From Pyrobaculum ferrireducens (lineage in GTDB: Archaea; Thermoproteota; Thermoprotei; Thermoproteales; Thermoproteaceae), in contig NC_016645.1 in NCBI RefSeq assembly GCF_000234805.1, positions 434,001 to 498,000 of the forward strand: 64,000 nt of DNA, in the 5' to 3' direction. Below the pieces are notes generated by a model. The model saw nothing but the letters and a program-made list of their open reading frames with translations, had not been told where the DNA came from and did no database searches. The translations under genes were made by a program, and so were the position numbers. Of this stretch, positions 1 to 64,000 are shown in pieces; positions within the stretch are counted from its first letter, which is position 1; each line of letters starts with the position of its first letter.

Positions 1-2
1 AG

Positions 3-89
3 GAGAAGAAGAGAGCTAAGAAGAAGAGGAAATCCAGGAAAAAAACCAAGAAGGCTAAGAAAGGAGGGAAGAAGAGGAGGCAAGCTTAA
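3..89 (+). CDS. C-terminal tail of an upstream gene (partial)
   Basis: An open frame enters from the left edge and stops at TAA (87-89). The 28 visible codons are almost all Lys and Arg with a few Ser, Thr, Gly and Ala. Such a basic tail is usual for archaeal ribosomal, rRNA-processing (Nop5, Cbf5-like) or chromatin proteins, but nothing here decides which. The other two frames give no comparable tail. The box A of the next gene (TTAATATATAC, 86-96) overlaps the stop codon. Confidence 0.55.
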   Translation, partial: EKKRAKKKRKSRKKTKKAKKGGKKRRQA

Positions 90-113
90 TATATACTACT
101 CGTTCATCAGCTC

Positions 114-845
114 ATGGCCGTCCCTATAGGAGGTCCAGAGGAGGTGCCTCATATCGAGGTTGATGAGGAGACTCAGGAAATAATTAAAGAGATGTTATCA
201 CAGATGGAGGGCTCGGTAGATATAAACTTCTTTACAAGTTCCAACTGCGCTGGGCGCGACACCAACTGGTGTGTCCCTACGGAGGAGTTACTAGACCTAC
301 TCGTGAAACTGGCGCCTCCAGGTAAGCTCAATGTCAAGAAGTACCACGCCGAGAGAGACATGGAGGCGTTTAAGAGGTTCGGAGTGGAGCCTCAGAGAGT
401 CCCAGCGATATATTTCGGAGACGGGTTTATAAGGTACTGGGGGGCCCCCATGGGCGAGGAGGTGAGGGCCTTCATAGAGACTGTGGTTAGGCTCAGCACG
501 GGGAAGACTGGATTGAGGCAGAAGACCAGGGCCGAGCTCTCGAATCTCGCCCAGAACGCGCCAAAGAGGGTATATATCTTAACTTTCGTCACGCCGAGTT
601 GCCCCTACTGCCCATACGCGGCGTTGTTGGCCAATATGTTTGCTTTCGAAAGCAAGGGGAAGGTCGTGTCGGTGGTTGTAGAGGCTTATGAAAACCCGGA
701 TCTGGCAGATATGTACGGAGTAACTGGAGTCCCCACGGTGGTTCTACAGGCGGAGGACGCCGCCGTGGGAGATGTGGAGTTCGTCGGCGTGCCGCCGGAG
801 CACGAGCTCCTGGCCCGTGTCAGGTACCACATGGGCCTCTCTTGA
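114..845 (+). CDS. Glutaredoxin-like protein disulfide oxidoreductase (PDO)
   Basis: A 243-residue protein with two thioredoxin-fold units in tandem, the layout of archaeal PDO, which forms and isomerises protein disulfides in the cytosol of hyperthermophiles. The C-terminal unit has a normal CPYC active site (Cys163, Cys166) with a cis-Pro segment (GVPTVV) about 60 residues on. The N-terminal unit has the cis-Pro (RVPAIY, Pro97), but its cysteines, Cys45 and Cys53, are separated by seven residues instead of CXXC, so it is probably structural or regulatory. The ATG at 114 lies about 25 nt after a box A at 86-96, fitting a leaderless transcript. The stop overlaps the next start (TGATG), so the NTP pyrophosphatase is probably co-transcribed. 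Confidence 0.9.
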   Translation: MAVPIGGPEEVPHIEVDEETQEIIKEMLSQMEGSVDINFFTSSNCAGRDTNWCVPTEELLDLLVKLAPPGKLNVKKYHAERDMEAFKRFGVEPQRVPAIYFGDGFIRYWGAPMGEEVRAFIETVVRLSTGKTGLRQKTRAELSNLAQNAPKRVYILTFVTPSCPYCPYAALLANMFAFESKGKVVSVVVEAYENPDLADMYGVTGVPTVVLQAEDAAVGDVEFVGVPPEHELLARVRYHMGLS

Positions 846-1408
846 TGAAAATAAGGCTTGCGACAAACAACCCCCATAAGCTCGCCGAGGTTTCTCAAAT
901 CCTCGCCCCCTTCGGCGTTGAAGTAGAGAGGCTGGACGCGGAGAAGGTAGAAATTCAACACGACGATGTGGAAGCCGTCGCGCGGAGAGCCGCAGAGCTC
1001 CTATGCAGTAGATACGGCGACTATGTAGCCGTGGAAGACACAGGCCTATATATAGAGGCTCTAGGCGGCTTCCCAGGGCCCTACGCCGAGTATGTCTACA
1101 GAACCATCGGCCTAGGCGGGGTTCTGAAACTCCTCAAAGGGGTGGCCAATCGGCGGGCGCTTTTTAAATGCGCAGTGGCTATATGTATAGGGGGTAGGGT
1201 CGAGGTTTTTACGGGGGAGGCCAGGGGCTACATTGCGAACGAGCCGAGGGGCCGCGGCGGGTTTGGATACGACCCGATCTTCATACCTGATGGCATGTCC
1301 CAAACCTTTGCAGAGCTCGGAGAAGAGGTGAAGAATAAAATTTCTCACAGAGCGAGGGCTTTCTCAGCGCTGGGGGCTTGGCTGACTAAAAAGAATTTAT
1401 TTAAATAA
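845..1408 (+). CDS. rdgB: Ham1/RdgB-type non-canonical purine NTP pyrophosphatase
   Basis: 187 residues, the normal length of the ITPA/Ham1 family, which hydrolyses ITP, dITP and XTP to monophosphates and keeps deaminated purines out of nucleic acids. Family signatures are seen: the N-terminal TNNPHKLAEV strand-loop, EDTGLYIEALGGFPGPY near residues 62-78, and GFGYDPIF near 137. The ATG at 845 gives the family-like start MKIRLATNN; an in-frame TTG at 842 would add one residue. The start overlaps the PDO stop by one base, indicating an operon. The last ~65 bp and the following spacer recur in inverted, diverged form at 5081-5193. Confidence 0.92.
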   Translation: MKIRLATNNPHKLAEVSQILAPFGVEVERLDAEKVEIQHDDVEAVARRAAELLCSRYGDYVAVEDTGLYIEALGGFPGPYAEYVYRTIGLGGVLKLLKGVANRRALFKCAVAICIGGRVEVFTGEARGYIANEPRGRGGFGYDPIFIPDGMSQTFAELGEEVKNKISHRARAFSALGAWLTKKNLFK

Positions 1409-1457
1409 GGCCGTTTGTAAAGTTGTGGATCTCTTCAGCAGACCTGTAATTGAGTTC
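1339..1457 (+). repeat. Source copy of an inverted duplication (rdgB end to CBS start)
   Basis: This segment (end of the NTP pyrophosphatase gene, spacer, first ~30 bp of the CBS gene) is found again on the opposite strand at 5081-5193. By eye the match is about 85 percent, with small indels in the A/T-rich spacer. Both copies keep a run beginning TTTCTCACAGAGCGAGGGCT and the block CTCTTCAGCAGACCTGT. Confidence 0.85.
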
Positions 1458-2270
1458 GCCACAAAAAATGTAGTGACTGTAGGAGAGCGGGAGAAAGTCC
1501 TAAACGCGATGAAGACAATGGTAAGTCTCGACATTAGGAGGCTCCCCATTGTACGTGGAGATAAGCTAGTAGGCATAATAACAATGCTGGACATCTTAGA
1601 TGCGATATATTCATGGGTTAGTGATAAAAACGCCGAGGGCTCTCTCTACAGCGACATCTATATGAAAAACGTGATTGAGATAGGCACGAGAAGTGTAGTT
1701 TCCGCCAGGCCCGAGACCCCAGTGGCTGAGGTGATTTCCCTCTTCCTAAGACACAACTTCGGATCTATGCCCATAGTCGACGAGGCCGGGAGGCTTTTGG
1801 GAATATTCACAGAGTGGGATGTGTTAAAAATCGCCTCCCAGCTAGACTTCCCGCACAGAGTTAGAGACGTGATGACGCGCATTATCTACGTCCTAACCCC
1901 GTACTCCACGGTGATGGACGTCCTGGAGGGGATCACCATTTACAAATTCAGACGGTACCCCATTGTAGACGAAAGCGGACGAGTTGTGTCAATGTTGCAC
2001 GCCAAGGACGTCTTGAGGTACTTCGCAGACGATGAGACAGTTGAGAAAATACGCCAGGGGGCTGTCGAGGAGGTGGTAAACAACTACGTCATCAACATAG
2101 CCAAGTCCCCAATTTTCCTCACAAAGCCAAACGACCCGGTCATAGACGTTATTAGAAAGATGCTGGAATTTGACGTAGGTGGGGTCCCCGTGGTAAACGA
2201 AGAGGGCACAGCCGTGATCGGCATGGTTACAGAAAAGACCCTGATGCTTCTTTTTGAAGAGGGGGCGTAG
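1425..2270 (+). CDS. Protein of four CBS domains
   Basis: 281 residues made of two Bateman modules: CBS repeats at about 8-62, 75-130, 145-200 and 218-278, each with the usual RRLPIV/GSMPIV/RRYPIV/GGVPVV strand followed by G-(I/V)-hydrophobic-T/E. CBS pairs bind adenosyl ligands (AMP, ATP, SAM) and act as energy sensors. No catalytic domain is attached, so the partner is unknown. The start is GTG at 1425, just after the rdgB stop; TTTAAATAAGG upstream (1400-1409) could be its box A. The last nine codons lie in a segment duplicated at 5204-5239, where the same bases are the antisense of another gene's 3' end. Confidence 0.88.
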   Translation: MDLFSRPVIEFATKNVVTVGEREKVLNAMKTMVSLDIRRLPIVRGDKLVGIITMLDILDAIYSWVSDKNAEGSLYSDIYMKNVIEIGTRSVVSARPETPVAEVISLFLRHNFGSMPIVDEAGRLLGIFTEWDVLKIASQLDFPHRVRDVMTRIIYVLTPYSTVMDVLEGITIYKFRRYPIVDESGRVVSMLHAKDVLRYFADDETVEKIRQGAVEEVVNNYVINIAKSPIFLTKPNDPVIDVIRKMLEFDVGGVPVVNEEGTAVIGMVTEKTLMLLFEEGA

Positions 2271-2361
2271 TAGCAACACGCCCACGCCGCGGGTTTTTAG
2301 CACCTCCTTACGAGAGCCGCCGCCGACGTAGCGCACAGCCTTCGCCTTTGTGTCTTTTTCA
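2244..2361 (+). repeat. Direct partial duplicate of the 3' part of the 5.2-5.76 kb gene
   Basis: Two blocks match the region around the minus-strand gene at 5201-5758: 2244-2279 matches 5204-5239, and 2286-2361 matches about 5391-5467. The roughly 150 bp that separate the blocks in the second copy are missing here. The result is a remnant of that gene's 3' end, internally deleted and cut off by the PaREP2b gene that begins at 2359. The end of the CBS gene is part of the repeated DNA. Confidence 0.82.
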
Positions 2362-4407
2362 ACCTTTTTGGCATATGCCCAGGGCGGCGCATGTGGGTTC
2401 TAGGCGCATTAGGGCGTCTAGGGCGCTTCCGGTGAGGCGTATCCGTCTTTCTTCTCGGTCCCACTTCTCCACGCCTAGTGCTTTCAGCACCGCCGCCGTC
2501 CTCGCGTAGTCCGCCTCGTGTCCTCCCTCGGCGCCGGCGTGTATGTTGACGTAGCCGTAGACCCTGCCGCCGCTTTTAAAGAACCTGGCCTCCTTCTCCA
2601 TAGCCGCCTCCCGCCCATCCTCCTCAACTTTTGCCTTTATCTTGACGACCAAGTGTTCCGTCTTTTCGCTCTTCTCTGTCCACGCCTTCACCTCCTCGAC
2701 GCGTACCTTCATCCTCCTGCCCTCTACCTCGACCTCCTTCTCGACGGGCGGCTTTACGGAGCCCCACATCTCGCCTTCGCGGAAGTACTGCTCCAAGCGC
2801 CGGCGCACCTCCTCTCCCTTCGCCTCGGCCTCTTTTAGGAGCATTTCCTTCAGCCACTGCGCCCTCTCATCGCCGCGGCTGGCCAGCCAGCCGATGTATC
2901 TGAGGCCGTCTGCCGTTATGTGTACGAAGCCCCTCTCGCCCCCTCTCGGCTCTTTCGCTGTGAAGTGCACAACGCACCACTCCCCCTCGCAACTGTCCCT
3001 CATGCCCAGATCCCGCAGAAGCTTCACAGCTTTATTGTAGGACTCCGGGTCGCTGGGTTTGTACTCCACAAATACAGCGGCTTTTTTCTCAACGTCACTG
3101 AGAATCTTATGTCTCCCCACTCCGGCACGCCCCTCTCGAACTTCGCGGCGAGGCGTCTGTATGTCTGCGCTTCGATGGCGCCGGCCTCTCTGCACCGCTG
3201 AAGGAACTCCGCCACTGCCTTTCTGACCGCTTCGTGGACCGACTCAGCGGCGAGGGCGTTGGTGGTGACTACTATACGCCATTCAACGCGGCCGCCAACT
3301 TTCTTCACCTCAGCCCTCACCCCCACAGCCCTAAGCACTGCCGCCCTCCGCTCAGCCTCCTCGCGGTTGGTTGTGCGGAAGTGGAGCTCTACCATGTTAC
3401 TCTCATGCAGGCTTATTGAGAACTCAGCCGCTACGCCGTCTGCCTCGACAACTAGCCTAGCCCTCGGCCTCTCGCCCTCTGTGGTGAAGTCCTTTATCCA
3501 CGACTTGACCCTCTCCGCCTTAGCCATGTCAATCATCTTTACAACTTTAGAATAAATCTGTTCGTCGCTCTTCACTACCTCAAGCATAGGCTCAAGAGCC
3601 GCTAGATACGGCAAAGCATCCCGGGCGAACTTCACCGCCTCCCCGCCGTAAAGCCTTATGTAGACTGCTCTCTCGGCTTTTGTCATCTTCGGCTGGTACC
3701 CCAATCTCCTCAGCAGTGCGTTGTAGAGATCTGCCTTGTCCTCCGCCGACATCTTATCGCCCTTGCCGACGTACAGCGTAATCTCGTTTGCCCTCACAGT
3801 CCCGTCTCCCAGCACTGCGTGTAGGAGCATACCCACGGCGCGCTTCCTAGCCTCCTCACCGCCGCTCCCCGCCAGCTCTCTAAAGGCGTTTATTAGGGTG
3901 TGGAGTATGCGGGATTCCTTATCAAATACGGTGATCTCCGGCGCCTTGTTGGGCCACTCGCCGAGCCACTTCTCCAGCTTCTGCCCAAGGCGGTCGGGGT
4001 CGAGTTCGCGGCCGCCTATCCTAACCTCCCTCAAGCCCTCGACCACGAAGTCTATGACGGCCCTCCTCTCCTCAACGGACATGTTGGAAGCCGCCGAAAG
4101 CCTATCCCAAACCTCCTCGGCGTATTTACCGTGTAGCTCTACACGGTACACAGGCCTCAGCCCCTCGCTAGCCACATCAAAATACGGGACGTAGATCTTG
4201 ACTGGCTTCCCCTCCCTCTCGCCGCGGCCCCAGTGTATCTCCTCCGCCCCTACGCCGAAGGCTGGGGGCTCGCAGGCGCCTTTCGGCGGCGCCTCGCGCC
4301 GGGCCGCGTCGCTAGGCGCTACAAACGTCTTGGCGCGGTGTCTTCAAGACATCGGCGCCGCGGCCTCTAGAGGCCTTTCTGGAACGGCTCTTCTCGATTT
4401 CGCCCAT
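2359..4407 (-). pseudogene. PaREP2b-type repeat-family protein, frameshifted
   Basis: Three frames read in series on the minus strand give one protein of about 680 residues that I assign to the PaREP2b family, known from Pyrobaculum genomes and of unknown function. Frame 1 starts at ATG 4407 (MGEIEKSRSRK). A shift near 4330-4350 is needed to continue into the frame running to 3024. That frame passes into the third frame (ending 2359) at an A-run at 3081-3087. The last frame ends LTGSALDALMRLEPTC...GICQKG. The run A AAA AAG is a classical -1 slippery heptamer, and a -1 slip there joins the frames exactly (LRKK|AAVFVEYK). The 5' shift has no such motif, so the copy is probably inactive. Remnants of the same 3' end occur at 12640 and 52287. 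Confidence 0.75.
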
Positions 4408-5080
4408 GGGGTCTGCGTTTAGAGTGGCGTACGACATCTGTGGGGGTAGCGGTTCATGTATTGAGACTATACACGGCGCTGTGAAGTGGGCCCTGGAGGG
4501 GGGCCTCGTGGTGGGTGTGGTTAAGCTGGCGGGCGGCTGGCTGGTGCCAACAAGCCAGCTCTAAAAGCCGCAGTCCTGATGTACAAAGCCGTGGCGGAGG
4601 GCGAGGGGGAGCTAGGAGTCAAGAAGAGAAGGGAGAAGGGCTACACCTCAGTACGTAAAGATGTGTAGCGTCGCAGACGCCGAAAAGCGGCTGGGAGGCG
4701 CCGGGTGGCGCGCCGGAGGGTTGGGCGAACTCCGATATACGGGCGTTGGGTTGTAGTCTGCCTCGCCGCTGTGGGTTGCTACAGTCGCCGGCAGAAGCCC
4801 ATATGCTGGCGTAGCGGCGGCTTGCGCCAGCCCCCGCACGCCGCCTCAGAAGCGGGCTCTCCGCTACCTGCGTTTTGCGCCACGGCTCCATCCCCGGTTT
4901 ACACCACGGCTACGGGCGCCGGGGGCTCCGCTGATTGTAAACGGAGCGGCGCGTCCCCCTACCCAGTTTACATCTCCCAACCGCTCGCCAGGTGTTTTTT
5001 CGCCGGATGTAAACGGGACAGTCTCGGCATGAAGCTAAAACGCCGCCCTCAGAAATCCCCATCAGAGCCGACGGCACCAT
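4408..5080. other. Eroded spacer with short ORF relics and inverted TGTAAAC motifs
   Basis: No intact gene is seen. A plus-strand frame from ATG 4406 to TAA 4562-4564 encodes 52 residues and is followed, after the stop, by another short coding-like stretch to 4668; together they look like a decayed gene I do not recognise. Between 4897 and 5014 the heptamer GTTTACA or its complement occurs four times in alternating orientation (4897, 4936, 4966, 5008). The last pair extends to nine-base arms, GTTTACATC (4966-4974) and GATGTAAAC (5006-5014), around a loop of about 31 bases. Confidence 0.5.
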
Positions 5081-5193
5081 GATGATTTCGATCACAGGTC
5101 TGCTGAAGAGGTCCATAACTTTACACATGGTCTTAATTTAATTACTAGCCAGCCAAGCCCCTAGCGCTGAGAGAGCCCTCGCTCTGTGAGAAA
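5081..5193 (-). repeat. Inverted relic of the rdgB-CBS junction
   Basis: The reverse complement of this segment reproduces 1339-1457: the end of the NTP pyrophosphatase gene, the spacer, a start codon and the first codons of the CBS gene (MDLFSRPVIE), after which similarity stops. It abuts 5204, where the direct copy of the CBS gene's 3' end begins, so two distant parts of the CBS neighbourhood are here joined head to tail in opposite orientations. Confidence 0.85.
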
Positions 5194-5200
5194 TTAGACG

Positions 5201-5758
5201 CTAATGCTCCTTTTTGAAGAGGGAGCGTAGTAGCAACACACTCATTACAAGTAGTAGCGTCGCCGATGCGCTGGTTATCCCAGCCAGTATCCCCAGCAAC
5301 GTGCTGGGTGCCGAAGCCACCGCTGGGTAGCCCGCTTCGCACTCTATATACAGCCCTTTGGTTTGGTATATCTCCACGGTGGGGGTTGCCGCCGCGGGTT
5401 TTAGCACATCTTTACGAGAGCCGCCGCCGACGTAGCACACAGCCCTCGCCTTTGGATCTTTCACAGCCACTACTGTGAAGTCGCTACCTGTTGAACACGC
5501 CACGTAGAATTTGGGCTGGTTAGGCCATGTACCCAACTGGCACTGTGGGTTGGAGTAGTCTATGCCGAAGACGGTATATGTGCCGTTGAAATACCAGGAG
5601 AGTCGCTTCTGAGGTAGAGCTACCTCGCTGCCGTTTATAGACAAGACGCTGTCTTTCGCAACTGCCTTGAAGGGGATCGTGCCGTTTACCACGAGCACCA
5701 CGCTCTGCGCGGAGGCGAGGGCCACGGCCACTAGCAGGATCAAGGCGCCTCTAGGCAT
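5201..5758 (-). CDS. Secreted, membrane-anchored protein of unknown function
   Basis: 185 residues. A signal peptide is clear at 1-18 (MPRGALILLVAVALASAQ), followed by an extracellular domain of about 120 residues with paired cysteines, and a C-terminal membrane helix at about 155-178 ending in LFKKEH. This is a typical layout for small Thermoproteales surface proteins; I recognise no family. ATG 5758 is preceded by an A/T-rich promoter region (5770-5790) that also serves the divergent helicase gene. Its 3' end overlaps DNA duplicated at 2244-2361, which implies that a second copy once followed the CBS gene. Confidence 0.7.
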   Translation of the reverse strand: MPRGALILLVAVALASAQSVVLVVNGTIPFKAVAKDSVLSINGSEVALPQKRLSWYFNGTYTVFGIDYSNPQCQLGTWPNQPKFYVACSTGSDFTVVAVKDPKARAVCYVGGGSRKDVLKPAAATPTVEIYQTKGLYIECEAGYPAVASAPSTLLGILAGITSASATLLLVMSVLLLRSLFKKEH

Positions 5759-5799
5759 GTAGGACGGTGTTAGATAATTTAATAAACCTTATGCATTGC

Positions 5800-8586
5800 G
5801 TGGTTTTTCATCTACTTCACCCCGCCGTGAGGGAGGCGTTGAGAGAGAGGGGGATAGAGGAGCCGACCGAGCCTCAGATGAAGGCGATACCCGAGGTGCT
5901 GGCTGGCAACAACGTCCTCATAATAGCCCCCACGGGCAGTGGGAAAACCGAGGCGGCTCTGTTGCCTATACTTTCTATGATGCTTACGACGGGTCTGGAG
6001 AACGCCGGGATTTATGTGCTCTACATAACTCCGCTTAGGGCGCTTAATAGAGATCTGCTGGAGAGGATTAGGTGGTGGGGCGAGAGGCTTGGGCTGAGGG
6101 TGGACGTGAGGCACGGCGATACTGACAAGGCTGATAGGCAGAGGCAGAGCAAGACGCCGCCTCACATATTGATAACGACGCCCGAGATGCTCCAAGCCAT
6201 CATGACTGGGAGGAGGCTGTTGAGCCACTTGAAGGAGTTGCGGTGGGTCATAGTCGACGAGGTTCACGAGCTGGCTGAGGACAAGCGGGGGGTCCAGCTG
6301 AGCCTCGCGCTTGAGCGGCTGAGGTACCACGTGGGTAGGGACTTCCAGATAGTGGGGCTCTCGGCCACCGTAGGTAGCCCCGTGGAGGTGGCGAAGTTCT
6401 TAATCGGGGCTGACAGGCCCTTTAAGATCGTGATGGTCAGCGTCACTAGGTACATGAAGCTCGACGTTGTGAGGCCTAGGCCAAAGGAGGAGGACGTGAA
6501 GCTGGCGGAGGCCTCCAGCCTGTTTCCAGACGTCGTGGCTCGGTTGCGGCTGATAAAAAGGCTTGTGGAGGAGAACCGTAGCACGTTGATTTTTGTCAAT
6601 ACGAGAAGCATGGCGGAGCTCCTCGGGTTCCGGCTCTCATACCTCTTCCCCGACCTGCCGGCCGCAGTTCACCACTCCTCGCTGTCAAAAATGGTGAGGG
6701 TTTCGGTGGAGGAGAGGTTGAGGAGGGGTGAGTTGAAGGCTGTGGTGGCCACCTCCAGCCTAGAGCTGGGTATCGACATCGGGCACGTGGATTTGGTAAT
6801 TCAGTACATCTCTCCCCACCAGGTGACGCGGCTTCTACAGAGGGTGGGAAGAAGCGGGCACAGACTGACCGCGGTGCCGAAGGGGGTTGTGATAGGGGAA
6901 GACGTCAACGACGTCATGGAGGCGGCTGTCATCGTCAAAATGGCCAGGAGCGGCTTCATAGAGCCGACGCAGATACCCAACAAGCCCTACGACGTATTGG
7001 TGAACCAAGTAGTGGCGTTTTTAATACTAAAGCCGCGGTGGAAGCTTGAAGAGCTCTACGGCGTCATAAAGAAGGCGTATCCATATAGAGACCTCGCGCT
7101 GGACGAGCTGAGGAGGGTGGTGAAATTTATGCAAGACCTCTATCCGAGGCTGGCTGTGTATTTTGAGGACAGCGACACCGTGGCGAGGCCGAGGGGGCGC
7201 GGCTTCTACCGCTACTTCTACGAGACCCTGTCTATGATACCTGACGAGAGGCAGTACGCAGTTATAAACGCCCAGACGGGCGAGCTCGTCGGCGCCCTCG
7301 ACGAGTCGTTCGTGGCTGAGTACGGCAACGTGGGGGTGAAGTTCATATTCAGAGGCAGGCCCTGGCTTATTACAGCCGTCGAGGATAGGAGCATCAAGGT
7401 GGTGGAGGTCTCAGACCCCTCCGGCGCCATACCGAGCTGGATAGGCGAGGAGATACCTGTGCCATTTGAAGTGGCGCAGGAAGTTGGAAAGTTGCGGAGG
7501 ATGGCCAGGAATGGGCTTGATTATGGGGCCATAGCGGAGGAGTACGGCATAAACGAGGAGACGGCCAGGTTTATTGTAGAGGAGATGGAGAAGCACCGGG
7601 GGCCTCTGCCCGACGAGAGGACGGTCGTGGTGGAGCAGTACAGAGACAACGTGGTTATTGTACACGCCGCTTTCGGCACGCTGGTCAACAGAGCACTTGG
7701 CAAACTTCTGGGCGAGTTGTTGATAAAAGTTCTGGAGAGACCCGTCGGCGTCCACCAAGACCCCTACGGGGTGATAATACAGTCCGCAGACAAGCTCCCG
7801 GCGGAGCTCGTCGTCTCGCAGATTCGTAAACTCTCCTCAATGGATGTGAGAGAGCTCGCTGAGTTGATAAAGTCGGCGTTGGTGAAATCCGGCTCGTTTA
7901 AACGCAGAATTCTCCACGTGGCTAAGAGAATGGGGGCCGTGGACAAGGAGGCAGACGTCTACAACATCAGCATGTCGAAGCTGGTCGACGCGTTTAGCGG
8001 AACGCCCGTTTTTGACGAGGCTTTGAGAGAGGCGCTTGAGAAAGACCTAGACCTTTCGCACACTGTGGAGATCCTCCAGAGGATAAAGACGGGCGAGATC
8101 TCGGTGGTCTACACAGCGGCGCCGACATACCTAGGCGACGTCCTCTACGAGAAGCTGTCCCATAGGCTGGAGATTATACCGCCCGAGAGGCTGAGGAGGC
8201 TGGTGCTAGACAGCGCAAAAGCCAGGTTGCTAAACTACGCCATGTTAGCCGTGTGTCTAGAATGCGGGTGGTACGGCATGGTGCGCGTCGGCGAGGTCAA
8301 CGAAGTGGCATGCCCCAGATGCGGCGGCAACAACATAGGAGTCGTGCGCGTGGTGCGTAGCGACAACCTGGAGAGGGAGGTCCGGCGCAACTACGAAGAG
8401 GTGAAGAAGACCGCCGAGATTCTGCGCAGACACGGCTGGGCTGGGTTGTACGCACTAGCCTCGCGTCTGCCTATCGAGGCCGTGGAGAGCCTGCTGGCGG
8501 AGGCCGACGGAGCCGATATCAACAGCTTAACCGAGAAGATACAGGAGATGGAGAAGGAGTATCTAAAACAGAGACTTCTTGAATAG
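5800..8586 (+). CDS. Lhr-like superfamily 2 ATP-dependent helicase
   Basis: About 928 residues, in the size range of archaeal Lhr helicases, 3'-5' translocases linked to replication-coupled repair and recombination. Visible motifs: Walker A APTGSGKTEAA (Lys49), motif II DEVHE, motif III LSATVG, motif V LELGIDIG, motif VI QRVGRSGH, then the winged-helix and Lhr core region, and a C-terminal zinc ribbon (CLECGWYG...CPRCGG). Lhr-type enzymes with a C-terminal Cys4 knuckle occur in Crenarchaeota. GTG 5800 fits a leaderless start after the TTTAATAAA box near 5778; an upstream in-frame codon at 5767 would add 11 unlikely residues. The 3' end overlaps the convergent gene by 24 bp. Confidence 0.92.
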   Translation: MVFHLLHPAVREALRERGIEEPTEPQMKAIPEVLAGNNVLIIAPTGSGKTEAALLPILSMMLTTGLENAGIYVLYITPLRALNRDLLERIRWWGERLGLRVDVRHGDTDKADRQRQSKTPPHILITTPEMLQAIMTGRRLLSHLKELRWVIVDEVHELAEDKRGVQLSLALERLRYHVGRDFQIVGLSATVGSPVEVAKFLIGADRPFKIVMVSVTRYMKLDVVRPRPKEEDVKLAEASSLFPDVVARLRLIKRLVEENRSTLIFVNTRSMAELLGFRLSYLFPDLPAAVHHSSLSKMVRVSVEERLRRGELKAVVATSSLELGIDIGHVDLVIQYISPHQVTRLLQRVGRSGHRLTAVPKGVVIGEDVNDVMEAAVIVKMARSGFIEPTQIPNKPYDVLVNQVVAFLILKPRWKLEELYGVIKKAYPYRDLALDELRRVVKFMQDLYPRLAVYFEDSDTVARPRGRGFYRYFYETLSMIPDERQYAVINAQTGELVGALDESFVAEYGNVGVKFIFRGRPWLITAVEDRSIKVVEVSDPSGAIPSWIGEEIPVPFEVAQEVGKLRRMARNGLDYGAIAEEYGINEETARFIVEEMEKHRGPLPDERTVVVEQYRDNVVIVHAAFGTLVNRALGKLLGELLIKVLERPVGVHQDPYGVIIQSADKLPAELVVSQIRKLSSMDVRELAELIKSALVKSGSFKRRILHVAKRMGAVDKEADVYNISMSKLVDAFSGTPVFDEALREALEKDLDLSHTVEILQRIKTGEISVVYTAAPTYLGDVLYEKLSHRLEIIPPERLRRLVLDSAKARLLNYAMLAVCLECGWYGMVRVGEVNEVACPRCGGNNIGVVRVVRSDNLEREVRRNYEEVKKTAEILRRHGWAGLYALASRLPIEAVESLLAEADGADINSLTEKIQEMEKEYLKQRLLE

Positions 8587-9567
8587 GCGGCGTAGGTAGG
8601 AGGCGTAGAGATCACCTCTGCCGAACTGCGCCAAGTCTCGCCTCACGTACTCCGCCGCCTTTTCTGCATCCATAGCTACCACCTCCCCGTCTTTGTATAT
8701 CGAGAGCGGCGGCACGTCTCTATCCACAACGCCGTAGAGATGGGAAAGCGGACCTATGAACCTCCCCCCGTATATCAAGGTGCCTATCGCCGTTTTGACA
8801 AACTCGCCGATTACGGGCCCGAGCTTCCTGTAGCTCTTCGACGTGTACGAGGGCCTTATCAGCCCCAGAGTGTTTTTTAGGTTAGACACGTTGGTCCCAG
8901 CTCCGAAGTTTACAAAGGGGGATACGTAGGAGTCGCCGAGATACCCGCCGTGTTGCTTACGGGTGTAGGCGTCTAAGACTGCGTTCTTGACCTCGTCCCT
9001 GGCCTTGGAGTCGTAGTACAAAACGGTGCCCGGCCGGACGTAGGTAAACGGGAGTACTGCGGACGACGGCCCCACGACCACAGGCCCCTCGATATAAGTG
9101 TGCTCGTACACCCTCCCCCTGATGTAGGCGTCGCCGCGCACGTCGCCCCTCACGTCGCCTCTAACCAACTCCACTCCGAGGTCCCTCAGCCGTGCAAGCG
9201 CAGTCTGCATAATTTCCACGTTGTTCTCTATGATATCTGCAAGAGATTCAAGAGGCGTGGCCATCTGCTCCGCCCCGCCTAGATTAATTCGGGTACTTCC
9301 ACAAACCAAATTCCTCGTCTTAAGTAGATGAGGCACGCAGCCAACCTCCACCTTAGGGACGTCGTGAGGTATGCCCTCTCTAATTTCAAATCTGCAACCC
9401 TCTAGTATAAGTGGGAGGTCTATCTTCTCCTCTACGTATATGACCACCTTCCCCGCCTCGCACAGCGACAGCGCCGCCAGCTCCACGAGCCTAAACCCAC
9501 CAGCGATTAAGTACGGCGGCGGCGCCGCGAGCTCAGGCGCGATGGAGCCGGTCAAGGCGATCTCCAT
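8563..9567 (-). CDS. GlmU-like protein with left-handed beta-helix, no intact nucleotidyltransferase motif
   Basis: 334 residues from ATG 9567. The C-terminal two thirds look like a hexapeptide-repeat left-handed beta-helix of the GlmU/NDP-sugar type: IRGRVYEHTYIEGPVVVG, FGAGTNVSNLKN and KLGPVIGEFVKTAIGT match the acyltransferase region of GlmU. The N-terminal third lacks the usual GGxGTRL nucleotidyltransferase loop, so catalysis by that domain is doubtful. It may act in sugar-nucleotide synthesis for glycosylation. A short tandem repeat encodes RGDV-RGDV-RGDA near residue 140. TTTTTAAAAA at 9587-9596 is the box A at the expected distance; the listed longer frame from 9585 starts inside that promoter. 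Convergent overlap with the helicase gene. Confidence 0.65.
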   Translation of the reverse strand: MEIALTGSIAPELAAPPPYLIAGGFRLVELAALSLCEAGKVVIYVEEKIDLPLILEGCRFEIREGIPHDVPKVEVGCVPHLLKTRNLVCGSTRINLGGAEQMATPLESLADIIENNVEIMQTALARLRDLGVELVRGDVRGDVRGDAYIRGRVYEHTYIEGPVVVGPSSAVLPFTYVRPGTVLYYDSKARDEVKNAVLDAYTRKQHGGYLGDSYVSPFVNFGAGTNVSNLKNTLGLIRPSYTSKSYRKLGPVIGEFVKTAIGTLIYGGRFIGPLSHLYGVVDRDVPPLSIYKDGEVVAMDAEKAAEYVRRDLAQFGRGDLYASYLRRLFKKSLF

Positions 9568-9607
9568 GAATAGACTTATTAACACGTTTTTAAAAAGTGG
9601 CGGGGCG

Positions 9608-10333
9608 ATGATCGAAAAAGCCGTGAAAAAGATCCTGGGGATAGAAGACGCGCCTAAGTGGCTGGAGAGAGAGGTGTTGAGAAAAGTGGAAGAGGGCCTA
9701 GACGTGGACAGCGCCGTGAGCTACCTAGCCCCGTTAATTACGGAGGTGCACAGAACAAACCTCGCCAAGTTCCGACCCGGCGGCGCCAGCATTAGGAAGG
9801 CATCGGTTTTTCTAACGGCGGAGTTGATAGAGCGTCTAGGCTACCACGCCGAGTTCATAGAGCTGTTCGGCTCCACGCTCCCCGCCGCGGCGAGGGGCGG
9901 GGGGACGTACACACCTGTGGTGCCTATTTTCGACAAGAAGAGGAAGTCGCAGTACCTCGCATCCAAAAGCAGGAAATACATGCGTAGCGTTATACAAATC
10001 ACAACCACGCCAGACGCGGAGGGCGTATTAGCCGAGGTGGTCAAGACGCAGAAGCCGCCCTACTACTACCTATACACATCGGCAAACGTCGGGAAGCTCA
10101 TCGAAGACTCGGTGCCCATCTCAGCCACTGTAAACAAAAAATTCAGAGACCTCTACTTCTACTGGAGGTTGTTCAGAGAGCGCGGCTTCCTTGTGCTCGT
10201 GGGGAGGGAGATCGGCGGCGTGTCGGTGGACATCCTCGCCGTGGGACTCGGCAAATACGTCGTGGTAACCGGCGCAAACTCCAAGAAGTTAAATAGGTTA
10301 AAGAAGGTGGTAGATGCGGTTTACCTCGTCTGA
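9608..10333 (+). CDS. Conserved hypothetical protein (241 aa)
   Basis: A soluble, charged protein starting MIEKAVKKILGIEDAPKW. Helical at the N-terminus, then a mixed region (AEFIELFGSTLPA, YTPVVPIFDKK) and a basic centre (KRKSQYLASKSRKYMRS); the C-terminal 60 residues look alpha/beta (FLVLVGREIGGVSVDILAVGLGK). I do not recognise a family. ATG 9608 is preferred because the frame 5' of it is antisense to the divergent gene and because a TTATTAAC box lies about 25 nt upstream. The stop overlaps the convergent small gene by 13 bp. Confidence 0.7.
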   Translation: MIEKAVKKILGIEDAPKWLEREVLRKVEEGLDVDSAVSYLAPLITEVHRTNLAKFRPGGASIRKASVFLTAELIERLGYHAEFIELFGSTLPAAARGGGTYTPVVPIFDKKRKSQYLASKSRKYMRSVIQITTTPDAEGVLAEVVKTQKPPYYYLYTSANVGKLIEDSVPISATVNKKFRDLYFYWRLFRERGFLVLVGREIGGVSVDILAVGLGKYVVVTGANSKKLNRLKKVVDAVYLV

Positions 10334-10605
10334 GCCGCGGCTTTCCTCCTCTCTCTGATTCTGGCCACCTCCTTCTCGATGAGGGAGAGGTGGAAGCCGA
10401 GCTCCTCAATGGCGAATTTCTTAGCCACCTCCCTCCCGTACTTAACAAGCTCCTCCGCCTCCTCCAGCCTCTTCTTCCTCACCTTCTCATACGCAGTATA
10501 CACGACGCACTCAACCAGCTTCTCCCTGAACTCAAGAGCTTTAGCGGAGTTCCCCTCCTTCTCCGCCCACATAATGAGCCTCTCCCACTTGCCACAGATA
10601 GGCAT
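10321..10605 (-). CDS. Small helical charged protein (94 aa)
   Basis: 94 residues, nearly all predicted helical and highly charged, with a Cys-containing N-terminus (MPICGKWERL) and heptad-like EEAEELVKYGREVAKKF. Function unknown. It follows the ribbon-helix-helix gene by 30 bp on the same strand but has its own box A (CTTTATTAACC, 10627-10637) 25 nt before ATG, which overlaps the end of the upstream gene. The pair could be a functional module, but this is inference. Confidence 0.6.
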   Translation of the reverse strand: MPICGKWERLIMWAEKEGNSAKALEFREKLVECVVYTAYEKVRKKRLEEAEELVKYGREVAKKFAIEELGFHLSLIEKEVARIRERRKAAAQTR

Positions 10606-10635
10606 AGCGCCAACTCAAAACACGGTTAATAAAGT

Positions 10636-11139
10636 TTACTCAATTACAGACAACTGAGCCTTGAGCCTCATAAGCTTCATGTACTCCTCCTCCATCCCCA
10701 GCCTCTTAGCCGTCTTCAAAGCCCTGGCAAGCTTCTTATTCAGCTTCATAGCTATTTCGGGATTCCTAGGAATGACCCCAGCCCTTACCTTTCTCAAGTA
10801 GTCCTCCACGTCTCTAATTATAGACGCCACCTCGTCTACAGCCAGCTCGAAATCCACGTCGTCTACAGATGAGGTTTTCTGCACATTCACCGTGAGGACA
10901 ATAGGCTCCACCACGACCCTCTCCCTAGGCCTCTCTATGTTGTACTTGCCCAGAAGGTAGCCAGCTATGAGGTAGCGGACTAGTTCAGAAACCCCATCGA
11001 GACCCTCCCTCTTCGCCAGCTCCTCCAGCACAGACTTCACCTTTCTGTGCACCCTTACGGATACAATCGCGCCCTCCTTGTCCGGCGCCCTGAACAAGTC
11101 GTTGTACGTCAAGTCAAATTCCCTAACCTGGCCGCTCAT
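10636..11139 (-). CDS. Ribbon-helix-helix domain protein
   Basis: 167 residues. Residues 20-60 (GAIVSVRVHRKVKSVLEELAKREGL) have the strand-helix-helix pattern of RHH/CopG-type DNA-binding proteins; the rest is a long, charged helical segment, perhaps for oligomerisation. Archaeal RHH proteins are mostly repressors or antitoxin-like regulators. The start is ATG 11139, with GTATATAAC (11158-11166) as box A. Its target is unknown; the next gene downstream is the small helical protein. Confidence 0.7.
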   Translation of the reverse strand: MSGQVREFDLTYNDLFRAPDKEGAIVSVRVHRKVKSVLEELAKREGLDGVSELVRYLIAGYLLGKYNIERPRERVVVEPIVLTVNVQKTSSVDDVDFELAVDEVASIIRDVEDYLRKVRAGVIPRNPEIAMKLNKKLARALKTAKRLGMEEEYMKLMRLKAQLSVIE

Positions 11140-11273
11140 ATCTCAAAAACTCCCAGAGTTATATACCCCAAACGCCTAAATTCAATATTTACACCAACTT
11201 GGATACACCCACTCCACGGGGTAGCCATTGCCCTTATAAATCACGTTTTTTAAACCCCCAGCAAAACGCCGCC

Positions 11274-12341
11274 GTGTTGGAGCTGTTGGTAATAATACCC
11301 TTCGTGCTTCTCGCCGCGGCGGGCCTCGCCAGGGAGTACAGCTTCTGGAAGGGGGGAGGCGGGGGACATGTACAGACCTGTAGAAAAATCAGCGTGGTGA
11401 TCCCCATGAGGGGGGTCCATGCAGCCACCGAAGAAAATCTGAGGGCGTTGACCTCGCAGAAGGTAAGCACAGAGGTTGAGTACGTTTTCGTCGTAGACTC
11501 GGCGGCGGATCCCGCCTATGAGGTCGCCAAGAGATACGGGAGGGTTCTCCACAGCGAGGGCGAGGGGAAGAGCGCCGCCCTGGCCACCGCGCTTAGGAAA
11601 GCAACCGGCGACTGCATAGTATTTGCAGACGACGACATCAGGCCGGGGCCGCATTGGCTCGAGGAGATGACGGCGCCGCTCTCCAGCTACACAGCAGTGA
11701 CCACCTACCGCTGGTACCTCGGAAGAGGCCTCTGCCACAAGGTGAGGCTGGCCATCAGCAACATGGGGTTCCCAGCGATGCTAGACAGGAGATCAAGGTT
11801 TGTGTGGGGAGGCTCCACGGCCTTTAGGAGGGACTTCGCCGAGAAGACAAGGCTCGCCGACAGACTGCCTAGATACGTAAGCGACGACTACGCGGTGTAC
11901 TCAGCCATTAAGGAGTACGGAGGCGGGATCTGGTTCGCAAAAGGCGCCATAGCCCCCACGCCGGACCCGGACTGCAAACTGGGCGAGGCATTCTGGTGGG
12001 GAGTTAGACAGATCCTAATGGTAAAATGGCACGCCCCCGCGGGGTGGTACGCCGGGCTTGTTATATACACGCTGGGCTTCCTACTCTCCGTGGCGCTACC
12101 GGCGGCCGGCCTCCTAACTGGCGACAGATGGCTACTCGCCGGGCTCGCCCTCCACCCAATTAATCTGCTTAAAGACGCCGTGAGGGCGCGGGGCGTGAGG
12201 AAACACGCCGGCGTGCCGATCAGCCCCGCCACAGTAGTCGCGACGTGGGCAGTGGGCAACTTCGTAATCCCACTCGCAGTGTGGACCTCTGCGTTTGTCA
12301 AGTGCGTCAGCTGGAGGGGGAGGAGGATATGCCGGCAATAG
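11274..12341 (+). CDS. Membrane glycosyltransferase, family 2
   Basis: About 355 residues from GTG 11274. An N-terminal membrane helix (1-20) is followed by a GT-A fold: ISVVIPMRG, the acceptor region with VFVVDSAADPA, and DxD-type FADDDIRPGPHW, then WGGSTAFRRD and a SDDYA stretch typical of processive or ceramide-glucosyltransferase-like GT2 enzymes. Two or three C-terminal helices (about 255-330) anchor it. It probably transfers sugar from a nucleotide or lipid donor at the membrane, for glycolipid or glycoprotein synthesis. GTG 11274 lies 25 nt after TTTTTTAAA (11246-11254); the longer frame from 11199 includes the promoter and was rejected. The stop overlaps the next gene by 13 bp. Confidence 0.85.
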   Translation: MLELLVIIPFVLLAAAGLAREYSFWKGGGGGHVQTCRKISVVIPMRGVHAATEENLRALTSQKVSTEVEYVFVVDSAADPAYEVAKRYGRVLHSEGEGKSAALATALRKATGDCIVFADDDIRPGPHWLEEMTAPLSSYTAVTTYRWYLGRGLCHKVRLAISNMGFPAMLDRRSRFVWGGSTAFRRDFAEKTRLADRLPRYVSDDYAVYSAIKEYGGGIWFAKGAIAPTPDPDCKLGEAFWWGVRQILMVKWHAPAGWYAGLVIYTLGFLLSVALPAAGLLTGDRWLLAGLALHPINLLKDAVRARGVRKHAGVPISPATVVATWAVGNFVIPLAVWTSAFVKCVSWRGRRICRQ

Positions 12342-12559
12342 ACTACTCTGCTCTGTGGGCCGTCATAAAAACTATTTTCCACGCGGCGGCATCTATACTG
12401 GCCGCGCCGGGCCTCGGCGAGGCGGGCGGCCGGGTCATGGCCGCGCTTCTATTCGCCGCGCTATTCTTCATATCGGGGGCGTTTAAAAAGACGCGGAGGG
12501 TAGTGGGGCCTCTACTGGCGATAGCCATCATAATTTCAATACTCCTAGCGCTGGTGTAG
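12329..12559 (+). CDS. Small two-helix membrane protein (76 aa)
   Basis: 76 residues from ATG 12329, preceded by the purine-rich GGAGGGGGAGGAGGAT, a likely ribosome binding site for an internal operon gene. It overlaps the glycosyltransferase stop. Two hydrophobic segments, about 33-50 and 58-76, flank a basic loop (KKTRR). The translational coupling suggests it is an accessory of the glycosyltransferase; no family recognised. Confidence 0.65.
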   Translation: MPAIDYSALWAVIKTIFHAAASILAAPGLGEAGGRVMAALLFAALFFISGAFKKTRRVVGPLLAIAIIISILLALV

Positions 12560-12639
12560 CCCCACCTAAGACGTCACGGGCCCCTGCCTCACAGCTACGC
12601 CGCGACGAGACAAACCTGTCACAGATCCACAGCCCCAGT

Positions 12640-12942
12640 ATACGTCAAGGCCGTCGCTGAGATTAAGACAACGGGCCCTACATCAGTTACCCACGCGGCC
12701 GTGGAGAAGGAGGCAAGATTCTATAAAAAGGGACGAGTCAGCGTGCTACGCAGTCATACACGCCGGCGCTGAGGGCGGACTCGAGGCAGACTACACGAGA
12801 ACAGCCACAGTGCTGAAGACGCTGGGAGTAGACAAGTGAACCAGAAAAGAAAAACAGATACTACTCACCGGAGGCGCACTAGACGCCCTCATGCGCCTAG
12901 AGCTCATATACGCCGCCATAGGCCAATGCCAAAAAACTTAAA
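12640..12942 (+). pseudogene. Decayed 3' end of a PaREP2b gene
   Basis: Read in several frames, this stretch reproduces the C-terminal third of the PaREP2b protein at 2359-4407: EKEARFYK..., HAGAEGGLEADYTRTATVLKTLGVDK, LTGGALDALMRLELIYAAIGQCQK. Stops and small indels break it. It ends about 20 bp before the tRNA-Lys gene. It is a fossil, useful as a marker of family decay. Confidence 0.8.
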
Positions 12943-12964
12943 AACACGTACTGTATATGTAAAG

Positions 12965-13061
12965 GGGCCCGTAGCTCAGCCCGGTTAGAGCGGCGGGCTT
13001 TTAAAGGGCTACGGCCCGGGTAACCCGTAGGTCGTGGGTTCGAATCCCACCGGGCCCGCCA
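12965..13061 (+). tRNA. tRNA-Lys (TTT) with one intron, CCA encoded
   Basis: The acceptor strands GGGCCCG and CGGGCCC pair fully; D arm GCTC...GAGC; T arm GTGGG-TTCGAAT-CCCAC. The anticodon stem GCGGG/CCCGT closes loop CTTTTAA, anticodon TTT. About 19 nt at 13005-13023 interrupt the anticodon loop at the canonical position 37/38, so the precursor needs the splicing endonuclease. Discriminator G is at 13058 and CCA follows at 13059-13061. A TTAAAAAC box near 12945 is the likely promoter. No T-arm intron here, unlike the three tRNA genes downstream. Confidence 0.95.
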
Positions 13062-13116
13062 GTATTTCCGTGTCATCTGATATGGGAACGTTCGCGCCTT
13101 CGCCCTCTGTAGATCT

Positions 13117-13767
13117 CTAGGCCTGGCTGTGGTGCGCCTTTGGCTCTGTGCCGGGTGGCGAGTTGGCTGAGGTGGAGAAGATCTTTTCGGCGCTGTCGGA
13201 GGCTTTGTACAGAGCGATGACGAAGGCTATGCCTAGGACGGCTGAGGCTATTGGGATGGGGGACAGGACGGCGCCTAGCACGTGTAGCCAAGCCACGACG
13301 CCGAAAGTCCCCACTCCCGTGTCGGCCTCCAGTTGACTCCATACCTTAAACCAGAAGATCCCCAGGGCTACGCCGATGAGCCACGTCAACGCCGCGAGGC
13401 CGCCGGGTATCTCCAGCGTGGCGGCCGGCACCCCCGCCATCACCGTGGCCGCGAGGTGCAGTACGTAGATCGCTAAGCCCAGCCCGGCGGCCAGCGTGAA
13501 AATTATGCCGGCGAGGAGGAGGGAGGAGGCGTAGCCGTACAAGTTGCTTTCGAAATTTTTCTGTAGCTTTGTAAAAGCCTTCCACATCAGATACAGGGGG
13601 TAGGCGGAAGCTGCGGCGACGGCGACAAGCCACGCGGCCAGCGCATACGGCGAGAGGAAGATGACGACAGCTGAGGGCAGGGCGAAGAGGAGGACTAGAA
13701 AGCCTATGACTAACGCCTTCTTTATCAACCAAAAAGCGTCTGCAACCTCCCCATAGTCCATGTACAT
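13117..13767 (-). CDS. Multi-spanning membrane protein of unknown function
   Basis: 216 residues with about six predicted membrane helices (about 14-35, 37-57, 80-105, 112-140, 145-165, 170-192) and a polar C-terminus. The layout resembles the DUF973-type membrane proteins common in Crenarchaeota, but I cannot confirm membership. Two ATGs, 13767 and 13761, are possible; AAATTTATA at about 13785-13793 puts the leaderless start at one of them. It is divergent from the surface protein gene at 13845, with which it shares a 77-bp promoter region. Confidence 0.65.
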   Translation of the reverse strand: MYMDYGEVADAFWLIKKALVIGFLVLLFALPSAVVIFLSPYALAAWLVAVAAASAYPLYLMWKAFTKLQKNFESNLYGYASSLLLAGIIFTLAAGLGLAIYVLHLAATVMAGVPAATLEIPGGLAALTWLIGVALGIFWFKVWSQLEADTGVGTFGVVAWLHVLGAVLSPIPIASAVLGIAFVIALYKASDSAEKIFSTSANSPPGTEPKAHHSQA

Positions 13768-13844
13768 ACCTACTCGGGTATAAATTTGATGTGCCCCAGC
13801 CGGCGCGGACGGCTATATTTATAAGTAGACCCCTCTGCATCAGT

Positions 13845-15449
13845 GTGTGGTGGCGGGTCTTCCTTGCCGCCGCCGTGTTGGCCGCGTTGATAGCCGCCGC
13901 TGAGGTTAAGTGGGCGGTCTTTTCCAACCCGAGCGGCGGCCCGGATCTTCCGTGGGGGCTGTGCCTCGCTGGCGGCTACGTCTACGTGGTGGGGTACGAA
14001 TATGGGGCTCTGGGCGGCGGGAGGTGGCGCGTCGAGAGGCGCGACGCAACTGACGGGAGGCTTGTGGGCGTGTGGACGTGGGACCCCACGCCGCTGGACG
14101 ATTGGCCCACTTCGTGCGTCGCCGCAGGGGGCCGGATCTACGTGGTGGGGCACGCGGGCGGCAGGTGGGCGCTGGCGGTGCTAGACGCAGACCTCAAGCC
14201 CCTGGCGCAGTTGATGGAGGAGGTGGAAGGCGCCGCGTACTCCGCGGCGGCGGACTGGCTGTACCTCTACGTGGCCGGCTACGAGAAGGTAAATGAGCGT
14301 GACTGGCAGTGGCGTGTCGAGAAGAGGCGCCTCGGCGACCTCTCCCTAGCGGCCGTCTACACGTCTAACCCCACCAGCTACGGCGACATGGCGAAGGGCA
14401 TCGGCGTCGACCCGGCCACGGGCCGTCTGTGGGTCGTGGGGAGCGCCCTAGACATCTGGTGGGTGGAGATACTAGACAGAGAGCTACGGCGGGTCAAGGC
14501 GCGGGCGCTGGGCGGCTGGTTCGGCCCCGCGGTGGGCGTGGCATTCGACGGCGTGGGCAACGCCTACGTCTACGGCGTAGGCGGCGTCGTCAAGTTTGGC
14601 GCAGAGGGGGAGCCTATCTCCGAGGCAAGGATACGGGACCCCACCGGGGCCGTGTACGCAGGTGGTCGGCTCTACGTCGTCGCTCTGGACGGCGGGTACA
14701 GGTTGGCTGTCTACGGCCCCAGCTACGGCTCCCTACTGGCCAAAATCAACGAGACCGACCTAACGCCCCAGTTGTTGAGACGTGTATACGTAGGCGAGGC
14801 CCCCTACAGAGTTATCCACCAGAGGGCCGCCTACGAGAGAGGCGTCGTGTACGCCGCCGTGGAGGCCGGGGTCTTTTCAGACGTCGGCTGGCTCATACTC
14901 TCCATCTCGCTGACGGCCCCCGTCACGGTTGCTGTGGTGGACGGCTCAGGAGCCCCGCGGGACTGGCTGGTAGAGGTGCTGGACCCGGCGGGTGCGGTGG
15001 TGGCCACAGGCAGGGGAAGGGTGGAGGCCCAGCTGTTGCCCGGGGAGAACTACACAGCCAGGGTCCACGGCCCGTGGCTGTACAACGCCACCTTCACAGC
15101 CGCCGAGGGCTACGTGGCTATCCAAGTCCCCACCGCGGTGGTGGAGGTGGCCGTGGTCGACGGCCGGCCTGCGGGGCCGCGCGTAGTGGTGCTCCGCGGC
15201 CCCGTGGAGATCAGCCTAGACGCCCCAGGAAGGTCTGAGGTGCCCGCTGGGAGGTATACTGTCGAGGTATACGCCGGCGGGAGAGCCGTCAAGGAGGCGG
15301 TGGAGCTGAAGCCCGGAGAGACGCACGTTATTGTGATCACGGCGCCAGAGGAGCGGAGGACATTTGCATACCTGCTTGCCGCGGCGTTGCTGACTGCCAT
15401 CTCCGTGCTGTATGTCGGGATGCGGAGAGCCACAAGACGCGGCGGTTGA
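13845..15449 (+). CDS. Surface beta-propeller-like protein with C-terminal membrane anchor
   Basis: 534 residues. N-terminal hydrophobic segment (about 4-22) acts as signal or anchor. The next ~330 residues repeat a WxxG...GGRxYVVG...W pattern spaced by 45-55 residues, as in beta-propellers (GGYVYVVGYEYG, GGRIYVVGHAGG, WLYLYVAGYEKV, GRLWVVGSALD, GNAYVYGVGG, GGRLYVVALDGG). Then come two Ig/carboxypeptidase-regulatory-like modules (about 375-500) and a final membrane helix (about 508-528) followed by RRATRRGG. It is probably exposed on the cell surface. GTG 13845 lies 25 nt after TATATTTATA (13813-13822); the longer frame covers the promoter. Confidence 0.7.
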   Translation: MWWRVFLAAAVLAALIAAAEVKWAVFSNPSGGPDLPWGLCLAGGYVYVVGYEYGALGGGRWRVERRDATDGRLVGVWTWDPTPLDDWPTSCVAAGGRIYVVGHAGGRWALAVLDADLKPLAQLMEEVEGAAYSAAADWLYLYVAGYEKVNERDWQWRVEKRRLGDLSLAAVYTSNPTSYGDMAKGIGVDPATGRLWVVGSALDIWWVEILDRELRRVKARALGGWFGPAVGVAFDGVGNAYVYGVGGVVKFGAEGEPISEARIRDPTGAVYAGGRLYVVALDGGYRLAVYGPSYGSLLAKINETDLTPQLLRRVYVGEAPYRVIHQRAAYERGVVYAAVEAGVFSDVGWLILSISLTAPVTVAVVDGSGAPRDWLVEVLDPAGAVVATGRGRVEAQLLPGENYTARVHGPWLYNATFTAAEGYVAIQVPTAVVEVAVVDGRPAGPRVVVLRGPVEISLDAPGRSEVPAGRYTVEVYAGGRAVKEAVELKPGETHVIVITAPEERRTFAYLLAAALLTAISVLYVGMRRATRRGG

Positions 15450-15649
15450 CCACAAGCTACCTGCTCATCTACTTTCAAATCCGCCGGGCGCACGGGACGA
15501 GGCGTACGGGATATATACACCCCCCACCGCGGGACGCCTCTAGGCGGCTGGGTGCCACGAGCCGCGAAGCCCCTCGGCGAGGCCAGGCGTGTAGCCATTG
15601 GTTACGTATCAGCCTCCGGGCTGAGTGAGACAAGTTACGGCAACGGAGG
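15450..15649. other. Intergenic region, no gene recognised
   Basis: 200 bp between the surface protein gene and tRNA-Ile. A TATA-like GATATATAC at 15511-15519 on the plus strand is followed by a GC-rich, potentially folded stretch to about 15620. This could be a small RNA gene, but no C/D boxes are present and no H/ACA element could be established. Confidence 0.3.
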
Positions 15650-15775
15650 TGGTGGGCCCGCCGGGATTTGAACCCTGTCCCAGACCCCCTGGCGGGGGCC
15701 TGACGGGACCTCCCGGATGCCCGGGCGGATGCCCTTTATCAGCCGGGCGCTCTAACCGGGCTAAGCCACGGGCCC
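15650..15775 (-). tRNA. tRNA-Ile (GAT) with two introns, CCA encoded
   Basis: On the minus strand the acceptor GGGCCCG (15775-15769) pairs with CGGGCCC (15660-15654), with A73 and encoded CCA (15652-15650). The anticodon stem CCCGG/CCGGG closes CTGATAA, anticodon GAT. Intron 1 (about 15717-15735, 19 nt) is in the anticodon loop. Intron 2 (15675-15703, 29 nt) splits the T stem: removing it restores CCGGG-TTCAAAT-CCCGG. Without that removal no T arm forms. The T-arm intron is a sequence relative of those in the Pro and Val tRNA genes downstream. A TTTTTAAGC box (about 15793) is the likely promoter. Confidence 0.92.
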
Positions 15776-15889
15776 CATCTGCATATATCATACGCCTTTT
15801 TAAGCTTTTCTCTATCCCCTGGCTTTTTAGACGTTGAACTTAGCCCCCTCAGCTTCCACCTATATCTCCACGACGCAGGTTCCTTATGA

Positions 15890-16453
15890 CTAGCCAACTG
15901 ATGTCGTCACCGCCGGCTCTACACACCTAGAGTCTACGAGCCTCACGGCGTATCCGCGGAAGTCTGAGCCTTTCGAGGCCACGATGTATGTCCGGCCGGC
16001 TAGTTGCACCTCGTCTCCCACCTCGGCGTTTAGAATGGCCGCGGCCTCCCCGGCGATTTTCTCCAGCTCGGGGTCAGGGTTCACCCCCCTCTTGGCCGCG
16101 GCGCAGCACAGTAGCACGAGTATGTGAAAGGAGAGGTAGGCCGCGGCGAGTCCCAGGGCTATGGCGGCTACGTAGGCCAGCGACCCGAGCCACGTGCGTA
16201 GAAAGACATACGTAAGCACTGCAACGGCGATGCCGGCCGCTCCTGTGGCAAGCGGCGACTTGGAGAGCCTCTCCTCTCCGCACATGCCGGCCGCTCTTAC
16301 GTCGCCGGGCCCCACCTCCCACCTATTGAAGCCAAGGACCAGCCCATCATGCGCCTTCACCACGGCCGAGCAGAGCGCCCCCCTCCTATACACCACATAC
16401 ACATAGCACCAGGAGCCGAGCCTCTCCCTCAGCCAGACCGCCGCAGAGCCCAC
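15890..16453 (-). CDS. Membrane protein of unknown function (187 aa)
   Basis: 187 residues. The first 65 are polar with several cysteines; two adjacent membrane helices follow (about 70-90 and 94-118); the C-terminal 65 residues form a cytosolic beta-rich domain with VGDEVQLAGRTYIVASKGSDFRG. That tail recalls the end of NfeD-type or OB-like domains, but this is only a resemblance. GTG 16453 lies 25 nt after CATTTATAATG (about 16470-16480). Confidence 0.6.
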   Translation of the reverse strand: MGSAAVWLRERLGSWCYVYVVYRRGALCSAVVKAHDGLVLGFNRWEVGPGDVRAAGMCGEERLSKSPLATGAAGIAVAVLTYVFLRTWLGSLAYVAAIALGLAAAYLSFHILVLLCCAAAKRGVNPDPELEKIAGEAAAILNAEVGDEVQLAGRTYIVASKGSDFRGYAVRLVDSRCVEPAVTTSVG

Positions 16454-16689
16454 GTCTCGACGACGCCTACATTATAAATGCTTTAAGGCGCCATATACCC
16501 CGAGGCGGCCGTAGAGCAGCGGCCTCGCGGCTTGTCGCCGTTTGCCGACGGCCGCGGGGCACATTCGGAGAAGCACGGCGCCGGGGCCTCGGCGGGCAAA
16601 GACAAGGCAGGTCGAAGAAACCGCCCCTCGAATATGTCCACGGCGGGCGAAGCATTGGAGAGGCCATGCGTAAAACTATGGAGGTGGGG
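16454..16689. other. GC-rich spacer, no gene recognised
   Basis: 236 bp upstream of the membrane protein gene and downstream of tRNA-Pro. It has no persuasive open frame. I looked for RNase P (type T) and SRP RNA signatures on both strands and did not find them. Short self-complementary runs such as GGCCGTAGAG...GACGGCC could fold. Confidence 0.3.
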
Positions 16690-16812
16690 TGGTGGGGCCG
16701 CCGGGATTTGAACCTTATCCCAAGCCCCCACGCGGGGGCTTGACGGGATCACGTGGGTTCTCGCCGCCTCCGGTCCCAAGCCACGCATCCTACCAGGCTA
16801 GACTACGGCCCC
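16690..16812 (-). tRNA. tRNA-Pro (TGG) with two introns, CCA encoded
   Basis: Acceptor GGGGCCG (16812-16806) pairs with CGGCCCC (16700-16694); A73 and CCA follow (16693-16690). Anticodon stem CGTGG/CCACG, loop CTTGGGA, anticodon TGG. Intron 1 is about 16757-16773 (17 nt) in the anticodon loop. Intron 2, 16715-16743 (29 nt), splits the T stem, and its removal gives CCGGG-TTCAAAT-CCCGG. Intron 2 differs at only one position from that of the tRNA-Val gene 2.2 kb away. The first ten bases of the tRNA overlap the end of the upstream HAD gene, whose TAG stop is formed by tRNA bases 8-10. Confidence 0.93.
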
Positions 16813-17432
16813 CGTGTCTCGTATGGCGGGTTTTTAAAAATTTTAACTGGTAGCTCTAGCAACTCGTGTAGGGTGTGTATCACGTGTTGGGCTTTTCTGC
16901 AGGGGGTCTTGCGGGCGATGCAGACGGCGGCGGCGCCCGCGGCTTGGGCCATTTCCATGTCGTAGTCTGAGTCGCCGACGACGACCATGTCGCGGGTGTC
17001 TACGCCGAGGCGTTGGCTCACTAGGTAGAGGGGGTCGGGGGCCGGCTTGCCTCTGGGGACCTCGTCGCCTCCCAGCACCAGATCTACGTGGGGGGCGAGC
17101 CCCACCGCCACCAGAACTCTTCTCGCCACGTGTCCGCTTGAGGACGTCACCACGGCGATTGGCCTAGGGAGCAGTCTGAGCACCTCGGCGTCGCCGTATG
17201 CCCTCACCAGGGGGAGGTACTTCTCTAGAAATAGTTTGTTTTTTAAAGCGGCGAGCTCCCCGGCGCGCTCAGGCAACAGCGCTCTGGCGATGTCGTGCGC
17301 CGGGAGTCCCATGAGGGGCCTCACCTCGTCCCAGCTCTTATTAACACCGAGGGCGCGGAGGGCCTCTAGCCACGCCGCCATGTGCGCTTCCACGGAGTCC
17401 ACAAGCGTGCCGTCCAGGTCGAAGACGTACAC
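16803..17432 (-). CDS. HAD-superfamily hydrolase, phosphoglycolate phosphatase-like
   Basis: 209 residues from GTG 17432. All HAD motifs are seen: I, VFDLDGTLVDS near the N-terminus (nucleophile Asp5, Asp7); II, VVTSSSG; III, PRGKPAPDP; IV, VVGDSDYDMEMAQAAG. The four-helix cap between motif I and II (EAHMAAWLEALRALG...) places it with the beta-phosphoglucomutase/phosphoglycolate phosphatase group; the substrate is unknown. TTATATC at about 17455 sets the leaderless start at 17432; GTG 17447 is the alternative, five codons longer. The stop codon lies in the tRNA-Pro gene on the same strand, so the two transcripts overlap or are joined. Confidence 0.85.
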   Translation of the reverse strand: MYVFDLDGTLVDSVEAHMAAWLEALRALGVNKSWDEVRPLMGLPAHDIARALLPERAGELAALKNKLFLEKYLPLVRAYGDAEVLRLLPRPIAVVTSSSGHVARRVLVAVGLAPHVDLVLGGDEVPRGKPAPDPLYLVSQRLGVDTRDMVVVGDSDYDMEMAQAAGAAAVCIARKTPCRKAQHVIHTLHELLELPVKIFKNPPYETRGP

Positions 17433-17557
17433 GCCGGCAGATACCACAGAGATATAAATAACCCCCCGCTGGCGCCCCGGCTCGCCGCCACGCTCATGTC
17501 AGCGCCTCGCCAAGGATGTACTTTGGGTAAATCAAGTTTATAGGGGGCCGCCTCTCC

Positions 17558-17674
17558 GTGGACACGCGGCTGAAGACTTTTGTCGACTTGGCTCTGCTCG
17601 CCGCCACCGCGGCGCTGTTGCTAATGCTCCTAGCCGCCCTAGCCGGCCTCCGCCCGCCAGCCACATCGCCGTGA
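17558..17674 (+). CDS. Small single-helix membrane peptide (38 aa)
   Basis: GTG 17558 to TGA 17672 encodes 38 residues: a charged N-terminus (VDTRLKTF), a hydrophobic helix rich in Leu and Ala (about 9-29) and a Pro-rich tail. AGTTTATAGG at 17535-17544 is a box A at leaderless distance, which supports expression. No homology is claimed; a chance frame in GC-rich DNA cannot be excluded. Confidence 0.4.
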   Translation: MDTRLKTFVDLALLAATAALLLMLLAALAGLRPPATSP

Positions 17675-17754
17675 AGCCCGCCCCCTCAGCGACGCCACAA
17701 CACCCCCCAGGGGGCAGTACAGGTATTTCCTTCGGCAGTCTGGCCGAATAGCCC

Positions 17755-18369
17755 CTATTCTATTACCGCCCCATACACCGCGTCTATTCCCAGTTGCGCC
17801 GCCCTCTCCAGCGCCTCTTTGTCTATGTTTACGGCTACTATTATGAGGCGGTCTGCCTTTCTGCCGAGTATCTTCTCCACTGCCTCCGCCTTTTGGGCAA
17901 ACCACTCCACGTCTTCAAGCTCTGCATGCGACTTAACCTCCAAGAGATAAGTCCTCCCGTCGTGGATATGGACGTCAACCTCAATACGGGCGCCGGGCTT
18001 TAGATAACGCCCATCCACATCCGTATAGACAAACTTATCGACGCGGCCAGGCTCAACGCCCCTCTTCTCAAGAGCGTCTCGGTAAATTTCGAGAACTGTG
18101 CGCTCCAAATCCCGGCCCCATCTGCGGCCAAGGGAGCCCATGGCAACCTTAAGCTCAGCGACGGCCTTTGTCAGCTTTTCCAGCCTCTCGCTGTGCTCTG
18201 CTAGAAGCTTCTCCTGCGACTCCAGCCTCTTATTCACCTCCTGGAAGCCCGTCTTCATGTACTCGGCGAGGGTTTTCACGGCGTCGGCCATTTCCCTAAG
18301 CTCATCGGACCTAGCCCTCCTAACAGCCCTCTCCACAACCTCCTCAAGCCTACCCCAGTCGAGACTCAC
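17755..18369 (-). CDS. Coiled-coil protein with PD-(D/E)XK nuclease-like domain (DUF3782 type)
   Basis: 204 residues. Residues 1-80 form a long amphipathic coiled coil (VVERAVRRARSDELREMADA...). Residues 90-204 have the PD-(D/E)XK pattern: helix with Glu (LERTVLEIYRD), ARIEVDVHIHDG with the catalytic Asp, LLEVKSHAE with E-x-K, and a later helix (EWFAQKAEAVEKILG). Proteins of this layout (DUF3782) are common in Pyrobaculum and Sulfolobales and are thought to be DNA-processing or defence-related nucleases, without known role. GTG 18369 follows CTTTTAAATATC (about 18386-18397). Confidence 0.75.
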   Translation of the reverse strand: MSLDWGRLEEVVERAVRRARSDELREMADAVKTLAEYMKTGFQEVNKRLESQEKLLAEHSERLEKLTKAVAELKVAMGSLGRRWGRDLERTVLEIYRDALEKRGVEPGRVDKFVYTDVDGRYLKPGARIEVDVHIHDGRTYLLEVKSHAELEDVEWFAQKAEAVEKILGRKADRLIIVAVNIDKEALERAAQLGIDAVYGAVIE

Positions 18370-18399
18370 CGGGTTAATACGTCGCTGATATTTAAAAGC

Positions 18400-18906
18400 C
18401 TTTCCGGCTTGTGCGGAGTCGGCTAGATCGCCGTGGCTGTCTCAGTCTGAGAAGAGTGCGCTGTGGCGTATCGCCACGCCTCTTAATCTCCCCTAGCCGC
18501 ATACCGCGGTTTCCCGCCTCTGCGCCGGATTGCCAGCCGCGGCAGGCGGTATGTCTGTGGTGGACGTGTGGGACGGCGTCAAGATCTGTTGAGGAGCGGC
18601 GGCCCGCCTCCGCGGGGTTACGTGTGGATCGCCGCTGGTGTGTTTCTAGATGTGGCGGCTGGCTTCCACGCCGGCGATCTGGCGGGGGTGGAGTAGAAGA
18701 CTCGATGTCGACGGGTTGCGGCTGGCGAGGGTGTGGAGGCCGGCGGCCCTACTCGATGTGGCTGAGTCTAACTAAATCCTGTGTCGCGGCTCGTGGGGAT
18801 TACAAGGGTGCTGGATCGAGGTCGTCCCGCGCCTCAGCTGAGTTATACTCTTAAGTTGTAGTTGGGTAGCCTTATTGTAGATCTGCCACTATGGCTAGTA
18901 TATCTG
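18400..18906. other. Non-coding or decayed DNA
   Basis: About 500 bp between the nuclease-like gene and tRNA-Val. A plus-strand stretch from about 18551 reads MSVVDVWDGVKIC, then after a stop RSGGPPPRGYVWIAAGVFLDVAAGFHAG-type sequence and further broken pieces. This looks like a gene ruined by stops and shifts; I cannot name it. The 147-codon frame at 18411 has an Arg/Cys/Ser-rich composition unlike a real protein. Confidence 0.4.
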
Positions 18907-19036
18907 TGGTGGGCCCGCCGGGATTCGAACCTTGTCCCAAGCCCCCACGCGGGGGCTTGACGGGACCACCCGCGTTCTCCGGCTGTTGCGGGTGTGCCTT
19001 GTAAGGCGGGCATCATAACCGCTAGACTACGGGCCC
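18907..19036 (-). tRNA. tRNA-Val (TAC) with two introns, CCA encoded
   Basis: Acceptor GGGCCCG (19036-19030) pairs with CGGGCCC (18917-18911); A73 and CCA at 18910-18907. Anticodon stem CCCGC/GCGGG closes CTTACAA, anticodon TAC. Intron 1 is about 18974-18998 (25 nt) in the anticodon loop. Intron 2, 18932-18960 (29 nt), splits the T stem after CCG; its removal gives CCGGG-TTCGAAT-CCCGG. Intron 2 is nearly identical to that of tRNA-Pro. Confidence 0.93.
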
Positions 19037-19154
19037 GTCCCCCCTTACTCCACTATTTTTAAGTTTTTTGCAGGTTCCGCCGCTTAGCGCTCGGCCACGT
19101 ATGCTAGGCCGTCCCAGCCCCGCAGGTCTTCGCCGCTCTCCTCTTGTATCCTGT

Positions 19155-19550
19155 CTAGCTCGGTAGTAGGGTTTTCAGCGTCTCTATTGAGAGGATGTAG
19201 ATGATGGCTGGCGGGAGCGCCGCGGCGGCGAGAGCGGCGTAGGTGTATCTCGCGGCGCCTTCTACGCACGTGGCGGCGTATATCCAAGATGCCATGGAGA
19301 TCGTCGTCTGGAGGAGAGCGAGGTACAGCGCGAGGATGCCGAAAACGATGTGTGTGGAGGTGGTCAGGAGGGCCAGCGGTGTGGCGGTGGATGCGAGTAC
19401 GTAGGTAGTGGAGTAGTTTATGACTAGGGTTAGGACTCCGAAGAGCTGGTGCGCCTTGACTAAGTCGCCTCTCCCGCCGCAGATCCTCCACGCAAATAAT
19501 ACATTGTCTAGAGCAACGAGGGCAAACACGGTAAAGAAAATGTAAATCAC
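19155..19550 (-). CDS. Four-helix membrane protein (131 aa)
   Basis: 131 residues with about four membrane helices (2-20, 35-53, 60-82, 103-122) and little else. Unknown function. GTG 19550 sits 25 nt after ATTTATATA (19568-19577), which supports expression. No neighbour on the same strand suggests a role. Confidence 0.55.
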   Translation of the reverse strand: MIYIFFTVFALVALDNVLFAWRICGGRGDLVKAHQLFGVLTLVINYSTTYVLASTATPLALLTTSTHIVFGILALYLALLQTTISMASWIYAATCVEGAARYTYAALAAAALPPAIIYILSIETLKTLLPS

Positions 19551-19748
19551 AACCCAGACTACTCGTCTATATAAATCTGGAGAGCCTCCGTCTGGCTACG
19601 CCCCATTTAGCTGGAACCCCACATGTAGGCCACTTGAATCTAGACGCCGATAGGAGGCGTCTGCGGCTATGCGCGGCGGCCGCCGTCATAGGGCTCGCCG
19701 TTGGGGAATTTCGGTGAATGCCCTGTGGGGGAGCGGTCCGCTGTGCGT

Positions 19749-20549
19749 CTTGGTTTGGTGTCTGTGGTTTACATGGGTTCCGCCTTGTTGTTTATTTGGC
19801 TTTACTGGGTGGGTTTTATAGGTATGTGTACTTGTTGGTATGGGTTTCGTGGTTGGGGTTGGTCTTAGGAAGAGCTTACTGTGGTGTTGCTGGCCATCGC
19901 GTGGTATGGTGGGGATTTGAGAGAGGTGGCGAAGGTTGTCTTCTGGGGGAGTGTGGTGTTTACAATATTCCCGGAGGGGACTTGGAGTGCCGCGGCATTT
20001 AGCAACTACGTGAGGAGCGGGGTGATGGACTACGTGGTTGCCTCCCCGGCGCGTCTCCACCTCTACCTAACCGCGGCCTCCCTCGCCTCCTCTCTGCTGG
20101 CTCTGCCGGCGTTGGGGATTCAAGTTGCCGTGTATTACCTACTATTCGGCGAGTCGCCTCCGATGGCCCAGCCGGCGTATTTCGCCGCCTCCCTCTTAAT
20201 ATTTCTGGCGTCGTCTTCTTTCATAACTGCGGCTGCTACGATGTTCTTCGCGAGGTTTAGAAACCCCAGCCTCGCGGCTAATGTTGTCCAGTGGGTCGTC
20301 CCCCTGTCGGGGGGCATGATCCCGCCCACAGCCATGCCGCCGGAGGCGGCGCGGTGGTTCGCCTACTCGCCGCTACACTACGTGGTCGCCCCCGTGACTT
20401 ACTCAGCCACGGGGCGCTGGTTGCTGGACCCGGTCTTCACCCTGGCGGCGGGGCTCCTCGTGGCCGCGGGGCTTGGCCTGCGGTCTCTATACGCGGCGGA
20501 GTCGGCGTACGAGAGGTTTAGGAGGCTGGGTAAGTGGGCGGCGGAGTAG
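19749..20549 (+). pseudogene. ABC-2 type transporter permease, 5' end broken
   Basis: The C-terminal 220 residues (in frame from 19881) are a good ABC-2 permease half: NYVRSGVMDYVVASPARLHLYLTAASLAS is the conserved cytosolic helix before transmembrane helix 3, followed by four more helices. The N-terminal part is broken: the same frame reads MGSALLFIWLYWVGFIG from ATG 19773 but hits TAG at 19866, while the stretch between about 19823 and 19880 reads as membrane helix in another frame (YVYLLVWVSWLGLVLG). Two compensating shifts would explain this. No ATPase gene is adjacent. A short functional product from GTG 19881 is possible but unlikely. Confidence 0.6.
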
Positions 20550-20551
20550 CG

Positions 20552-20788
20552 CTACTGCTGGCCTCTGCCGCCGGCCCAGACGACGGAGTCTGTCTCGGGG
20601 TCCCAAACCACGGTGTAGCCGTCCACCCGCATCCTCACCCTGCCCTTCCGCACGGCGATTATGTAGCCCCTGACCCGCCCCGTCTCCACGTCTACGAGGA
20701 GGCGGTCCCCTACTACCTCCACCCGGAGCGCCTCTGCCAGCTTAGATTTTCTAAACTGCTCGGCGGCTTGGGAGAAGTCGGCCGCCAT
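20552..20788 (-). CDS. Small conserved-looking protein encoded with rpoP (78 aa)
   Basis: 78 residues; an N-terminal helix (AADFSQAAEQFRKSKLAEALRV) followed by a beta-rich half (VEVVGDRLLVDVETGRVRGYIIAVRKGRVRMRVDGYTVVWDPETD), which recalls small OB- or SH3-like barrels. Its ATG overlaps the rpoP stop (TAATG), so it is translated from the same mRNA. I compared it with Pcc1 of the KEOPS complex, which follows rpoP in some archaea, and it does not match. Function unknown. Confidence 0.65.
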   Translation of the reverse strand: MAADFSQAAEQFRKSKLAEALRVEVVGDRLLVDVETGRVRGYIIAVRKGRVRMRVDGYTVVWDPETDSVVWAGGRGQQ

Positions 20789-20946
20789 TACACGGCGGGT
20801 ATCCTCTTAACCGTCGGCGACCTCACCTTCATAATGATCTTGAAGTTGCAGTACGGGCATCTTATGCCGGGGAGGATCTCCATCTCGGACTTACTAAATA
20901 TTCTGCCGCACCGCATGCAGACGTAGAGCTTCCTCTCCTCAGCCAC
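20788..20946 (-). CDS. rpoP: DNA-directed RNA polymerase subunit P (Rpb12-like)
   Basis: 52 residues, the family's normal length. The sequence [20 protein letters not shown]...[16 protein letters not shown] has the Rpb12/RpoP zinc ribbon with four cysteines in two CXXC pairs and the basic PYCNFKI-type C-terminal half. Subunit P stabilises the Rpb3/Rpb11-like (D/L) platform of archaeal RNA polymerase. GTG 20946 lies 26 nt after TTTTTATAAA. The gene is too short to appear in long-ORF lists. Confidence 0.9.
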
Positions 20947-21006
20947 GTTTGGTAGGTTTGGTAGCTTTATAAAAATTTTAGGCTTGGGGAAAAAGGGGGG
21001 TTGGGT

Positions 21007-24000
21007 TTAGGATACTATTATGTTTATTGTGTGGTATTTCGTCACGGATCCGCTTGTAGCCTTAATCACCACCGTGTATATGCCGGGGACTGCGGTCGCC
21101 GGGATGTTTATGGTCACGGCCGCGGAGAAGTCGGGTATGCCGCTACTCGGCGAAATGTTGACGGTCCATCCGGCGGGCGCCGACTGTACGCTTAAGTAGA
21201 CCCGTCTAGGGGTGCCGGTTACAACTCCGATGTACAGCTTGGCGTCGACGGCCCCTCCCGGCTTGCCAGTTAGGTTGCCGGGCGGCTCTCTCTTAATTAC
21301 GAAATCCCACTGACTTGCCTGGATCTTAAGTAATATTTCGGCGCACGTCTTGTTGGGCTTTACGCCCGGCCGATCGCCGACTAACAACCTGCCTGGCAGT
21401 AGGTAGGTGCCGGGTCCAGCGGCTTGCATCGCAAAGTCAAGGATTCTGACCGGCGGCACAGGTGTGGGCACCACGGCGGCCGGTGGCGTTACATAGAGGC
21501 CGGTTGGCGGGTCCCACATCCACATGGCGGTGGGGTAGGTTATTACGCCGCCTATGTACAGCCTCAGGAGGTACGGGGCGCCGGGGTCCACCACTATTGA
21601 GTATGTGTTGCCTACCACGTCGACTACTGTGGCGTTGGTTTCCAGCTTGATTTCCGGTTTGCATATCATGGACGTGGCGTTGCGCCTTATGGCGGCAACG
21701 CAACGGGGGCCATTGGGGGTGAATTCCGACTCGTATTTGAACTCTACGGAGGTGGTGCCTGACGTCGGTCTTAGGTAGAAGGTGAACTGGCCGTTAAGCG
21801 GTCTGGCCGGCGACGGCGGCTGTATATCGAAGTACGCGGTGGTTCCCATGGTTCCTGGGGTCACCGTCACAATGGGGATCGTGGTGTAGGGGCCTGGGGT
21901 TACCGTGCCGGAGTTGACCGACATGCTGAGTCTCATGTTTGTGTAGGCCCATGGAACTGCCAGGAAGACTACGAATTCGTAGACTTTGCCGGGCTCCATG
22001 TAGTAGACGCCGCCTATTTCGGTGGCGTTGGTTCTAATGCTGATTCTGGGCTGGCACGGGGGTTTGCCTACCTCCACGACGAGGGACTGGTTCAAGCCGC
22101 ACCTCTGCTGGCCTAGTGGCAGTAGCTGTATGTTCAGCGGGGAGCTGGAGCCCTGCGGCGCCGACGGCTGAACTTGGAAGACGTATCTCAGATCCACGGG
22201 TAGCGCCGGGACGGTGAAGTCTCTGTAGTCGGTGGTGGGATCTATCCAGTTGACGTAGCCGCTGAGCGGCGGGCCGAAGGCTAGCCGCAGTCTGTATAGC
22301 CCGGCGGGTAGCGATCCGCCGACTCTAACTATCACCTCGTAGAGGCCGCCTGGCAATACTTGGTATCTCCCCCCGCCGAGATCTGTCATGTTTGTCTTGA
22401 TTGCTATGCTGGGTTTGCACGCCGCCTCTTCTCTCGGCTTTATGGTGGCGTTGACGGTGGTGCGGGCGCCGCAGTACTCAAAGGGTGCCTCGGAGTGGAC
22501 TGTGAATATGAAGTTGGCTGTGCCGCTGGCCGTCGCCGTCACTCCGAAGTAGTAAATCCCGTCGCTGGTTATTCGGGGGGCACCTGGCCACAGCGGCGTG
22601 ATTGTCGCCGTGCCGGGCGGCGCCACTGAGGCCTGAAGCCGTGCTGGGTACGGCGCGCCGGAGACCGCCACCGCTATGACGTAGTTGCGCCCTGCCTCCA
22701 GCACCAGCGGCGTCTTGTTCAGCACCTCTATTTTCCACACGCATCTAGACACGTTTATGTACGTCACCGCCCTGGCGACGCACTGATAGCCCTGCCCAGA
22801 CGCCGAGAGGCCGTACACCACGCTGTAAACACCCGGCGCAGTGCTCTGCGGTATATTTATGCCAACATTTACCACGAAGTCGGTGGTGCCGGTGTGCGGC
22901 GATGCTGGAAATGCCAGCGATAGAGGACTCTGCGGGGCGATTGTGAGTTGTGCGTTTAGGCCGTCGGGGGTGGTGTCGACGCCCACGTCGTATGTGAGCA
23001 ATAAGGAGCCGGGGCCTCCGTGTGTCCAGACGAGTATGCTGGTGGGCGCGTTGATTCTGGCCTCGCACAGCTTGGCGGGGGGCGGCTTAATTATAATCGG
23101 CAACGAGATCGATCTGTTGCAGGGCGGGAGTTGCGTACCTGGACTGTACATAGTGGCTCTGATCTCCAAGTTGGCGGATCCAGAGGCTCTCGCGGTGACT
23201 AGGAAGCTGACCTCGGCCTCGAAGGCGCCCGTCGGCAGTGGTCCGAAGCTGAAGTAGTCTGACCCTACGTTGGCGGCGACGCCGCTAGGCGGGTTAATCA
23301 GCGTGTAGCTGACAGCTCTTATGTCGTACATAGCCGTGCTCACTCCTCTTACCTCTAACATCCCGTAGGCGATGGGGATGTAGATTCTGTATATGAATAG
23401 ATAGCTTTTGCCCTCCTCCAGCACGTATTCGCCGCCGCTCTGGGTGGCGTTTGTCTTCACCAGCTTGATGACGATTTCACATGTCCTATTGACGACGCGG
23501 AACACAGGCCCCTCCGTCTTTACGACGCAATCCTTTCCGACCGGCGTAGTGCTCCACCCCTCTAGCAATACGCTGAAGTAGTGGCCCGGCGGAGCCGCTG
23601 GCGAAACCACCAGCTCAAACCTGGCTATCTGGGGCGGGGGGGGCGTGGCCACTGTCTTTGGGTTGGGCGGCACTACGGTCACGTATGTGTTGGGATTGGG
23701 GGTTAGTTGCACGAAGTAGCTGGCGTAGGGGGGATTGGGTATGTAGCCGGCAACCTCGACGTCTATGTAGTAGGCGTGTCCCGGCTCTACTTGGTACTGG
23801 CCTGGGCCCACCGCCGTGGCGTTCGTGCCTATGAAGCGCAGGGCTGGCTCGCACTTCTTGGGTGATGGTCTAACTGTGAAGTTTAACCCCTTCACTGTGC
23901 AGGGCTCTATACATGCGCTACCTACATGAGCCAATGTTGTCAGTGTGAAGGCTATGGCGCCGGGGCCGCTTGCGGTGAATTCGAAGTGGTAAGGTCCGTG

Positions 24001-24471
24001 CGCACCTGCTACTCCGGGTACTATGTAGGGAGTGGTGGGGGTGTTTTTAACCACGGCGCCTGTCGTGACGGCGTCTAGTGCGGCGTCGCATCCATCGGCG
24101 GTTCTTACCACCTGTACGTCTATGTAGAAGGGGCCTGTGGCGTATACCGTTCCGCCGGAAATGGTGGCGTTTGTGCCCACTATGTTGATGAATACGAAGC
24201 ATTTTCTGCCGTCTGTCTGGTTTATGGGTAGCGGCTGTATGGAGGTTTGGGTGACTGTGATCGTGGTGGTTGTGGTTTCTGGCGGCGGGCGTGTTGTTAC
24301 TGTAACTGTCTGGGTGGATGTGATTACTTCTTTTGTGGTTATTGTGATGGTGTTTGAGGGGTTTCCTATTACAACTATCATCACAGCTCCTGCGATTATG
24401 GCTGCTATTATGCCCAGAATTGCAGCGTATGACACGGGGGACATCGCCTTTGTTTTTAGGTTTGGTTTCAT
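21007..24471 (-). CDS. Giant surface repeat protein (1154 aa)
   Basis: An N-terminal basic stretch and one membrane helix (about 13-36, preceded by KAMSPVS, which recalls archaeal pilin-type N-termini) are followed by a Thr-rich linker (40-80) and about eight extracellular modules of 100-130 residues. Each begins with a Cys, then a strand and (I/T)-x-T-N-A-T/S-x-x-GG-x-Y-x-(V/L)-x-PG-x-Y (for example at about 91, 205 and 860). The last domain (about 1041-1154) is Ig-like, with PGIYTVVIKATSG. Many NxT/S sequons suggest N-glycosylation. It is probably an S-layer or stalk protein anchored by its N-terminus. ATG 24471 is 25 nt from CTTTTAAAACC. It is divergent from the membrane-bound regulator at 24569. 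Confidence 0.75.
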   Translation of the reverse strand: MKPNLKTKAMSPVSYAAILGIIAAIIAGAVMIVVIGNPSNTITITTKEVITSTQTVTVTTRPPPETTTTTITVTQTSIQPLPINQTDGRKCFVFINIVGTNATISGGTVYATGPFYIDVQVVRTADGCDAALDAVTTGAVVKNTPTTPYIVPGVAGAHGPYHFEFTASGPGAIAFTLTTLAHVGSACIEPCTVKGLNFTVRPSPKKCEPALRFIGTNATAVGPGQYQVEPGHAYYIDVEVAGYIPNPPYASYFVQLTPNPNTYVTVVPPNPKTVATPPPPQIARFELVVSPAAPPGHYFSVLLEGWSTTPVGKDCVVKTEGPVFRVVNRTCEIVIKLVKTNATQSGGEYVLEEGKSYLFIYRIYIPIAYGMLEVRGVSTAMYDIRAVSYTLINPPSGVAANVGSDYFSFGPLPTGAFEAEVSFLVTARASGSANLEIRATMYSPGTQLPPCNRSISLPIIIKPPPAKLCEARINAPTSILVWTHGGPGSLLLTYDVGVDTTPDGLNAQLTIAPQSPLSLAFPASPHTGTTDFVVNVGINIPQSTAPGVYSVVYGLSASGQGYQCVARAVTYINVSRCVWKIEVLNKTPLVLEAGRNYVIAVAVSGAPYPARLQASVAPPGTATITPLWPGAPRITSDGIYYFGVTATASGTANFIFTVHSEAPFEYCGARTTVNATIKPREEAACKPSIAIKTNMTDLGGGRYQVLPGGLYEVIVRVGGSLPAGLYRLRLAFGPPLSGYVNWIDPTTDYRDFTVPALPVDLRYVFQVQPSAPQGSSSPLNIQLLPLGQQRCGLNQSLVVEVGKPPCQPRISIRTNATEIGGVYYMEPGKVYEFVVFLAVPWAYTNMRLSMSVNSGTVTPGPYTTIPIVTVTPGTMGTTAYFDIQPPSPARPLNGQFTFYLRPTSGTTSVEFKYESEFTPNGPRCVAAIRRNATSMICKPEIKLETNATVVDVVGNTYSIVVDPGAPYLLRLYIGGVITYPTAMWMWDPPTGLYVTPPAAVVPTPVPPVRILDFAMQAAGPGTYLLPGRLLVGDRPGVKPNKTCAEILLKIQASQWDFVIKREPPGNLTGKPGGAVDAKLYIGVVTGTPRRVYLSVQSAPAGWTVNISPSSGIPDFSAAVTINIPATAVPGIYTVVIKATSGSVTKYHTINIIVS

Positions 24472-24568
24472 GTACGCCCTGTGTGCGGGTTTTAAAAGAG
24501 GTTTTAGTTCAACTTATGTAAAGCGGTGCCTCGTGTGCATTCTTATATATTGATACGCATCTATCTCT

Positions 24569-25171
24569 ATGTATCTACCGAGTGGATACCACGAGGTCTT
24601 TATTGGATACTGGGCCCCGGGCTTTGTCTATAAGGTGGTCATCTGGGTCAATGGCTCGGCAGATGTTGAAGTGTTTGCTAGAGGGTTTTCAATTTACGCC
24701 GGTGTGTCGGCCCCTGCTCCTGTGGAGATTTCTTTTAGTGTTATGTATTTTCCACTGGTGCCTCTTGCGGTGCTTATATACCTGCTCCTAAGCAGAGAGA
24801 AAGTGGCTGAGAAGCTGGCGGCGGCGCTGGCTCCGCTTTATACTAGATTTATAAGGCCTGCTGAAGTCTTAACTAATGCCAAGAGGCGCTCTATATATGA
24901 CTACATTAGAGAGCGCGGCTACTCGTGGCCTAGAGAGCTGGAGAAGATCTTTAACATGGCGTACGGGGAGGTCTGCTGGCACCTCTCACTGCTGGAGAGA
25001 GCGGGTCTTATCTACAACTTCTATGCCCTCCGCAGGAGGTTTTACGTGGATCGCCAGCTCCCGCTGGAGGACGCCGTTAATAAAATCTTTCGTGATCAGG
25101 CAGGCCGCCCGCCTACGGAGGAAGAGGTTTTACAGATACGTGAAAGTCTTAGATTTCTACTGCCTTTTTAA
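24569..25171 (+). CDS. Membrane-anchored winged-helix transcription regulator
   Basis: 200 residues. Residues 1-54 form a small, aromatic-rich extracellular segment. A single membrane helix (about 56-76, FSVMYFPLVPLAVLIYLLL) follows, then a cytosolic linker and an ArsR/MarR-like winged helix (about 105-165: NAKRRSIYDYIRERGYSWPRELEKIF...VCWHLSLLERAGLI), followed by a C-terminal helix. This is the plan of a one-component receptor sensing an outside or membrane signal. CTTATATATT (24542-24551) gives ATG 24569 as the leaderless start. The gene is divergent from the giant surface protein and separated by 97 bp, so it could control that gene. Its 3' end overlaps nadM by 15 bp. Confidence 0.78.
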   Translation: MYLPSGYHEVFIGYWAPGFVYKVVIWVNGSADVEVFARGFSIYAGVSAPAPVEISFSVMYFPLVPLAVLIYLLLSREKVAEKLAAALAPLYTRFIRPAEVLTNAKRRSIYDYIRERGYSWPRELEKIFNMAYGEVCWHLSLLERAGLIYNFYALRRRFYVDRQLPLEDAVNKIFRDQAGRPPTEEEVLQIRESLRFLLPF

Positions 25172-25657
25172 AAGCGCGGCGACCCGCTGGGGGCCGCCGA
25201 TCTCTTTGAGGTAGTCGGCCACCGCTGGGGGCACCATCTCGGCCCACCTGGGGTTGCCCTCGGCCATCAGCTGGCGTATGGCGGTGGCTGAGTAGTCGCC
25301 GTAGTGTGGGTGGGGCCTCACCTCGACGCCCCAGTAGGCGAGGGCGGCGGCTACCCACGAGTTGTTTGAATATACTACGTGGTGCTGGGGGCACCAGTGG
25401 CGCAGGTGGGAGCCCCAGTGGCTGGAGGGGCCGTTGGTGTCTGGCACTGTGCAGTACAGCAGGCGGCAGTTGGCGCCGAAGTGCCTCCGGAACATCTCAA
25501 GCCGCTCCCCCGGGGTGAAGGGGTTGTCGGGGGTGAGGGCCTTGTCGGCGGAGCCTATGGCCACCACCACCTCGTCGTAGTGCGTGAGGAGCCACTCCAC
25601 CACCTTTACGTGTCCCCAGTGGAGAGGCTGGAAACGCCCCACGTAGAGGGCCCTCAT
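25157..25657 (-). CDS. nadM: Nicotinamide-nucleotide adenylyltransferase
   Basis: 166 residues, matching archaeal NMN adenylyltransferase, which makes NAD from NMN and ATP. The nucleotidyltransferase loop GRFQPLHWGH is at residues 7-16, and YSATAIRQ near 125-132 is the conserved C-terminal ISSTxIR-type motif. The family is hexameric and cytosolic. ATG 25657 lies 25 nt from the shared TTTAAAAAA element at 25675-25684, which also points the other way to a C/D box sRNA. Confidence 0.95.
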   Translation of the reverse strand: MRALYVGRFQPLHWGHVKVVEWLLTHYDEVVVAIGSADKALTPDNPFTPGERLEMFRRHFGANCRLLYCTVPDTNGPSSHWGSHLRHWCPQHHVVYSNNSWVAAALAYWGVEVRPHPHYGDYSATAIRQLMAEGNPRWAEMVPPAVADYLKEIGGPQRVAALLKRQ

Positions 25658-25674
25658 GGCTGGGAGGACGTACC

Positions 25675-25684
25675 TTTTTTAAAC
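25675..25684. promoter_or_regulatory. Bidirectional box A between nadM and a C/D box sRNA
   Basis: The nearly symmetric TTTTTTAAAC lies about 25 nt from the nadM start (25657, minus strand) and about 25 nt from the first bases of the sRNA (about 25702, plus strand). One TATA element at equal distance from both start points suggests divergent use of a single or overlapping promoter. Confidence 0.5.
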
Positions 25685-25699
25685 TCTACACTCTGTTAA

Positions 25700-25756
25700 G
25701 TAGGTGATGTGGTAGCTCGCGGCTGACCGTGACGAGCGGCATACTGGCTGACAAAA
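25700..25756 (+). ncRNA. C/D box guide sRNA
   Basis: Four boxes in order and at archaeal spacing: C GTGATGT (25704-25710), 12 nt, D' CTGA (25723-25726), 2 nt, C' GTGACGA (25729-25735), 12 nt, D CTGA (25748-25751). The equal 12-nt spacers are typical of archaeal C/D sRNPs, where L7Ae, Nop5 and fibrillarin 2'-O-methylate RNA paired five bases upstream of D or D'. The guide regions are GGTAGCTCGCGG and GCGGCATACTGG. Targets were not searched. The C box deviates from RUGAUGA at its last base. Confidence 0.8.
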
Positions 25757-26028
25757 ACACGCCACGCAGTCGCATATCAGTGCCTCGGCACACACCTCCG
25801 AAACACTTTATACCCTGTAATACAGTAAGTAGTGAAAGCCCACATGAAGCTTAAAACGCAGGTGTAAACGACTGCGGCTCCCACGGCAATTTTCCATATT
25901 AATGATTTCCTAAGGCTTATTGTAATTAAGGCGTTATATTATGAAGCGGCACAGAGCAGTAGGGAGGCACGGTGTAGCTCGTATTCTTCTTAAAAAAGTA
26001 AAAAAGTTCCTATTTTTATTACTGTTTA
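25757..26028. other. Intergenic region, no gene recognised
   Basis: About 270 bp. It holds a TATA-like ACTTTATACC (25803-25812) and several A/T-rich boxes, including TTCTTAAAAAAG (25986-25997) that probably serves the transporter gene. A short stretch, ATGAAGCTTAAAACGCAGGTGTAAACG, resembles the eroded region near 5008-5045, but too briefly to be called a repeat. Confidence 0.3.
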
Positions 26029-27060
26029 ATGGTGTATCAAAAAATTGCTCCAATATATTTCCTGAGTTTTGTCGGCCGGTTTTTCTCTGCCTTTGTTTTT
26101 ATGTCTGCGTTGTTTGCGGCGGGGGCTGACAGCGCCAGGTTGCTGTTTTTCTCTGTGGCGTATTCTCTGGCGAGCTTTGCCGTTTTTATAACGGCGAGGT
26201 TTAGGCTTGTGAGGCTGTACTACCCTCTGTTGTTCCCCCTTCTGTTTATAGATATACCAGAGGTGCGGCTCTTCGCTGTTACGTATATTACGGGGCTTCT
26301 CGGCGCCCACATCTCCTCGGTTCTGCCGACGCTTGTCGAGAAGGAGGCTCTGGGGCGCGTAAACTCCAACAGATCGATAATAGGCGCCGCTGGGGACTTG
26401 GCGGGGATTGCCGCGGCGCTTTTCATACCGGCGCTGTGGCTGTACCCGGCCGCCGCCCTTTTCCTGTTGGCTTTTCTCCTCCCGCGGCCTCAGAAGGCGG
26501 CTGGCTGGAGGTGGACCTTTTCGAGAGCCCGCCTGATATATGCCAACGCGCTTCTCCTGGGCGTGGCCTTCGGCTTAACGCCGGCGTTGCTGGCTAAGTG
26601 GGCCTCTGGCGACGCCTTCCTCCTGGCTTTTATATACACGGCGCCTTCGTTCAGTAGCCTCGCCGGGGGCCTCTTCACCAGGGTTCTGCTCAAGCCCGGC
26701 CGGGAGCTGGCCTTGGCCGTCCTAAGCAACGTCGCGATGGCGTTCGCCACAGGCCTCCTCGGCTTTGTGAGGGACCCAGCCGCCGCGTGGGCTTTGGCTC
26801 TCGCCCGGTGGCTTTTTATGATGTCTTTCGGCGTTTCCCTCGCCACGTTTATACAGACCAGATGGAGGGGTGATCTAATGGCTATATTCACCACCGACGG
26901 CTTTATGACAGAAGTGGGGAGGTTGGCGGGGGCTTTTCTGGTGTATCCCGTGGTGTCTCTTTCGGTGGAGGGGGCTTTTGCCGCGGCCGCCGTTGTTATG
27001 ACCGCCGCGGCTCTGGCCCTTACGCCCTATTTTAAGCTCGAAGTGGGTAAAGACAACTAG
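26029..27060 (+). CDS. MFS-like membrane transporter
   Basis: 343 residues with about ten membrane helices evenly spread and short polar loops, a pattern like the major facilitator superfamily, although shorter than the usual 400 or more. A central basic loop (RPQKAAGWRWTFSR) separates two halves. The substrate is unknown. ATG 26029 is used; GTG 26032 follows directly. The 3' end overlaps the convergent ureohydrolase gene by 4 bp. Confidence 0.65.
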   Translation: MVYQKIAPIYFLSFVGRFFSAFVFMSALFAAGADSARLLFFSVAYSLASFAVFITARFRLVRLYYPLLFPLLFIDIPEVRLFAVTYITGLLGAHISSVLPTLVEKEALGRVNSNRSIIGAAGDLAGIAAALFIPALWLYPAAALFLLAFLLPRPQKAAGWRWTFSRARLIYANALLLGVAFGLTPALLAKWASGDAFLLAFIYTAPSFSSLAGGLFTRVLLKPGRELALAVLSNVAMAFATGLLGFVRDPAAAWALALARWLFMMSFGVSLATFIQTRWRGDLMAIFTTDGFMTEVGRLAGAFLVYPVVSLSVEGAFAAAAVVMTAAALALTPYFKLEVGKDN

Positions 27061-27866
27061 GCGCGGCTCTGTAGCATAGACGCGACGTGGAGGAGTAGCC
27101 TCACCACCTTAGTCGCCGTTATGTCCGACACGTCGTTCGGTGGGGAGTACTCCATTATGTCGACGGCGGCGGGCCTCAGCGTGAGTATGAGGTCGGCGAG
27201 TAGGTACTCCAGCTTGCGGAAGCTCAAGCCCCCCGCCTCCGGCGTGCCTACGCCGGGGGCCTCTGAAGGGTCTAGCACATCTATGTCTAGGGTTAGGTAT
27301 ACCCTTCCCGAGGCTGTAGACACGGCGTCTGCGATCGCCTCTCTGGTGAAGTCTCTCCCCTCTACTACGTAGAAGCCGGCTTTCTCTGTGTATCTCCTCT
27401 CCTCGTCGTCGTAGGCCCTCACGCCTATGTATATGGCGTAGAAGCCGAGCTTCTCGTGAGCTCTCCGGGCGAAGGTGGCGTGGGAGAGCCTCTGCCCGGG
27501 GGGCCACTCGTCGCGGAGGTCGAAGTGGGCGTCTATGTGGATATACACGTCGGGCTTGACGACGCTCAGCGCGGCGAGGGTGGCGGTGTGCTCACCGCCG
27601 AGTATAATGAAGGGCGGATCTACCTTCTGGAGTGTCGCCTCTATCCTCGCCAGGTTCTCCTCGGGCCTGCCCTGGAGGAGATCCACGTCGCCGAGGTCGC
27701 ATAGGGGCCTGGCCACGTTGCCGAACAGCGTGGTGTACTCTAGGTAGGGGAGTATCTGCCTAATTTTCTGGGGGGCGAATCTGGTGCCGGGTCTGAAGCT
27801 GAGCGTGTCCTCCATGGGGACTCCCACCAGCTTGACGTCTCCTTCGCGGCAGGCGTGCTTAAGCAC
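27057..27866 (-). CDS. Ureohydrolase (agmatinase/arginase family)
   Basis: 269 residues, normal for archaeal agmatinase-like enzymes. The binuclear Mn site is complete: GGEHT (His93), DAHFDLRD (Asp112, His114, Asp116) and DIDVLDPSEAPGVGTPE. Agmatinase makes putrescine and urea from agmatine; in Crenarchaeota arginine decarboxylase supplies agmatine. Agmatinase is preferred over arginase by taxon, but the substrate cannot be proven here. The start overlaps the end of the upstream CDF gene by 8 bp, so both are likely co-transcribed. Confidence 0.88.
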   Translation of the reverse strand: MLKHACREGDVKLVGVPMEDTLSFRPGTRFAPQKIRQILPYLEYTTLFGNVARPLCDLGDVDLLQGRPEENLARIEATLQKVDPPFIILGGEHTATLAALSVVKPDVYIHIDAHFDLRDEWPPGQRLSHATFARRAHEKLGFYAIYIGVRAYDDEERRYTEKAGFYVVEGRDFTREAIADAVSTASGRVYLTLDIDVLDPSEAPGVGTPEAGGLSFRKLEYLLADLILTLRPAAVDIMEYSPPNDVSDITATKVVRLLLHVASMLQSRA

Positions 27867-28758
27867 GCCTTTCTCTTTCGACCCGTTTATACTCTTTGCG
27901 CCGCGGCACGATTTTTATGTCGACGTGGACTATGAGGGGGTGTAGTTTGGAGATGGCTCTAATCGCCCTGGTCCTCAGGGCGTGTATCCTCCCCATGGTC
28001 ATGTCGGGGCTGACCCCCACAAGCGAGTAGACGACGAGGAAGCTACCCGCTCTTCTAATTTTTACATCTAGGGGGGTGCCCAGCTCGGCGAGGGCTTCTC
28101 TTATCTTTTCCTGTAGGGAGGCGTCTCTGTAGAGGGCGCCCACGATGCCGTAGGCGGCGTCTTTAGCTAGTTTAGAGAATTCGTAGAGGACGTAGAGGTA
28201 TATGGCGACGACCGCAACGGTCTCGGCTACGATGAGGCCAGAGAGGTTGCTTACTACGACGGCGCCAGCCGCCGCTATGGAGAGAGACGCGTCTACCTTG
28301 GCGTGGACCGCGTCCGCCTTTAAAATCTCTAGGCGGAGTATCTTGTAGTTGTGCTTCTCCCAGAGATACATAATATACGTCACGGCTCCCCCGGCTAGGA
28401 GAAGGAGGGTCATCCAGAGCGGAGTGGGTTCATGGCTCAACTCCAGTGATGTGGCTAGTATGTAGGTGTAGAAGCCCAGCACAGCCAGCACCGCGAGCAA
28501 TGTCACGAGGCTTTCTACTCTATATATTTCCCAGGGGAAGGCCCTCCCTCGCCGCGACGCGTAGTAGAGGCCGAAGCCTGAGATAAACGCAATGGCCGAG
28601 TCCATGAAGCCGTGGAGGGCGTCGCTGGTGACCAGCAGGCTTTGGTATATGACGCCGAGGAACAGCTCCACTACTGTAAAGGCCAGGGTAATTGTCCCCA
28701 TTATGAAGAGGTAAAGCGACGCCAGCCACAGCCTGATGTAGGGCCTCACGCCTCCCAT
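27859..28758 (-). CDS. Cation diffusion facilitator family metal transporter
   Basis: 299 residues. Six membrane helices (about 10-32, 38-62, 80-103, 112-130, 150-175, 178-198) precede a C-terminal cytosolic domain (about 205-299) with the ferredoxin-like CDF fold. Metal-site pattern: SDALHGFMD in helix 2 and KADAVHAKVDASLS in helix 5, the paired (H/D)-x3-D motifs of Zn/Fe/Mn exporters; helix 2 has His in place of the first Asp, a variant seen in non-zinc members. ATG 28758 is divergent from the GlyRS gene across about 25-35 bp of promoter DNA. Confidence 0.85.
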   Translation of the reverse strand: MGGVRPYIRLWLASLYLFIMGTITLAFTVVELFLGVIYQSLLVTSDALHGFMDSAIAFISGFGLYYASRRGRAFPWEIYRVESLVTLLAVLAVLGFYTYILATSLELSHEPTPLWMTLLLLAGGAVTYIMYLWEKHNYKILRLEILKADAVHAKVDASLSIAAAGAVVVSNLSGLIVAETVAVVAIYLYVLYEFSKLAKDAAYGIVGALYRDASLQEKIREALAELGTPLDVKIRRAGSFLVVYSLVGVSPDMTMGRIHALRTRAIRAISKLHPLIVHVDIKIVPRRKEYKRVERERRA

Positions 28759-28783
28759 TTGTAAAGACTTAAAAAATTAAGTA

Positions 28784-30553
28784 ATGGTTTCGGCAATGCG
28801 CCGCGCGGAGTTGTTGGAGGAGATTGTGAAGCGCCGCCTGCTGTACTGGCCGTCGGCGGAGATATACGGAGGGGTGGGGGGGTTCTACGACTACGGCCCC
28901 CTGGGGGTCCAGCTGAGGCGTAACATAGTAGAGAAGTGGCGCCGGATGTTCGTCCTGCCGTATCAAGACATCATTATCGAGGTGGAGACGCCAATCGTGA
29001 TGCCGGAGCCCGTCTTCAAGGCATCGGGCCACCTCGACCACTTCACCGACTACCTAGTGACGTGTACAAAATGCGGCAGGAAGTACAGGGCTGACCACCT
29101 CGTGGAGGAGGAGCTGGGGAGGAGGGGGCTGAAGATCTCCACCGAGGGTCTCTCCGCCGCCGAGTTGGAGCGGCTCATCGACGAGCATAAAATCGTGTGT
29201 CCCAACTGCGGCGGGCCGCTGGGCCGGGTGGAGTCGTTTAACCTACTGTTTAAGACCACCATTGGGCCATACAGCGACAGCGCCGGCTACCTCAGGCCGG
29301 AGACGGCGCAGGGGATGTTCGTGGCGTTTCCCCGCCTCGCCGAGTATGTGGGACGGCGCAATCCCTTCGGCGTTGCTCAGATAGGGAGGGTTGCGCGTAA
29401 CGAGATTTCGCCGAGAGGCGGCTTGATGAGGCTGAGGGAGTTTACCCAGATGGAGATTGAGCTGTTTTTCGACCCCCAGAACCCCAGGTGTCCCTACTTC
29501 GCAGAGGTTGAGAACATGGAGGTGCCCATAGTGCCGGAGGAGCTGGTGGCCAAGGGCGTCACGGACCCCGTATTTGCAACGGCTCGGGAGGTTGTGGAGA
29601 AGGGCTACGCCAACGAGTGGATGGCTTTCTTCATGGCTCTCGCCGCTAGGTTCCTAAGGGAGTTGGGGGTACCTCTTGAGAGGCAGAAGTTCCTGGGCAA
29701 GTTGCCGCACGAGAGGGCCCACTACTCTGCGAAGTCTTATGACCAGATGGTGTTGACTGAGCGCTTCGGCTGGGTGGAGGTGTCTGGCCACGCCTACCGC
29801 ACGGACTATGACCTTTCTGGGCACGGTAAGTACAGCGGCCGGGAGATGTATCTGGAGAGGCGGCTCCCAGAGCCAAGGGAGGTGGAGGTGGTTAGGCTCT
29901 ACCCCAACCCCACGGCGATTAGGGAAAAGTACGGGGACAAGATAGGGGAGGTGGTTAAGGCTCTTAAGGAAAACGAGGAGTTGGTGCTGGCGGCTTTTAG
30001 GAGGGGGGAGCCCCAGGTCGAAGTTGGGGGATATGTGGTGACGCGGGACATGGTGTATATAAAGACTGAGCGGCGCAAGACCGACCTGGAGAAGTTCATA
30101 CCCCACGTCGTAGAGCCCTCCTTCGGCCTCGACAGGATTATGTACGTAACGCTGGAGTCGGCAGTTGTGGAGGAGGGTGGTCGTGTCTACCTCCGATTGC
30201 CCCCCGACGTGGCGCCGGTTAATTTATGCATCCTGCCGATTGTGAAGAGAGGCGACTACGTGGAGATCGGCCGCTCGCTGTGGAGGAACTTGGCTGGTGA
30301 GGGCTACGTAGCCATTTACGAGGACGAGGGGACGATCGGCAGTAGGTACGCCGCGTGCGACGAGATCGGAGCCCCCCTAGCCGTCACAATAGACGAGAAG
30401 ACGCCTGTGGACGGGACCGTGACTGTTAGGGATCGCGACTCCCGTAGACAGGTGCGCGTCAAGCTTAGAGACGTGGCGGCCTTCGTCTCTATGGTGAGGC
30501 GGGGGCTGTCTTTCGACGAGGTTGCCAGGGAGCTGAACGCCGCGCCTGTTTGA
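28784..30553 (+). CDS. glyS: Glycyl-tRNA synthetase (alpha2, archaeal/eukaryal type)
   Basis: 589 residues. Class II motifs are seen: PSAEIYGGVGGFYDYGPLG in the N-terminal part, motif 2 (RPETAQGMFVAFPRL...VARNEISPRGGLMRLREFTQMEIE), and motif 3 (EPSFGLDRIMYV), with the C-terminal anticodon-binding domain (about 485-589). Cysteine pairs (CTKCGRK, CPNCGG) in the insertion near 100-150 form a zinc ribbon. It charges tRNA-Gly. Two starts are possible: ATG 28784 and ATG 28796; box A ACTTAAAAAATTAAG (28767-28781) favours the second for a leaderless mRNA. Confidence 0.96.
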   Translation: MVSAMRRAELLEEIVKRRLLYWPSAEIYGGVGGFYDYGPLGVQLRRNIVEKWRRMFVLPYQDIIIEVETPIVMPEPVFKASGHLDHFTDYLVTCTKCGRKYRADHLVEEELGRRGLKISTEGLSAAELERLIDEHKIVCPNCGGPLGRVESFNLLFKTTIGPYSDSAGYLRPETAQGMFVAFPRLAEYVGRRNPFGVAQIGRVARNEISPRGGLMRLREFTQMEIELFFDPQNPRCPYFAEVENMEVPIVPEELVAKGVTDPVFATAREVVEKGYANEWMAFFMALAARFLRELGVPLERQKFLGKLPHERAHYSAKSYDQMVLTERFGWVEVSGHAYRTDYDLSGHGKYSGREMYLERRLPEPREVEVVRLYPNPTAIREKYGDKIGEVVKALKENEELVLAAFRRGEPQVEVGGYVVTRDMVYIKTERRKTDLEKFIPHVVEPSFGLDRIMYVTLESAVVEEGGRVYLRLPPDVAPVNLCILPIVKRGDYVEIGRSLWRNLAGEGYVAIYEDEGTIGSRYAACDEIGAPLAVTIDEKTPVDGTVTVRDRDSRRQVRVKLRDVAAFVSMVRRGLSFDEVARELNAAPV

Positions 30554-30620
30554 CGCAGGTAGGGCGCCCTCGGCGCGGGCTTGGGGGAAACGTTTTATAA
30601 TCTGTGGGTATTGAGTAGCT

Positions 30621-30971
30621 ATGGCTGAGAGGAGGGAGGTGGAGAGGGGGAAGAGGTTATTGATCCCTCCATACCTGTCGCCGCAACAGGAGAGGAGGGA
30701 GCAGAAGAAGTCTGAGCGCAGGGCGAAGATAAGGCACGCGGAGGGCGTTGAGGATGGCGTCGCTAAGCTGGCTCCCGACGTTTACGAGGAGTTGGACAAG
30801 CCAGCCGAGGTGGAGATAGTGGCGCCTGGGGGGTCCTCCCACGAGAAGAAGAAGGTCTTTAGGGCCGTTCTGGGGGAGAAGATCCCGAGTGGGGAGATCC
30901 ACGTCTCGGCTGAGGACTTGAGGGCCCTGGGTATTGCAGAGGGCACTGTGGTGACTGTTAGAAAGAAATGA
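30621..30971 (+). CDS. Basic protein encoded with the tRNA splicing endonuclease (116 aa)
   Basis: 116 residues. The N-terminal 50 are very basic and extended or helical ([32 protein letters not shown]), suitable for RNA binding. The C-terminal half ([17 protein letters not shown]...[26 protein letters not shown]) looks like a small beta barrel of double-psi or AbrB type. Family not recognised. Its stop overlaps the endonuclease start (ATGA), a sign of coupling, so a role in tRNA processing is a fair guess. A TTTTATAA box at about 30593-30600 fits ATG 30621. Confidence 0.65.
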
Positions 30972-31519
30972 TTGGGATACTGCGGGGGCTTGCCGTAGTG
31001 GTTGAAGACGTCGAGTCGGCCAGGAGTCTTTACAGAGAGGGGTTCTACGGCCGGTTTCTAGGCTACGACAAGGTTAAGAGAGATGAGGTAGATCGCGTAA
31101 ACGCCCCCCTCGTGCTCGCGCTTTACGAGGCGCTGTACCTCGCCGAGAGGGGGAGGCTGAGAGTCATGGCCGAGGGGGGAGAGGAGGTGCCGCCGGAGAA
31201 GCTGGCGGAGCTGGGGAGATCTAGGCTGAAGAACTTCGACGAGATTTACAAGATATATAGATACTTCCGCGACTTGGGCTACGTGGTGAAGAGCGGATTG
31301 AAATTCGGCGCGTTGTTCTCTGTGTACGAGAAGGGGCCTGGGATTGACCACGCCCCTATGGTGGTTGTCTTTCTAGAGCCGGACAAGGGGATATCCGCTA
31401 CGGACATCACGCGGGGGGGCAGGCTTGGGCATAGTGTCAAGAAGACGTTTACCCTAGCCACAGTGTTGAAACAGACGGGCGAGGTTACGCTTCTGGGGTT
31501 TACCTGGGCGAAGCTTTAG
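30968..31519 (+). CDS. endA: tRNA-intron splicing endonuclease, catalytic subunit
   Basis: 183 residues, the size of the single-unit crenarchaeal catalytic subunit. The C-terminal nuclease domain has the triad of the family: Tyr120 (LFSVYEKG), His128 (GIDHAPMVV) and Lys158 or 159 ([11 protein letters not shown]). In Crenarchaeota this subunit pairs with a structural subunit as alpha2-beta2, which is able to cut non-canonical bulge-helix-bulge sites, and the structural subunit is not in this window. The four intron-bearing tRNA genes at 12.9-19 kb would be its substrates. Overlaps the upstream gene by 4 bp. Confidence 0.93.
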
Positions 31520-31523
31520 AAAA

Positions 31524-31910
31524 CTAGTCGATTTTAAGCTCAGCGACTCCGTACTCCCCCGCCTTGCTCACCACGATTTGCAATACCCCGTCTCGGTATA
31601 CCGCCTTTGCGCTGTCTACCCTCAGCCGGTACGGCACCTCTATCCTCCTCGAGATGGGGAAGTTGGATATCCTCTCCCGCCTAATCGGCTTCCCCCCGCC
31701 GTCAGGCTGGGTGGGTGAGGCTAATACCTCCACGGCCTTGTCGTAAACCCTGACCTTTATGCTGTCTTTCCTCACCCCGGGCATGTCGATGTAGAAGACG
31801 AGGTTTTCGCCGACGTCGTAGATATCGACATCCGGCTGCCTCTCTACCTTGCCTGCGTTGGAGTCATACAGCTCTTTTAGCCCCTCTTCGATTTTCTTAA
31901 TGGGTTCCAT
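31524..31910 (-). CDS. Small heat shock protein, Hsp20 family
   Basis: 128 residues. The alpha-crystallin domain spans about 28-118: PDVDIYDVGENLVFYIDMPGVRKDSIKVRV is its typical beginning, RRIEVPYRL the middle, and DGVLQIVVSK the final strand. An ATP-independent holdase that keeps unfolding proteins soluble. The ATG at 31910 is followed by a short N-terminal arm. The gene is convergent with endA, 4 bp apart. Confidence 0.93.
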   Translation of the reverse strand: MEPIKKIEEGLKELYDSNAGKVERQPDVDIYDVGENLVFYIDMPGVRKDSIKVRVYDKAVEVLASPTQPDGGGKPIRRERISNFPISRRIEVPYRLRVDSAKAVYRDGVLQIVVSKAGEYGVAELKID

Positions 31911-32008
31911 GTGAGTCTAACCTCTCTTCTAAAAAACTGGCATTGGTATTACCAGAAGATTAGCGCCGGAAAGCGGGTAGCCGCCGTCTAAAAGGTGGCC
32001 TTTAAAAA

Positions 32009-32230
32009 CTATTTTTGGCCAACTACCCCTATTACCTCTCCGTAGGCGTTTATGGGGAACGACCGGCCGCACTTAGGGCAGTTAATCGAGAAGCCTATGT
32101 TGTACCAGCTCTCGCCTATCTCTACCTCGAATTTGTGTTTGCAGTACGGGCATGTTGCCCGCACCTTCAGCGTTTTCTCCAGCTCCCCGCCTGAGTATTC
32201 CCAATCTTCTGGGAATTCTTGGGCTACCAT
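32009..32230 (-). CDS. Zinc-ribbon protein (73 aa)
   Basis: 73 residues with two CXXC knuckles (CPYCKHKF and CPKCGRSF) about 24 residues apart, enough for one zinc ribbon. The N-terminus is acidic (EFPEDWEYSGGELEK). Zinc ribbons of this size in archaea are often transcription or RNA-related. Function unknown. The promoter region is shared with the divergent nitroreductase gene. Confidence 0.75.
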   Translation of the reverse strand: MVAQEFPEDWEYSGGELEKTLKVRATCPYCKHKFEVEIGESWYNIGFSINCPKCGRSFPINAYGEVIGVVGQK

Positions 32231-32272
32231 AGGCGCCCTAGTTAATATTAATATAAATGCTTTTACCCCGCC

Positions 32273-32992
32273 GTGGTGGATTTCTTCGAAGCCATCTACA
32301 GGAGGAGGTCGGTGAGGAGGTTTAAGCGGGAGAAGATCCCCGAGGAGGCCGTCAGGCGGATTATGGAGGCTGGCCGGGCCGCGCCGACAGACGCGACTCT
32401 ACACCTCTGGAGCGCCGTGTGGGTAAGAGACGAGGCAAAGAAGGCGGAGATTGCGAAGTTGATTAGCCAGCCCCACGTCGAGGAGGGATCCGACTTCTTT
32501 GTATTTCTAGCAGATCTCTACAGGCTAGAGGAGTTGCTGAGGTACAGGGGGCGCCAGCTCGCCTCTAATAGACTCGCCCTTTTTGTATTCGCGGCGGTGG
32601 ACGCCGCGCTGGCCGCCGAGAATATGGCCCTCGCCGCTACGGCGATGGGCTACGGTAGTTGTTTCATAGGCGCTGTGCAGAACGCGGTGGAGGAGCTGGT
32701 CGAGTTGCTACGTCTTCCCCGCCTCGCCTATCCCCTCTTCGGCCTAGTCGTCGGCGTGCCCGACGAGGAGCCGCCGCCACGCCCGAGGCTCCCCCTGGAG
32801 ATGCTGTTTCACAGAGAGGAGTATAGGCCGTATTCAGAGGAGTCGCTGGCCGCGGCATACGAGGTGATGGCTAGGGTGACGAGATCTGGCGACTGGCTGA
32901 GGTTACTGGAGCGCTACGCCGGGGCTGGTGGTTACTTCGATAGGCGTAGCGAGTTGATGACGGCGGTGTTGAGGAAGATGGGGGTTATGTAA
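32273..32992 (+). CDS. Nitroreductase-family flavoprotein
   Basis: 239 residues. The FMN phosphate-binding N-terminus YRRRSVRRFKRE, the helix AGRAAPTDATLHLWSAVWV and the segment MALAATAMGYGSCFIGAV are typical of NAD(P)H-dependent nitroreductases. They form homodimers that bind FMN at the interface; the physiological substrate is unknown. An extended C-terminal part (about 185-239) is unusual. GTG 32273 or GTG 32276 is the start after TTAATATAAATGC (32247-32259). It is directly upstream of arcadin-1, but that gene has its own promoter. Confidence 0.85.
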   Translation: MVDFFEAIYRRRSVRRFKREKIPEEAVRRIMEAGRAAPTDATLHLWSAVWVRDEAKKAEIAKLISQPHVEEGSDFFVFLADLYRLEELLRYRGRQLASNRLALFVFAAVDAALAAENMALAATAMGYGSCFIGAVQNAVEELVELLRLPRLAYPLFGLVVGVPDEEPPPRPRLPLEMLFHREEYRPYSEESLAAAYEVMARVTRSGDWLRLLERYAGAGGYFDRRSELMTAVLRKMGVM

Positions 32993-33022
32993 ATATTTAT
33001 ATCTGGCCCATGTCTCGGGTCC

Positions 33023-34686
<1,664 letters not shown>

Positions 34687-34700
34687 CAACATAGACAATC

Positions 34701-35297
34701 GTGGAATTCCTCAGAATATTGGTAATCCGCCACTTCACTGAGGTACTCGGCATGAGGTACACCGGCGAGCAGGGCGAGGTACTGTGGTTCGATGATGGAT
34801 TGAATAAAGTGGCTGTGGGGCTCTACCTTTCTGAGCTTTATGAAGAGGGGGAGCTCTACAAGCGGGTAGCCGCCCTGGCCGGGTTGGAGGCCTCTAAGGT
34901 CTACCTCGCCGTCCTGCCGGAGGGGGCCGTGTTTGTAGATCCCCGTTTTTTCAAAAGCCAGGGGGTGGGGCTGGTGGTTGTGGATCCCTCTAGGGGTCTC
35001 GACGGGGTTGAGGTGAGGATATACGCAAAAGCCCGCCAGTTCCAAGCCGCCGGCGTCGACGCCGGGAAGCTGGCGGAGGCTGTTAAGGCATCGGTGGCGG
35101 AGTACTTAAGAGAACAACTTAAGGCTCTCGAGGCTTCTATTATGGAGAAGGTCAGGAAGTATTTGGATCAGAGGCTTGAGGAGTTTAGACGCGCCGCGCC
35201 GCCTGCGCAGGAGCCCCCAAGGGCCGTGCAGGAGGCCGGCGGGCCCCCGGTGCTGGATAATGAGTGGGTGAGAATATTGAGAAGCCGGGGGAGATAG
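34701..35297 (+). CDS. Arcadin-2, crenactin-binding regulator
   Basis: 198 residues: a globular N-terminal domain (1-110), a coiled-coil helix (about 118-162: AEAVKASVAEYLREQLKALEA...), a Pro-rich flexible linker (about 165-182) and a short terminal helix, NEWVRILRSRGR. In the studied system the C-terminal peptide of arcadin-2 binds the hydrophobic groove of crenactin and depolymerises filaments; the helix seen here fits that role. GTG 34701 lies about 20-25 nt from AAAAATATATAGC (34674-34686) at the end of the crenactin gene, giving it a private promoter. Confidence 0.88.
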   Translation: MEFLRILVIRHFTEVLGMRYTGEQGEVLWFDDGLNKVAVGLYLSELYEEGELYKRVAALAGLEASKVYLAVLPEGAVFVDPRFFKSQGVGLVVVDPSRGLDGVEVRIYAKARQFQAAGVDAGKLAEAVKASVAEYLREQLKALEASIMEKVRKYLDQRLEEFRRAAPPAQEPPRAVQEAGGPPVLDNEWVRILRSRGR

Positions 35298-35331
35298 GAG
35301 AGAATTTAAATTACCCCGCTCCAGTGGTGGT

Positions 35332-35502
35332 GTGGATATCTTGATAGAGGAGGTTAGGAGGGTGTTTGGCAACTCTGACGAGGGTAGGTTTGCGGAGAGG
35401 CTTATACAGTCGTATAGGGAGGGGGGCGCCCGCGCCGTGAGGGCTGTTGTCTTGGAGTACCTCAAGAGGCTGGGGGTAGATGTGGAGGATAGAGAGGATT
35501 GA
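35332..35502 (+). CDS. Arcadin-3-sized small protein (56 aa)
   Basis: 56 codons from GTG 35332 to TGA 35500-35502, too short for long-ORF lists. The product is helical and charged: VDILIEEVRRVFGNSDEGRFAE... and a second helix VRAVVLEYLKRLGVDVEDRED. It lies between arcadin-2 and the Rad50-like gene, the position and size expected for arcadin-3. GAATTTAAATTA (35302-35313) is a box A at leaderless distance. Its 3' end overlaps the next gene by 23 bp. The name rests on context only. Confidence 0.7.
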   Translation: MDILIEEVRRVFGNSDEGRFAERLIQSYREGGARAVRAVVLEYLKRLGVDVEDRED

Positions 35503-37876
35503 GCTGGAGAACTTCCGGTCATACAGGGGGAGGCATGTAATTGCTTTTGGAGATGTAAACATCTTGTGGGGTAGGATAGGCGCGGGGAAGACCTCTGTGC
35601 TGTACGCCATCGAATACGCGTTGTTTGGGAGGCAGCTAGAGGTTAAGGAGCGGGTAGCTAGGCTGGTCGATTTGATCAACACAGAGGCTCATGAAATGTC
35701 TGTGGCCTTGACGATGCGTGGCGGGGATAGGGTGTTGCGGGTGGAGAGGAGGCTGGGGAGGAGAGGCGCCGAGAGGCTCCTCCTCTACGTCGACGGGTTG
35801 GAGGTCAGGGGGAGGGAGGCAGAGGAGAAGTTGATGGAGCTTGTGGGGGCCGACGAGGACGTCTACGAGAGGCTGGTCTACATGTCTCACAGATCTCTAG
35901 AGGGGTTTATCTACGGCACATCGCAGAAGAGATCTATCGCCATAGATCGGCTATTTGGTATAGACGTGGTAGACGGCGTCGTTAGGGCTATCTCCGGCGT
36001 GGATAAGGCGCTTATGGAGAAGGCCGAGGAGTTGAGGAGGAGGCTGAAGGCGTATGAGAAGTATAGAGAGGTGATTAGGCGCTACGGGGGGATTGCCAAT
36101 GTGAAGTCGAGGTTGGAGGGCTTGGCCAGCGAGGTGGAGGCGTTGAAGAGTAGGGAGGAGGCGTTGTCAAAGGCCGCGGAGGAGCTGGCGAGGAGGAGGG
36201 CGGAGCACCTCTCAAAGCTTAGGGAGAACGAGGCTCTCCTCCTGGAGTACTACAAGACGAAATCTGAGCTGGAGGTTCTGGAGGAGGCGGCCGCCGGCGG
36301 CGAGGTGGACATCGCCGCCGTAGATAGGCTTAGAGGCGCGTTGAGGGAGGCGGTGGAGGAGTTTGAACACATGCTAGGCGGGGATTTGGCGGAGAGGCTG
36401 GAGAAAGCCGGCGATCTCGAGGTGCTGTCTGCAACCATGGCCGAGGCCTACGACGCCCTTGTGAAGTTGCAGAGGGAGCTGGAGGGCCAGATACAGGATG
36501 CGAGGCGGCTCTATGAGCAGTACCTCGCCAGGGCTAAAAAGCTGGAGGGGGAGGAGGCCGAGGCTGGTGCTAAGCTGAAGAGGCTAGAGCGGTCGTATCA
36601 ACGCTTTAAGGAGTTGCAGAGGGCTTTCCAGTCGCTTGAGGAGGCGAGGTCGGCCTTGGCGGAGCACAGAAGGAGGCTTGAGGAGGTGGAGAGGGCCGTG
36701 GCCTTCTCCTCGGCGCTTAGGACCGTGGCGATGTACGCCGCCGAGGCGGACCTCAAGAAGTGCCCCGTCTGCGGAGGGCCGCTGAAGAGAGACGACGCCC
36801 TGCGGGTAGCTGAAGAGGTGGAGGCAAGGCACGGCACCTTGATAAAAGAGGCGGAGGCGCTTAGAGAGAAGATGCGGGAGTTGGAGAGAGCGGTGGAGGA
36901 GATGGAGGCTCTGAGCGGCGACGTGGCTGAGTACATGGCTACGAAAACCAGGCTGGAGGAGCTGAGGCTGGAGAGAGAAGAGGTGGTTAAGAGGGCTCTG
37001 CAGGCTGAGAAATCTGTTAAGCAATTGGAAAAGAAGTTGGAGAGGTTGCGGGAGTTGCTGACGCGGGTGGATAGGCGCACCATCTCCGAGGCCTTGTCTA
37101 AATACGGGAGGGCGCTGAGGGCTAGGGAGCTACGCCGACGGCTGAGAGAGCTGGAGGACGCTCTGAGAAGGGCCGGCGTCTCTGGGGAGGTCCTCGACCT
37201 CGACATGAGGTGGAGGGAGGTGGCGGAGGAGCTGGAGAGGGTCTACGCCAAGCTGTCTGAGGCGTATAGAGAGAGAGGTATGTTGGAGGAGGTGGTTAGG
37301 GAGGTGGGGGAGGACGCCGACGTGCTTAAGAAGAGGTTGGACGACGTGCTCTACGCCTACGGAAGGTTGCAAGACTTCAAGGCGAGGCTTGAGTTGGTGA
37401 AGGTGAACGCCAGGGCGAGACTTCTAGAAGTGGCGAAGACGCGGTTTAACGAGGTCTTCACCTCCCTGTACAAATATGGAGATATTGTGAGAGTAGATGC
37501 CGATTTAGAACAGCGAAAGGGCTACTACGACTTCGTCGCCGTGACCCCCTCCGGCGATAGGTACGGCATTTCTAAGCTAAGCGACGGCCAGAGGCTCTCC
37601 ATAGCCCTGGCCCTAGCCCTAGCCCTTAGGGATATCTCCAAGATTAACCTCGGCTTCATCATATTCGACGAGCCGATACCGTATGTCGATGTTAATATTA
37701 GAAAGGCTTTTGTAGACCTCGTGGAGGAGCTGGCTAAAAAGTTCCAAATAGTCATAGCGACGCAGTCGAGAGAATTCGCGGAGATCGTAAAGGCCGCGGT
37801 GCCGAGGTGCAACTTGTTCGCCATAGAGAAGGGAGAGAGCTCCGTGGCGAGGCCGGTGTCCGAACTACCTCAGTGA
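35480..37876 (+). CDS. Arcadin-4, Rad50/SMC-like coiled-coil ATPase
   Basis: 798 residues. ATP head halves are at the ends: Walker A GRIGAGKTSVLYAIE (about 31-45), signature KLSDGQRLSIALALAL and Walker B LGFIIFDEP near 700-735. Between lie two long coiled coils (about 180-420 and 445-650) separated by CPVCGGPL (about residue 430), a zinc-hook motif as in Rad50. No Mre11 gene is adjacent, and the gene ends the crenactin cluster, where arcadin-4 is known as an SMC/Rad50-like coiled-coil protein. It may be a structural or scaffold partner of the cytoskeleton, although a repair role cannot be excluded. ATG 35480 overlaps the small upstream gene. Confidence 0.9.
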   Translation: MWRIERIELENFRSYRGRHVIAFGDVNILWGRIGAGKTSVLYAIEYALFGRQLEVKERVARLVDLINTEAHEMSVALTMRGGDRVLRVERRLGRRGAERLLLYVDGLEVRGREAEEKLMELVGADEDVYERLVYMSHRSLEGFIYGTSQKRSIAIDRLFGIDVVDGVVRAISGVDKALMEKAEELRRRLKAYEKYREVIRRYGGIANVKSRLEGLASEVEALKSREEALSKAAEELARRRAEHLSKLRENEALLLEYYKTKSELEVLEEAAAGGEVDIAAVDRLRGALREAVEEFEHMLGGDLAERLEKAGDLEVLSATMAEAYDALVKLQRELEGQIQDARRLYEQYLARAKKLEGEEAEAGAKLKRLERSYQRFKELQRAFQSLEEARSALAEHRRRLEEVERAVAFSSALRTVAMYAAEADLKKCPVCGGPLKRDDALRVAEEVEARHGTLIKEAEALREKMRELERAVEEMEALSGDVAEYMATKTRLEELRLEREEVVKRALQAEKSVKQLEKKLERLRELLTRVDRRTISEALSKYGRALRARELRRRLRELEDALRRAGVSGEVLDLDMRWREVAEELERVYAKLSEAYRERGMLEEVVREVGEDADVLKKRLDDVLYAYGRLQDFKARLELVKVNARARLLEVAKTRFNEVFTSLYKYGDIVRVDADLEQRKGYYDFVAVTPSGDRYGISKLSDGQRLSIALALALALRDISKINLGFIIFDEPIPYVDVNIRKAFVDLVEELAKKFQIVIATQSREFAEIVKAAVPRCNLFAIEKGESSVARPVSELPQ

Positions 37877-37881
37877 GTCAC

Positions 37882-37940
37882 AGCTCAGTGCTCCAGACCC
37901 TCCTCACGGCTCGGTGGCCCCACTTGGAATTCATCACATG
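37882..37940 (-). ncRNA. Candidate C/D box sRNA
   Basis: On the minus strand: C GTGATGA (37937-37931), D' CCGA (37914-37911), C' GTGAGGA (37907-37901), 12 nt, D CTGA (37888-37885). The C'-D spacing is ideal, but the C-D' spacing is 16 nt and D' is degenerate. CTAAAATATAGG (about 37955-37966), overlapping the stop of the TrmB-like gene, is at promoter distance. A 3'-UTR origin from the upstream gene is also possible. Confidence 0.45.
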
Positions 37941-37953
37941 TGAGTGGTGCCAC

Positions 37954-38667
37954 CTATATTTTAGCTCTTTGCCACACGTTGTGGAAGTAGGTCTTGGCTA
38001 TCTCTATTATGAAGCGTTCGTTGGAGTACACGCCGGAGATCTCCCCGCCGTATTTTACATATATGAGGACGGAGTTGCCGATGGCACCCCCGCCGAACAT
38101 CTCCGGCAGAGTCCTTATCTCGACTCTCGGCGGTAGCTGGAATCTGTCCTTCAGCTTTTCCGTGGTCAGCACCATTATCTTGATGCGTTTCGACTCCTCA
38201 GCTATGGTGGCGAGTAGGCGGTAGGTAACCAGCTCCGGGAAGGGCACCGCTAGGTAGGCCTCCCCGTCTGATGCTGACAGTATCTCGCTTATTAAATCAG
38301 TAATTCTCTCCGCCCCGCGGATGAGGGTGAGGAAGGTCGGCGCCGCCGTCGCGTGTTTACTCTCATATATCAGCTGGAGGCTGTCGAAGAGAGGCTTCAA
38401 CGACTTGAGGATCTCCGAGGCGCGGTTTACGAGGCTTTTGTAAACCTCCGCAGGCGGCGTTGCTCTGTACTTCAGCGGCCTGCGTCCCCCTACTGGCGCA
38501 ATAAGGCCCATTTTATGCAACTTTTCTAGGTGTGTGTAGATCTTTGTGTAGGGGATGCCCAGCCTCTCGGCTAGCTCACGCGCCGAAAGCTCGCCGCTCT
38601 CCACCAAGGCGGTGTATATATCCACCTCCCTCTTACTGAGACCCACGAGATCCAGTAGGTTCTCCAC
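37954..38667 (-). CDS. TrmB-family transcription regulator
   Basis: 237 residues. The N-terminal winged helix (about 1-70, LSKREVDIYTALVESGELSARELAERLGIPYTKIYTHLEKLHKMGLI) is the TrmB type. The C-terminal part has a dimerisation helix (about 80-110) and an alpha/beta effector domain. In Thermococcales and other archaea such regulators bind sugars and control sugar uptake and glycolysis; here the ligand is unknown. It is divergent from the tetraether-synthase-like gene, with 71 bp between, so control of that gene is plausible. Confidence 0.85.
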   Translation of the reverse strand: MENLLDLVGLSKREVDIYTALVESGELSARELAERLGIPYTKIYTHLEKLHKMGLIAPVGGRRPLKYRATPPAEVYKSLVNRASEILKSLKPLFDSLQLIYESKHATAAPTFLTLIRGAERITDLISEILSASDGEAYLAVPFPELVTYRLLATIAEESKRIKIMVLTTEKLKDRFQLPPRVEIRTLPEMFGGGAIGNSVLIYVKYGGEISGVYSNERFIIEIAKTYFHNVWQRAKI

Positions 38668-38738
38668 GGCGCCTCCACGTCTCTGATTTTTAACGTTTTT
38701 CTCAGAATTTTGTTAAAAAACTTAAATATTAGTGCGCA

Positions 38739-40481
38739 ATGGACCGCATGAGCAAGCAGGTTCTGGAGGTGGCTGAGGCGCCGAGGAGGCTGGTGGATCT
38801 CTCAAGGTATAACCTAGCCGAGAGGTACAAGTCTACTCTTCTCAACGAGAAGTGGCAGACGGCTTTGAAGAAGCAGTTTGGGCTTCACGAAAATACGAGA
38901 GTTGTGAAGGCTACGCTCTCGCTGTGTCCTGTCTGCAACGCGAGGATTCCAGCTGTGGTTTATGAGGAAAACGGGGCTATATGGTTGAAGAAGAGGTGCC
39001 CCGAGCACGGGGTATTTGAGGATCTCTACTGGGGCGACGCCGAGATGTACTACTACTTCCTCCAGTGGGACAGGCCTGAGTACATCGCCAAGGGGCTAGC
39101 CAACCCCTATACAGACTTGGAGTTTTACAAGGACATGGGGGCGTGTCCAGAGGGGTGCGGCCTGTGCCCCGTGCATAAATCAAATACGGTGCTCGCAATT
39201 ATTGACGTAACTAATAGGTGCAACATGGCCTGCCCGGTGTGTTTCGCAAATGCGGGGGCCGCCGGCTACGTCTACGAGCCGACGCTGGAGCAGATAGAGT
39301 ACATGCTAAGGACGCTTAGGGCCCAGAAGCCGTGGCCGCCAAACGCCGTACAGATATCTGGCGGAGAGCCGACGCTGAGAGACGACCTGCCCGAGATAGT
39401 GCGGATGGCTAAGAGACTTGGCTTTACCCACATAGAGATAAACACCAACGGCATTAGGCTGGCGAACGACATAGAGTACTACAAGGCCTTGCTAGACGCA
39501 GGCATCTCGTCGCTATACCTCCAGTTCGACACTATCGACGAGAAGAATGAGGGAGTTTGGAGACACAGGCTGTACCACCCCAAGGCCTATAGGCTAATTA
39601 AAGAGAGGGTTATTGAAAACGCGAGGAAGCTGGGCCACCGCTCCATTGTCCTCGTAGTGACGCTGGCCCGGAACTACAACGACAAGGATCTAGGCTCCAT
39701 CATTGACTTCGCCATCCAGCATAGAGACGTGGTTAGGTGGGTTAACATCCAGCCCGTCAGCTTCTCAGGACGCGCGAGGCTTTACTCAAAAGAGGAGCTG
39801 AGGAAGTACCGCATTACAATCCCAGACACAATTATCGAAATTGAGAAGCAGACCGGGGGGGTGATCAGCAGGTGGGATTGGAGGCCCACTAACTGGCCGG
39901 TGGCGGTGGCGAAGATGGTGGAGGCTCTGACGGACTCGCCGAAGCCGCTCTTCTCAATGAACCCAATGTGCGGCGCAGCCACCTTTATCTACTACGACGA
40001 GGACGAGAAGAGGATATACCCCATTACGAAGCTGGTGGACGTAGACGCCTTTGAGAAGGGGGCGTGGGATGTGTACTACACTGCTGTGAAGGGAGGTGTG
40101 TATAAGCAGGCGGCTAAGGTTAAGGCGCTGAAGCTGTTGAAGGCAGTTAAACACAAGAGGGTGAAGGACCTTATATACGACTTCCTAGTCAAGAAGGACT
40201 ACGACTCGCTGGGCCGCTTCTTTTTCAACGTGGTCGGCATCGGCATAATGCACTTCATGGACACCATGAACTACGACGTGGAGAGAGTCCAGCGTTGCGA
40301 TATCCACTACGCAACGCCAGACGGCCGCGTGTTCCCCTTCTGCACATACAACGTGGTAGGCCACCGTGAGAAAGTAGAGAGCTCGTTCAAGGTGGATCCC
40401 AAGACGTGGGTAAAGGTCACCGGCCTGTCGCTCACTGGGTGGAGCAAACAGAAGTTCGCAGAATTAAGCAAACAGGCCTAG
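38739..40481 (+). CDS. Radical SAM protein, tetraether lipid synthase (Tes)-like
   Basis: 580 residues. An N-terminal Cys cluster (CPVCNARIP...KKRCPEHGVF), then CPEGCGLCPVHKS, and the radical SAM core with DVTNRCNMACPVCFANA, whose CxxxCxxC binds the catalytic 4Fe-4S cluster, and the GGEPT motif. Further cysteines near the C-terminus (RCDIHYA...FCTYNV) may bind another cluster. This set matches the MJ0619/Tes family, which joins two archaeols tail to tail to give membrane-spanning tetraether lipids (GDGT). Since paralogues exist, the exact lipid product is inferred. Starts: ATG 38739 or ATG 38748; ACTTAAATATT (38720-38730) favours the second. Confidence 0.8.
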   Translation: MDRMSKQVLEVAEAPRRLVDLSRYNLAERYKSTLLNEKWQTALKKQFGLHENTRVVKATLSLCPVCNARIPAVVYEENGAIWLKKRCPEHGVFEDLYWGDAEMYYYFLQWDRPEYIAKGLANPYTDLEFYKDMGACPEGCGLCPVHKSNTVLAIIDVTNRCNMACPVCFANAGAAGYVYEPTLEQIEYMLRTLRAQKPWPPNAVQISGGEPTLRDDLPEIVRMAKRLGFTHIEINTNGIRLANDIEYYKALLDAGISSLYLQFDTIDEKNEGVWRHRLYHPKAYRLIKERVIENARKLGHRSIVLVVTLARNYNDKDLGSIIDFAIQHRDVVRWVNIQPVSFSGRARLYSKEELRKYRITIPDTIIEIEKQTGGVISRWDWRPTNWPVAVAKMVEALTDSPKPLFSMNPMCGAATFIYYDEDEKRIYPITKLVDVDAFEKGAWDVYYTAVKGGVYKQAAKVKALKLLKAVKHKRVKDLIYDFLVKKDYDSLGRFFFNVVGIGIMHFMDTMNYDVERVQRCDIHYATPDGRVFPFCTYNVVGHREKVESSFKVDPKTWVKVTGLSLTGWSKQKFAELSKQA

Positions 40482-42343
40482 GGCCTTCCCCAGTTTTTCC
40501 TCTGGATTTTTCTGGACATTACAACACCGGCCGCGGCTGTGGCAATTATCAGCGCCACCGCATACGGCGGAAAGGCGCCTTCTAAACCCACTCCTTTCGC
40601 AGACAGACTCTTGGATCTAGGGCTTAAGGTTATGGTCACGTTTTTCACAACTATGGGTAGCTCCACGAAGTAGCGTAGCTCGATTTTACTACTGTTAACG
40701 GCGGCGTAGTATATCTCCAGTGCCCTCTTCTGCATCTCCAGCTCCTTGATCTGTGCCTCGACGGTCTGAGTGTAGTTATCTACCACGGACTTAACCGCGC
40801 CTAGGCGGGGAAGCGCCTTCACCTGATCCGCCCTCAGCTTCTCTAGCGAGGCGGCGGCCTCCCTCAGCTTCTTACCGACGGCCCGTAGTGTCTTGCTGGC
40901 GTTGTACAGCGGGTTTGCAAGACGCGTCACCTCGTCGCCGGTCTTGTTGAGATTCGCCGAAATCTGGTAGAGGTTTCTTGAAGCATTTAGCAAAACCCTA
41001 GGCATATCCCTTCTTAGCACTGTGGCGTTGCTTCTCGTAGACGCCGCTGTGCTGTTTAGAAGGGGGGCCAGCTCGCCAAGGCTTTTACTCGTTGTCTCCA
41101 GCGTCTGCGTGGCCGAGTCGACGGCGCTTATGGCGGCCTCCACCGCGGAAATCAACGAGTCAATCGTGTCGCGTAGTGAGCGTAGCTGGCTGGCGGCTGT
41201 GTCTAGGAGCGAAACGGCGCCGTCAATCGCCTCTCTGGCTAGGGTAGCGGTCGCGTTTATGCCCGCCACCTTGCCCCTAGCCTCCTCTACGCTTTTCAGC
41301 GCATTATCTACCGAGTAGCGGGCTTTGTACAAGCTGTCTCTAGTTGCGGCGAGCTGTCTCCGTATGTCGCCGAGACTCCTCGCCGCATCCCCAGCGGCGC
41401 GGCTGTATGACGTAAGAGCCGCCGACTGGGTCTCTAGGAGATTGGCGGCTGTTATCAAAGCGGTGTATTGGTAGTCTACGAGAAGGAGGCTCTGGTTAAT
41501 CGTCAAGGCAACACCTCTCGTTGCGTCGCCAAGCGCCAGTAACTGCCGGCGGAGCGCCTCAATAGCGTATGTGGAGGCGTTCAGCGCCGTGGCGCCTTCA
41601 TCCATGGCAATGCCTGTGGCGTTTAGTATTTGCACGAGCTGGGTTAGGTTCTGGACGCCTTGGTAAACAACGTCGGTAAAGGTTGACACGGCGTTTGACA
41701 AGTTGCTTAGCTGAGCCGCGGCGAGCCTGTAGCCCCTAACCTGGCCCTCCAAGGCGTTAACTGTCCTGTTTATATCAAGAGCTGCGGTGGCCAACACCGT
41801 GGGCATCCGCACGGCCCCGAAGCTGCCAAACTCCCTGACCTTAAATGTCAACGTGAACTCAGTGTAGTTCTTTACCAAAAGAGTCCAGTAGTAGACAGTA
41901 GCGCCGGATACCTGGGATATTGTAGAGGGAGGCTCTTCGTAGAGCACAGCCACCTTGTCGTCGACGGCGACCGAGACAACGACAGGCGTGGATATGGGGA
42001 GAATCTGCCACATTTTTAAAGTCAGTTTCACAGCGACGCCCCCCTTGGCGTAAAGCACACCGCTACTTAACGATCCGTTGACGTACTCTAGCTCTGTCTC
42101 TAATCTGAGGAAGGGTGGGAACACGTTACGAACACCAACCTCTCTCACAACGGCGGAATAGGGCGGCAACAAAACCCCTGACTTATTGACGGCAACAGGC
42201 GAGTTGTTTATCAACACCTCTTGCAACTTTGCGGAGGATTCGACAGTGCCGTCTGGCTTCACTATGTATGTCACCACCACCATGGGGCCGGCGGACGCCG
42301 ACAGCGCCGCTAGCAGAACGAGGAGGGGGGCCCAGCTCTTCAT
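40478..42343 (-). CDS. Extracellular coiled-coil protein of an export system
   Basis: 621 residues. Signal peptide 1-18 (MKSWAPLLVLLAALSASAG), a beta-rich domain (about 20-190), then a very long helical region (about 195-565) with heptad-like spacing and many Asn-x-Thr/Ser sequons, and a C-terminal membrane helix (about 595-615) followed by RKIQRK. It resembles in layout the periplasmic adaptor or tether of MacB- or RND-type exporters, although no homology is claimed. Its start overlaps the ABC ATPase gene (ATGA), so it is the third gene of that operon. The stop overlaps the convergent radical SAM gene by 4 bp. Confidence 0.75.
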   Translation of the reverse strand: MKSWAPLLVLLAALSASAGPMVVVTYIVKPDGTVESSAKLQEVLINNSPVAVNKSGVLLPPYSAVVREVGVRNVFPPFLRLETELEYVNGSLSSGVLYAKGGVAVKLTLKMWQILPISTPVVVSVAVDDKVAVLYEEPPSTISQVSGATVYYWTLLVKNYTEFTLTFKVREFGSFGAVRMPTVLATAALDINRTVNALEGQVRGYRLAAAQLSNLSNAVSTFTDVVYQGVQNLTQLVQILNATGIAMDEGATALNASTYAIEALRRQLLALGDATRGVALTINQSLLLVDYQYTALITAANLLETQSAALTSYSRAAGDAARSLGDIRRQLAATRDSLYKARYSVDNALKSVEEARGKVAGINATATLAREAIDGAVSLLDTAASQLRSLRDTIDSLISAVEAAISAVDSATQTLETTSKSLGELAPLLNSTAASTRSNATVLRRDMPRVLLNASRNLYQISANLNKTGDEVTRLANPLYNASKTLRAVGKKLREAAASLEKLRADQVKALPRLGAVKSVVDNYTQTVEAQIKELEMQKRALEIYYAAVNSSKIELRYFVELPIVVKNVTITLSPRSKSLSAKGVGLEGAFPPYAVALIIATAAAGVVMSRKIQRKNWGRP

Positions 42344-43104
42344 AGACCTATGAGCTCGTCTATGAGTCTTAGCTTTTCGTATATCTCCGCCGCGCGTCCC
42401 ATGTCGAGTTTAAACTCTCTCCTAGGGGGCTCCGCGGCTTCATAAGCCTTGCCGCCTCGCATGTAGACAATCCTCGTCGCCACGCGGGCGACGTCTGGGT
42501 CATGCGTCGCAATGAACACAGTGGCTTTGAAGATCTTGTTTACCGCTGTGATTAGGGCAAGGACCCCAGCTGCGTTTTCGAGGTCGATGTTTGAAGTGGG
42601 CTCGTCTAGCACAATCAGCGGCGGGTTCGCGGCGAGGGCCCTGGCGATTGCGGCTCTCTGTTGCATGCCCCCAGACATCTGGTGTGGGTAAAGCCCAGCG
42701 GCTTTTTCCAAGCCGACGAATTCCAGAAGAGCCCTGGCTCTTAGAAGCGCAAGCTCCTTCCTAATTCCCAGCGCTATCAGCGGCAGAGCTACGTTCTGCT
42801 CGGCTGTTAGGTACGGGATGAGGTTGTAGGACTGGAAGAGGTAGCCTATATTCCTCAGTCTAAACCTCTCCAGCTTGCCCTCCGGCAGTCTAGTCACATC
42901 TACGCCCATTATGTAGACCTCGCCGCTGGTAGGCCTGTCAAGCGCGGCCACTATGTTCAGGAGGGTTGTCTTGCCGGAGCCCGAGGGCCCCATCAGCACT
43001 ACGCTCTCCCCAGCCGAGATAGAAAGCGACACGTTGTCGAGGGCCACCGTCCTCGCCACGCCGTTGCCGTATATCTTCGTGACGTTGCGGAGCTCTACCG
43101 CCAT
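42340..43104 (-). CDS. ABC transporter ATPase, LolD/MacB type
   Basis: 254 residues. Walker A GPSGSGKTTLLN (about 38-49), Q-loop YLFQSYNLIPYLT, signature MSGGMQQRAAIARAL, Walker B PLIVLDEPTSNID and the H-loop ATHDPD are intact. LolD/MacB/FtsE-type ATPases work with FtsX-fold permeases as mechanotransmission machines that export lipids, lipoproteins or peptides without moving the substrate through the pore. It overlaps the permease gene by 10 bp and the coiled-coil gene by 4 bp. Confidence 0.95.
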   Translation of the reverse strand: MAVELRNVTKIYGNGVARTVALDNVSLSISAGESVVLMGPSGSGKTTLLNIVAALDRPTSGEVYIMGVDVTRLPEGKLERFRLRNIGYLFQSYNLIPYLTAEQNVALPLIALGIRKELALLRARALLEFVGLEKAAGLYPHQMSGGMQQRAAIARALAANPPLIVLDEPTSNIDLENAAGVLALITAVNKIFKATVFIATHDPDVARVATRIVYMRGGKAYEAAEPPRREFKLDMGRAAEIYEKLRLIDELIGL

Positions 43105-44234
43105 AGTTGCATAATCTCCAGAGGCCTCAGCTTAGCCACTCTGTACATCGGCGACACGGCCCCCACCAACGCCACAGCAGCCGAGGTGCCCAAGCCCAGG
43201 AGGAGGTAATACGGCTTGAAGACTATCTCGACGTTGAAGTTTATGCCCATGTTTAGAAGCACCTGCTTCACCGCGTTCGCCCCGAAGTAGCCAGCCGCCA
43301 CGCCCCCTACGCCGGCGGCGACGGCGATGGTCAGCACCTCAACCATCACCGATATTGTTATGTCGCGTGAGGAGAGGCCAATAGCCTTCAGCAGGCCGAA
43401 TTCCCTAAGCCTCTCCCGAACCGTTATAGACATCACAGCAAAAGTGGTCACTGCCGCGGCGGCCAACCCGGCGCCCCCAATCGCCGAGAACACAACATTC
43501 AGCGCGTTGAAGACCTGAGTCACCGTTTCCAGGAGGCTTTCCTGCGTGTACACTTGGGCGTCTCTAAAAGTCCCCTTAAGCGCCGCCTCCAACGGCTTTA
43601 CCTGTGTCTTGTCCTTGACTGTAATCAAGACGGCATTAACGAAGGGCCCTGCGCCGATGTTCTCCTGCAACCAGCTGAGAGACACAACCACCAAGTTCAG
43701 TCTAAAAGCACCCACAAAGCCCCTCATGAAGCTACGCATCACCCCCACCACCTTCACCTGGAGCGCCCTCTCGCCGCCGAGCGCCCCGGAGTATATCTTA
43801 ATGGTTATGGTGTCCCCCGGCCTTACCCCCAGCGACTCCTCCACCACCGCCTCCCCGCCCGCCTCGGGCAGGCGGCCCTCCTTGAGATCTATGGCGAAGT
43901 AGTCCACATGTCTCAGAGGGATTCCCACTATCGACACCACCTTACCCCCGTATACCCCGGAGGTGAGGATTATCCCATTTGCAGACTCCACGTAGGGAAC
44001 TCTCCTAATGGCGTCCAACACACCCTGTGGGATGTTTATCGATTCTGAATACATCAGTAAGTCCGCGGGGTAGACTTTGTAGAGCATGTCCTCGACGTAG
44101 CTCCTAGTGGCGTCGCTCACCGCGTACAAGGCAACGAGTAGGGCGACTCCTACGCCTATCGCCACGCCGGTGAGCAAGTAGCGTAGAAGCCGGGCGCGGA
44201 AGTCGCCAACGGCGATCATTAGGATGTGCTCCAC
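43095..44234 (-). CDS. FtsX-fold ABC permease (MacB-like)
   Basis: 379 residues: one membrane helix near the N-terminus (about 15-37), an extracellular domain of about 200 residues (40-245), then three helices (about 255-280, 300-330, 340-365). This is the FtsX/MacB four-helix plan. The extracellular domain would contact the long coiled-coil partner encoded two genes downstream. GTG 44234 follows TTTATATACC (about 44252-44262) at leaderless distance. Divergent from the MMPL gene, with 82 bp between. Confidence 0.9.
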   Translation of the reverse strand: MEHILMIAVGDFRARLLRYLLTGVAIGVGVALLVALYAVSDATRSYVEDMLYKVYPADLLMYSESINIPQGVLDAIRRVPYVESANGIILTSGVYGGKVVSIVGIPLRHVDYFAIDLKEGRLPEAGGEAVVEESLGVRPGDTITIKIYSGALGGERALQVKVVGVMRSFMRGFVGAFRLNLVVVSLSWLQENIGAGPFVNAVLITVKDKTQVKPLEAALKGTFRDAQVYTQESLLETVTQVFNALNVVFSAIGGAGLAAAAVTTFAVMSITVRERLREFGLLKAIGLSSRDITISVMVEVLTIAVAAGVGGVAAGYFGANAVKQVLLNMGINFNVEIVFKPYYLLLGLGTSAAVALVGAVSPMYRVAKLRPLEIMQLWR

Positions 44235-44316
44235 GCGTGACCCGCCGCTCTGGTATATAAAGTCTTCACGACAAGCCGCTTGACTAAACTATTTATACCA
44301 AGGCGGGCGGCCCCAC

Positions 44317-46914
44317 GTGAGGAGGCTCGTGGCGGCCGCCGCCGTCGCGTTGGCACTTTACATATATCTCGCATTTATGTCGGCACAAGTATTCAACGTA
44401 CTTGTGTACGATGAGTCGCAACTCATGCCACGGGACATAGAGCCGAAGTTGGTGGAGTCGATAGTTAAAAACATGTCGAGCCACGGAGGGGCTAAGTTGG
44501 TACCAGTGGTGATATCCGGCCCAGGCCTCGAGGACAAGGCGAGGAGCCTGGCGGCACTTTTCCCAAACACCACGTCGGCGTGGAGCATCCTCGACGAGGC
44601 TCTGCGCTTATATAATGAGAGGGTGGCTGAGGTGGTTAACAACGCCACGTCTAGGTTCCGGGAGGGGGCCCTGGAGATCTCCAACGCCACCGCTAAAATA
44701 TGTGGAGATTTGACGAGGTTAGTAGAGGGGTATAGAGAGGCTAGGGAGAAGGCAAGGCTTTTAATACTGGGCACCTACGGCGCGGCGGCGCTGGGCAAGG
44801 CTGTGGATAACAAGACGCAGCAATTCCTAGAGCACTTCCGGCGCTACGTGGAGAAGTACGACGTTGACGCCGCCATTAGGCTGGCGGCAGACGAGGTATA
44901 TGGAAACGTGTCGCGTTATTTGGCAAACGTGACGTGGAGAAAGTGGGCTAGCCAAGCCGCCCTGGACTCAGTGACAGAAGCCCTCCTATCTACCCGCCTC
45001 AACAGAAGCGCCGTTGAGCTCGCCCGCGTTGTCGACGCAGTGGGCGTGAGGCAGTACGTCTACCTCCAGCTACTCAACACGACTCCTCCAGTTGTGCGCC
45101 CGTACCTGCCGTATCTCGTCTGCGGCGGGGATGTGGATAGGGCTGTGGAGATGTTTAGAGAAGATCTCATACGCAACATAACCAAAACGTTGCCGCCCCC
45201 CACCATCAGCTCGCTACCCCCCGCGGCGGCTCTTATCTACCGCGATAGATACGCACTAGCCCTCATTAAGACCTCGGGAGACTCGCCGGAGGTGCCTCCC
45301 CAGCTGGGCGTGCCAGTCTCTACATCCTTGTTATTGAAGAGCTTTACCAGCGTGGTGACCGAGGACGTGTCTAAGATAGATAGATCCACCGCGGCGGCTC
45401 TCTTCACGGTGTTGCTCATGGTAATGGGGACATTTCTGACGCCCGTAATCATCGTGGCTACAGTGGGCTTGACATACCTAGCAACGCTCGGCTTCATATA
45501 TCAAATACATGAAATACAGAAGACGTACTACCTAACTGTCTACATGGCAGCGCCTGTGATCTTCGCCATCGGAGTCGACTACATGCTACTCATGGCAAGT
45601 AGATACGCAGAGGAGCGCGCCGAGGGCAAAGACAAGTCAGAGGCCCTGGCCGTCGTTAGGAGATACGCAAACAGAGCCATCGCGGCCAGCGCCGCCGTGG
45701 TGGCCACCTCGCTGGGCTCCTTCGCCATATCCCGCCTCCCCTTTATGCAGTCCATAGGCATCGGCTACCTCATAACTACCGCCTTCGTGGTGCTTACGGT
45801 ATTCCTCGTCTTCCCCGCCATACTCGCCGCACTTGGCGACTTCATATTCTGGCCTAAGAAGACGGTGGCCCTCCACAAGGGGCGATCCAGGCTAATGGAG
45901 ATGGCCGTGACCACAGCGCTGAGGAGACCTCTTCTAGTCGCGGCGATCTCCGCCTTGGCTACGCTGGCCTCCTTCGCATACCTGGTAACCACCCTCAAGG
46001 TGACGACCAACCCCGTGGTGGCGATGCCAGAGACTCAGTACAAGCAAGCTCTCGAAATTGCTGTGAGATATTTCCCCAATGTCACAGCCCTCTCCACCAC
46101 CTACCTAGCGATGAAGAGCCCCCCGCCGCCGGGGCTACTAGACGCCGTGGCCCACCTACCACATTTCGTAAACTACACAGTAGAACAGAGCGGCGGCTGG
46201 TACGTGGTATCAATTAAACTCTCGGTGGAAGACACATCCGACGAACTCCTCAAAATCTACCATGAACTCGACAAGCTACGCCAGGTATACGGCCCCTTCC
46301 TAATAGGCGGCGCCGCCGCGTGGAAAAATGTAATATTCAGCGAGATATATGTAAAGTTCTGGAATTTACAGATATATGTAATCATAGGCGCAGTCTTCGT
46401 TATACTCTCCCTCCTATTGAGGAGCTTTTTAATACCGCTGAGGCTCATAGCCACAGTGCTCATGTCCATATCCTGGAGCCTAGCCGCCGAGGTATTCCTA
46501 TTCCAGGAGGTGCTCGGCGAGCCCACCTACTGGCTCGTTCCTGTCGTCCTGTTCTCCTTCCTCATGGCCGTGGGCACCGACTACGACATCTTTATCATTA
46601 CGCGTATTAGAGAGGAGCTTGAAGGCGGGCTCGACGAGAGGGAGGCGGTGAGGCGCGCCATAGTCACCACAGGCCCTGTAATCACCGGAGCCGCCATGAT
46701 CTTGGCAGTGGCCTTCTCCACCCTAGCACTCTCCCAGATTTTAGTACTTAGGGAGGTAGGCTTCACCATTGCCCTAGCCGCGCTCATAGACGCCTTCTTA
46801 ATTAGGCCTCTCGTAGTCCCCGCGCTGATTGTGCTAGCCGGGAAGTACAACTGGTGGTGGATCACCGGCTACAACATCAAGCCGCCCGCCCAAACCAAGA
46901 CCGCACCCTTGTGA
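44317..46914 (+). CDS. MMPL/RND-superfamily membrane transporter
   Basis: 865 residues with the duplicated RND plan: one N-terminal helix (about 5-25), an extracellular domain (about 30-365), five helices (about 370-510), a second helix and extracellular domain (about 535-680), and five more helices (685-850). The GVDYMLLMASRYAEER and GTDYDIFIITRIREE segments are the paired GxDY motifs of MMPL proteins, where the Asp carries protons. MMPL and HpnN proteins export lipids in bacteria. CTATTTATACC (44289-44299) gives GTG 44317 as the leaderless start. It is divergent from the ABC operon, and a shared function is inferred. Confidence 0.92.
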   Translation: MRRLVAAAAVALALYIYLAFMSAQVFNVLVYDESQLMPRDIEPKLVESIVKNMSSHGGAKLVPVVISGPGLEDKARSLAALFPNTTSAWSILDEALRLYNERVAEVVNNATSRFREGALEISNATAKICGDLTRLVEGYREAREKARLLILGTYGAAALGKAVDNKTQQFLEHFRRYVEKYDVDAAIRLAADEVYGNVSRYLANVTWRKWASQAALDSVTEALLSTRLNRSAVELARVVDAVGVRQYVYLQLLNTTPPVVRPYLPYLVCGGDVDRAVEMFREDLIRNITKTLPPPTISSLPPAAALIYRDRYALALIKTSGDSPEVPPQLGVPVSTSLLLKSFTSVVTEDVSKIDRSTAAALFTVLLMVMGTFLTPVIIVATVGLTYLATLGFIYQIHEIQKTYYLTVYMAAPVIFAIGVDYMLLMASRYAEERAEGKDKSEALAVVRRYANRAIAASAAVVATSLGSFAISRLPFMQSIGIGYLITTAFVVLTVFLVFPAILAALGDFIFWPKKTVALHKGRSRLMEMAVTTALRRPLLVAAISALATLASFAYLVTTLKVTTNPVVAMPETQYKQALEIAVRYFPNVTALSTTYLAMKSPPPPGLLDAVAHLPHFVNYTVEQSGGWYVVSIKLSVEDTSDELLKIYHELDKLRQVYGPFLIGGAAAWKNVIFSEIYVKFWNLQIYVIIGAVFVILSLLLRSFLIPLRLIATVLMSISWSLAAEVFLFQEVLGEPTYWLVPVVLFSFLMAVGTDYDIFIITRIREELEGGLDEREAVRRAIVTTGPVITGAAMILAVAFSTLALSQILVLREVGFTIALAALIDAFLIRPLVVPALIVLAGKYNWWWITGYNIKPPAQTKTAPL

Positions 46915-47056
46915 CACACGTCGTTTAAATAACTTAACAGATCCAGCATAGGTCCTAACACCACGAGCCCTTGTATATTTTTTTCCGTTAGGTTTTTGTC
47001 GAATTGCTACGCGTTTTATGGCTAGTGGGAGGTGTTTTTAAGCTCGGTGGTTTATC

Positions 47057-47242
47057 GTGCACGTGGTAGGCGTATATGAAATTTTGAAGAGGCTGGGCGA
47101 GGCCGATCTGGACGATCTGGTGGAGGCCGCGTATAGAGAGGGCATTCCGCCGCCTGTGGCCACGAGGGCGTTGATGAGGTTGATAGAGCGCGGCGAGGTG
47201 GAGGTGATATGCGGCATGACTATTCGATACAAGCCGAGATGA
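47057..47242 (+). CDS. Small winged-helix protein (61 aa)
   Basis: 61 residues forming a compact helix-turn-helix: VYEILKRLGEADLDDLVEAA..., then PPPVATRALMRLIERGEVEVICGMTIRYKPR, the recognition helix and wing. Probably a DNA-binding protein. GTG 47057 lies about 22 nt after TTTTTAAGC. The stop overlaps the next start (ATGA). Confidence 0.7.
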   Translation: MHVVGVYEILKRLGEADLDDLVEAAYREGIPPPVATRALMRLIERGEVEVICGMTIRYKPR

Positions 47243-47847
47243 ATTTCATAACTAGCTTCTGGGGCTTGGTTGTAGAGCGGATTAACTTCTGGGATGTCTG
47301 GCGTGAAATTGTAGATGCCCATGTGGTGGATGAGGTGGCTTGGGTTGTCGAGAAGATACAGAGCGCCGGGTACGAAGTCCCTCTTGGAGCTGTGGCCCGT
47401 GCCTTATCCCACAGGTCTGATCTTGACCACAGATTTCTGGCGGCGAGGTTTATGGATCTCGTGAATAGACGTATGAAACCCGCGCCTTGTGTACATGAGT
47501 TCTTCTCCGCCCTCGCCAGCAGGGGGAGGATCGCCGTTTTGTCCAACACCCCCTGTAGGTGTTTTATAGATAGTTTCCTGAAGGAGAGAAATCTACATGT
47601 AGACTTAGTTCTAACCTCGGACATGTTGCTTAGGAGAAAGCCGTCGAAATCTGTGTTTAAATTCGCCTTGTCAAAGTTAGGGGCTGAGCCGCACAGCGCA
47701 GTCTACATTGGCGACAGCGTAGAGGACCTGGGGGCTCTGGGCCTTGGCATTTTGACGGTTATAGTCGGCGCAGAAGGCGGCCATTTGAACTTCCCAGACC
47801 TCTGTAGCGCGGCGAGGTGGCTGTCGACAGGGCTAGAAAGATTATAA
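47239..47847 (+). CDS. HAD-like protein without the nucleophile motif
   Basis: 202 residues from ATG 47239, which overlaps the upstream stop. HAD motifs II (AVLSNTPC), III (LLRRKPSK) and IV (VYIGDSVEDLGALG) are clear, but the N-terminus (MNFITSFWGLVVERINFWD) has no DxDxT motif, so phosphotransfer by the usual aspartate is unlikely. It may be a binding or regulatory protein. A frameshift upstream is not evident, because the preceding frame is filled by another gene. The longer frame from 47209 would run through that gene. Confidence 0.7.
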   Translation: MNFITSFWGLVVERINFWDVWREIVDAHVVDEVAWVVEKIQSAGYEVPLGAVARALSHRSDLDHRFLAARFMDLVNRRMKPAPCVHEFFSALASRGRIAVLSNTPCRCFIDSFLKERNLHVDLVLTSDMLLRRKPSKSVFKFALSKLGAEPHSAVYIGDSVEDLGALGLGILTVIVGAEGGHLNFPDLCSAARWLSTGLERL

Positions 47848-47867
47848 ATACACAACTAGATGAGGCG

Positions 47868-48089
47868 GTGATTACATGTCCACGTTGCGGCTTGCCGGAG
47901 TGGGAGGCTCTGCCGCCGCCACATACATACCGCCACAAGGGTCCTGAAAATACGATAATGATCGCTAGGTGTAGAAACTGTGGAATTGTGTTCTACATAT
48001 TCCGCACCTCGCTGGAGACCTTCACACTGGAGATGGAAAAGGCGGAGCGGAAGCACGGCGCCATACCCCACATCGACTTGAAGAAGTAG
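47868..48089 (+). CDS. Zinc-binding protein (73 aa)
   Basis: 73 residues from GTG 47868, with paired CXXC motifs: CPRCGLPEWE near the N-terminus and CRNCGIVFY about 35 residues later, then a charged helix. GATTATAAATAC (47840-47851) is the box A that sets this start; the longer frame from GTG 47817 lies over the end of the HAD-like gene and its promoter. It precedes the tRNA thiolase gene by one base, so a role with it is possible. Confidence 0.7.
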   Translation: MITCPRCGLPEWEALPPPHTYRHKGPENTIMIARCRNCGIVFYIFRTSLETFTLEMEKAERKHGAIPHIDLKK

Positions 48090-48090
48090 C

Positions 48091-49077
48091 GTGAGCCTCT
48101 GCCAGCGTTGCGGCAAGAGGCCTGCCCAGTACCTCCGCGTGGTTAGCGGCGAGAGGCTATGCCTCCGTTGCCTATTCACCTCGCTGGAGAAAAAAGTCCT
48201 TGAGACGATTAGGAGAGAGAAGATGATTATACCCGGGGACTACGTCGCGGTGGCGGTCTCCGGGGGCAAGGACAGCCTCGTCCTTCTCCACATCTTAGGC
48301 AGACTGAGGGAGAGGGGGTTGCTGAAAGAGGTGAAGATGGAGGCTTTTACAATAAACGAGGGGCATCCCTACAGCTGTTTCTACCGCATGTCGAGGAAGG
48401 ACTACGTGAAAGAGGTGGCGTCTAAATTCGGCGTTGAGTACAACGTTTACCACTTTAAGGATATCTTTGGCGTAACCGCCATGGAGCTCTCCGAGAGGCT
48501 CGCGAAGGCGGGGCACGAGGTCCACATGTGCACTATCGACGGCGTGTTAAGGCGCCGCGCCATGAACATCATTGGGAAGAGGAGGGGCTGGACTAAGATA
48601 GCCACAGCCCACAACCTAGACGACGAGGCCCAGACGGCGCTTATGAATGTTTTGATGGGCAACCTCTCGCGGTTTCGGTGGTACGGCCACTATGAAGACG
48701 CCGAGGAGAAGGACTTGATACCCCGGATAAAGCCGCTGAAGTACGTGAGAGAGGAGGAGGTGGCTCTCTACGCCTACTACCACGGCGTGCCCCTCATGGA
48801 GCTGGAATGCCCCTATGTCGTGGCGAACCCACGCTACCAGCTCAAATTCACACTGGCGGAAATGGAGAGGGAGATGCCGACGGTGAAGTACAGCCTAGTT
48901 TCCTTTGGCGAAAAGCTAGCTAAGTTTCTACAAGCCCAACCCCCCCAGCCCATGAGGAGGTGCAGGTACTGCAACTCGGTGACGTCCAGAGAGGTATGCC
49001 GTGTATGTGAGTTATTTGAAAAAGCAGGTCTCTTGGATACATACCTCGGTAGGGCAGGAGGGGGGCAGACGGCCTAA
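48091..49077 (+). CDS. tRNA 2-thiolation enzyme, TtuA/CTU1 family
   Basis: 328 residues. N-terminal zinc site (Cys4, Cys7, Cys24, Cys27), PP-loop SGGKDS (57-62) that adenylates the tRNA uridine, and a C-terminal zinc site (CRYC, CRVC near 293-310). TtuA-type enzymes bind a 4Fe-4S cluster with three cysteines, two in a CXXC in front of G(V/I)xRR. Here that motif reads CTIDGVLRRR (Cys147, Asp150), with Cys240 (LECPY) as the third ligand, so one cysteine is replaced by Asp. Its product is probably 2-thiouridine at position 34 or 2-thioribothymidine at position 54. GTG 48091. Confidence 0.88.
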   Translation: MSLCQRCGKRPAQYLRVVSGERLCLRCLFTSLEKKVLETIRREKMIIPGDYVAVAVSGGKDSLVLLHILGRLRERGLLKEVKMEAFTINEGHPYSCFYRMSRKDYVKEVASKFGVEYNVYHFKDIFGVTAMELSERLAKAGHEVHMCTIDGVLRRRAMNIIGKRRGWTKIATAHNLDDEAQTALMNVLMGNLSRFRWYGHYEDAEEKDLIPRIKPLKYVREEEVALYAYYHGVPLMELECPYVVANPRYQLKFTLAEMEREMPTVKYSLVSFGEKLAKFLQAQPPQPMRRCRYCNSVTSREVCRVCELFEKAGLLDTYLGRAGGGQTA

Positions 49078-49730
49078 GCCTCCAGCGTCAGGCAGATCCC
49101 CTCGTCACTCAGCTTAGCCTGCGCCCCCAGCTCTTTGACAAACACCTCGACGTACCTCCTGGCCATTGGCTGCGCTAGGCTACAAAGCCTAGCCGAGAGC
49201 CTCCCCTCCCTCACCTCGGTATTCTCCACCGTGTAGAGACCTCTGAGTTGCGCAATGTATATAGCCTCGTCTAGGACGAGTGGGTCGACAGACGCCACCA
49301 ATTCCTTAACGGTCTTCGCGTCTCTCCTAGCAAGCTCCTCCGCCAGCTTGGCGGGTTCCTGCAACAGCGGCATCAAGTCCCGTTCTATAGATATGCTAGA
49401 CTTCCCGTTTATAACGTGGATTATCCACCTGGGGACGAAAATCGACGTCGTGGACACCCTATACCTCACTTTTTTCACAAAGGCAAACATCTGGAGGCTC
49501 TTGACAATGTCCTTGATCTGATCATCAGAGACAAGGGTAAGGTCAACTATGAAGTGCAGATTCTGGCGGTCTGCGTCTATGGCTATGTTGATAATATTCA
49601 CATCGTGTTCTGCGAAAATATTGGAGAGCGTGGCTAATATACCCGGCTGGTCAAAATTTAGCTCGACGAGGAATTCCCCAAGCCTAGATCCAGTGCCGTC
49701 TGCAATTAGGTAAATCTCACGGTTAAGCAT
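49074..49730 (-). CDS. ACT-domain protein (218 aa)
   Basis: 218 residues. Residues 15-85 form an ACT domain (FLVELNFDQPGILATLSNIFAEHDVNIINIAI), the fold that binds amino acids and regulates enzymes. The remaining 130 residues are mixed helix and strand (DLMPLLQEPAKLAEELARR...) and not recognised. Probably a stand-alone ligand-binding regulator. The 3' end overlaps the convergent tRNA thiolase by 4 bp; ATG 49730 follows GATTTAAATAATCC (about 49747-49760). Confidence 0.75.
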   Translation of the reverse strand: MLNREIYLIADGTGSRLGEFLVELNFDQPGILATLSNIFAEHDVNIINIAIDADRQNLHFIVDLTLVSDDQIKDIVKSLQMFAFVKKVRYRVSTTSIFVPRWIIHVINGKSSISIERDLMPLLQEPAKLAEELARRDAKTVKELVASVDPLVLDEAIYIAQLRGLYTVENTEVREGRLSARLCSLAQPMARRYVEVFVKELGAQAKLSDEGICLTLEA

Positions 49731-49807
49731 TGAGGCACAACACCCGGATTATTTAAATCTTTATCCTCACATAAAAATCCAAAGAATCACAACCCGGGCG
49801 GCCGTAC

Positions 49808-52246
49808 ATGTCTCAAATACATAAAAACCTCGTCATGTCACCCTCCGTGGCGCATAGACTTCCGCCTCGCTGGGACTTGAAGTGGGAGACTGAGCTCCTA
49901 AAGACGTGGGAGGCTGAGGGGAGGTTCAGGACGAGGATCAGCGGGACGCGCCCGGTATTCGTAATAGACACCCCGCCGCCGTATCTGTCTAGCAACAGGC
50001 CACACATAGGCCAGACGGCGTCGTACGCCCACTTCGACATGATTGCGAGGTTTTTGAAAATGCGGGGGATCGACGTGGTCTTTCCCTTCTACCTTGACAG
50101 AAACGGCCTCCCAATAGAGGTACAGGTGGAGAAGAAGTACGGCATAGTGGCCCACGAGGTGCCCAGGGAGAAGTTTGTCAAGATGTGTAAAGAGGAGTTG
50201 GACAGCTACGAGGGGGAGTTCGTCTCCTCCCTCAGGCGCTGGGGCATATCCTTCGACTACTGGCCCCAAGGCACGGACAGCCCCGAGTACAGACAGATGA
50301 CGCAGAACACCTTTATAGAGATCTGGAGGAGGGGGCTTGTATACGAAGCTGAGCGGCCTACGCCGTGGTGTCCCCGTTGCCGCACGGCCCTGGCGGAGCC
50401 GGAGATAGAGTACAGGGAGGAGGAGACCTACCTCAACTATATTAAATTCAGGGTGCGGGAAACCGGCGAGGACATTATCATAGCCACCACGAGGCCCGAG
50501 CTGTTGCCCGCCACTGTGGCCGTCATTTTCCACCCAGGCGACGACAGGTACAAAAGGCTTGAGGGGATGCACGCCGTGGTGCCGCCCGAGGGGCAGGTGG
50601 TGCCCATCCTCCCCCACAGAGCCGCCAATCCAAACTTTGGCACTGGGCTGGTGATGATCTCCACATTCGGCGACACGAGGGACTTGATGATTGTCAACGA
50701 GCTCAAGCTCCCCATTAAGATAGTCGTGGACGAAGGCGGGCGGATCAGCGCTGGGAGATACGCCGGGCTTTCTATAAGAGAGGCCCGCGCCAAGATAATC
50801 GAAGATTTGAAGAGGGAGGGCCTCCTAGTGAAGCAGGAGAAGCTGGTGCACAACGTGCCCGTGTGCTGGAGGTGTAAAACCCCCCTGGAGATAATCGTCA
50901 CCAGGGAGCTCTTCATAAAACAGATAGAGTTCAAGGAGAAGCTAATCGAACTCGCCAATAAGATGGAGTTCAAGCCGCCGGAGTACCGCCAAGTCCTCAT
51001 AGACTGGATAAAGTCGCTGGAGCTGGACTGGCCGGTGTCGAGAAGGCGCTACTACGCCACGGAGATCCCGCTGTGGTGGTGCGTAAAGCCCAGCGGCGAG
51101 AGGACGCCGGTCCTGCCGAAGGGAGACCGCTACTACGTGCCTTGGAGAGACGAGCCGCCCCCCGAGGTAAAGGAGGCGTGTAAAGACGGGAAGCTGGAAG
51201 GTGACACAAGAGTGTTCGACACCTGGTTCGACTCGTCGATTTCTTGGATGTACGCCTCCGGCGTCACCAAGGAGCACAACGTATTCCCAAAGGTCTACCC
51301 CCACTCTATTATGAGGCCCCAGGGATACGACATCATAAGGACGTGGCTCTACTACTCACTCCTAAGAGCCTACCTCTTGTACGGCGACGTGCCCTTCCGC
51401 TACGTTAGGATAAACGGCATGGGCCTCGACGAGAAGGGGGAGGCGATGCATAAGTCAAAAGGCAACGTTATCGACTTGCTGGCCCCCGTGGAGAAGTACG
51501 GTGCAGATCCCGTGCGCTTCTGGGCCGCCGCCGCCGGGAGGCTCGGCTCAGACTACAGATACAACGAAAACATAATAAGAGAGGGCAAGGAGTTCCAGAC
51601 AAAGGTCTGGAATATCTCCCGCTTCGTCCTCTCATTCCCAGAACCCCAGCACAAGCCTCAGCTAATGCCAGTGGACACGGCCATACTGGCTAGGCTGTAC
51701 GAGGTGGCTAAGAGAGTCATATCGGCTTACAGCGACTTCGACGTATATGAGCCAGCGCACGCCCTTTACAACTTCATATGGCACGACTTCGCGGATCACT
51801 ACATCGAGCTAGTTAAATCCAGGGCCTACAACAGAGAGGGAGTGTACACAGATGAGGAGCAGAAAGCCGCCATCTGGACCCTCTACACGGTGTGGAGATA
51901 CAGCCTCAAGTTGCTTGCGCCAATCATGCCCTTCGTGACGGACAAAATCTGGCGCGAGGTCTACGGCAAGTCAATACACGACGAGACGATAGAAGACCCC
52001 CCAGAGGAGTGGAGAGGAGGCGACGCCGCTCTATTCGACCTCGTCAAGAAAATAAACAGCGCCGTGTGGCGCTACAAGAATAGAAACGGTATGAGCCTTG
52101 CCGATCCACTAAACGCCGTGCTGTACGTACCCGAGGCGGCCATGGCGGCGGCCAAAGATCTCAAATACATGCACAAAGCCACAGACGTGAGGCCGGGCCG
52201 CGGCACCCAGCAGATAGACGAAGAGGGAATAGTGTGGCTAGGCTAG
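49808..52246 (+). CDS. valS: Valyl-tRNA synthetase
   Basis: 812 residues. Class I signature HIGH appears as PHIGQ within DTPPPYLSSNRPHIGQTAS; KMSKS as MHKSKGN; the CP1 editing domain includes TTRPELLPATVAVIFHP. RWGISFDYW, DTWFDSSISWMYASG and the anticodon domain WNISRFVLSF support ValRS over IleRS and LeuRS. It charges tRNA-Val, one gene for which is at 18907. The two zinc-knuckle cysteine pairs (CPRC, CWRC) are in the connective region. ATG 49808; TTATCCTCACATAAAAATCC upstream contains possible promoter elements. Confidence 0.93.
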   Translation: MSQIHKNLVMSPSVAHRLPPRWDLKWETELLKTWEAEGRFRTRISGTRPVFVIDTPPPYLSSNRPHIGQTASYAHFDMIARFLKMRGIDVVFPFYLDRNGLPIEVQVEKKYGIVAHEVPREKFVKMCKEELDSYEGEFVSSLRRWGISFDYWPQGTDSPEYRQMTQNTFIEIWRRGLVYEAERPTPWCPRCRTALAEPEIEYREEETYLNYIKFRVRETGEDIIIATTRPELLPATVAVIFHPGDDRYKRLEGMHAVVPPEGQVVPILPHRAANPNFGTGLVMISTFGDTRDLMIVNELKLPIKIVVDEGGRISAGRYAGLSIREARAKIIEDLKREGLLVKQEKLVHNVPVCWRCKTPLEIIVTRELFIKQIEFKEKLIELANKMEFKPPEYRQVLIDWIKSLELDWPVSRRRYYATEIPLWWCVKPSGERTPVLPKGDRYYVPWRDEPPPEVKEACKDGKLEGDTRVFDTWFDSSISWMYASGVTKEHNVFPKVYPHSIMRPQGYDIIRTWLYYSLLRAYLLYGDVPFRYVRINGMGLDEKGEAMHKSKGNVIDLLAPVEKYGADPVRFWAAAAGRLGSDYRYNENIIREGKEFQTKVWNISRFVLSFPEPQHKPQLMPVDTAILARLYEVAKRVISAYSDFDVYEPAHALYNFIWHDFADHYIELVKSRAYNREGVYTDEEQKAAIWTLYTVWRYSLKLLAPIMPFVTDKIWREVYGKSIHDETIEDPPEEWRGGDAALFDLVKKINSAVWRYKNRNGMSLADPLNAVLYVPEAAMAAAKDLKYMHKATDVRPGRGTQQIDEEGIVWLG

Positions 52247-52286
52247 CTAATCCGTAGTCTAACTTCCTGCGTGAGTACAACTAGAA

Positions 52287-52388
52287 ATTCGGCATATTGA
52301 CAGAATACTAACAAGAGGCGCCCTCGACGCGCTGATGTGCCCCAAGCCGATCTTTAGGGCAGTGGGGCTATGTAACAGATCTATGTAA
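52287..52388 (+). pseudogene. Fossil of a PaREP2b 3' end
   Basis: Thirty-three codons in one frame read IRHIDRILTRGALDALMCPKPIFRAVGLCNRSM and a stop. This matches the last residues of the PaREP2b protein at 2359 (RRIRLTGSALDALMRLEP...ALGICQKG). Nothing of the rest of the gene remains upstream, where ValRS ends 40 bp earlier. It ends directly at the convergent helicase gene. Confidence 0.75.
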
Positions 52389-54626
52389 CTAGACGAGCCC
52401 CCTCACGCCCTTTGGTACCTCTCTGACAGAGGGGGCGCCCCCTCCCCCGAGCACTATTTCAAGTATCCTCATGGCGTTTTTCCTTGACAACATTTTGTTG
52501 TTGTTGCCGCAGTACGGGCTGTAGACACATTTGGGGCATCCGTCTACGCAGTCACATCCCTTAACTATTTTATACGCCACCTCGGCGACCCTCCTGAAGT
52601 TTTCTATGAGGAGTTTGGTGGTGCCGTTGCCGCCTACGTGGGAGTCGTAAATCACCACGACTCCGTCTGGATAGCTGATGCCGCCCAGGTCCGTCTTGGC
52701 GGCTCCAAGCGCTATCTCTGTTGCAGATATCAAGACGTGCTCGGCGGCGTGGTAGCCCTTAGCCCGGGCTTCCCAGTCTAGGGCATCGTTAGCGCTGAAG
52801 CGGACGTGCGGCATGTAGAACACGGCGCCTCTAGTCTCGAACTCATAGGTGAGGGGGTCGATGCTGTATTCGCCCAGGGTCTCCTCTGTGGTGAAGCGCT
52901 TGAGGGCGTAGCCGTAGACCGTCATCTTTATCCTAAGCCGCCCGTACTGGTACGGAACCCCTTCCACAACGCCTTCGCGTAAGACCTCCACTATCTCGGG
53001 CTCCATGTCCTCCAGCGCCTGGGTCATTAAGTCTTCGGCGTCTGCCGGCTCGACGACGGCTACGCGTCTCTCCAAATCAAGCGACCTCGATACGTACGTC
53101 CTCCCGCCGTGCATGTAGATAGCCTCTGGGTGTAGCTCGTACAGCGCCAAGGGTAGCTCCCTCTCCCCCAGCACCCTCCCGTCCCCCGTCTTAATCTTGA
53201 CCACGTGGGGGGATCCCCTGAGGCTGAGCATGGAGAGGCGCTCTCTGCCGCGGGGTGTAATTCTGTAGAAGCGGCCTACCCGCGTCAGAGCGCCCTCCGC
53301 CTCCAGCCTCTCCGCCAGGCGGCGCTCGAAGGAGGTGAGGTCTCTCTCCCTCAGGGGGGCATCAGCCGCGGCTGCTAGCACGTGTAGAGTGGCTACGTCC
53401 TCATTCTCCTTCTCGAAGCCCAGAGGCTCTGGGAATCTGGAGAAGAATTCGTGGGGGTAGTTCCGGTAGTACTGGGAGATGGGGTCGTTTCCCAGAATCT
53501 GCACAACGTAGCCTGTCTGGCCGCGTCGGCCGACTCTGCCTATGCGCTGTAGGTACCTGCTGTACGAGGGCGGGATTGAGGCTAGCACGGCGGCGTCGAC
53601 ATCGCCTATATCTATCCCGAGCTCCAAGGTGGGGGTGGATATGACGACGTCTACCTCGCCTCTTTTAAAGGCCTCTTCCACCGCCTTACGCTCCTCGGGG
53701 TCTAGGCCAGCGCGGTGTACAGCTACTCTATCTCCCCAGCCGCTTATTTTCAGCGCGCGGTATATAATCTCGCTGTAGCGGTGGCTGTCGGTGAACACCA
53801 GACACTTCATGCCCTGCTCTATACACAACGCCGCCAGCCGCGCCGCCTCCGCCCACTTAGATCTAAAACGGGGCCTCGCCAGCACCTGCACAAGCCTCCC
53901 GCGCCTCCCCAAAGGTCCCCACACCACGTTCACCCTGTCGCTGTCGAAAAGGGCCTGGGCGAACTCGGCGGGGTTCCCCACAGTGGCGCTTGTCGCTATA
54001 AACACCGGCCTCACGAACCTCCTCACCCTACGGAGGAGGTAGTACATGTGTGAGCCGAAAACCCCTGTGTATACGTGGAAGTCGTCTAGCACGACGTAGC
54101 GGACTCTCCTCAGCATCTCTCTAAACTTCGCCACATGCATCAAGGCCTGGCTCACCATGTCGGGGTTGCTTATGACGACGTGGGGAGGCATCTCGTAGAG
54201 AAGGCGCCTCTCCCTCGGGGGCGTGTCTCCGTCGTACACCATAACCCTCACCCCCAGCCTATCTCCGTACCTCCTCAGCCTCGCCAGCTGATCCCTGGCC
54301 AGGGCTTTGGTGGGGTAAAGCACAAGGGCGACGGGTCCGCCCAACGCCTCCATGGAGGCTTCGAGAATTGGGATTAGGAAGGCCTCTGTCTTCCCCATGC
54401 CCGTGCCGGCAACCACGACTGTGTCCCTCCCCGACCTAATGCTCTGCACCGCGTCGTATTGATACCTGTATAGGCTGGAAATGCCGAGAGATGTAAACAC
54501 GTCTGCCACCTCCCTCCTCGCCACGTCCCCGACGCGGCAACACACCTCGGGGGTCTCCGCGTCGTCTGTTTTTATATACACCACCTCCCTGCCGGGATCC
54601 CCGAGCAACGCCTCTAGAAAACCCAC
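52389..54626 (-). CDS. Hrq1/MrfA-like DEAD/DEAH helicase with DUF1998 domain
   Basis: 745 residues. Motif I AGTGMGKTE, motif II DDFH (in place of DEAH or DEVH), motif III SATVG, LELGIDIG and QRIGRVGRRGQ make a superfamily 2 helicase. The C-terminal DUF1998 region carries the four-cysteine metal site CDCVDGCPKCVYSPYC. Hrq1 and bacterial MrfA, which share this plan, unwind DNA 3'-5' and act in cross-link repair. The second helicase of the window after Lhr. It overlaps none of its neighbours; the MFS gene lies upstream by 4 bp, so the two are likely co-transcribed. Confidence 0.9.
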   Translation of the reverse strand: MGFLEALLGDPGREVVYIKTDDAETPEVCCRVGDVARREVADVFTSLGISSLYRYQYDAVQSIRSGRDTVVVAGTGMGKTEAFLIPILEASMEALGGPVALVLYPTKALARDQLARLRRYGDRLGVRVMVYDGDTPPRERRLLYEMPPHVVISNPDMVSQALMHVAKFREMLRRVRYVVLDDFHVYTGVFGSHMYYLLRRVRRFVRPVFIATSATVGNPAEFAQALFDSDRVNVVWGPLGRRGRLVQVLARPRFRSKWAEAARLAALCIEQGMKCLVFTDSHRYSEIIYRALKISGWGDRVAVHRAGLDPEERKAVEEAFKRGEVDVVISTPTLELGIDIGDVDAAVLASIPPSYSRYLQRIGRVGRRGQTGYVVQILGNDPISQYYRNYPHEFFSRFPEPLGFEKENEDVATLHVLAAAADAPLRERDLTSFERRLAERLEAEGALTRVGRFYRITPRGRERLSMLSLRGSPHVVKIKTGDGRVLGERELPLALYELHPEAIYMHGGRTYVSRSLDLERRVAVVEPADAEDLMTQALEDMEPEIVEVLREGVVEGVPYQYGRLRIKMTVYGYALKRFTTEETLGEYSIDPLTYEFETRGAVFYMPHVRFSANDALDWEARAKGYHAAEHVLISATEIALGAAKTDLGGISYPDGVVVIYDSHVGGNGTTKLLIENFRRVAEVAYKIVKGCDCVDGCPKCVYSPYCGNNNKMLSRKNAMRILEIVLGGGGAPSVREVPKGVRGLV

Positions 54627-54630
54627 GCCT

Positions 54631-55710
54631 CTACCTGCGGATGGCGTATAAAAACAGGACGGCGATGTCCAGCGCCATGACCAGGGGGATTACGTGCAGT
54701 GCCGAGTAGCCCAGGGACTCCACCAGAGCGCCGCCGGCGATGGGGCCTATTATCGACCCCAGGTCCCAGCCCATGGTGTATATCGAACTAGACAGCCCCG
54801 CCCTTTTGCTACCGGAGAGGGCGAGTATCTGGTACGTCACCACCACCGCGCCTTGCCCAAGGCCGTATACGGCCCCAGAGATCGCAAAAGCCACGGGGTC
54901 CTCCGCGTAGGTGGCCAGCAACATCCCCATCAGGGTCACCGCCGTGGCCACAGCCGCGGTCACTGGATTCACAAGCCCCGCCTTCATTAAGAAAGCCCGG
55001 GGGAGAAGACTCAGGAGCGCCGCAACAGAGGTGAAGAGCCCCCAGTAGGTGAGAGGCATGCCGTGGTCTCTAAGCTTAACCGGAATGAAGGTGGAGATGC
55101 TCATATAAGTCGCCGCGTAGAGAGTAAGGAGAGCCATGAAGAGAAATACACGACCCTCCACTCCGAGGCCCGGCTCCCGGGAGCCGCCGCCCGCGGCTCC
55201 GCCGCTCGCCCCCCGGATCAAGATCCAGTTAGCTGCGTGTATCGCCAAGGCGGTTGTGAAAGACAGCTTGGCGCCCCCAACGTCGTATATTACGGAGCCC
55301 GCCAAGGGACCTAGAACGTTGCCGACGCCTACAGCCAGCGAACGGGTCGCGATGGCCCTCGCCCCCTCCACCACCGACAGCGCTATAGACATGGGGAGGA
55401 ATGTGGCGATGGACAGTCCGTGGAACACCCTCCCCACCTGCACCCACCCCGGGCTTCCCAATAGGTACATGAGCTGCGCCGCGATCGCCAGGTTGACTCC
55501 GATGCTCATGAGCCTTGTGTAGCCTACCCTCTCGCCTAGAAACCCGCTGAGGGGGCGGGCTACTATCGACACGAAGAACGCCGTCGACACAACTGCGCCT
55601 ATTACCGACTCGCTCCTCACCCCTAGGTCGCGGAGATACGGCGGGATTGCTACAATAGCCACTCCATTAGCGGTAAAAAAGAGAAGCGTAGCGAGGTTTA
55701 TAGATCTCAA
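54631..55710 (-). CDS. Major facilitator superfamily transporter
   Basis: 359 residues with about eleven or twelve membrane helices. The loop after helix 2 reads [20 protein letters not shown], a good match to the MFS motif A (GxLaDrxGrk). A polar central loop ([13 protein letters not shown]) divides the halves. Likely a drug or metabolite exporter, substrate unknown. Its start overlaps the adenosine-kinase stop (ATGA-type, 4 bp), and it lies 4 bp before the helicase gene, giving a three-gene operon. Confidence 0.88.
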
Positions 55711-56201
55711 AGCTTGTACTTCGTAACCTCTCTAAGGAATTTCTTCCTCTCCTCCCTGTCGTCCTCGGCCTCTACGCCGAGCGGCGAGTGGCCGTCCACG
55801 ACGCCTACAACTCCCCTCCTCTCGGGCTCCACCTCGGCGACAATAATCTTTAGGGGGTTCGCCGTGGCCGCGTAAAGCCTGACAACCTCCTGCACGTTTT
55901 TAACGGCGTTCAGAACGTTAATCGGCCAGGCGTTTCGTATGTATATAACAAATACATGTCCAGCCGCTATTCTCCTACATACATCAATAGCAAGTTTTCT
56001 CAACTCCTCGTCGTTGCCCTCGTGTCTAATCAGCCGCTTCCCAGACGCCTCGCAAAACGCAATGCCGAACTTAACCCCGGGGACAGATGTGACGAGAGCC
56101 TCATATAGATCCTCGACGGTCTTAATGAAGTGCGCATGCCCCACAATCACGTTGGTGCCCTGGGGTATGGGGACTTCAACTACCTCAAACCTAATCGACA
56201 T
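55707..56201 (-). CDS. Adenosine-specific kinase (PF04008-type)
   Basis: 164 residues, the usual length for the small archaeal family annotated as adenosine-specific kinase. The beginning ([34 protein letters not shown]), [20 protein letters not shown] and the Gly-rich [10 protein letters not shown] near the C-terminus are characteristic. The enzyme activity of the family is not well studied. ATG 56201 follows GTTTATAGATAAAAACG (about 56218-56234). First gene of an operon with the MFS transporter and the helicase. Confidence 0.85.
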
Positions 56202-56368
56202 ACCTCTACCTAAACCACGCGTTTTTATCTATAAACCCCGTAGCGCCACGCCGACGCCAGCCCCACTGCGCTGTTGCAAGAAAGAGAGCCAGGTAGGCAC
56301 AACACACCTAGATAAACCACCTCGCCACTACCGCGGCTCCTCTGCCTCACTAAGTATAGCTATGTAGT

Positions 56369-56380
56369 CTATTTAAATAG
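56369..56380. promoter_or_regulatory. 12-bp perfect palindrome upstream of a Fur-like gene
   Basis: CTATTTAAATAG is a perfect palindrome centred about 45 bp before the Fur-like start. The gene's own box A is TTTTTATACC at 56390-56399, so the palindrome lies just upstream of the promoter, where a repressor or activator could bind. A second TATA element is the simple alternative. Confidence 0.35.
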
Positions 56381-56418
56381 GGAATTAGATTTTTATACCA
56401 AAACGAAGGATGTAGCTG

Positions 56419-56814
56419 ATGGAGTCAACACAGGTGGTGCAGGTCTTGAGGGACAGGGGGTACAGGGTGACTCCTCAGAGAGTTGAAGTTATAAATATTG
56501 TACTTGAAAAGCTGGCGAAGAGAGAACACCCCACGTTCAACGACATCCTGAATGAGGTTAAGCAGAAGATGCCCTCTATAAGTGCGAGCACCGTGTACTC
56601 CATACTTAGGCTCCTCGAAGACTCGGGACTCGTGACGTCTTTTGAACACAATGGCAGGACCTACTACGACAGCGTGTCGCCACATATAAACGTGGTATGC
56701 GTAAATTCAGACAAGGTTATTGACATAGTAGACGAGAACGTTGTGAATCTACTGAGGGAGAGGGGGGTCCAGCCCTTGGCGATTACAGTCAAGGCCCTCT
56801 GCGCCGGGCAGTAA
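56419..56814 (+). CDS. Fur/PerR-family regulator without the Cys4 zinc site
   Basis: 131 residues. The N-terminal winged helix (RDRGYRVTPQRVEVINIVLEK...ISASTVYSILRLLEDSGLV) is typical of the Fur family, and the C-terminal dimer domain begins YYDSVSPHINVVC. Fur proteins usually have HHxH and two CXXC pairs; here only one Cys follows the His and the second CXXC pair is absent, so structural zinc is probably missing. It may sense metal or oxidant. ATG 56419 lies 25 nt after TTTTTATACC. The C/D sRNA on the opposite strand overlaps its stop. Confidence 0.85.
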   Translation: MESTQVVQVLRDRGYRVTPQRVEVINIVLEKLAKREHPTFNDILNEVKQKMPSISASTVYSILRLLEDSGLVTSFEHNGRTYYDSVSPHINVVCVNSDKVIDIVDENVVNLLRERGVQPLAITVKALCAGQ

Positions 56815-56868
56815 ATCAGCTGTGGATTCAACTATCACGGCTCATCGGCGCGGTTTACCTCATCACCG
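56812..56868 (-). ncRNA. C/D box guide sRNA
   Basis: Minus-strand boxes: C GTGATGA (56866-56860), 11 nt, D' CCGA (56848-56845), 6 nt, C' GTGATAG (56838-56832), 12 nt, D CTGA (56819-56816). Box C and D are canonical, and spacing is that of archaeal guides; D' and C' are degenerate, as is usual. Guide regions are GGTAAACCGCG and TTGAATCCACAG. GATTTAAAGC (56889-56898) lies about 25 nt upstream. The RNA overlaps the stop codon of the Fur-like gene in antisense. Confidence 0.68.
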
Positions 56869-56888
56869 CCTCTGACCTTCGCCACACG

Positions 56889-56898
56889 CTTTAAATCA
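56889..56898. promoter_or_regulatory. Bidirectional box A between a C/D box sRNA and the FAD oxidoreductase gene
   Basis: The palindromic core TTTAAA at 56891-56896 is about 26 nt from the sRNA start (minus strand, about 56867) and 26 nt from ATG 56921 (plus strand). The same arrangement is seen at 25675-25684. Confidence 0.45.
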
Positions 56899-56920
56899 AT
56901 TGATATATAGATCTACTTAC

Positions 56921-58180
56921 ATGGCCCCGATGTACGATTTTCTCGTGGTAGGGGCGGGGATAGTCGGCATGGCCACGGCCTACCACCTACAGCGCCTCTC
57001 CCCCAGCTCCAAAATCCTCGTAGTGGATCAATACGCCGGGGTGGGCATGGGCGACACGGCGAAGTCCGCCGCGGCCTTTAGAACAGCCTTTACGTCATGG
57101 ATCAACCGCGTGCTTGCGAAAACCAGCGTAGACTTCTACCGAAAGGTTCAAGACGGCGGCGTGGATCTAGGCATGAGGTTTGTGGGTTATTTATTCATGG
57201 TCCCCGAGGACAGCGTAGGGTTGATGCAGAGAGTTGCCGGCGAGTTGAGAGAGATGGGCGTAGCTGTGGAGATATACAAGGAGCTCAGCGTGCCGGTGAG
57301 GTTTAGGGTGTCGGGCGACGAGGAGGCGAGGGAAATGGAGTTGCCAGACATCGCCTTTGGGCTGTTGGTAAAGGAGGCGGGGATTATGGATCCAGAGAAG
57401 TTGGTGAGGTTCTACTACGAGGAGTACGTGAAAGGCGGAGGCGAGGTTATGTTCAACACGAAGGTGGAGACTGTGCTCTTCTCGCCTAGGAGGCCCCTCG
57501 GCATACCCGGGGAGCCCTTCACGTGGCAGGCGGTGAGGGCCTCCGGCGTCGAGACGTCGGCGGGGGTGATTGAGGCGAGGAACGTGATTATAGCTACCGG
57601 GGCGTGGAGCGAGAGGTTGATGGACGCCATGGGGTTCGGCCTCCCTCTGAAGCCGAGGAAAAGACAAGTCTTCGTAGTTAAGGCAGACGGCGAGATGAGT
57701 AGATTGCTCCACATGGGGCTGGCGGATAGGGACTACGGCCCCATGATCATCCTACCAAAAGGCGTCTACCTCAGGCCGGAGCCTAGCGAGGGTACCTTCT
57801 GGATCGGCGTGGCTGACAGAAGGCCCTTCCGGTTTGAGGAGGTGCCTGAGGCCGAGGAGCCTCTGTGGCGCTTCGGCATATACCCAGTGTTGACGAAGTA
57901 CATCCCCGCGGCGGAGGGGAAATCGCCTCAAAACGCGTGGGCTGGCCACTACGACGAGAACGTCGTCGACTATCAGCCGGTGGTGGATAGACTCGCCGAG
58001 GGGCTATACGTAGCCGCCGGGACAAGCGGCTCGGGGATAATGAAGGCAGACGCCATAGGCAGGATTGCGGCGCACCTGGCGCTTGGACATGAGCGGGCTG
58101 AGCTCTACGGCGGCACGGTGGTGGATAGCAACATTCTGAGACACAATAGGTGTTTCGAGGAAGAGCGCTTGGTGATATAG
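56921..58180 (+). CDS. FAD-dependent oxidoreductase, DAO family
   Basis: About 419 residues. The N-terminal dinucleotide motif VVGAGIVGMATAYHL is followed by FAD contacts (VVDQYAGVGMG, AFRTAF) and a C-terminal GxGxxG-like GTSGSGIMKADAIG with the final flavin-binding helix. The fold is that of D-amino-acid oxidase, sarcosine oxidase and dye-linked proline dehydrogenase. Pyrobaculum is known to have a dye-linked D-proline dehydrogenase of this family, so that is one candidate; the substrate cannot be read from sequence. Starts ATG 56921 (box A TTTAAA at 56891) or ATG 56930 (box TATATA at 56903); the frame from 56900 includes the promoter. Confidence 0.85.
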   Translation: MAPMYDFLVVGAGIVGMATAYHLQRLSPSSKILVVDQYAGVGMGDTAKSAAAFRTAFTSWINRVLAKTSVDFYRKVQDGGVDLGMRFVGYLFMVPEDSVGLMQRVAGELREMGVAVEIYKELSVPVRFRVSGDEEAREMELPDIAFGLLVKEAGIMDPEKLVRFYYEEYVKGGGEVMFNTKVETVLFSPRRPLGIPGEPFTWQAVRASGVETSAGVIEARNVIIATGAWSERLMDAMGFGLPLKPRKRQVFVVKADGEMSRLLHMGLADRDYGPMIILPKGVYLRPEPSEGTFWIGVADRRPFRFEEVPEAEEPLWRFGIYPVLTKYIPAAEGKSPQNAWAGHYDENVVDYQPVVDRLAEGLYVAAGTSGSGIMKADAIGRIAAHLALGHERAELYGGTVVDSNILRHNRCFEEERLVI

Positions 58181-58190
58181 AGCATTGGAG

Positions 58191-58370
58191 ATGTCGGGTG
58201 GTGGGATAGAAAAGGAGCTCTTGAAGTGGGTTGAACTGGCGCGTAGGAGTGGGAAGAGGGGCTGGGTTCTTGTTAGAGACGGGGAGATTATAGGCGTGTT
58301 TAAAGATCGTAAAGACGCGGTAGTAGCCGCAAAGGAGCCGGGCATATATCTTTTGGCATTTGTTGATTAG
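58191..58370 (+). CDS. Small protein of unknown function (59 aa)
   Basis: 59 residues from ATG 58191. An amphipathic helix (GGIEKELLKWVELARRSGKRG) is followed by strands (WVLVRDGEIIGVFKDRKDAVVAAKEPGIYLLAFVD), a compact alpha/beta pattern seen in small archaeal orphan proteins. It follows the FAD enzyme gene closely and may be co-transcribed. Function unknown. Confidence 0.6.
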   Translation: MSGGGIEKELLKWVELARRSGKRGWVLVRDGEIIGVFKDRKDAVVAAKEPGIYLLAFVD

Positions 58371-58426
58371 ATTTATCGCGTTAGGCTAATACTCAACATT
58401 TTAGATCGACTAAACTTGTATGTGGT

Positions 58427-59575
58427 ATGAAGCTACATGAGTATGAAGCTAAGGAATCGTTTTCAAAATACGGGGTTAGAATCCCGCCGGGCAGAGTTGC
58501 GACAACGCCTGAGGAAGTCCGCAGAATTGCCAGCGAGCTGGGGCCGCCTGTTGTTCTCAAGGCGCAGGTCGTGGTGGCGGGGAGGGGCAAAGCCGGCGGT
58601 ATAAAGACGGCGAATACGCCGGAGGAGGCGTACGAGTTTTCACAGAAGATGTTTGGTATGAATATCAAGGGGCTTGCTGTGAAGAAGATCTACGTCACGA
58701 AATACGTCGAGGTGAGTAGGGAGATGTATCTATCGCTGATCATTGACAGGGCAACGCGTAGATATCTGTTTCTCGTGTCGCCAATAGGCGGCGTGGATAT
58801 CGAAGAGATTGCCAAGACCGCCCCTGAAAAGATTAAGCGAGTCTACGTGGATCCCTTTGTGGGGCTGAGGGATTACCATGTAAGAGCTATAGTGTCTTGG
58901 CTCGGCTTCCAGCAGGGCACCCCCCAGTGGCAACAAGCGGCGTCTATTGTAAATGCTATGTATAGAATAATGGTGGACTACGACGCCGAGTTGGTAGAGA
59001 GCAACCCGCTGGCGCTTACAAAAGACGGGGACGTCATACCCCTCGACGCCAGGGTGATAGTCGACGACAACTCGCTGTATAGACACCCAGATTTAGAAAA
59101 AGCCCTGGAGGAGGATCCCCGAGACGTGACGGAGTTCGAGGCGTATGCGAAGAAAATCGGCTTCCACTACGTCGAGCTCGACGGGGACATCGGTATAATT
59201 GGGAACGGGGCCGGGCTCACGATGTCCACCATGGACCTTGTGTACCACTTCGGCGGGAGGCCGGCGAACTTCCTAGATATCGGCGGCGGGGCTAGCAGAG
59301 AGGTGGTGAGGGAGGCGGTCAAGGTGCTCCTCAACCACCCCAGAGTCAAGGTGATTTTTATAAATATCTTCGGCGGCATAACTAGGGCGGATGAGGTGGC
59401 CTGGGGGGTGAGGGACGCCCTTGCTCAGACCGGCGGGGCTGGCAAGAATATTGTGGTAAGGATGAAGGGCACCAACGAGGAGCTGGGCAAGGCCATACTT
59501 GCCGAGGTCGGGATTCCGCTTTTTGAAAGTGCAGAGGAGGCGGCTAAGAAAGCTGTCGAGCTGGCGGGGGCATGA
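58427..59575 (+). CDS. sucC: Succinyl-CoA synthetase beta subunit (ADP-forming)
   Basis: 382 residues. ATP-grasp domain at the N-terminus ([37 protein letters not shown]), and the C-terminal ligase domain with [25 protein letters not shown] and [13 protein letters not shown]. With the alpha subunit it interconverts succinyl-CoA and succinate with ATP formation, in the TCA cycle or its reductive forms used by Pyrobaculum and Thermoproteus. ATG 58427. The stop overlaps the start of the next gene by 4 bp. Confidence 0.96.
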
Positions 59576-60453
59576 CGGTGCTTGTGGGTCCCAACACTAG
59601 AGTAGTTGTCCAGGGCGCCACCGGGCGCGAGGGCTCTTTCCACCTCCAGCGGATGCTAGAATACGGCACTAAGGTGGTGGCCGGCGTCACGCCGGGTAAG
59701 GGAGGCTCCACCGTCCACGGCGTGCCGGTCTACGACACTGTGGAGGAGGCTGTGCGTAAACACGGAGCAAACGCCTCAGCCATCTTCGTACCTGCAAAAT
59801 TCGCAGCCGACGCCTTGATGGAGGCTGTCGATGCTGGTGTCGAGCTCGCGGTGGTGATAACAGAGCACATACCTGTGCACGACACGTTGCGTGCTGTGAA
59901 TTACGCCAGGGCGAGGGGGGTGACCGTAATTGGGCCCAACTGTCCCGGGATAGTGGCGCCCCCCGTGCGGACAAAGATAGGCATAATGCCCAACAGCATA
60001 TACCAAACCCCCGGCAAAATCGCCGTGGTGAGCAGGTCGGGCACGTTGACCTATGAGATATCGTACCAGCTGGTAAGGGCAGGTTTTGGCATCAACGTAG
60101 CGATAGGCGTCGGCGGCGATCCAATAGTAGGGCTCGACTTGATGGAGGCCACTCTCAAGGTGGCGGCAGACCCAGAGGTGGAGGGGATTGTGGTCATCGG
60201 CGAAGTAGGCGGCGACGCGGAAGAGAGGCTGGCGAAGCTGTACGCAGAAGGCGCGATAAACAAGCCCATGGTGGCGTACGTAGCCGGCCGCACCGCCCCG
60301 CCGGGCAAGCGCATGGGACATGCAGGGGCCATCGTCATGTTGGGCTCCGGAGACGCCAAGAGTAAAATCGAGGCGTTTAGATCAGCCGGCGTGCCGGTCG
60401 CCGAGACGCCGTTTGAGGTGCCCCAGTTGCTGGCAAAGCTACTAAAGAAGTAG
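59572..60453 (+). CDS. sucD: Succinyl-CoA synthetase alpha subunit
   Basis: 293 residues. CoA-binding Rossmann domain ([14 protein letters not shown]), [27 protein letters not shown], and the phosphohistidine loop [11 protein letters not shown] (His250). It forms the heterotetramer with SucC. Translation is coupled to sucC by the ATGA overlap. Its TAG stop shares one base with the GTG start of the zinc protein. Confidence 0.97.
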
Positions 60454-60698
60454 TGCGGTGCCAAATCTGCGGATACGAAGAAGCTGAGCGCAGATGTCCG
60501 AGATGCGGCCGCTGGGCGTGCCGCCACGACTGGGCCGGCGAGCACTGCGCCGCGTGTGAGGCGACGCTCTGCAGAATCTGCCGCCAAAACTTTTCAATAT
60601 CTACATGCATAGTCTGCGGCAGGCCGGTTTGCGAGAAGTGTAGCGTCCGCAGGGGGCTTGGCAGGATATGTATTAACTGCCTAGGAGCATCTAACTAG
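60453..60698 (+). CDS. Cysteine-rich zinc protein downstream of sucCD (81 aa)
   Basis: 81 residues, 15 or so of them Cys in CXXC pairs (CQICGYEE, CPRCGRWAC, CAACEATLCRIC, CIVCGRPVCEKC, CINC), with His in CRHDWAGEHC. This is a B-box or FYVE-like arrangement of two or three zinc sites, probably for binding protein or RNA. GTG 60453 overlaps the sucD stop by one base, so it is part of that operon; no known link to succinate metabolism. Confidence 0.75.
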   Translation: MRCQICGYEEAERRCPRCGRWACRHDWAGEHCAACEATLCRICRQNFSISTCIVCGRPVCEKCSVRRGLGRICINCLGASN

Positions 60699-60752
60699 CG
60701 GCGCTATATATATAAATTAAGTTTATATAGGGACTTTAATGAATATGGCGGT

Positions 60753-61952
60753 ATGAATATCGAACAGCTCGTCTCCTCCCGCACACAGTTTATGACAGCG
60801 AGCGAGATTAGGGAGCTCTTGAGGTGGGCCACGGCAGACGTCATATCTTTTGGAGGCGGGATGCCGGACCCCTCCACGTTCCCCATTGAGGATATTGCCA
60901 AAATCGTCGCCTACGTTCTGGAGGCGTATCCGCACAAAGCGTTGCAGTATGGCTCCACCGAGGGCGTCCTTGAGCTACGCCAGGAGATTGCCAAATTCAG
61001 CGAATCTTTTAGAGGGATCAGAGCCAGACCCGAGAACATAATTGTCACAGTCGGTAGCCAGGAAGCGCTGGAGCTCCTCGGCCGCGTCTTCATAGACCCA
61101 GGCGATGTCGTTATAACAGAGAACCCCACCTACCTCGCGGCGCTCCAGGCGTGGAGGGTCTACCAGCCGAGGTTAGTGGGAGTGCCAATGGACGAGCACG
61201 GCATGGTGGTGGAGATACTCGAGGAGAGAGTAAAACAACTCAAGGCAGAGGGAGCCCGCATAAAATTCATCTACACCATACCCACGGCGCAGAACCCCTC
61301 CGGGCTCACCATGTCCCAAGACCGGAGAAAATACCTGCTGGAGGTCGCAGAAAGGTTCGACCTAATGATCGTAGAGGACGACCCATACTCATACTTCCTC
61401 TTCGAGCCCATCGAGGTCTCGCCAATAAAGGCGCTGGACAAGAACGACAGAGTCATCTACCTATCCACCGCCTCTAAGATCTTCGCACCCGGCTTCCGCC
61501 TAGGCTGGGTCATCGCCAAGGAGGATGTAGTCAAGTGGTTCAACCTCGCCAAGCAGTCCCTAAATCTCAACACTTCCAACTTTGTGCAGTACATCTTCGC
61601 CGAGGGCCTGCGGCGCAACGTCGTGCTCAAAAACCTACCCCACGTGAGGGACCTGTACAAAAGGAAGAGAGACGCTATGCTAGCGGCCCTGGAGACCTAT
61701 ATGCCTCCGGGGGTAAGCTGGACTAGGCCCAGCGGCGGCATGTTTATCTGGGTCACCGCCCCGCCGCATATCGACACAAAGGAGCTTTTGAAAACCGCCG
61801 TGACGCAGTACAAGGTGGCCTTCGTGCCCGGCCACGGCTTCTTTGTAGACCAGTCCGTGAGGAATGCGATGAGGCTAAACTTCACCTACCCATCGTTTGA
61901 ACAGATAAACGAGGGGATCCGGCGCCTCGCCATGGCTATCAAAGGCGCATGA
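60753..61952 (+). CDS. PLP-dependent aminotransferase, class I (LysN/2-aminoadipate type)
   Basis: 399 residues, fold type I. Schiff-base lysine Lys242 in STASKIFAPGFRLGW, the NPSG motif (IPTAQNPSGLT) and EDDPYSYF are typical. The beginning (LLRWATADVISFGGGMPDPSTFP) is that of the archaeal 2-aminoadipate/multisubstrate group. It probably exchanges amino groups between glutamate and 2-oxo acids, including branched or aromatic ones. ATG 60753; TTATATATATAAATTAAG upstream (about 60704-60722) holds the box A. The stop overlaps threonine dehydratase by 4 bp. Confidence 0.9.
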   Translation: MNIEQLVSSRTQFMTASEIRELLRWATADVISFGGGMPDPSTFPIEDIAKIVAYVLEAYPHKALQYGSTEGVLELRQEIAKFSESFRGIRARPENIIVTVGSQEALELLGRVFIDPGDVVITENPTYLAALQAWRVYQPRLVGVPMDEHGMVVEILEERVKQLKAEGARIKFIYTIPTAQNPSGLTMSQDRRKYLLEVAERFDLMIVEDDPYSYFLFEPIEVSPIKALDKNDRVIYLSTASKIFAPGFRLGWVIAKEDVVKWFNLAKQSLNLNTSNFVQYIFAEGLRRNVVLKNLPHVRDLYKRKRDAMLAALETYMPPGVSWTRPSGGMFIWVTAPPHIDTKELLKTAVTQYKVAFVPGHGFFVDQSVRNAMRLNFTYPSFEQINEGIRRLAMAIKGA

Positions 61953-63160
61953 TTCTGCTTGAAGAGGCCACCACGGTCATAAAAGAGAAGCAGAGGGAGG
62001 GTAAGATACACAGGACGCCGACTTTGAGATCTGAGTCTCTGTCTAGAGTCACGGGTGGCGAGGTTTTCCTAAAGCTGGAGGCTCTGCAGAAGACCGGCTC
62101 ATTCAAGATAAGGGGGGCCTACTTCGCCATGCATAAATACATAAGGGAGGGGTACCGCGAGTTTATAACGGCTTCGTCGGGCAACCACGCGCAGGGAGTG
62201 GCGTACGCCGCTCAGCTACACGGCGTTAGGGCCACTGTGGTTATGCCTGAGACTACGCCGTGGTTGAAAGTAAAGAAGACGCAAGATTATGGTGCCACTG
62301 TGATTCTGCATGGGGAGAGCTACTACGAGGCTGAGATGAAGGCGATAGAGCTCGTGGGCGGCGGCGCCAAGTTTCTACATGCCTACAACGACTGGTACGT
62401 AATCTCGGGCCAGTCCACACTTGGCGTCGAGATTCTTGAGGATTTGGAGAGTGTGGATGTTGTGGTTGTGCCGGTGGGTGGGGGTGGGCTTATATCCGGC
62501 GTCGCGTACGCTGTAAAGAAGAGGAGACCTGGCGTGAGGGTGGTGGGGGTGCAGGCCAGCGGGGCGCCTGCGGTTTATCTCTCGCTGAAGGAGGGCGGGC
62601 TGGTTACCATTGACAGGGTGGACACAATCGCCGACGGCATCGCGGTGAAAAGGCCGGGGGACATTACGCTGAAGCTTATCCAGGAGTATGTAGACGACAT
62701 TGTCTTGGTTGATGACAACGAGATTGTCGACGCCATCTACCTACTGCTGGAGAGGACGAGAGTGGTGGCCGAGGGCGCGGGGGCGGCAGCTGTGGCCGCC
62801 TTGATGTCGGGGAAGGTCGATGTGCGTGGGAAGAGGGCTGCGGCGGTGGTGTCCGGCGGCAACATAGACGCGCCGATTCTCATGCGGGTGTTGATGAAGG
62901 CCTTGGCGAGGCAGAGGCGTGTTGTTAGGCTCGTTGGGGAGGTGCCCGACAGACCTGGCACGCTGGCCAAGGCGTCGTCGCTACTGGCTTCTCACAACGT
63001 CAACATCTTGGAGGTGTACCACGAGCGTTACGATCCTGAGCAGAGGCCGAACTACGTGAGGCTTATATTCGTCGTGGAGATACCAGGCACTCTCGACATG
63101 TCGAAACTGCTGGATGAACTGGAGAGGAGCGGCTTCTACTTCAAGCTGGCTCCTCACTAA
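61949..63160 (+). CDS. ilvA: Threonine dehydratase with C-terminal ACT domain
   Basis: 403 residues. PLP lysine Lys53 in LQKTGSFKIRGAY, SSGNHAQGVAYAA, and the phosphate loop VVPVGGGGLISG are those of serine/threonine dehydratase. Residues about 325-403 form an ACT domain (VRLVGEVPDRPGTLAKASSLLASHNVNILEVYHERY), as in catabolic/biosynthetic regulated forms. It makes 2-oxobutanoate and ammonia from threonine, the first step to isoleucine. Translation is coupled to the aminotransferase gene by 4 bp. Confidence 0.95.
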   Translation: MILLEEATTVIKEKQREGKIHRTPTLRSESLSRVTGGEVFLKLEALQKTGSFKIRGAYFAMHKYIREGYREFITASSGNHAQGVAYAAQLHGVRATVVMPETTPWLKVKKTQDYGATVILHGESYYEAEMKAIELVGGGAKFLHAYNDWYVISGQSTLGVEILEDLESVDVVVVPVGGGGLISGVAYAVKKRRPGVRVVGVQASGAPAVYLSLKEGGLVTIDRVDTIADGIAVKRPGDITLKLIQEYVDDIVLVDDNEIVDAIYLLLERTRVVAEGAGAAAVAALMSGKVDVRGKRAAAVVSGGNIDAPILMRVLMKALARQRRVVRLVGEVPDRPGTLAKASSLLASHNVNILEVYHERYDPEQRPNYVRLIFVVEIPGTLDMSKLLDELERSGFYFKLAPH

Positions 63161-63190
63161 AGATTAAAAGTAGGGTTTTTCGCCTAATCT

Positions 63191-63907
63191 ATGAAGACCA
63201 AGTTGCTGTACCAAGAGGACTCTTACGTCAGGGAGTTCGACGCAACTGTGCTCGACGTGTCTGGGAACGAGGTGGTGCTGGACAAAACCGCGTTTCACGA
63301 CGGGACTGGAGGCGTCGAGGCCGACAGCGGCTTTTTTGTGTTTGGAGGGGAGAGGTACAGCGCCAAGGCGGCTCACAAGGGTGGGGAGGTGGTGCACGTC
63401 TTGGATAGGCCGCCTGTTTTTAAGCCGGGCGACGTGGTGAGGGGCGTGGTGGACTGGGAGAAGCGGTATAGGAAAATGAGGCTCCACACGGCGGCGCATA
63501 TACTATCTGCCGTTCTCTACAACAGGTACAACGCCTTGATTACAGGCGGCGAAATTACGCATGAATACGCCCGCGACGACTTCAACGTGGAGGGGGACAT
63601 GGCCGCTGTGAGGAAGATATTCGAGGAGGCGGTTGCGGAGGTGAACCAGATAGCGCAACGGGGTATCGAGGTTAGGGTGTACTGGTTGCCGCGGGAGGAG
63701 GCGTTGAAGATCCCGGGGGTGGTGAAGCTGGCGGAGAAGATGCCGCCCGACCTCCCCACCCTCAGAATTGTGGAGATCCCCGGCGTGGATATACAAGCGG
63801 ATGGGGGGCCCCACGTTAAGAACACGAAGGAGATAGGCACTGTTAAGATTATCAAGGTTGAGAACAGGGGGAGGGGGAAGAAGAGGCTTTACTACACTGT
63901 GGAGTAG
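63191..63907 (+). CDS. alaX: Alanyl-tRNA editing protein AlaX-like, with an altered zinc ligand
   Basis: 238 residues, the length of the AlaX-M type, which hydrolyses mischarged seryl- or glycyl-tRNA-Ala in trans. The N-terminal barrel (KTAFHDGTGGVEADSG) and the editing core with HTAAHIL (His99, His103) are present. The second half of the zinc site usually reads CGGxHV; here it is DGGPHV (Asp204, His208), so Cys is replaced by Asp. Zinc binding could remain with weaker or different geometry. ATG 63191. The stop overlaps the next start (TAGTG). Confidence 0.88.
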   Translation: MKTKLLYQEDSYVREFDATVLDVSGNEVVLDKTAFHDGTGGVEADSGFFVFGGERYSAKAAHKGGEVVHVLDRPPVFKPGDVVRGVVDWEKRYRKMRLHTAAHILSAVLYNRYNALITGGEITHEYARDDFNVEGDMAAVRKIFEEAVAEVNQIAQRGIEVRVYWLPREEALKIPGVVKLAEKMPPDLPTLRIVEIPGVDIQADGGPHVKNTKEIGTVKIIKVENRGRGKKRLYYTVE

Positions 63908-64000
63908 TGGAGTCTCCGCTGGGCGCCGCCTCGGTTTCGATACTCCTCGGAGTTTTATTCGCCTATCTCCTCGACAGATTAGAGTTCCCGCCGTTTCTGG
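63907..64000 (+). CDS. N-terminus of a membrane protein (partial)
   Basis: GTG 63907 shares a base with the alaX stop. The 31 visible codons read VESPLGAASVSILLGVLFAYLLDRLEFPPF, an N-terminal helix followed by a charged turn and a second hydrophobic start. Such a beginning is common in cation/proton antiporters of the CPA2 group, but the remaining gene is outside the window and the assignment is open. Confidence 0.5.
   Translation, partial: MESPLGAASVSILLGVLFAYLLDRLEFPPFL

Follow-up and report, generated by a model that had tools for sequence, protein, structure and literature searches.

The stretch analysed here, called the window, comprises 64,000 nucleotides of Pyrobaculum ferrireducens (contig NC_016645.1, positions 434,001 to 498,000). 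At positions 21,007 to 25,171 it carries two divergent genes, one for a small membrane-anchored regulator and one for a giant surface protein; the ORF coordinates and the 97-bp gap between them (24472-24568) are as given in a preliminary description of this DNA. The features of the locus are as follows.

~20979..25178, no strand: two-gene cassette of the window, missing in sister genome G003 (right edge within about ±20 bp)
21007..24471, minus strand: giant surface protein, 1154 aa (ORF; orthologue in P. oguniense)
21010..21315, minus strand: C-terminal NEW3-like domain, the ninth domain of the giant (weak profile match)
21316..24219, minus strand: eight Ig-like modules, residues 85-1052, each with one spanning Cys pair
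24223..24354, minus strand: Thr-rich linker, residues 40-83 (from the sequence)
24373..24444, minus strand: N-terminal hydrophobic segment, residues 10-33, preceded by a pilin-like processing site with predicted cleavage between KTKA and MSPV
24490..24498, minus strand: putative TATA-like box of the giant gene, CTTTTAAAA
24502..24523, minus strand: conserved intergenic block, candidate operator, from 52 bp upstream of the giant ATG
24543..24551, plus strand: putative TATA-like box of the regulator gene, TTATATATT
24569..25171, plus strand: membrane-anchored winged-helix regulator, 200 aa (ORF, hydropathy, AlphaFold model, VIA-align)
24569..24733, plus strand: predicted external N-tail, residues 1-55 (hydropathy; AlphaFold, five predicted strands)
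24734..24790, plus strand: membrane helix, residues 56-74 (hydropathy)
24857..25051, plus strand: ArsR-like winged helix, residues 97-161 (AlphaFold, VIA-align, NCBIfam)

The regulator ORF has an in-frame stop close upstream of its start codon. Hydropathy predicts a single membrane segment at residues 56-74, with no Lys/Arg in the preceding 15 residues and three in the following 15, and the N-tail (residues 1-55) has no signal peptide. In the P. oguniense orthologue (65% identity) a second stretch, residues 12-30, also passes the hydropathy threshold, if barely (1.64 vs 1.6), so the topology of the N-tail is less certain. The AlphaFold model (mean pLDDT 74; below 50 in the membrane part; 80-95 from residue 101 onward) places five strands at residues 6-60, followed by a helix and then the winged helix at ~97-161. 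VIA-align, with a match list spanning residues 93-172, superposes residues 93-166 on CzrA, CadC and P. furiosus 2p4w with a Z of 9.8 and an rmsd of ~3 over 72-73 residues, which assigns the domain to the ArsR-type winged helices of the ArsR/SmtB fold. The Pfam and NCBIfam models all score below their cut-offs: the Pfam matches to the winged helix have E values of 0.07 and 0.16, and NF033788 gives E 2.1e-5, yet 24.2 bits vs a cut-off of 55. Taken together, these predictions support the membrane helix and internal DNA-binding domain proposed in the preliminary description, with an N-tail of 55 residues; the opposite topology, with the HTH outside, had been named there as grounds for rejection, and the prediction instead puts the winged helix in the cytosol.

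The giant consists of eight Cys-to-Cys modules, as had been proposed, plus the ninth, C-terminal domain. All 18 of its cysteines are kept in the P. oguniense protein, the only full-length orthologue found (69% identity), and the entire chain holds 18 N-glycosylation sequons. The C-terminal domain matches NPCBM_assoc/NEW3 weakly (18.0 bits vs a cut-off of 24.4), and it is the part that matches proteins outside Pyrobaculum. When the module sequences were compared with solved structures, the best match was antibody-like at E 0.19. Regarding the N-terminus, three of 162 ORFs carry the pattern [KR][GA]xxP plus a hydrophobic stretch, which was composed after inspection of these three sequences: the two giants and a putative pilin encoded at a T2SSE/T2SSF locus. 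A stricter, FlaFind-like version of the class III processing motif fits the window giant and one unrelated ORF (13117-13767); the P. oguniense giant and the putative pilin lack it. Pilin_N (PF07790) does not match the giant, and the putative pilin (locus L106) itself gives E 0.1, below the cut-off. The genome has one Peptidase_A24 candidate for a prepilin peptidase (E 2.3e-5; 23.0-25.9 bits vs a cut-off of 26.5). The giant is probably exported and anchored, or assembled, via a type IV pilin-like N-terminus, and we infer a fibre function. The modular type IV pilin PilB of Streptococcus sanguinis (PMC8179133) also combines a pilin-type N-terminus with large modules; in contrast, the giant is far larger and archaeal, has no recognised pilin globular domain, and its entry into a pilus is putative. 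The N-terminal 98 residues of the giant also weakly match a Thr-rich 276-residue ORF of genome G056 (E 4.9e-4).

Comparison of the window with P. oguniense gives synonymous differences (ps) of 0.87 for the regulator and 0.67 for the giant and non-synonymous differences of 0.25 and 0.21, respectively. Since the synonymous differences are very high while the non-synonymous ones are far lower, the ORFs are not chance. The sister genome G003 (~95% identical) lacks the segment ~20979-25178, which holds the regulator and giant genes only, bearing out the earlier remark that nothing else shares the region. Across 11 Pyrobaculum genomes, both genes are intact in two, the only intact copies sampled, both are decayed in one, and neither is present in eight (one of which, G007, is 74% complete); a single gene is found in none. 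The site was empty in all seven genomes inspected there (G003 and six further), where the distance between the stop of an NMNAT-like gene and the CMRCG codon in an rpoP-like gene is 30-69 bp, vs ~4.2 kb in the window. We take the flanking CTP_transf_like protein to be NMNAT and the Zn_ribbon_RPAB4-like ORF (E 0.00097, below the cut-off) to be rpoP. The NMNAT-like and giant genes are arranged tail to tail, with a 15-bp overlap; the idea that the cassette supplies the final NMNAT-like codons was dropped, because the C-termini with and without the cassette are too similar. In P. oguniense TE7 (G002) the cassette site is empty, and the pair lies at another locus beside a CitMHS-type transporter. 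In G006, presumably P. aerophilum, remnants of both genes lie beside a transporter 80% identical to that of P. oguniense. The regulator and giant genes form one unit, which has two genomic locations and has decayed jointly in one species. Chance adjacency was rejected in view of the coding constraint, the shared 22-bp block described below and the joint absence in the sister. A pattern search of IMG/VR for a viral origin gave no match for the giant or the regulator family. The comparison shows that a regulator and its surface protein can be found together, as one self-contained unit, at different loci in archaea.

The intergenic region contains a 22-bp block in which 20 of 22 positions are identical between the window and P. 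oguniense at an equal distance from the giant ATG; the best of 300 shuffled controls reached 16 of 22. A search of the 11 genomes allowing up to three mismatches found one site each in two of them, both at the giant promoter, and the reversed control pattern gave one site each in G009 and G002. A palindromic operator was rejected, as the block is imperfect as a palindrome and its symmetry is not conserved in both species.

The regulator has 28 relatives at E < 1e-30. The preliminary description was to be given up if homologues never occurred beside such surface proteins; in fact, 19 of the 28 lie in TasA-like pilus (abpA) clusters and three beside the giant or a giant remnant. The other six comprise four in an AAA/MinD-type operon and two, of which one lies at a contig end, with neither neighbour. 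We take the proteins of the pilus clusters to be AbpA, AbpB and AbpC, G010 to be P. calidifontis, and G046-G059 to be the Thermofilum group, in which Thermofilum sp. NZ13 is named by its record; G008 is Pyrobaculum sp. WP30. In the window genome, the AbpA-like protein is similar to PDB 7ueg (E 1e-29). The window regulator is homologous to the winged-helix (wHTH) family of the abp clusters across the membrane helix and winged helix: a single-sequence search with it reaches six Thermofilum-group members (E 1.3e-8 to 7.9e-15, residues 63-197), and the profile match to these relatives arises partly by construction, because the window sequence belongs to profile set A1. Outside these regions the likeness is weak: no single-sequence match starts before residue 49, and the abp regulator encoded in the window genome itself matches at E 3.2e-4 over residues 80-152 only. 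In the tree, a very long stem (3.98 changes per column) leads to the giant-linked clade, whose placement is unsafe.

The abp-cluster proteins of Pyrobaculum, related genera and the Thermofilum group share with the window regulator the winged helix, the preceding membrane helix and the filament-gene neighbours, whereas in most of them a hydrophobic segment lies at the N-terminus and the outer part is longer. Their partner is AbpA, with another promoter element; no abpA match was found in the window or at locus L036, where the partner is the giant. The transmembrane transcription regulators (TTRs) form a broader comparison: as described in the parts of Demey et al. (2023; PMC10269533) consulted, they join a membrane helix and a DNA-binding domain in one polypeptide, most commonly (about 56%) in single-pass form. 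The regulator shows both predicted elements and belongs with them in this respect, and differs in its outer N-tail, its C-terminal winged helix and its movable two-gene unit. ArnR and ArnR1 of Sulfolobus acidocaldarius are also membrane-bound archaeal HTH regulators at surface-filament promoters; in the parts of PMC6396743 consulted, ArnR binds the flaB, aapF and upsX promoters, and the transcripts drop without ArnR in starved cells. However, in ArnR the HTH is N-terminal, and a HAMP-like part and two membrane helices at the C-terminus complete the protein, while the regulator here has the reversed order and one helix and so lacks the ArnR/ArnR1 architecture.

The presence of the pair at two loci, the block locked to the giant promoter and the relatives in pilus clusters link the regulator to the giant, and the preliminary description's view of it as a one-component membrane receptor whose DNA-binding domain lies inside the cell is supported. 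We consider it fairly probable that the locus is a self-contained, movable surface-fibre module whose own membrane-bound regulator controls the giant via the 22-bp block. The giant, exported with its pilin-like N-terminus, would be anchored at the surface or assembled. The regulator would hold a small beta domain outside, cross the membrane with its single helix and bind the block in the 97-bp region with its cytosolic ArsR-like winged helix, thereby setting transcription of the giant and probably its own. Whether binding activates or represses is a guess that leans slightly towards activation, since the likely TATA box has the block on its upstream side and ArnR, the archaeal analogue that has been studied, is an activator. 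As the signal from outside, the fibre itself is likely, through its state or its abundance, or else cell contact. The pair would offer a concrete, testable system with a mapped candidate operator, for a subject, surface-filament control in Thermoproteales, on which the parts of the literature consulted say little.

Other readings of the locus must be weighed against this module. The preliminary description had the regulator adjust synthesis of the surface layer or its stalk, as might suit a large, N-anchored, sequon-rich protein with Ig-like modules. The analysis does not support this: the giant is absent from the close sister and seven further genomes of the genus. As an accessory insert missing from a ~95%-identical relative and with a pilin-like N-terminus, it fits an accessory fibre or adhesin better, and an S-layer role is very unlikely. 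The regulator's real targets might instead lie elsewhere, with the regulator travelling with the giant merely as island cargo. The pair is accessory in the genus, HEPN, nucleotidyltransferase and PIN genes lie a few kb from the P. oguniense pair as in genomic islands, and the GC3 of the regulator (0.552) is the lowest among the listed window ORFs that encode at least 150 aa, the others averaging 0.724 (sd 0.055). However, the block keeps its distance to the giant start and is unique in either genome at up to three mismatches, and the segment missing from the sister carries just these two genes, so we hold this reading to be unlikely.

The block could also be bound by another factor, the regulator controlling its own gene only, or nothing. 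In P. oguniense the block is 8 bp closer to the regulator start while its distance to the giant is constant; therefore, it need not serve the regulator gene. Yet the block is found solely where the regulator is intact (2 of 11 genomes), which is hard to reconcile with a general factor and makes this reading quite improbable. Signalling by cutting, in which the outer domain is lost or cleaved and the freed winged helix acts as a soluble factor, would be consistent with the decayed G006 copy, in which the reading frame stays open for 130 codons, from the membrane segment to the end of the winged helix (pn 0.20 vs ps 0.84 against the window); the remnant may simply be a recent pseudogene, however, and we regard cutting as improbable.

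An extension of the favoured module, which we put forward as speculative and rather unlikely, is that the outer beta domain directly senses the partner fibre protein at the membrane, so that each fibre would have its own thermostat of assembly state; here fibre, thermostat and operator would move as a two-gene cassette between genomes and loci. The sensed partner would be the unassembled or anchored giant in the window and AbpA subunits in the abp-cluster relatives. Profile comparison showed no similarity of the outer domain to AbpA or the giant modules, nor between the giant modules and AbpA (hhalign probability 0.28%), and the idea of a decoy subunit sharing a profile with them found no support in this comparison. 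A third paralogue group was considered as type IV pilus subclade 4G, following the parts of PMC4858521 consulted; this was dropped because no TadC, pilin or secretion ATPase was seen in the stretches examined, the Pfam search covering the surroundings of the G000 copy.

The relatives beside pilus genes hint at general control of surface fibres in related microbes, and a specific promoter element ties this membrane-bound wHTH family to TasA-like bundling pili. Titles and abstract beginnings contained no description of the regulator or the element; a PNAS study of 2022 on the bundling pili of P. calidifontis fell outside that scope. The 22-bp block and the abp element are two candidate operators not demonstrably related. 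Among the promoters compared, the element is absent from those of abpA in G001 and G005 and of the regulator in G010. In Pyrobaculum, the operator-like CRCAACGTTRAATATWWA sites precede the start codons of pilin genes, and of the gene for the abp regulator itself, by 39-41 bp. With no mismatch allowed, a pattern built from promoters of abpA and of the regulator gene occurs 16 times in the 11 genomes; 13 of these sites are promoters used to write it and three are independent, and all 16 lie at this distance.

The open reading frames of the regulator and of the giant surface protein are confirmed as in the preliminary description, with an intergenic gap of 97 bp:

21007–24471, minus strand, giant surface protein, 1154 residues
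24569–25171, plus strand, membrane-anchored winged-helix regulator, 200 residues

The regulator of the window has a single hydrophobic segment (residues 56–74 by hydropathy), flanked by more positive charge on its C-terminal than on its N-terminal side. In the orthologue of P. oguniense, the stretch 12–30 also lies narrowly above the hydropathy threshold. An in-frame stop immediately upstream excludes an N-terminal extension with a signal peptide. The AlphaFold model (6-row alignment, mean pLDDT 74) has five strands at residues 6–60, then a helix, and then a confident winged helix at about 97–161, for which the closest structures are CzrA, CadC and the P. furiosus heat-shock regulator (2p4w, Z 9.8). 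Its function and the charge bias would place the winged helix inside the cell. Profile comparison of the outer domain with AbpA, the pilin of the TasA-like bundling pilus (abp) cluster, and with the modules of the giant found no similarity. The GC3 of the regulator gene, 0.552, is the lowest among the listed window ORFs of at least 150 residues (others: mean 0.724, s.d. 0.055).

The giant indeed has the eight modules ascribed to it, each bounded by a Cys pair, and all 18 of its cysteines are kept in the P. oguniense orthologue. It carries 18 N-glycosylation sequons compared with 6.6 expected from shuffles, a number reached in 0 of 2000 shuffles. A module model built from 16 modules of these two species (pLDDT 90) is an Ig/fibronectin-like sandwich, a common fold, and it resembles complement and CD109 domains, the adhesin CLIPPER domain 9ifr (Z 9.9, RMSD 2.5 over 105 residues) and the biofilm protein RbmA (Z 9.5). 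The surface-layer role suggested earlier is unlikely. The N-terminus reads KTKA/MSPVSYAAILG... in the window and KTKG/MNPVSYATMMG... in P. oguniense. A [KR][GA]xxP plus hydrophobic pattern, composed after inspection of the sequences that it matches, occurs in three of 162 ORFs from eight loci, namely the two giants and one small putative pilin adjoining a T2SSE ATPase and a T2SSF protein. Under a stricter processing pattern, the giant of the window still matches, as does an unrelated ORF of the same 162, and the P. oguniense giant does not. Pilin_N gave no match to the giant, and one prepilin-peptidase candidate scored slightly below the cut-off. Across 398 genomes of the phylum the giant has matches in 32: it is full-length only in the window genome and P. 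oguniense, genome G006 holds a remnant, and the remaining 29 match solely within residues 1019–1153. A separate search gave one weak match to the N-terminal part (genome G056, E = 4.9e-4).

The two genes behave as a unit. Among 11 genomes of the genus, both are intact in two, both are remnants in one (G006) and neither is present in eight, short matches to other winged-helix proteins aside; the eight include G007, only 74% complete. The G006 remnant looks as if the DNA between codons ∼1111 of the giant and ∼26 of the regulator had been deleted, taking the intergenic region with it, and the membrane part of the regulator carries a frameshift. In the sister genome G003 (∼95% identical) the flanks meet, and window positions 20978 and 25179 map about 31 bp apart. 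The stop of the NMNAT-like gene lies 30–69 bp from the CMRCG codon of the rpoP-like gene in all seven genomes inspected at the site (G003, P. oguniense, G009, G010, G008, G004 and G006), compared with about 4.2 kb in the window; in one comparison only, the flanks are close together in G005 and G001 and rearranged in G007. The short junction of the other inspected genomes makes an insertion in the lineage of the window the simplest direction. The P. oguniense pair and the G006 remnant lie elsewhere, adjoining a CitMHS-type transporter, and thus the genes occur together at two unrelated loci. No target duplication or transposase was seen at the cassette ends; the 3' ends of the regulator and NMNAT-like genes overlap by 15 bp.

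Within the shared intergenic region, a 22-bp block CTTTACATANNTTGAACTAAAA is identical at 20 of 22 positions between the window and P. oguniense; the best of 300 shuffles reached 16 of 22. In each species it begins exactly 52 bp before the ATG of the giant gene. Synonymous differences between the two are very high (ps 0.87 for the regulator and 0.67 for the giant), so unconstrained DNA would not be as alike. The distance from the block to the regulator start varies by 8 bp between the species, which ties the block to the giant's promoter. With up to three mismatches, the pattern has one site each in the window genome and P. oguniense and is absent from the other nine genus genomes; the reversed control has one site in G009 and one in P. 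oguniense. The block is a candidate operator.

A profile search of 81 genomes of the class gave 28 regulator matches with E < 1e-30. Three of the 28 are those linked to the giant, and two, both in G006, are partial. Most (19 of 28) lie in clusters that hold a gene for an AbpA-like pilin, three adjoin the giant or its remnant, four share an operon with genes for an AAA ATPase and a MinD-like protein (one split, in G006), and two have neither neighbour (G049, and G014, where the gene is at a contig end with one side unseen). Ten of these loci supplied the 11 sequences of the abpA profile, and the window genome's AbpA-like protein hits PDB entry 7ueg ('Pilin') with E = 1e-29. In the regulator tree, the giant-linked clade joins Thermofilum-group sequences (97/98); the clade's stem is extremely long, and the join may be an artefact. 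A third paralogous membrane winged-helix protein is found at the fetched loci L093 (5888–6562), L094 (5767–6438), L095 (5749–6420) and L096 (two frames, G006); its gene stands last in an operon that also encodes an AAA_16-like ATPase and a MinD-like ATPase, along with two small proteins and a small winged-helix-like one (Pfam, L094 copy). Shorter membrane winged-helix proteins occur in two other genomes of the family (L051, 5237–5770, and L025), and one of their genes adjoins a multi-membrane protein, archaeosortase-like by eye, with no Pfam match.

Most Pyrobaculum abpA and regulator genes examined have a common promoter element abutting the TATA box; it is missing upstream of abpA in G001 and G005 and upstream of the regulator gene in G010.

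Loci with the abp element CRCAACGTTRAATATWWA: L046, L047, L048, L049, L088, L089, L090, L092, L177

With up to two mismatches, the pattern has 45 sites in 11 genomes compared with 12 for the reversed control. All 16 zero-mismatch sites lie 39–41 bp upstream of abpA or a membrane winged-helix gene, counted to the best-fitting start codon where several are possible (L177 worked out manually), and none lies away from such starts in the 11 genomes. The pattern was derived from 13 of these promoters; the other three sites, at two abpA copies of G009 and the regulator of G007, are again about 40 bp upstream of the start. G004 has no full-length regulator in the profile search and no site with fewer than two mismatches, the G005 regulator has a one-mismatch site, and G001 has two one-mismatch sites, both away from its abp cluster. 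The element likely marks a dedicated bundling-pilus regulon. Its GTTGAA part resembles the BRE consensus and also occurs in the window's block, which is not proof that the block and the element are related operators. A stray additional abpA in G009 (L177, 900–1487), distant from the abp cluster, retains the cluster's promoter element.

Support for the proposed coupling of regulator and giant is stronger than the preliminary description could know. What is new relative to it is that the two genes form a movable unit, that the block is locked in its distance, and that the regulator's family is linked to TasA-like pili. Most likely, the regulator would act as a one-component switch of the transmembrane transcription regulator type on the adjacent divergent promoter of the giant and on its own gene. 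Among archaeal regulators, the analogue that has been studied is ArnR; it binds the promoters of flaB, aapF and upsX, and in its absence these transcripts fall on starvation (PMC6396743). The domain order of ArnR is opposite, so the regulator is not an ArnR. As the sensor would sit near the fibre's anchor, the fibre itself or cell contact is a natural candidate signal.

Other features lie near the cassette. A repeat of about 66 bp at 18906–18973 recurs in the window genome (eleven more copies among those listed) and in the sister genome (nine), with some copies in other Pyrobaculum genomes, and a DUF3782/PD-(D/E)XK protein gene at 17755–18369 has three more copies in the window genome (81–87% DNA identity). 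The ABC-2 permease gene at 19881–20549 is seemingly shortened: at window position ∼19877 the sister genome carries about 1.7 kb of extra DNA.
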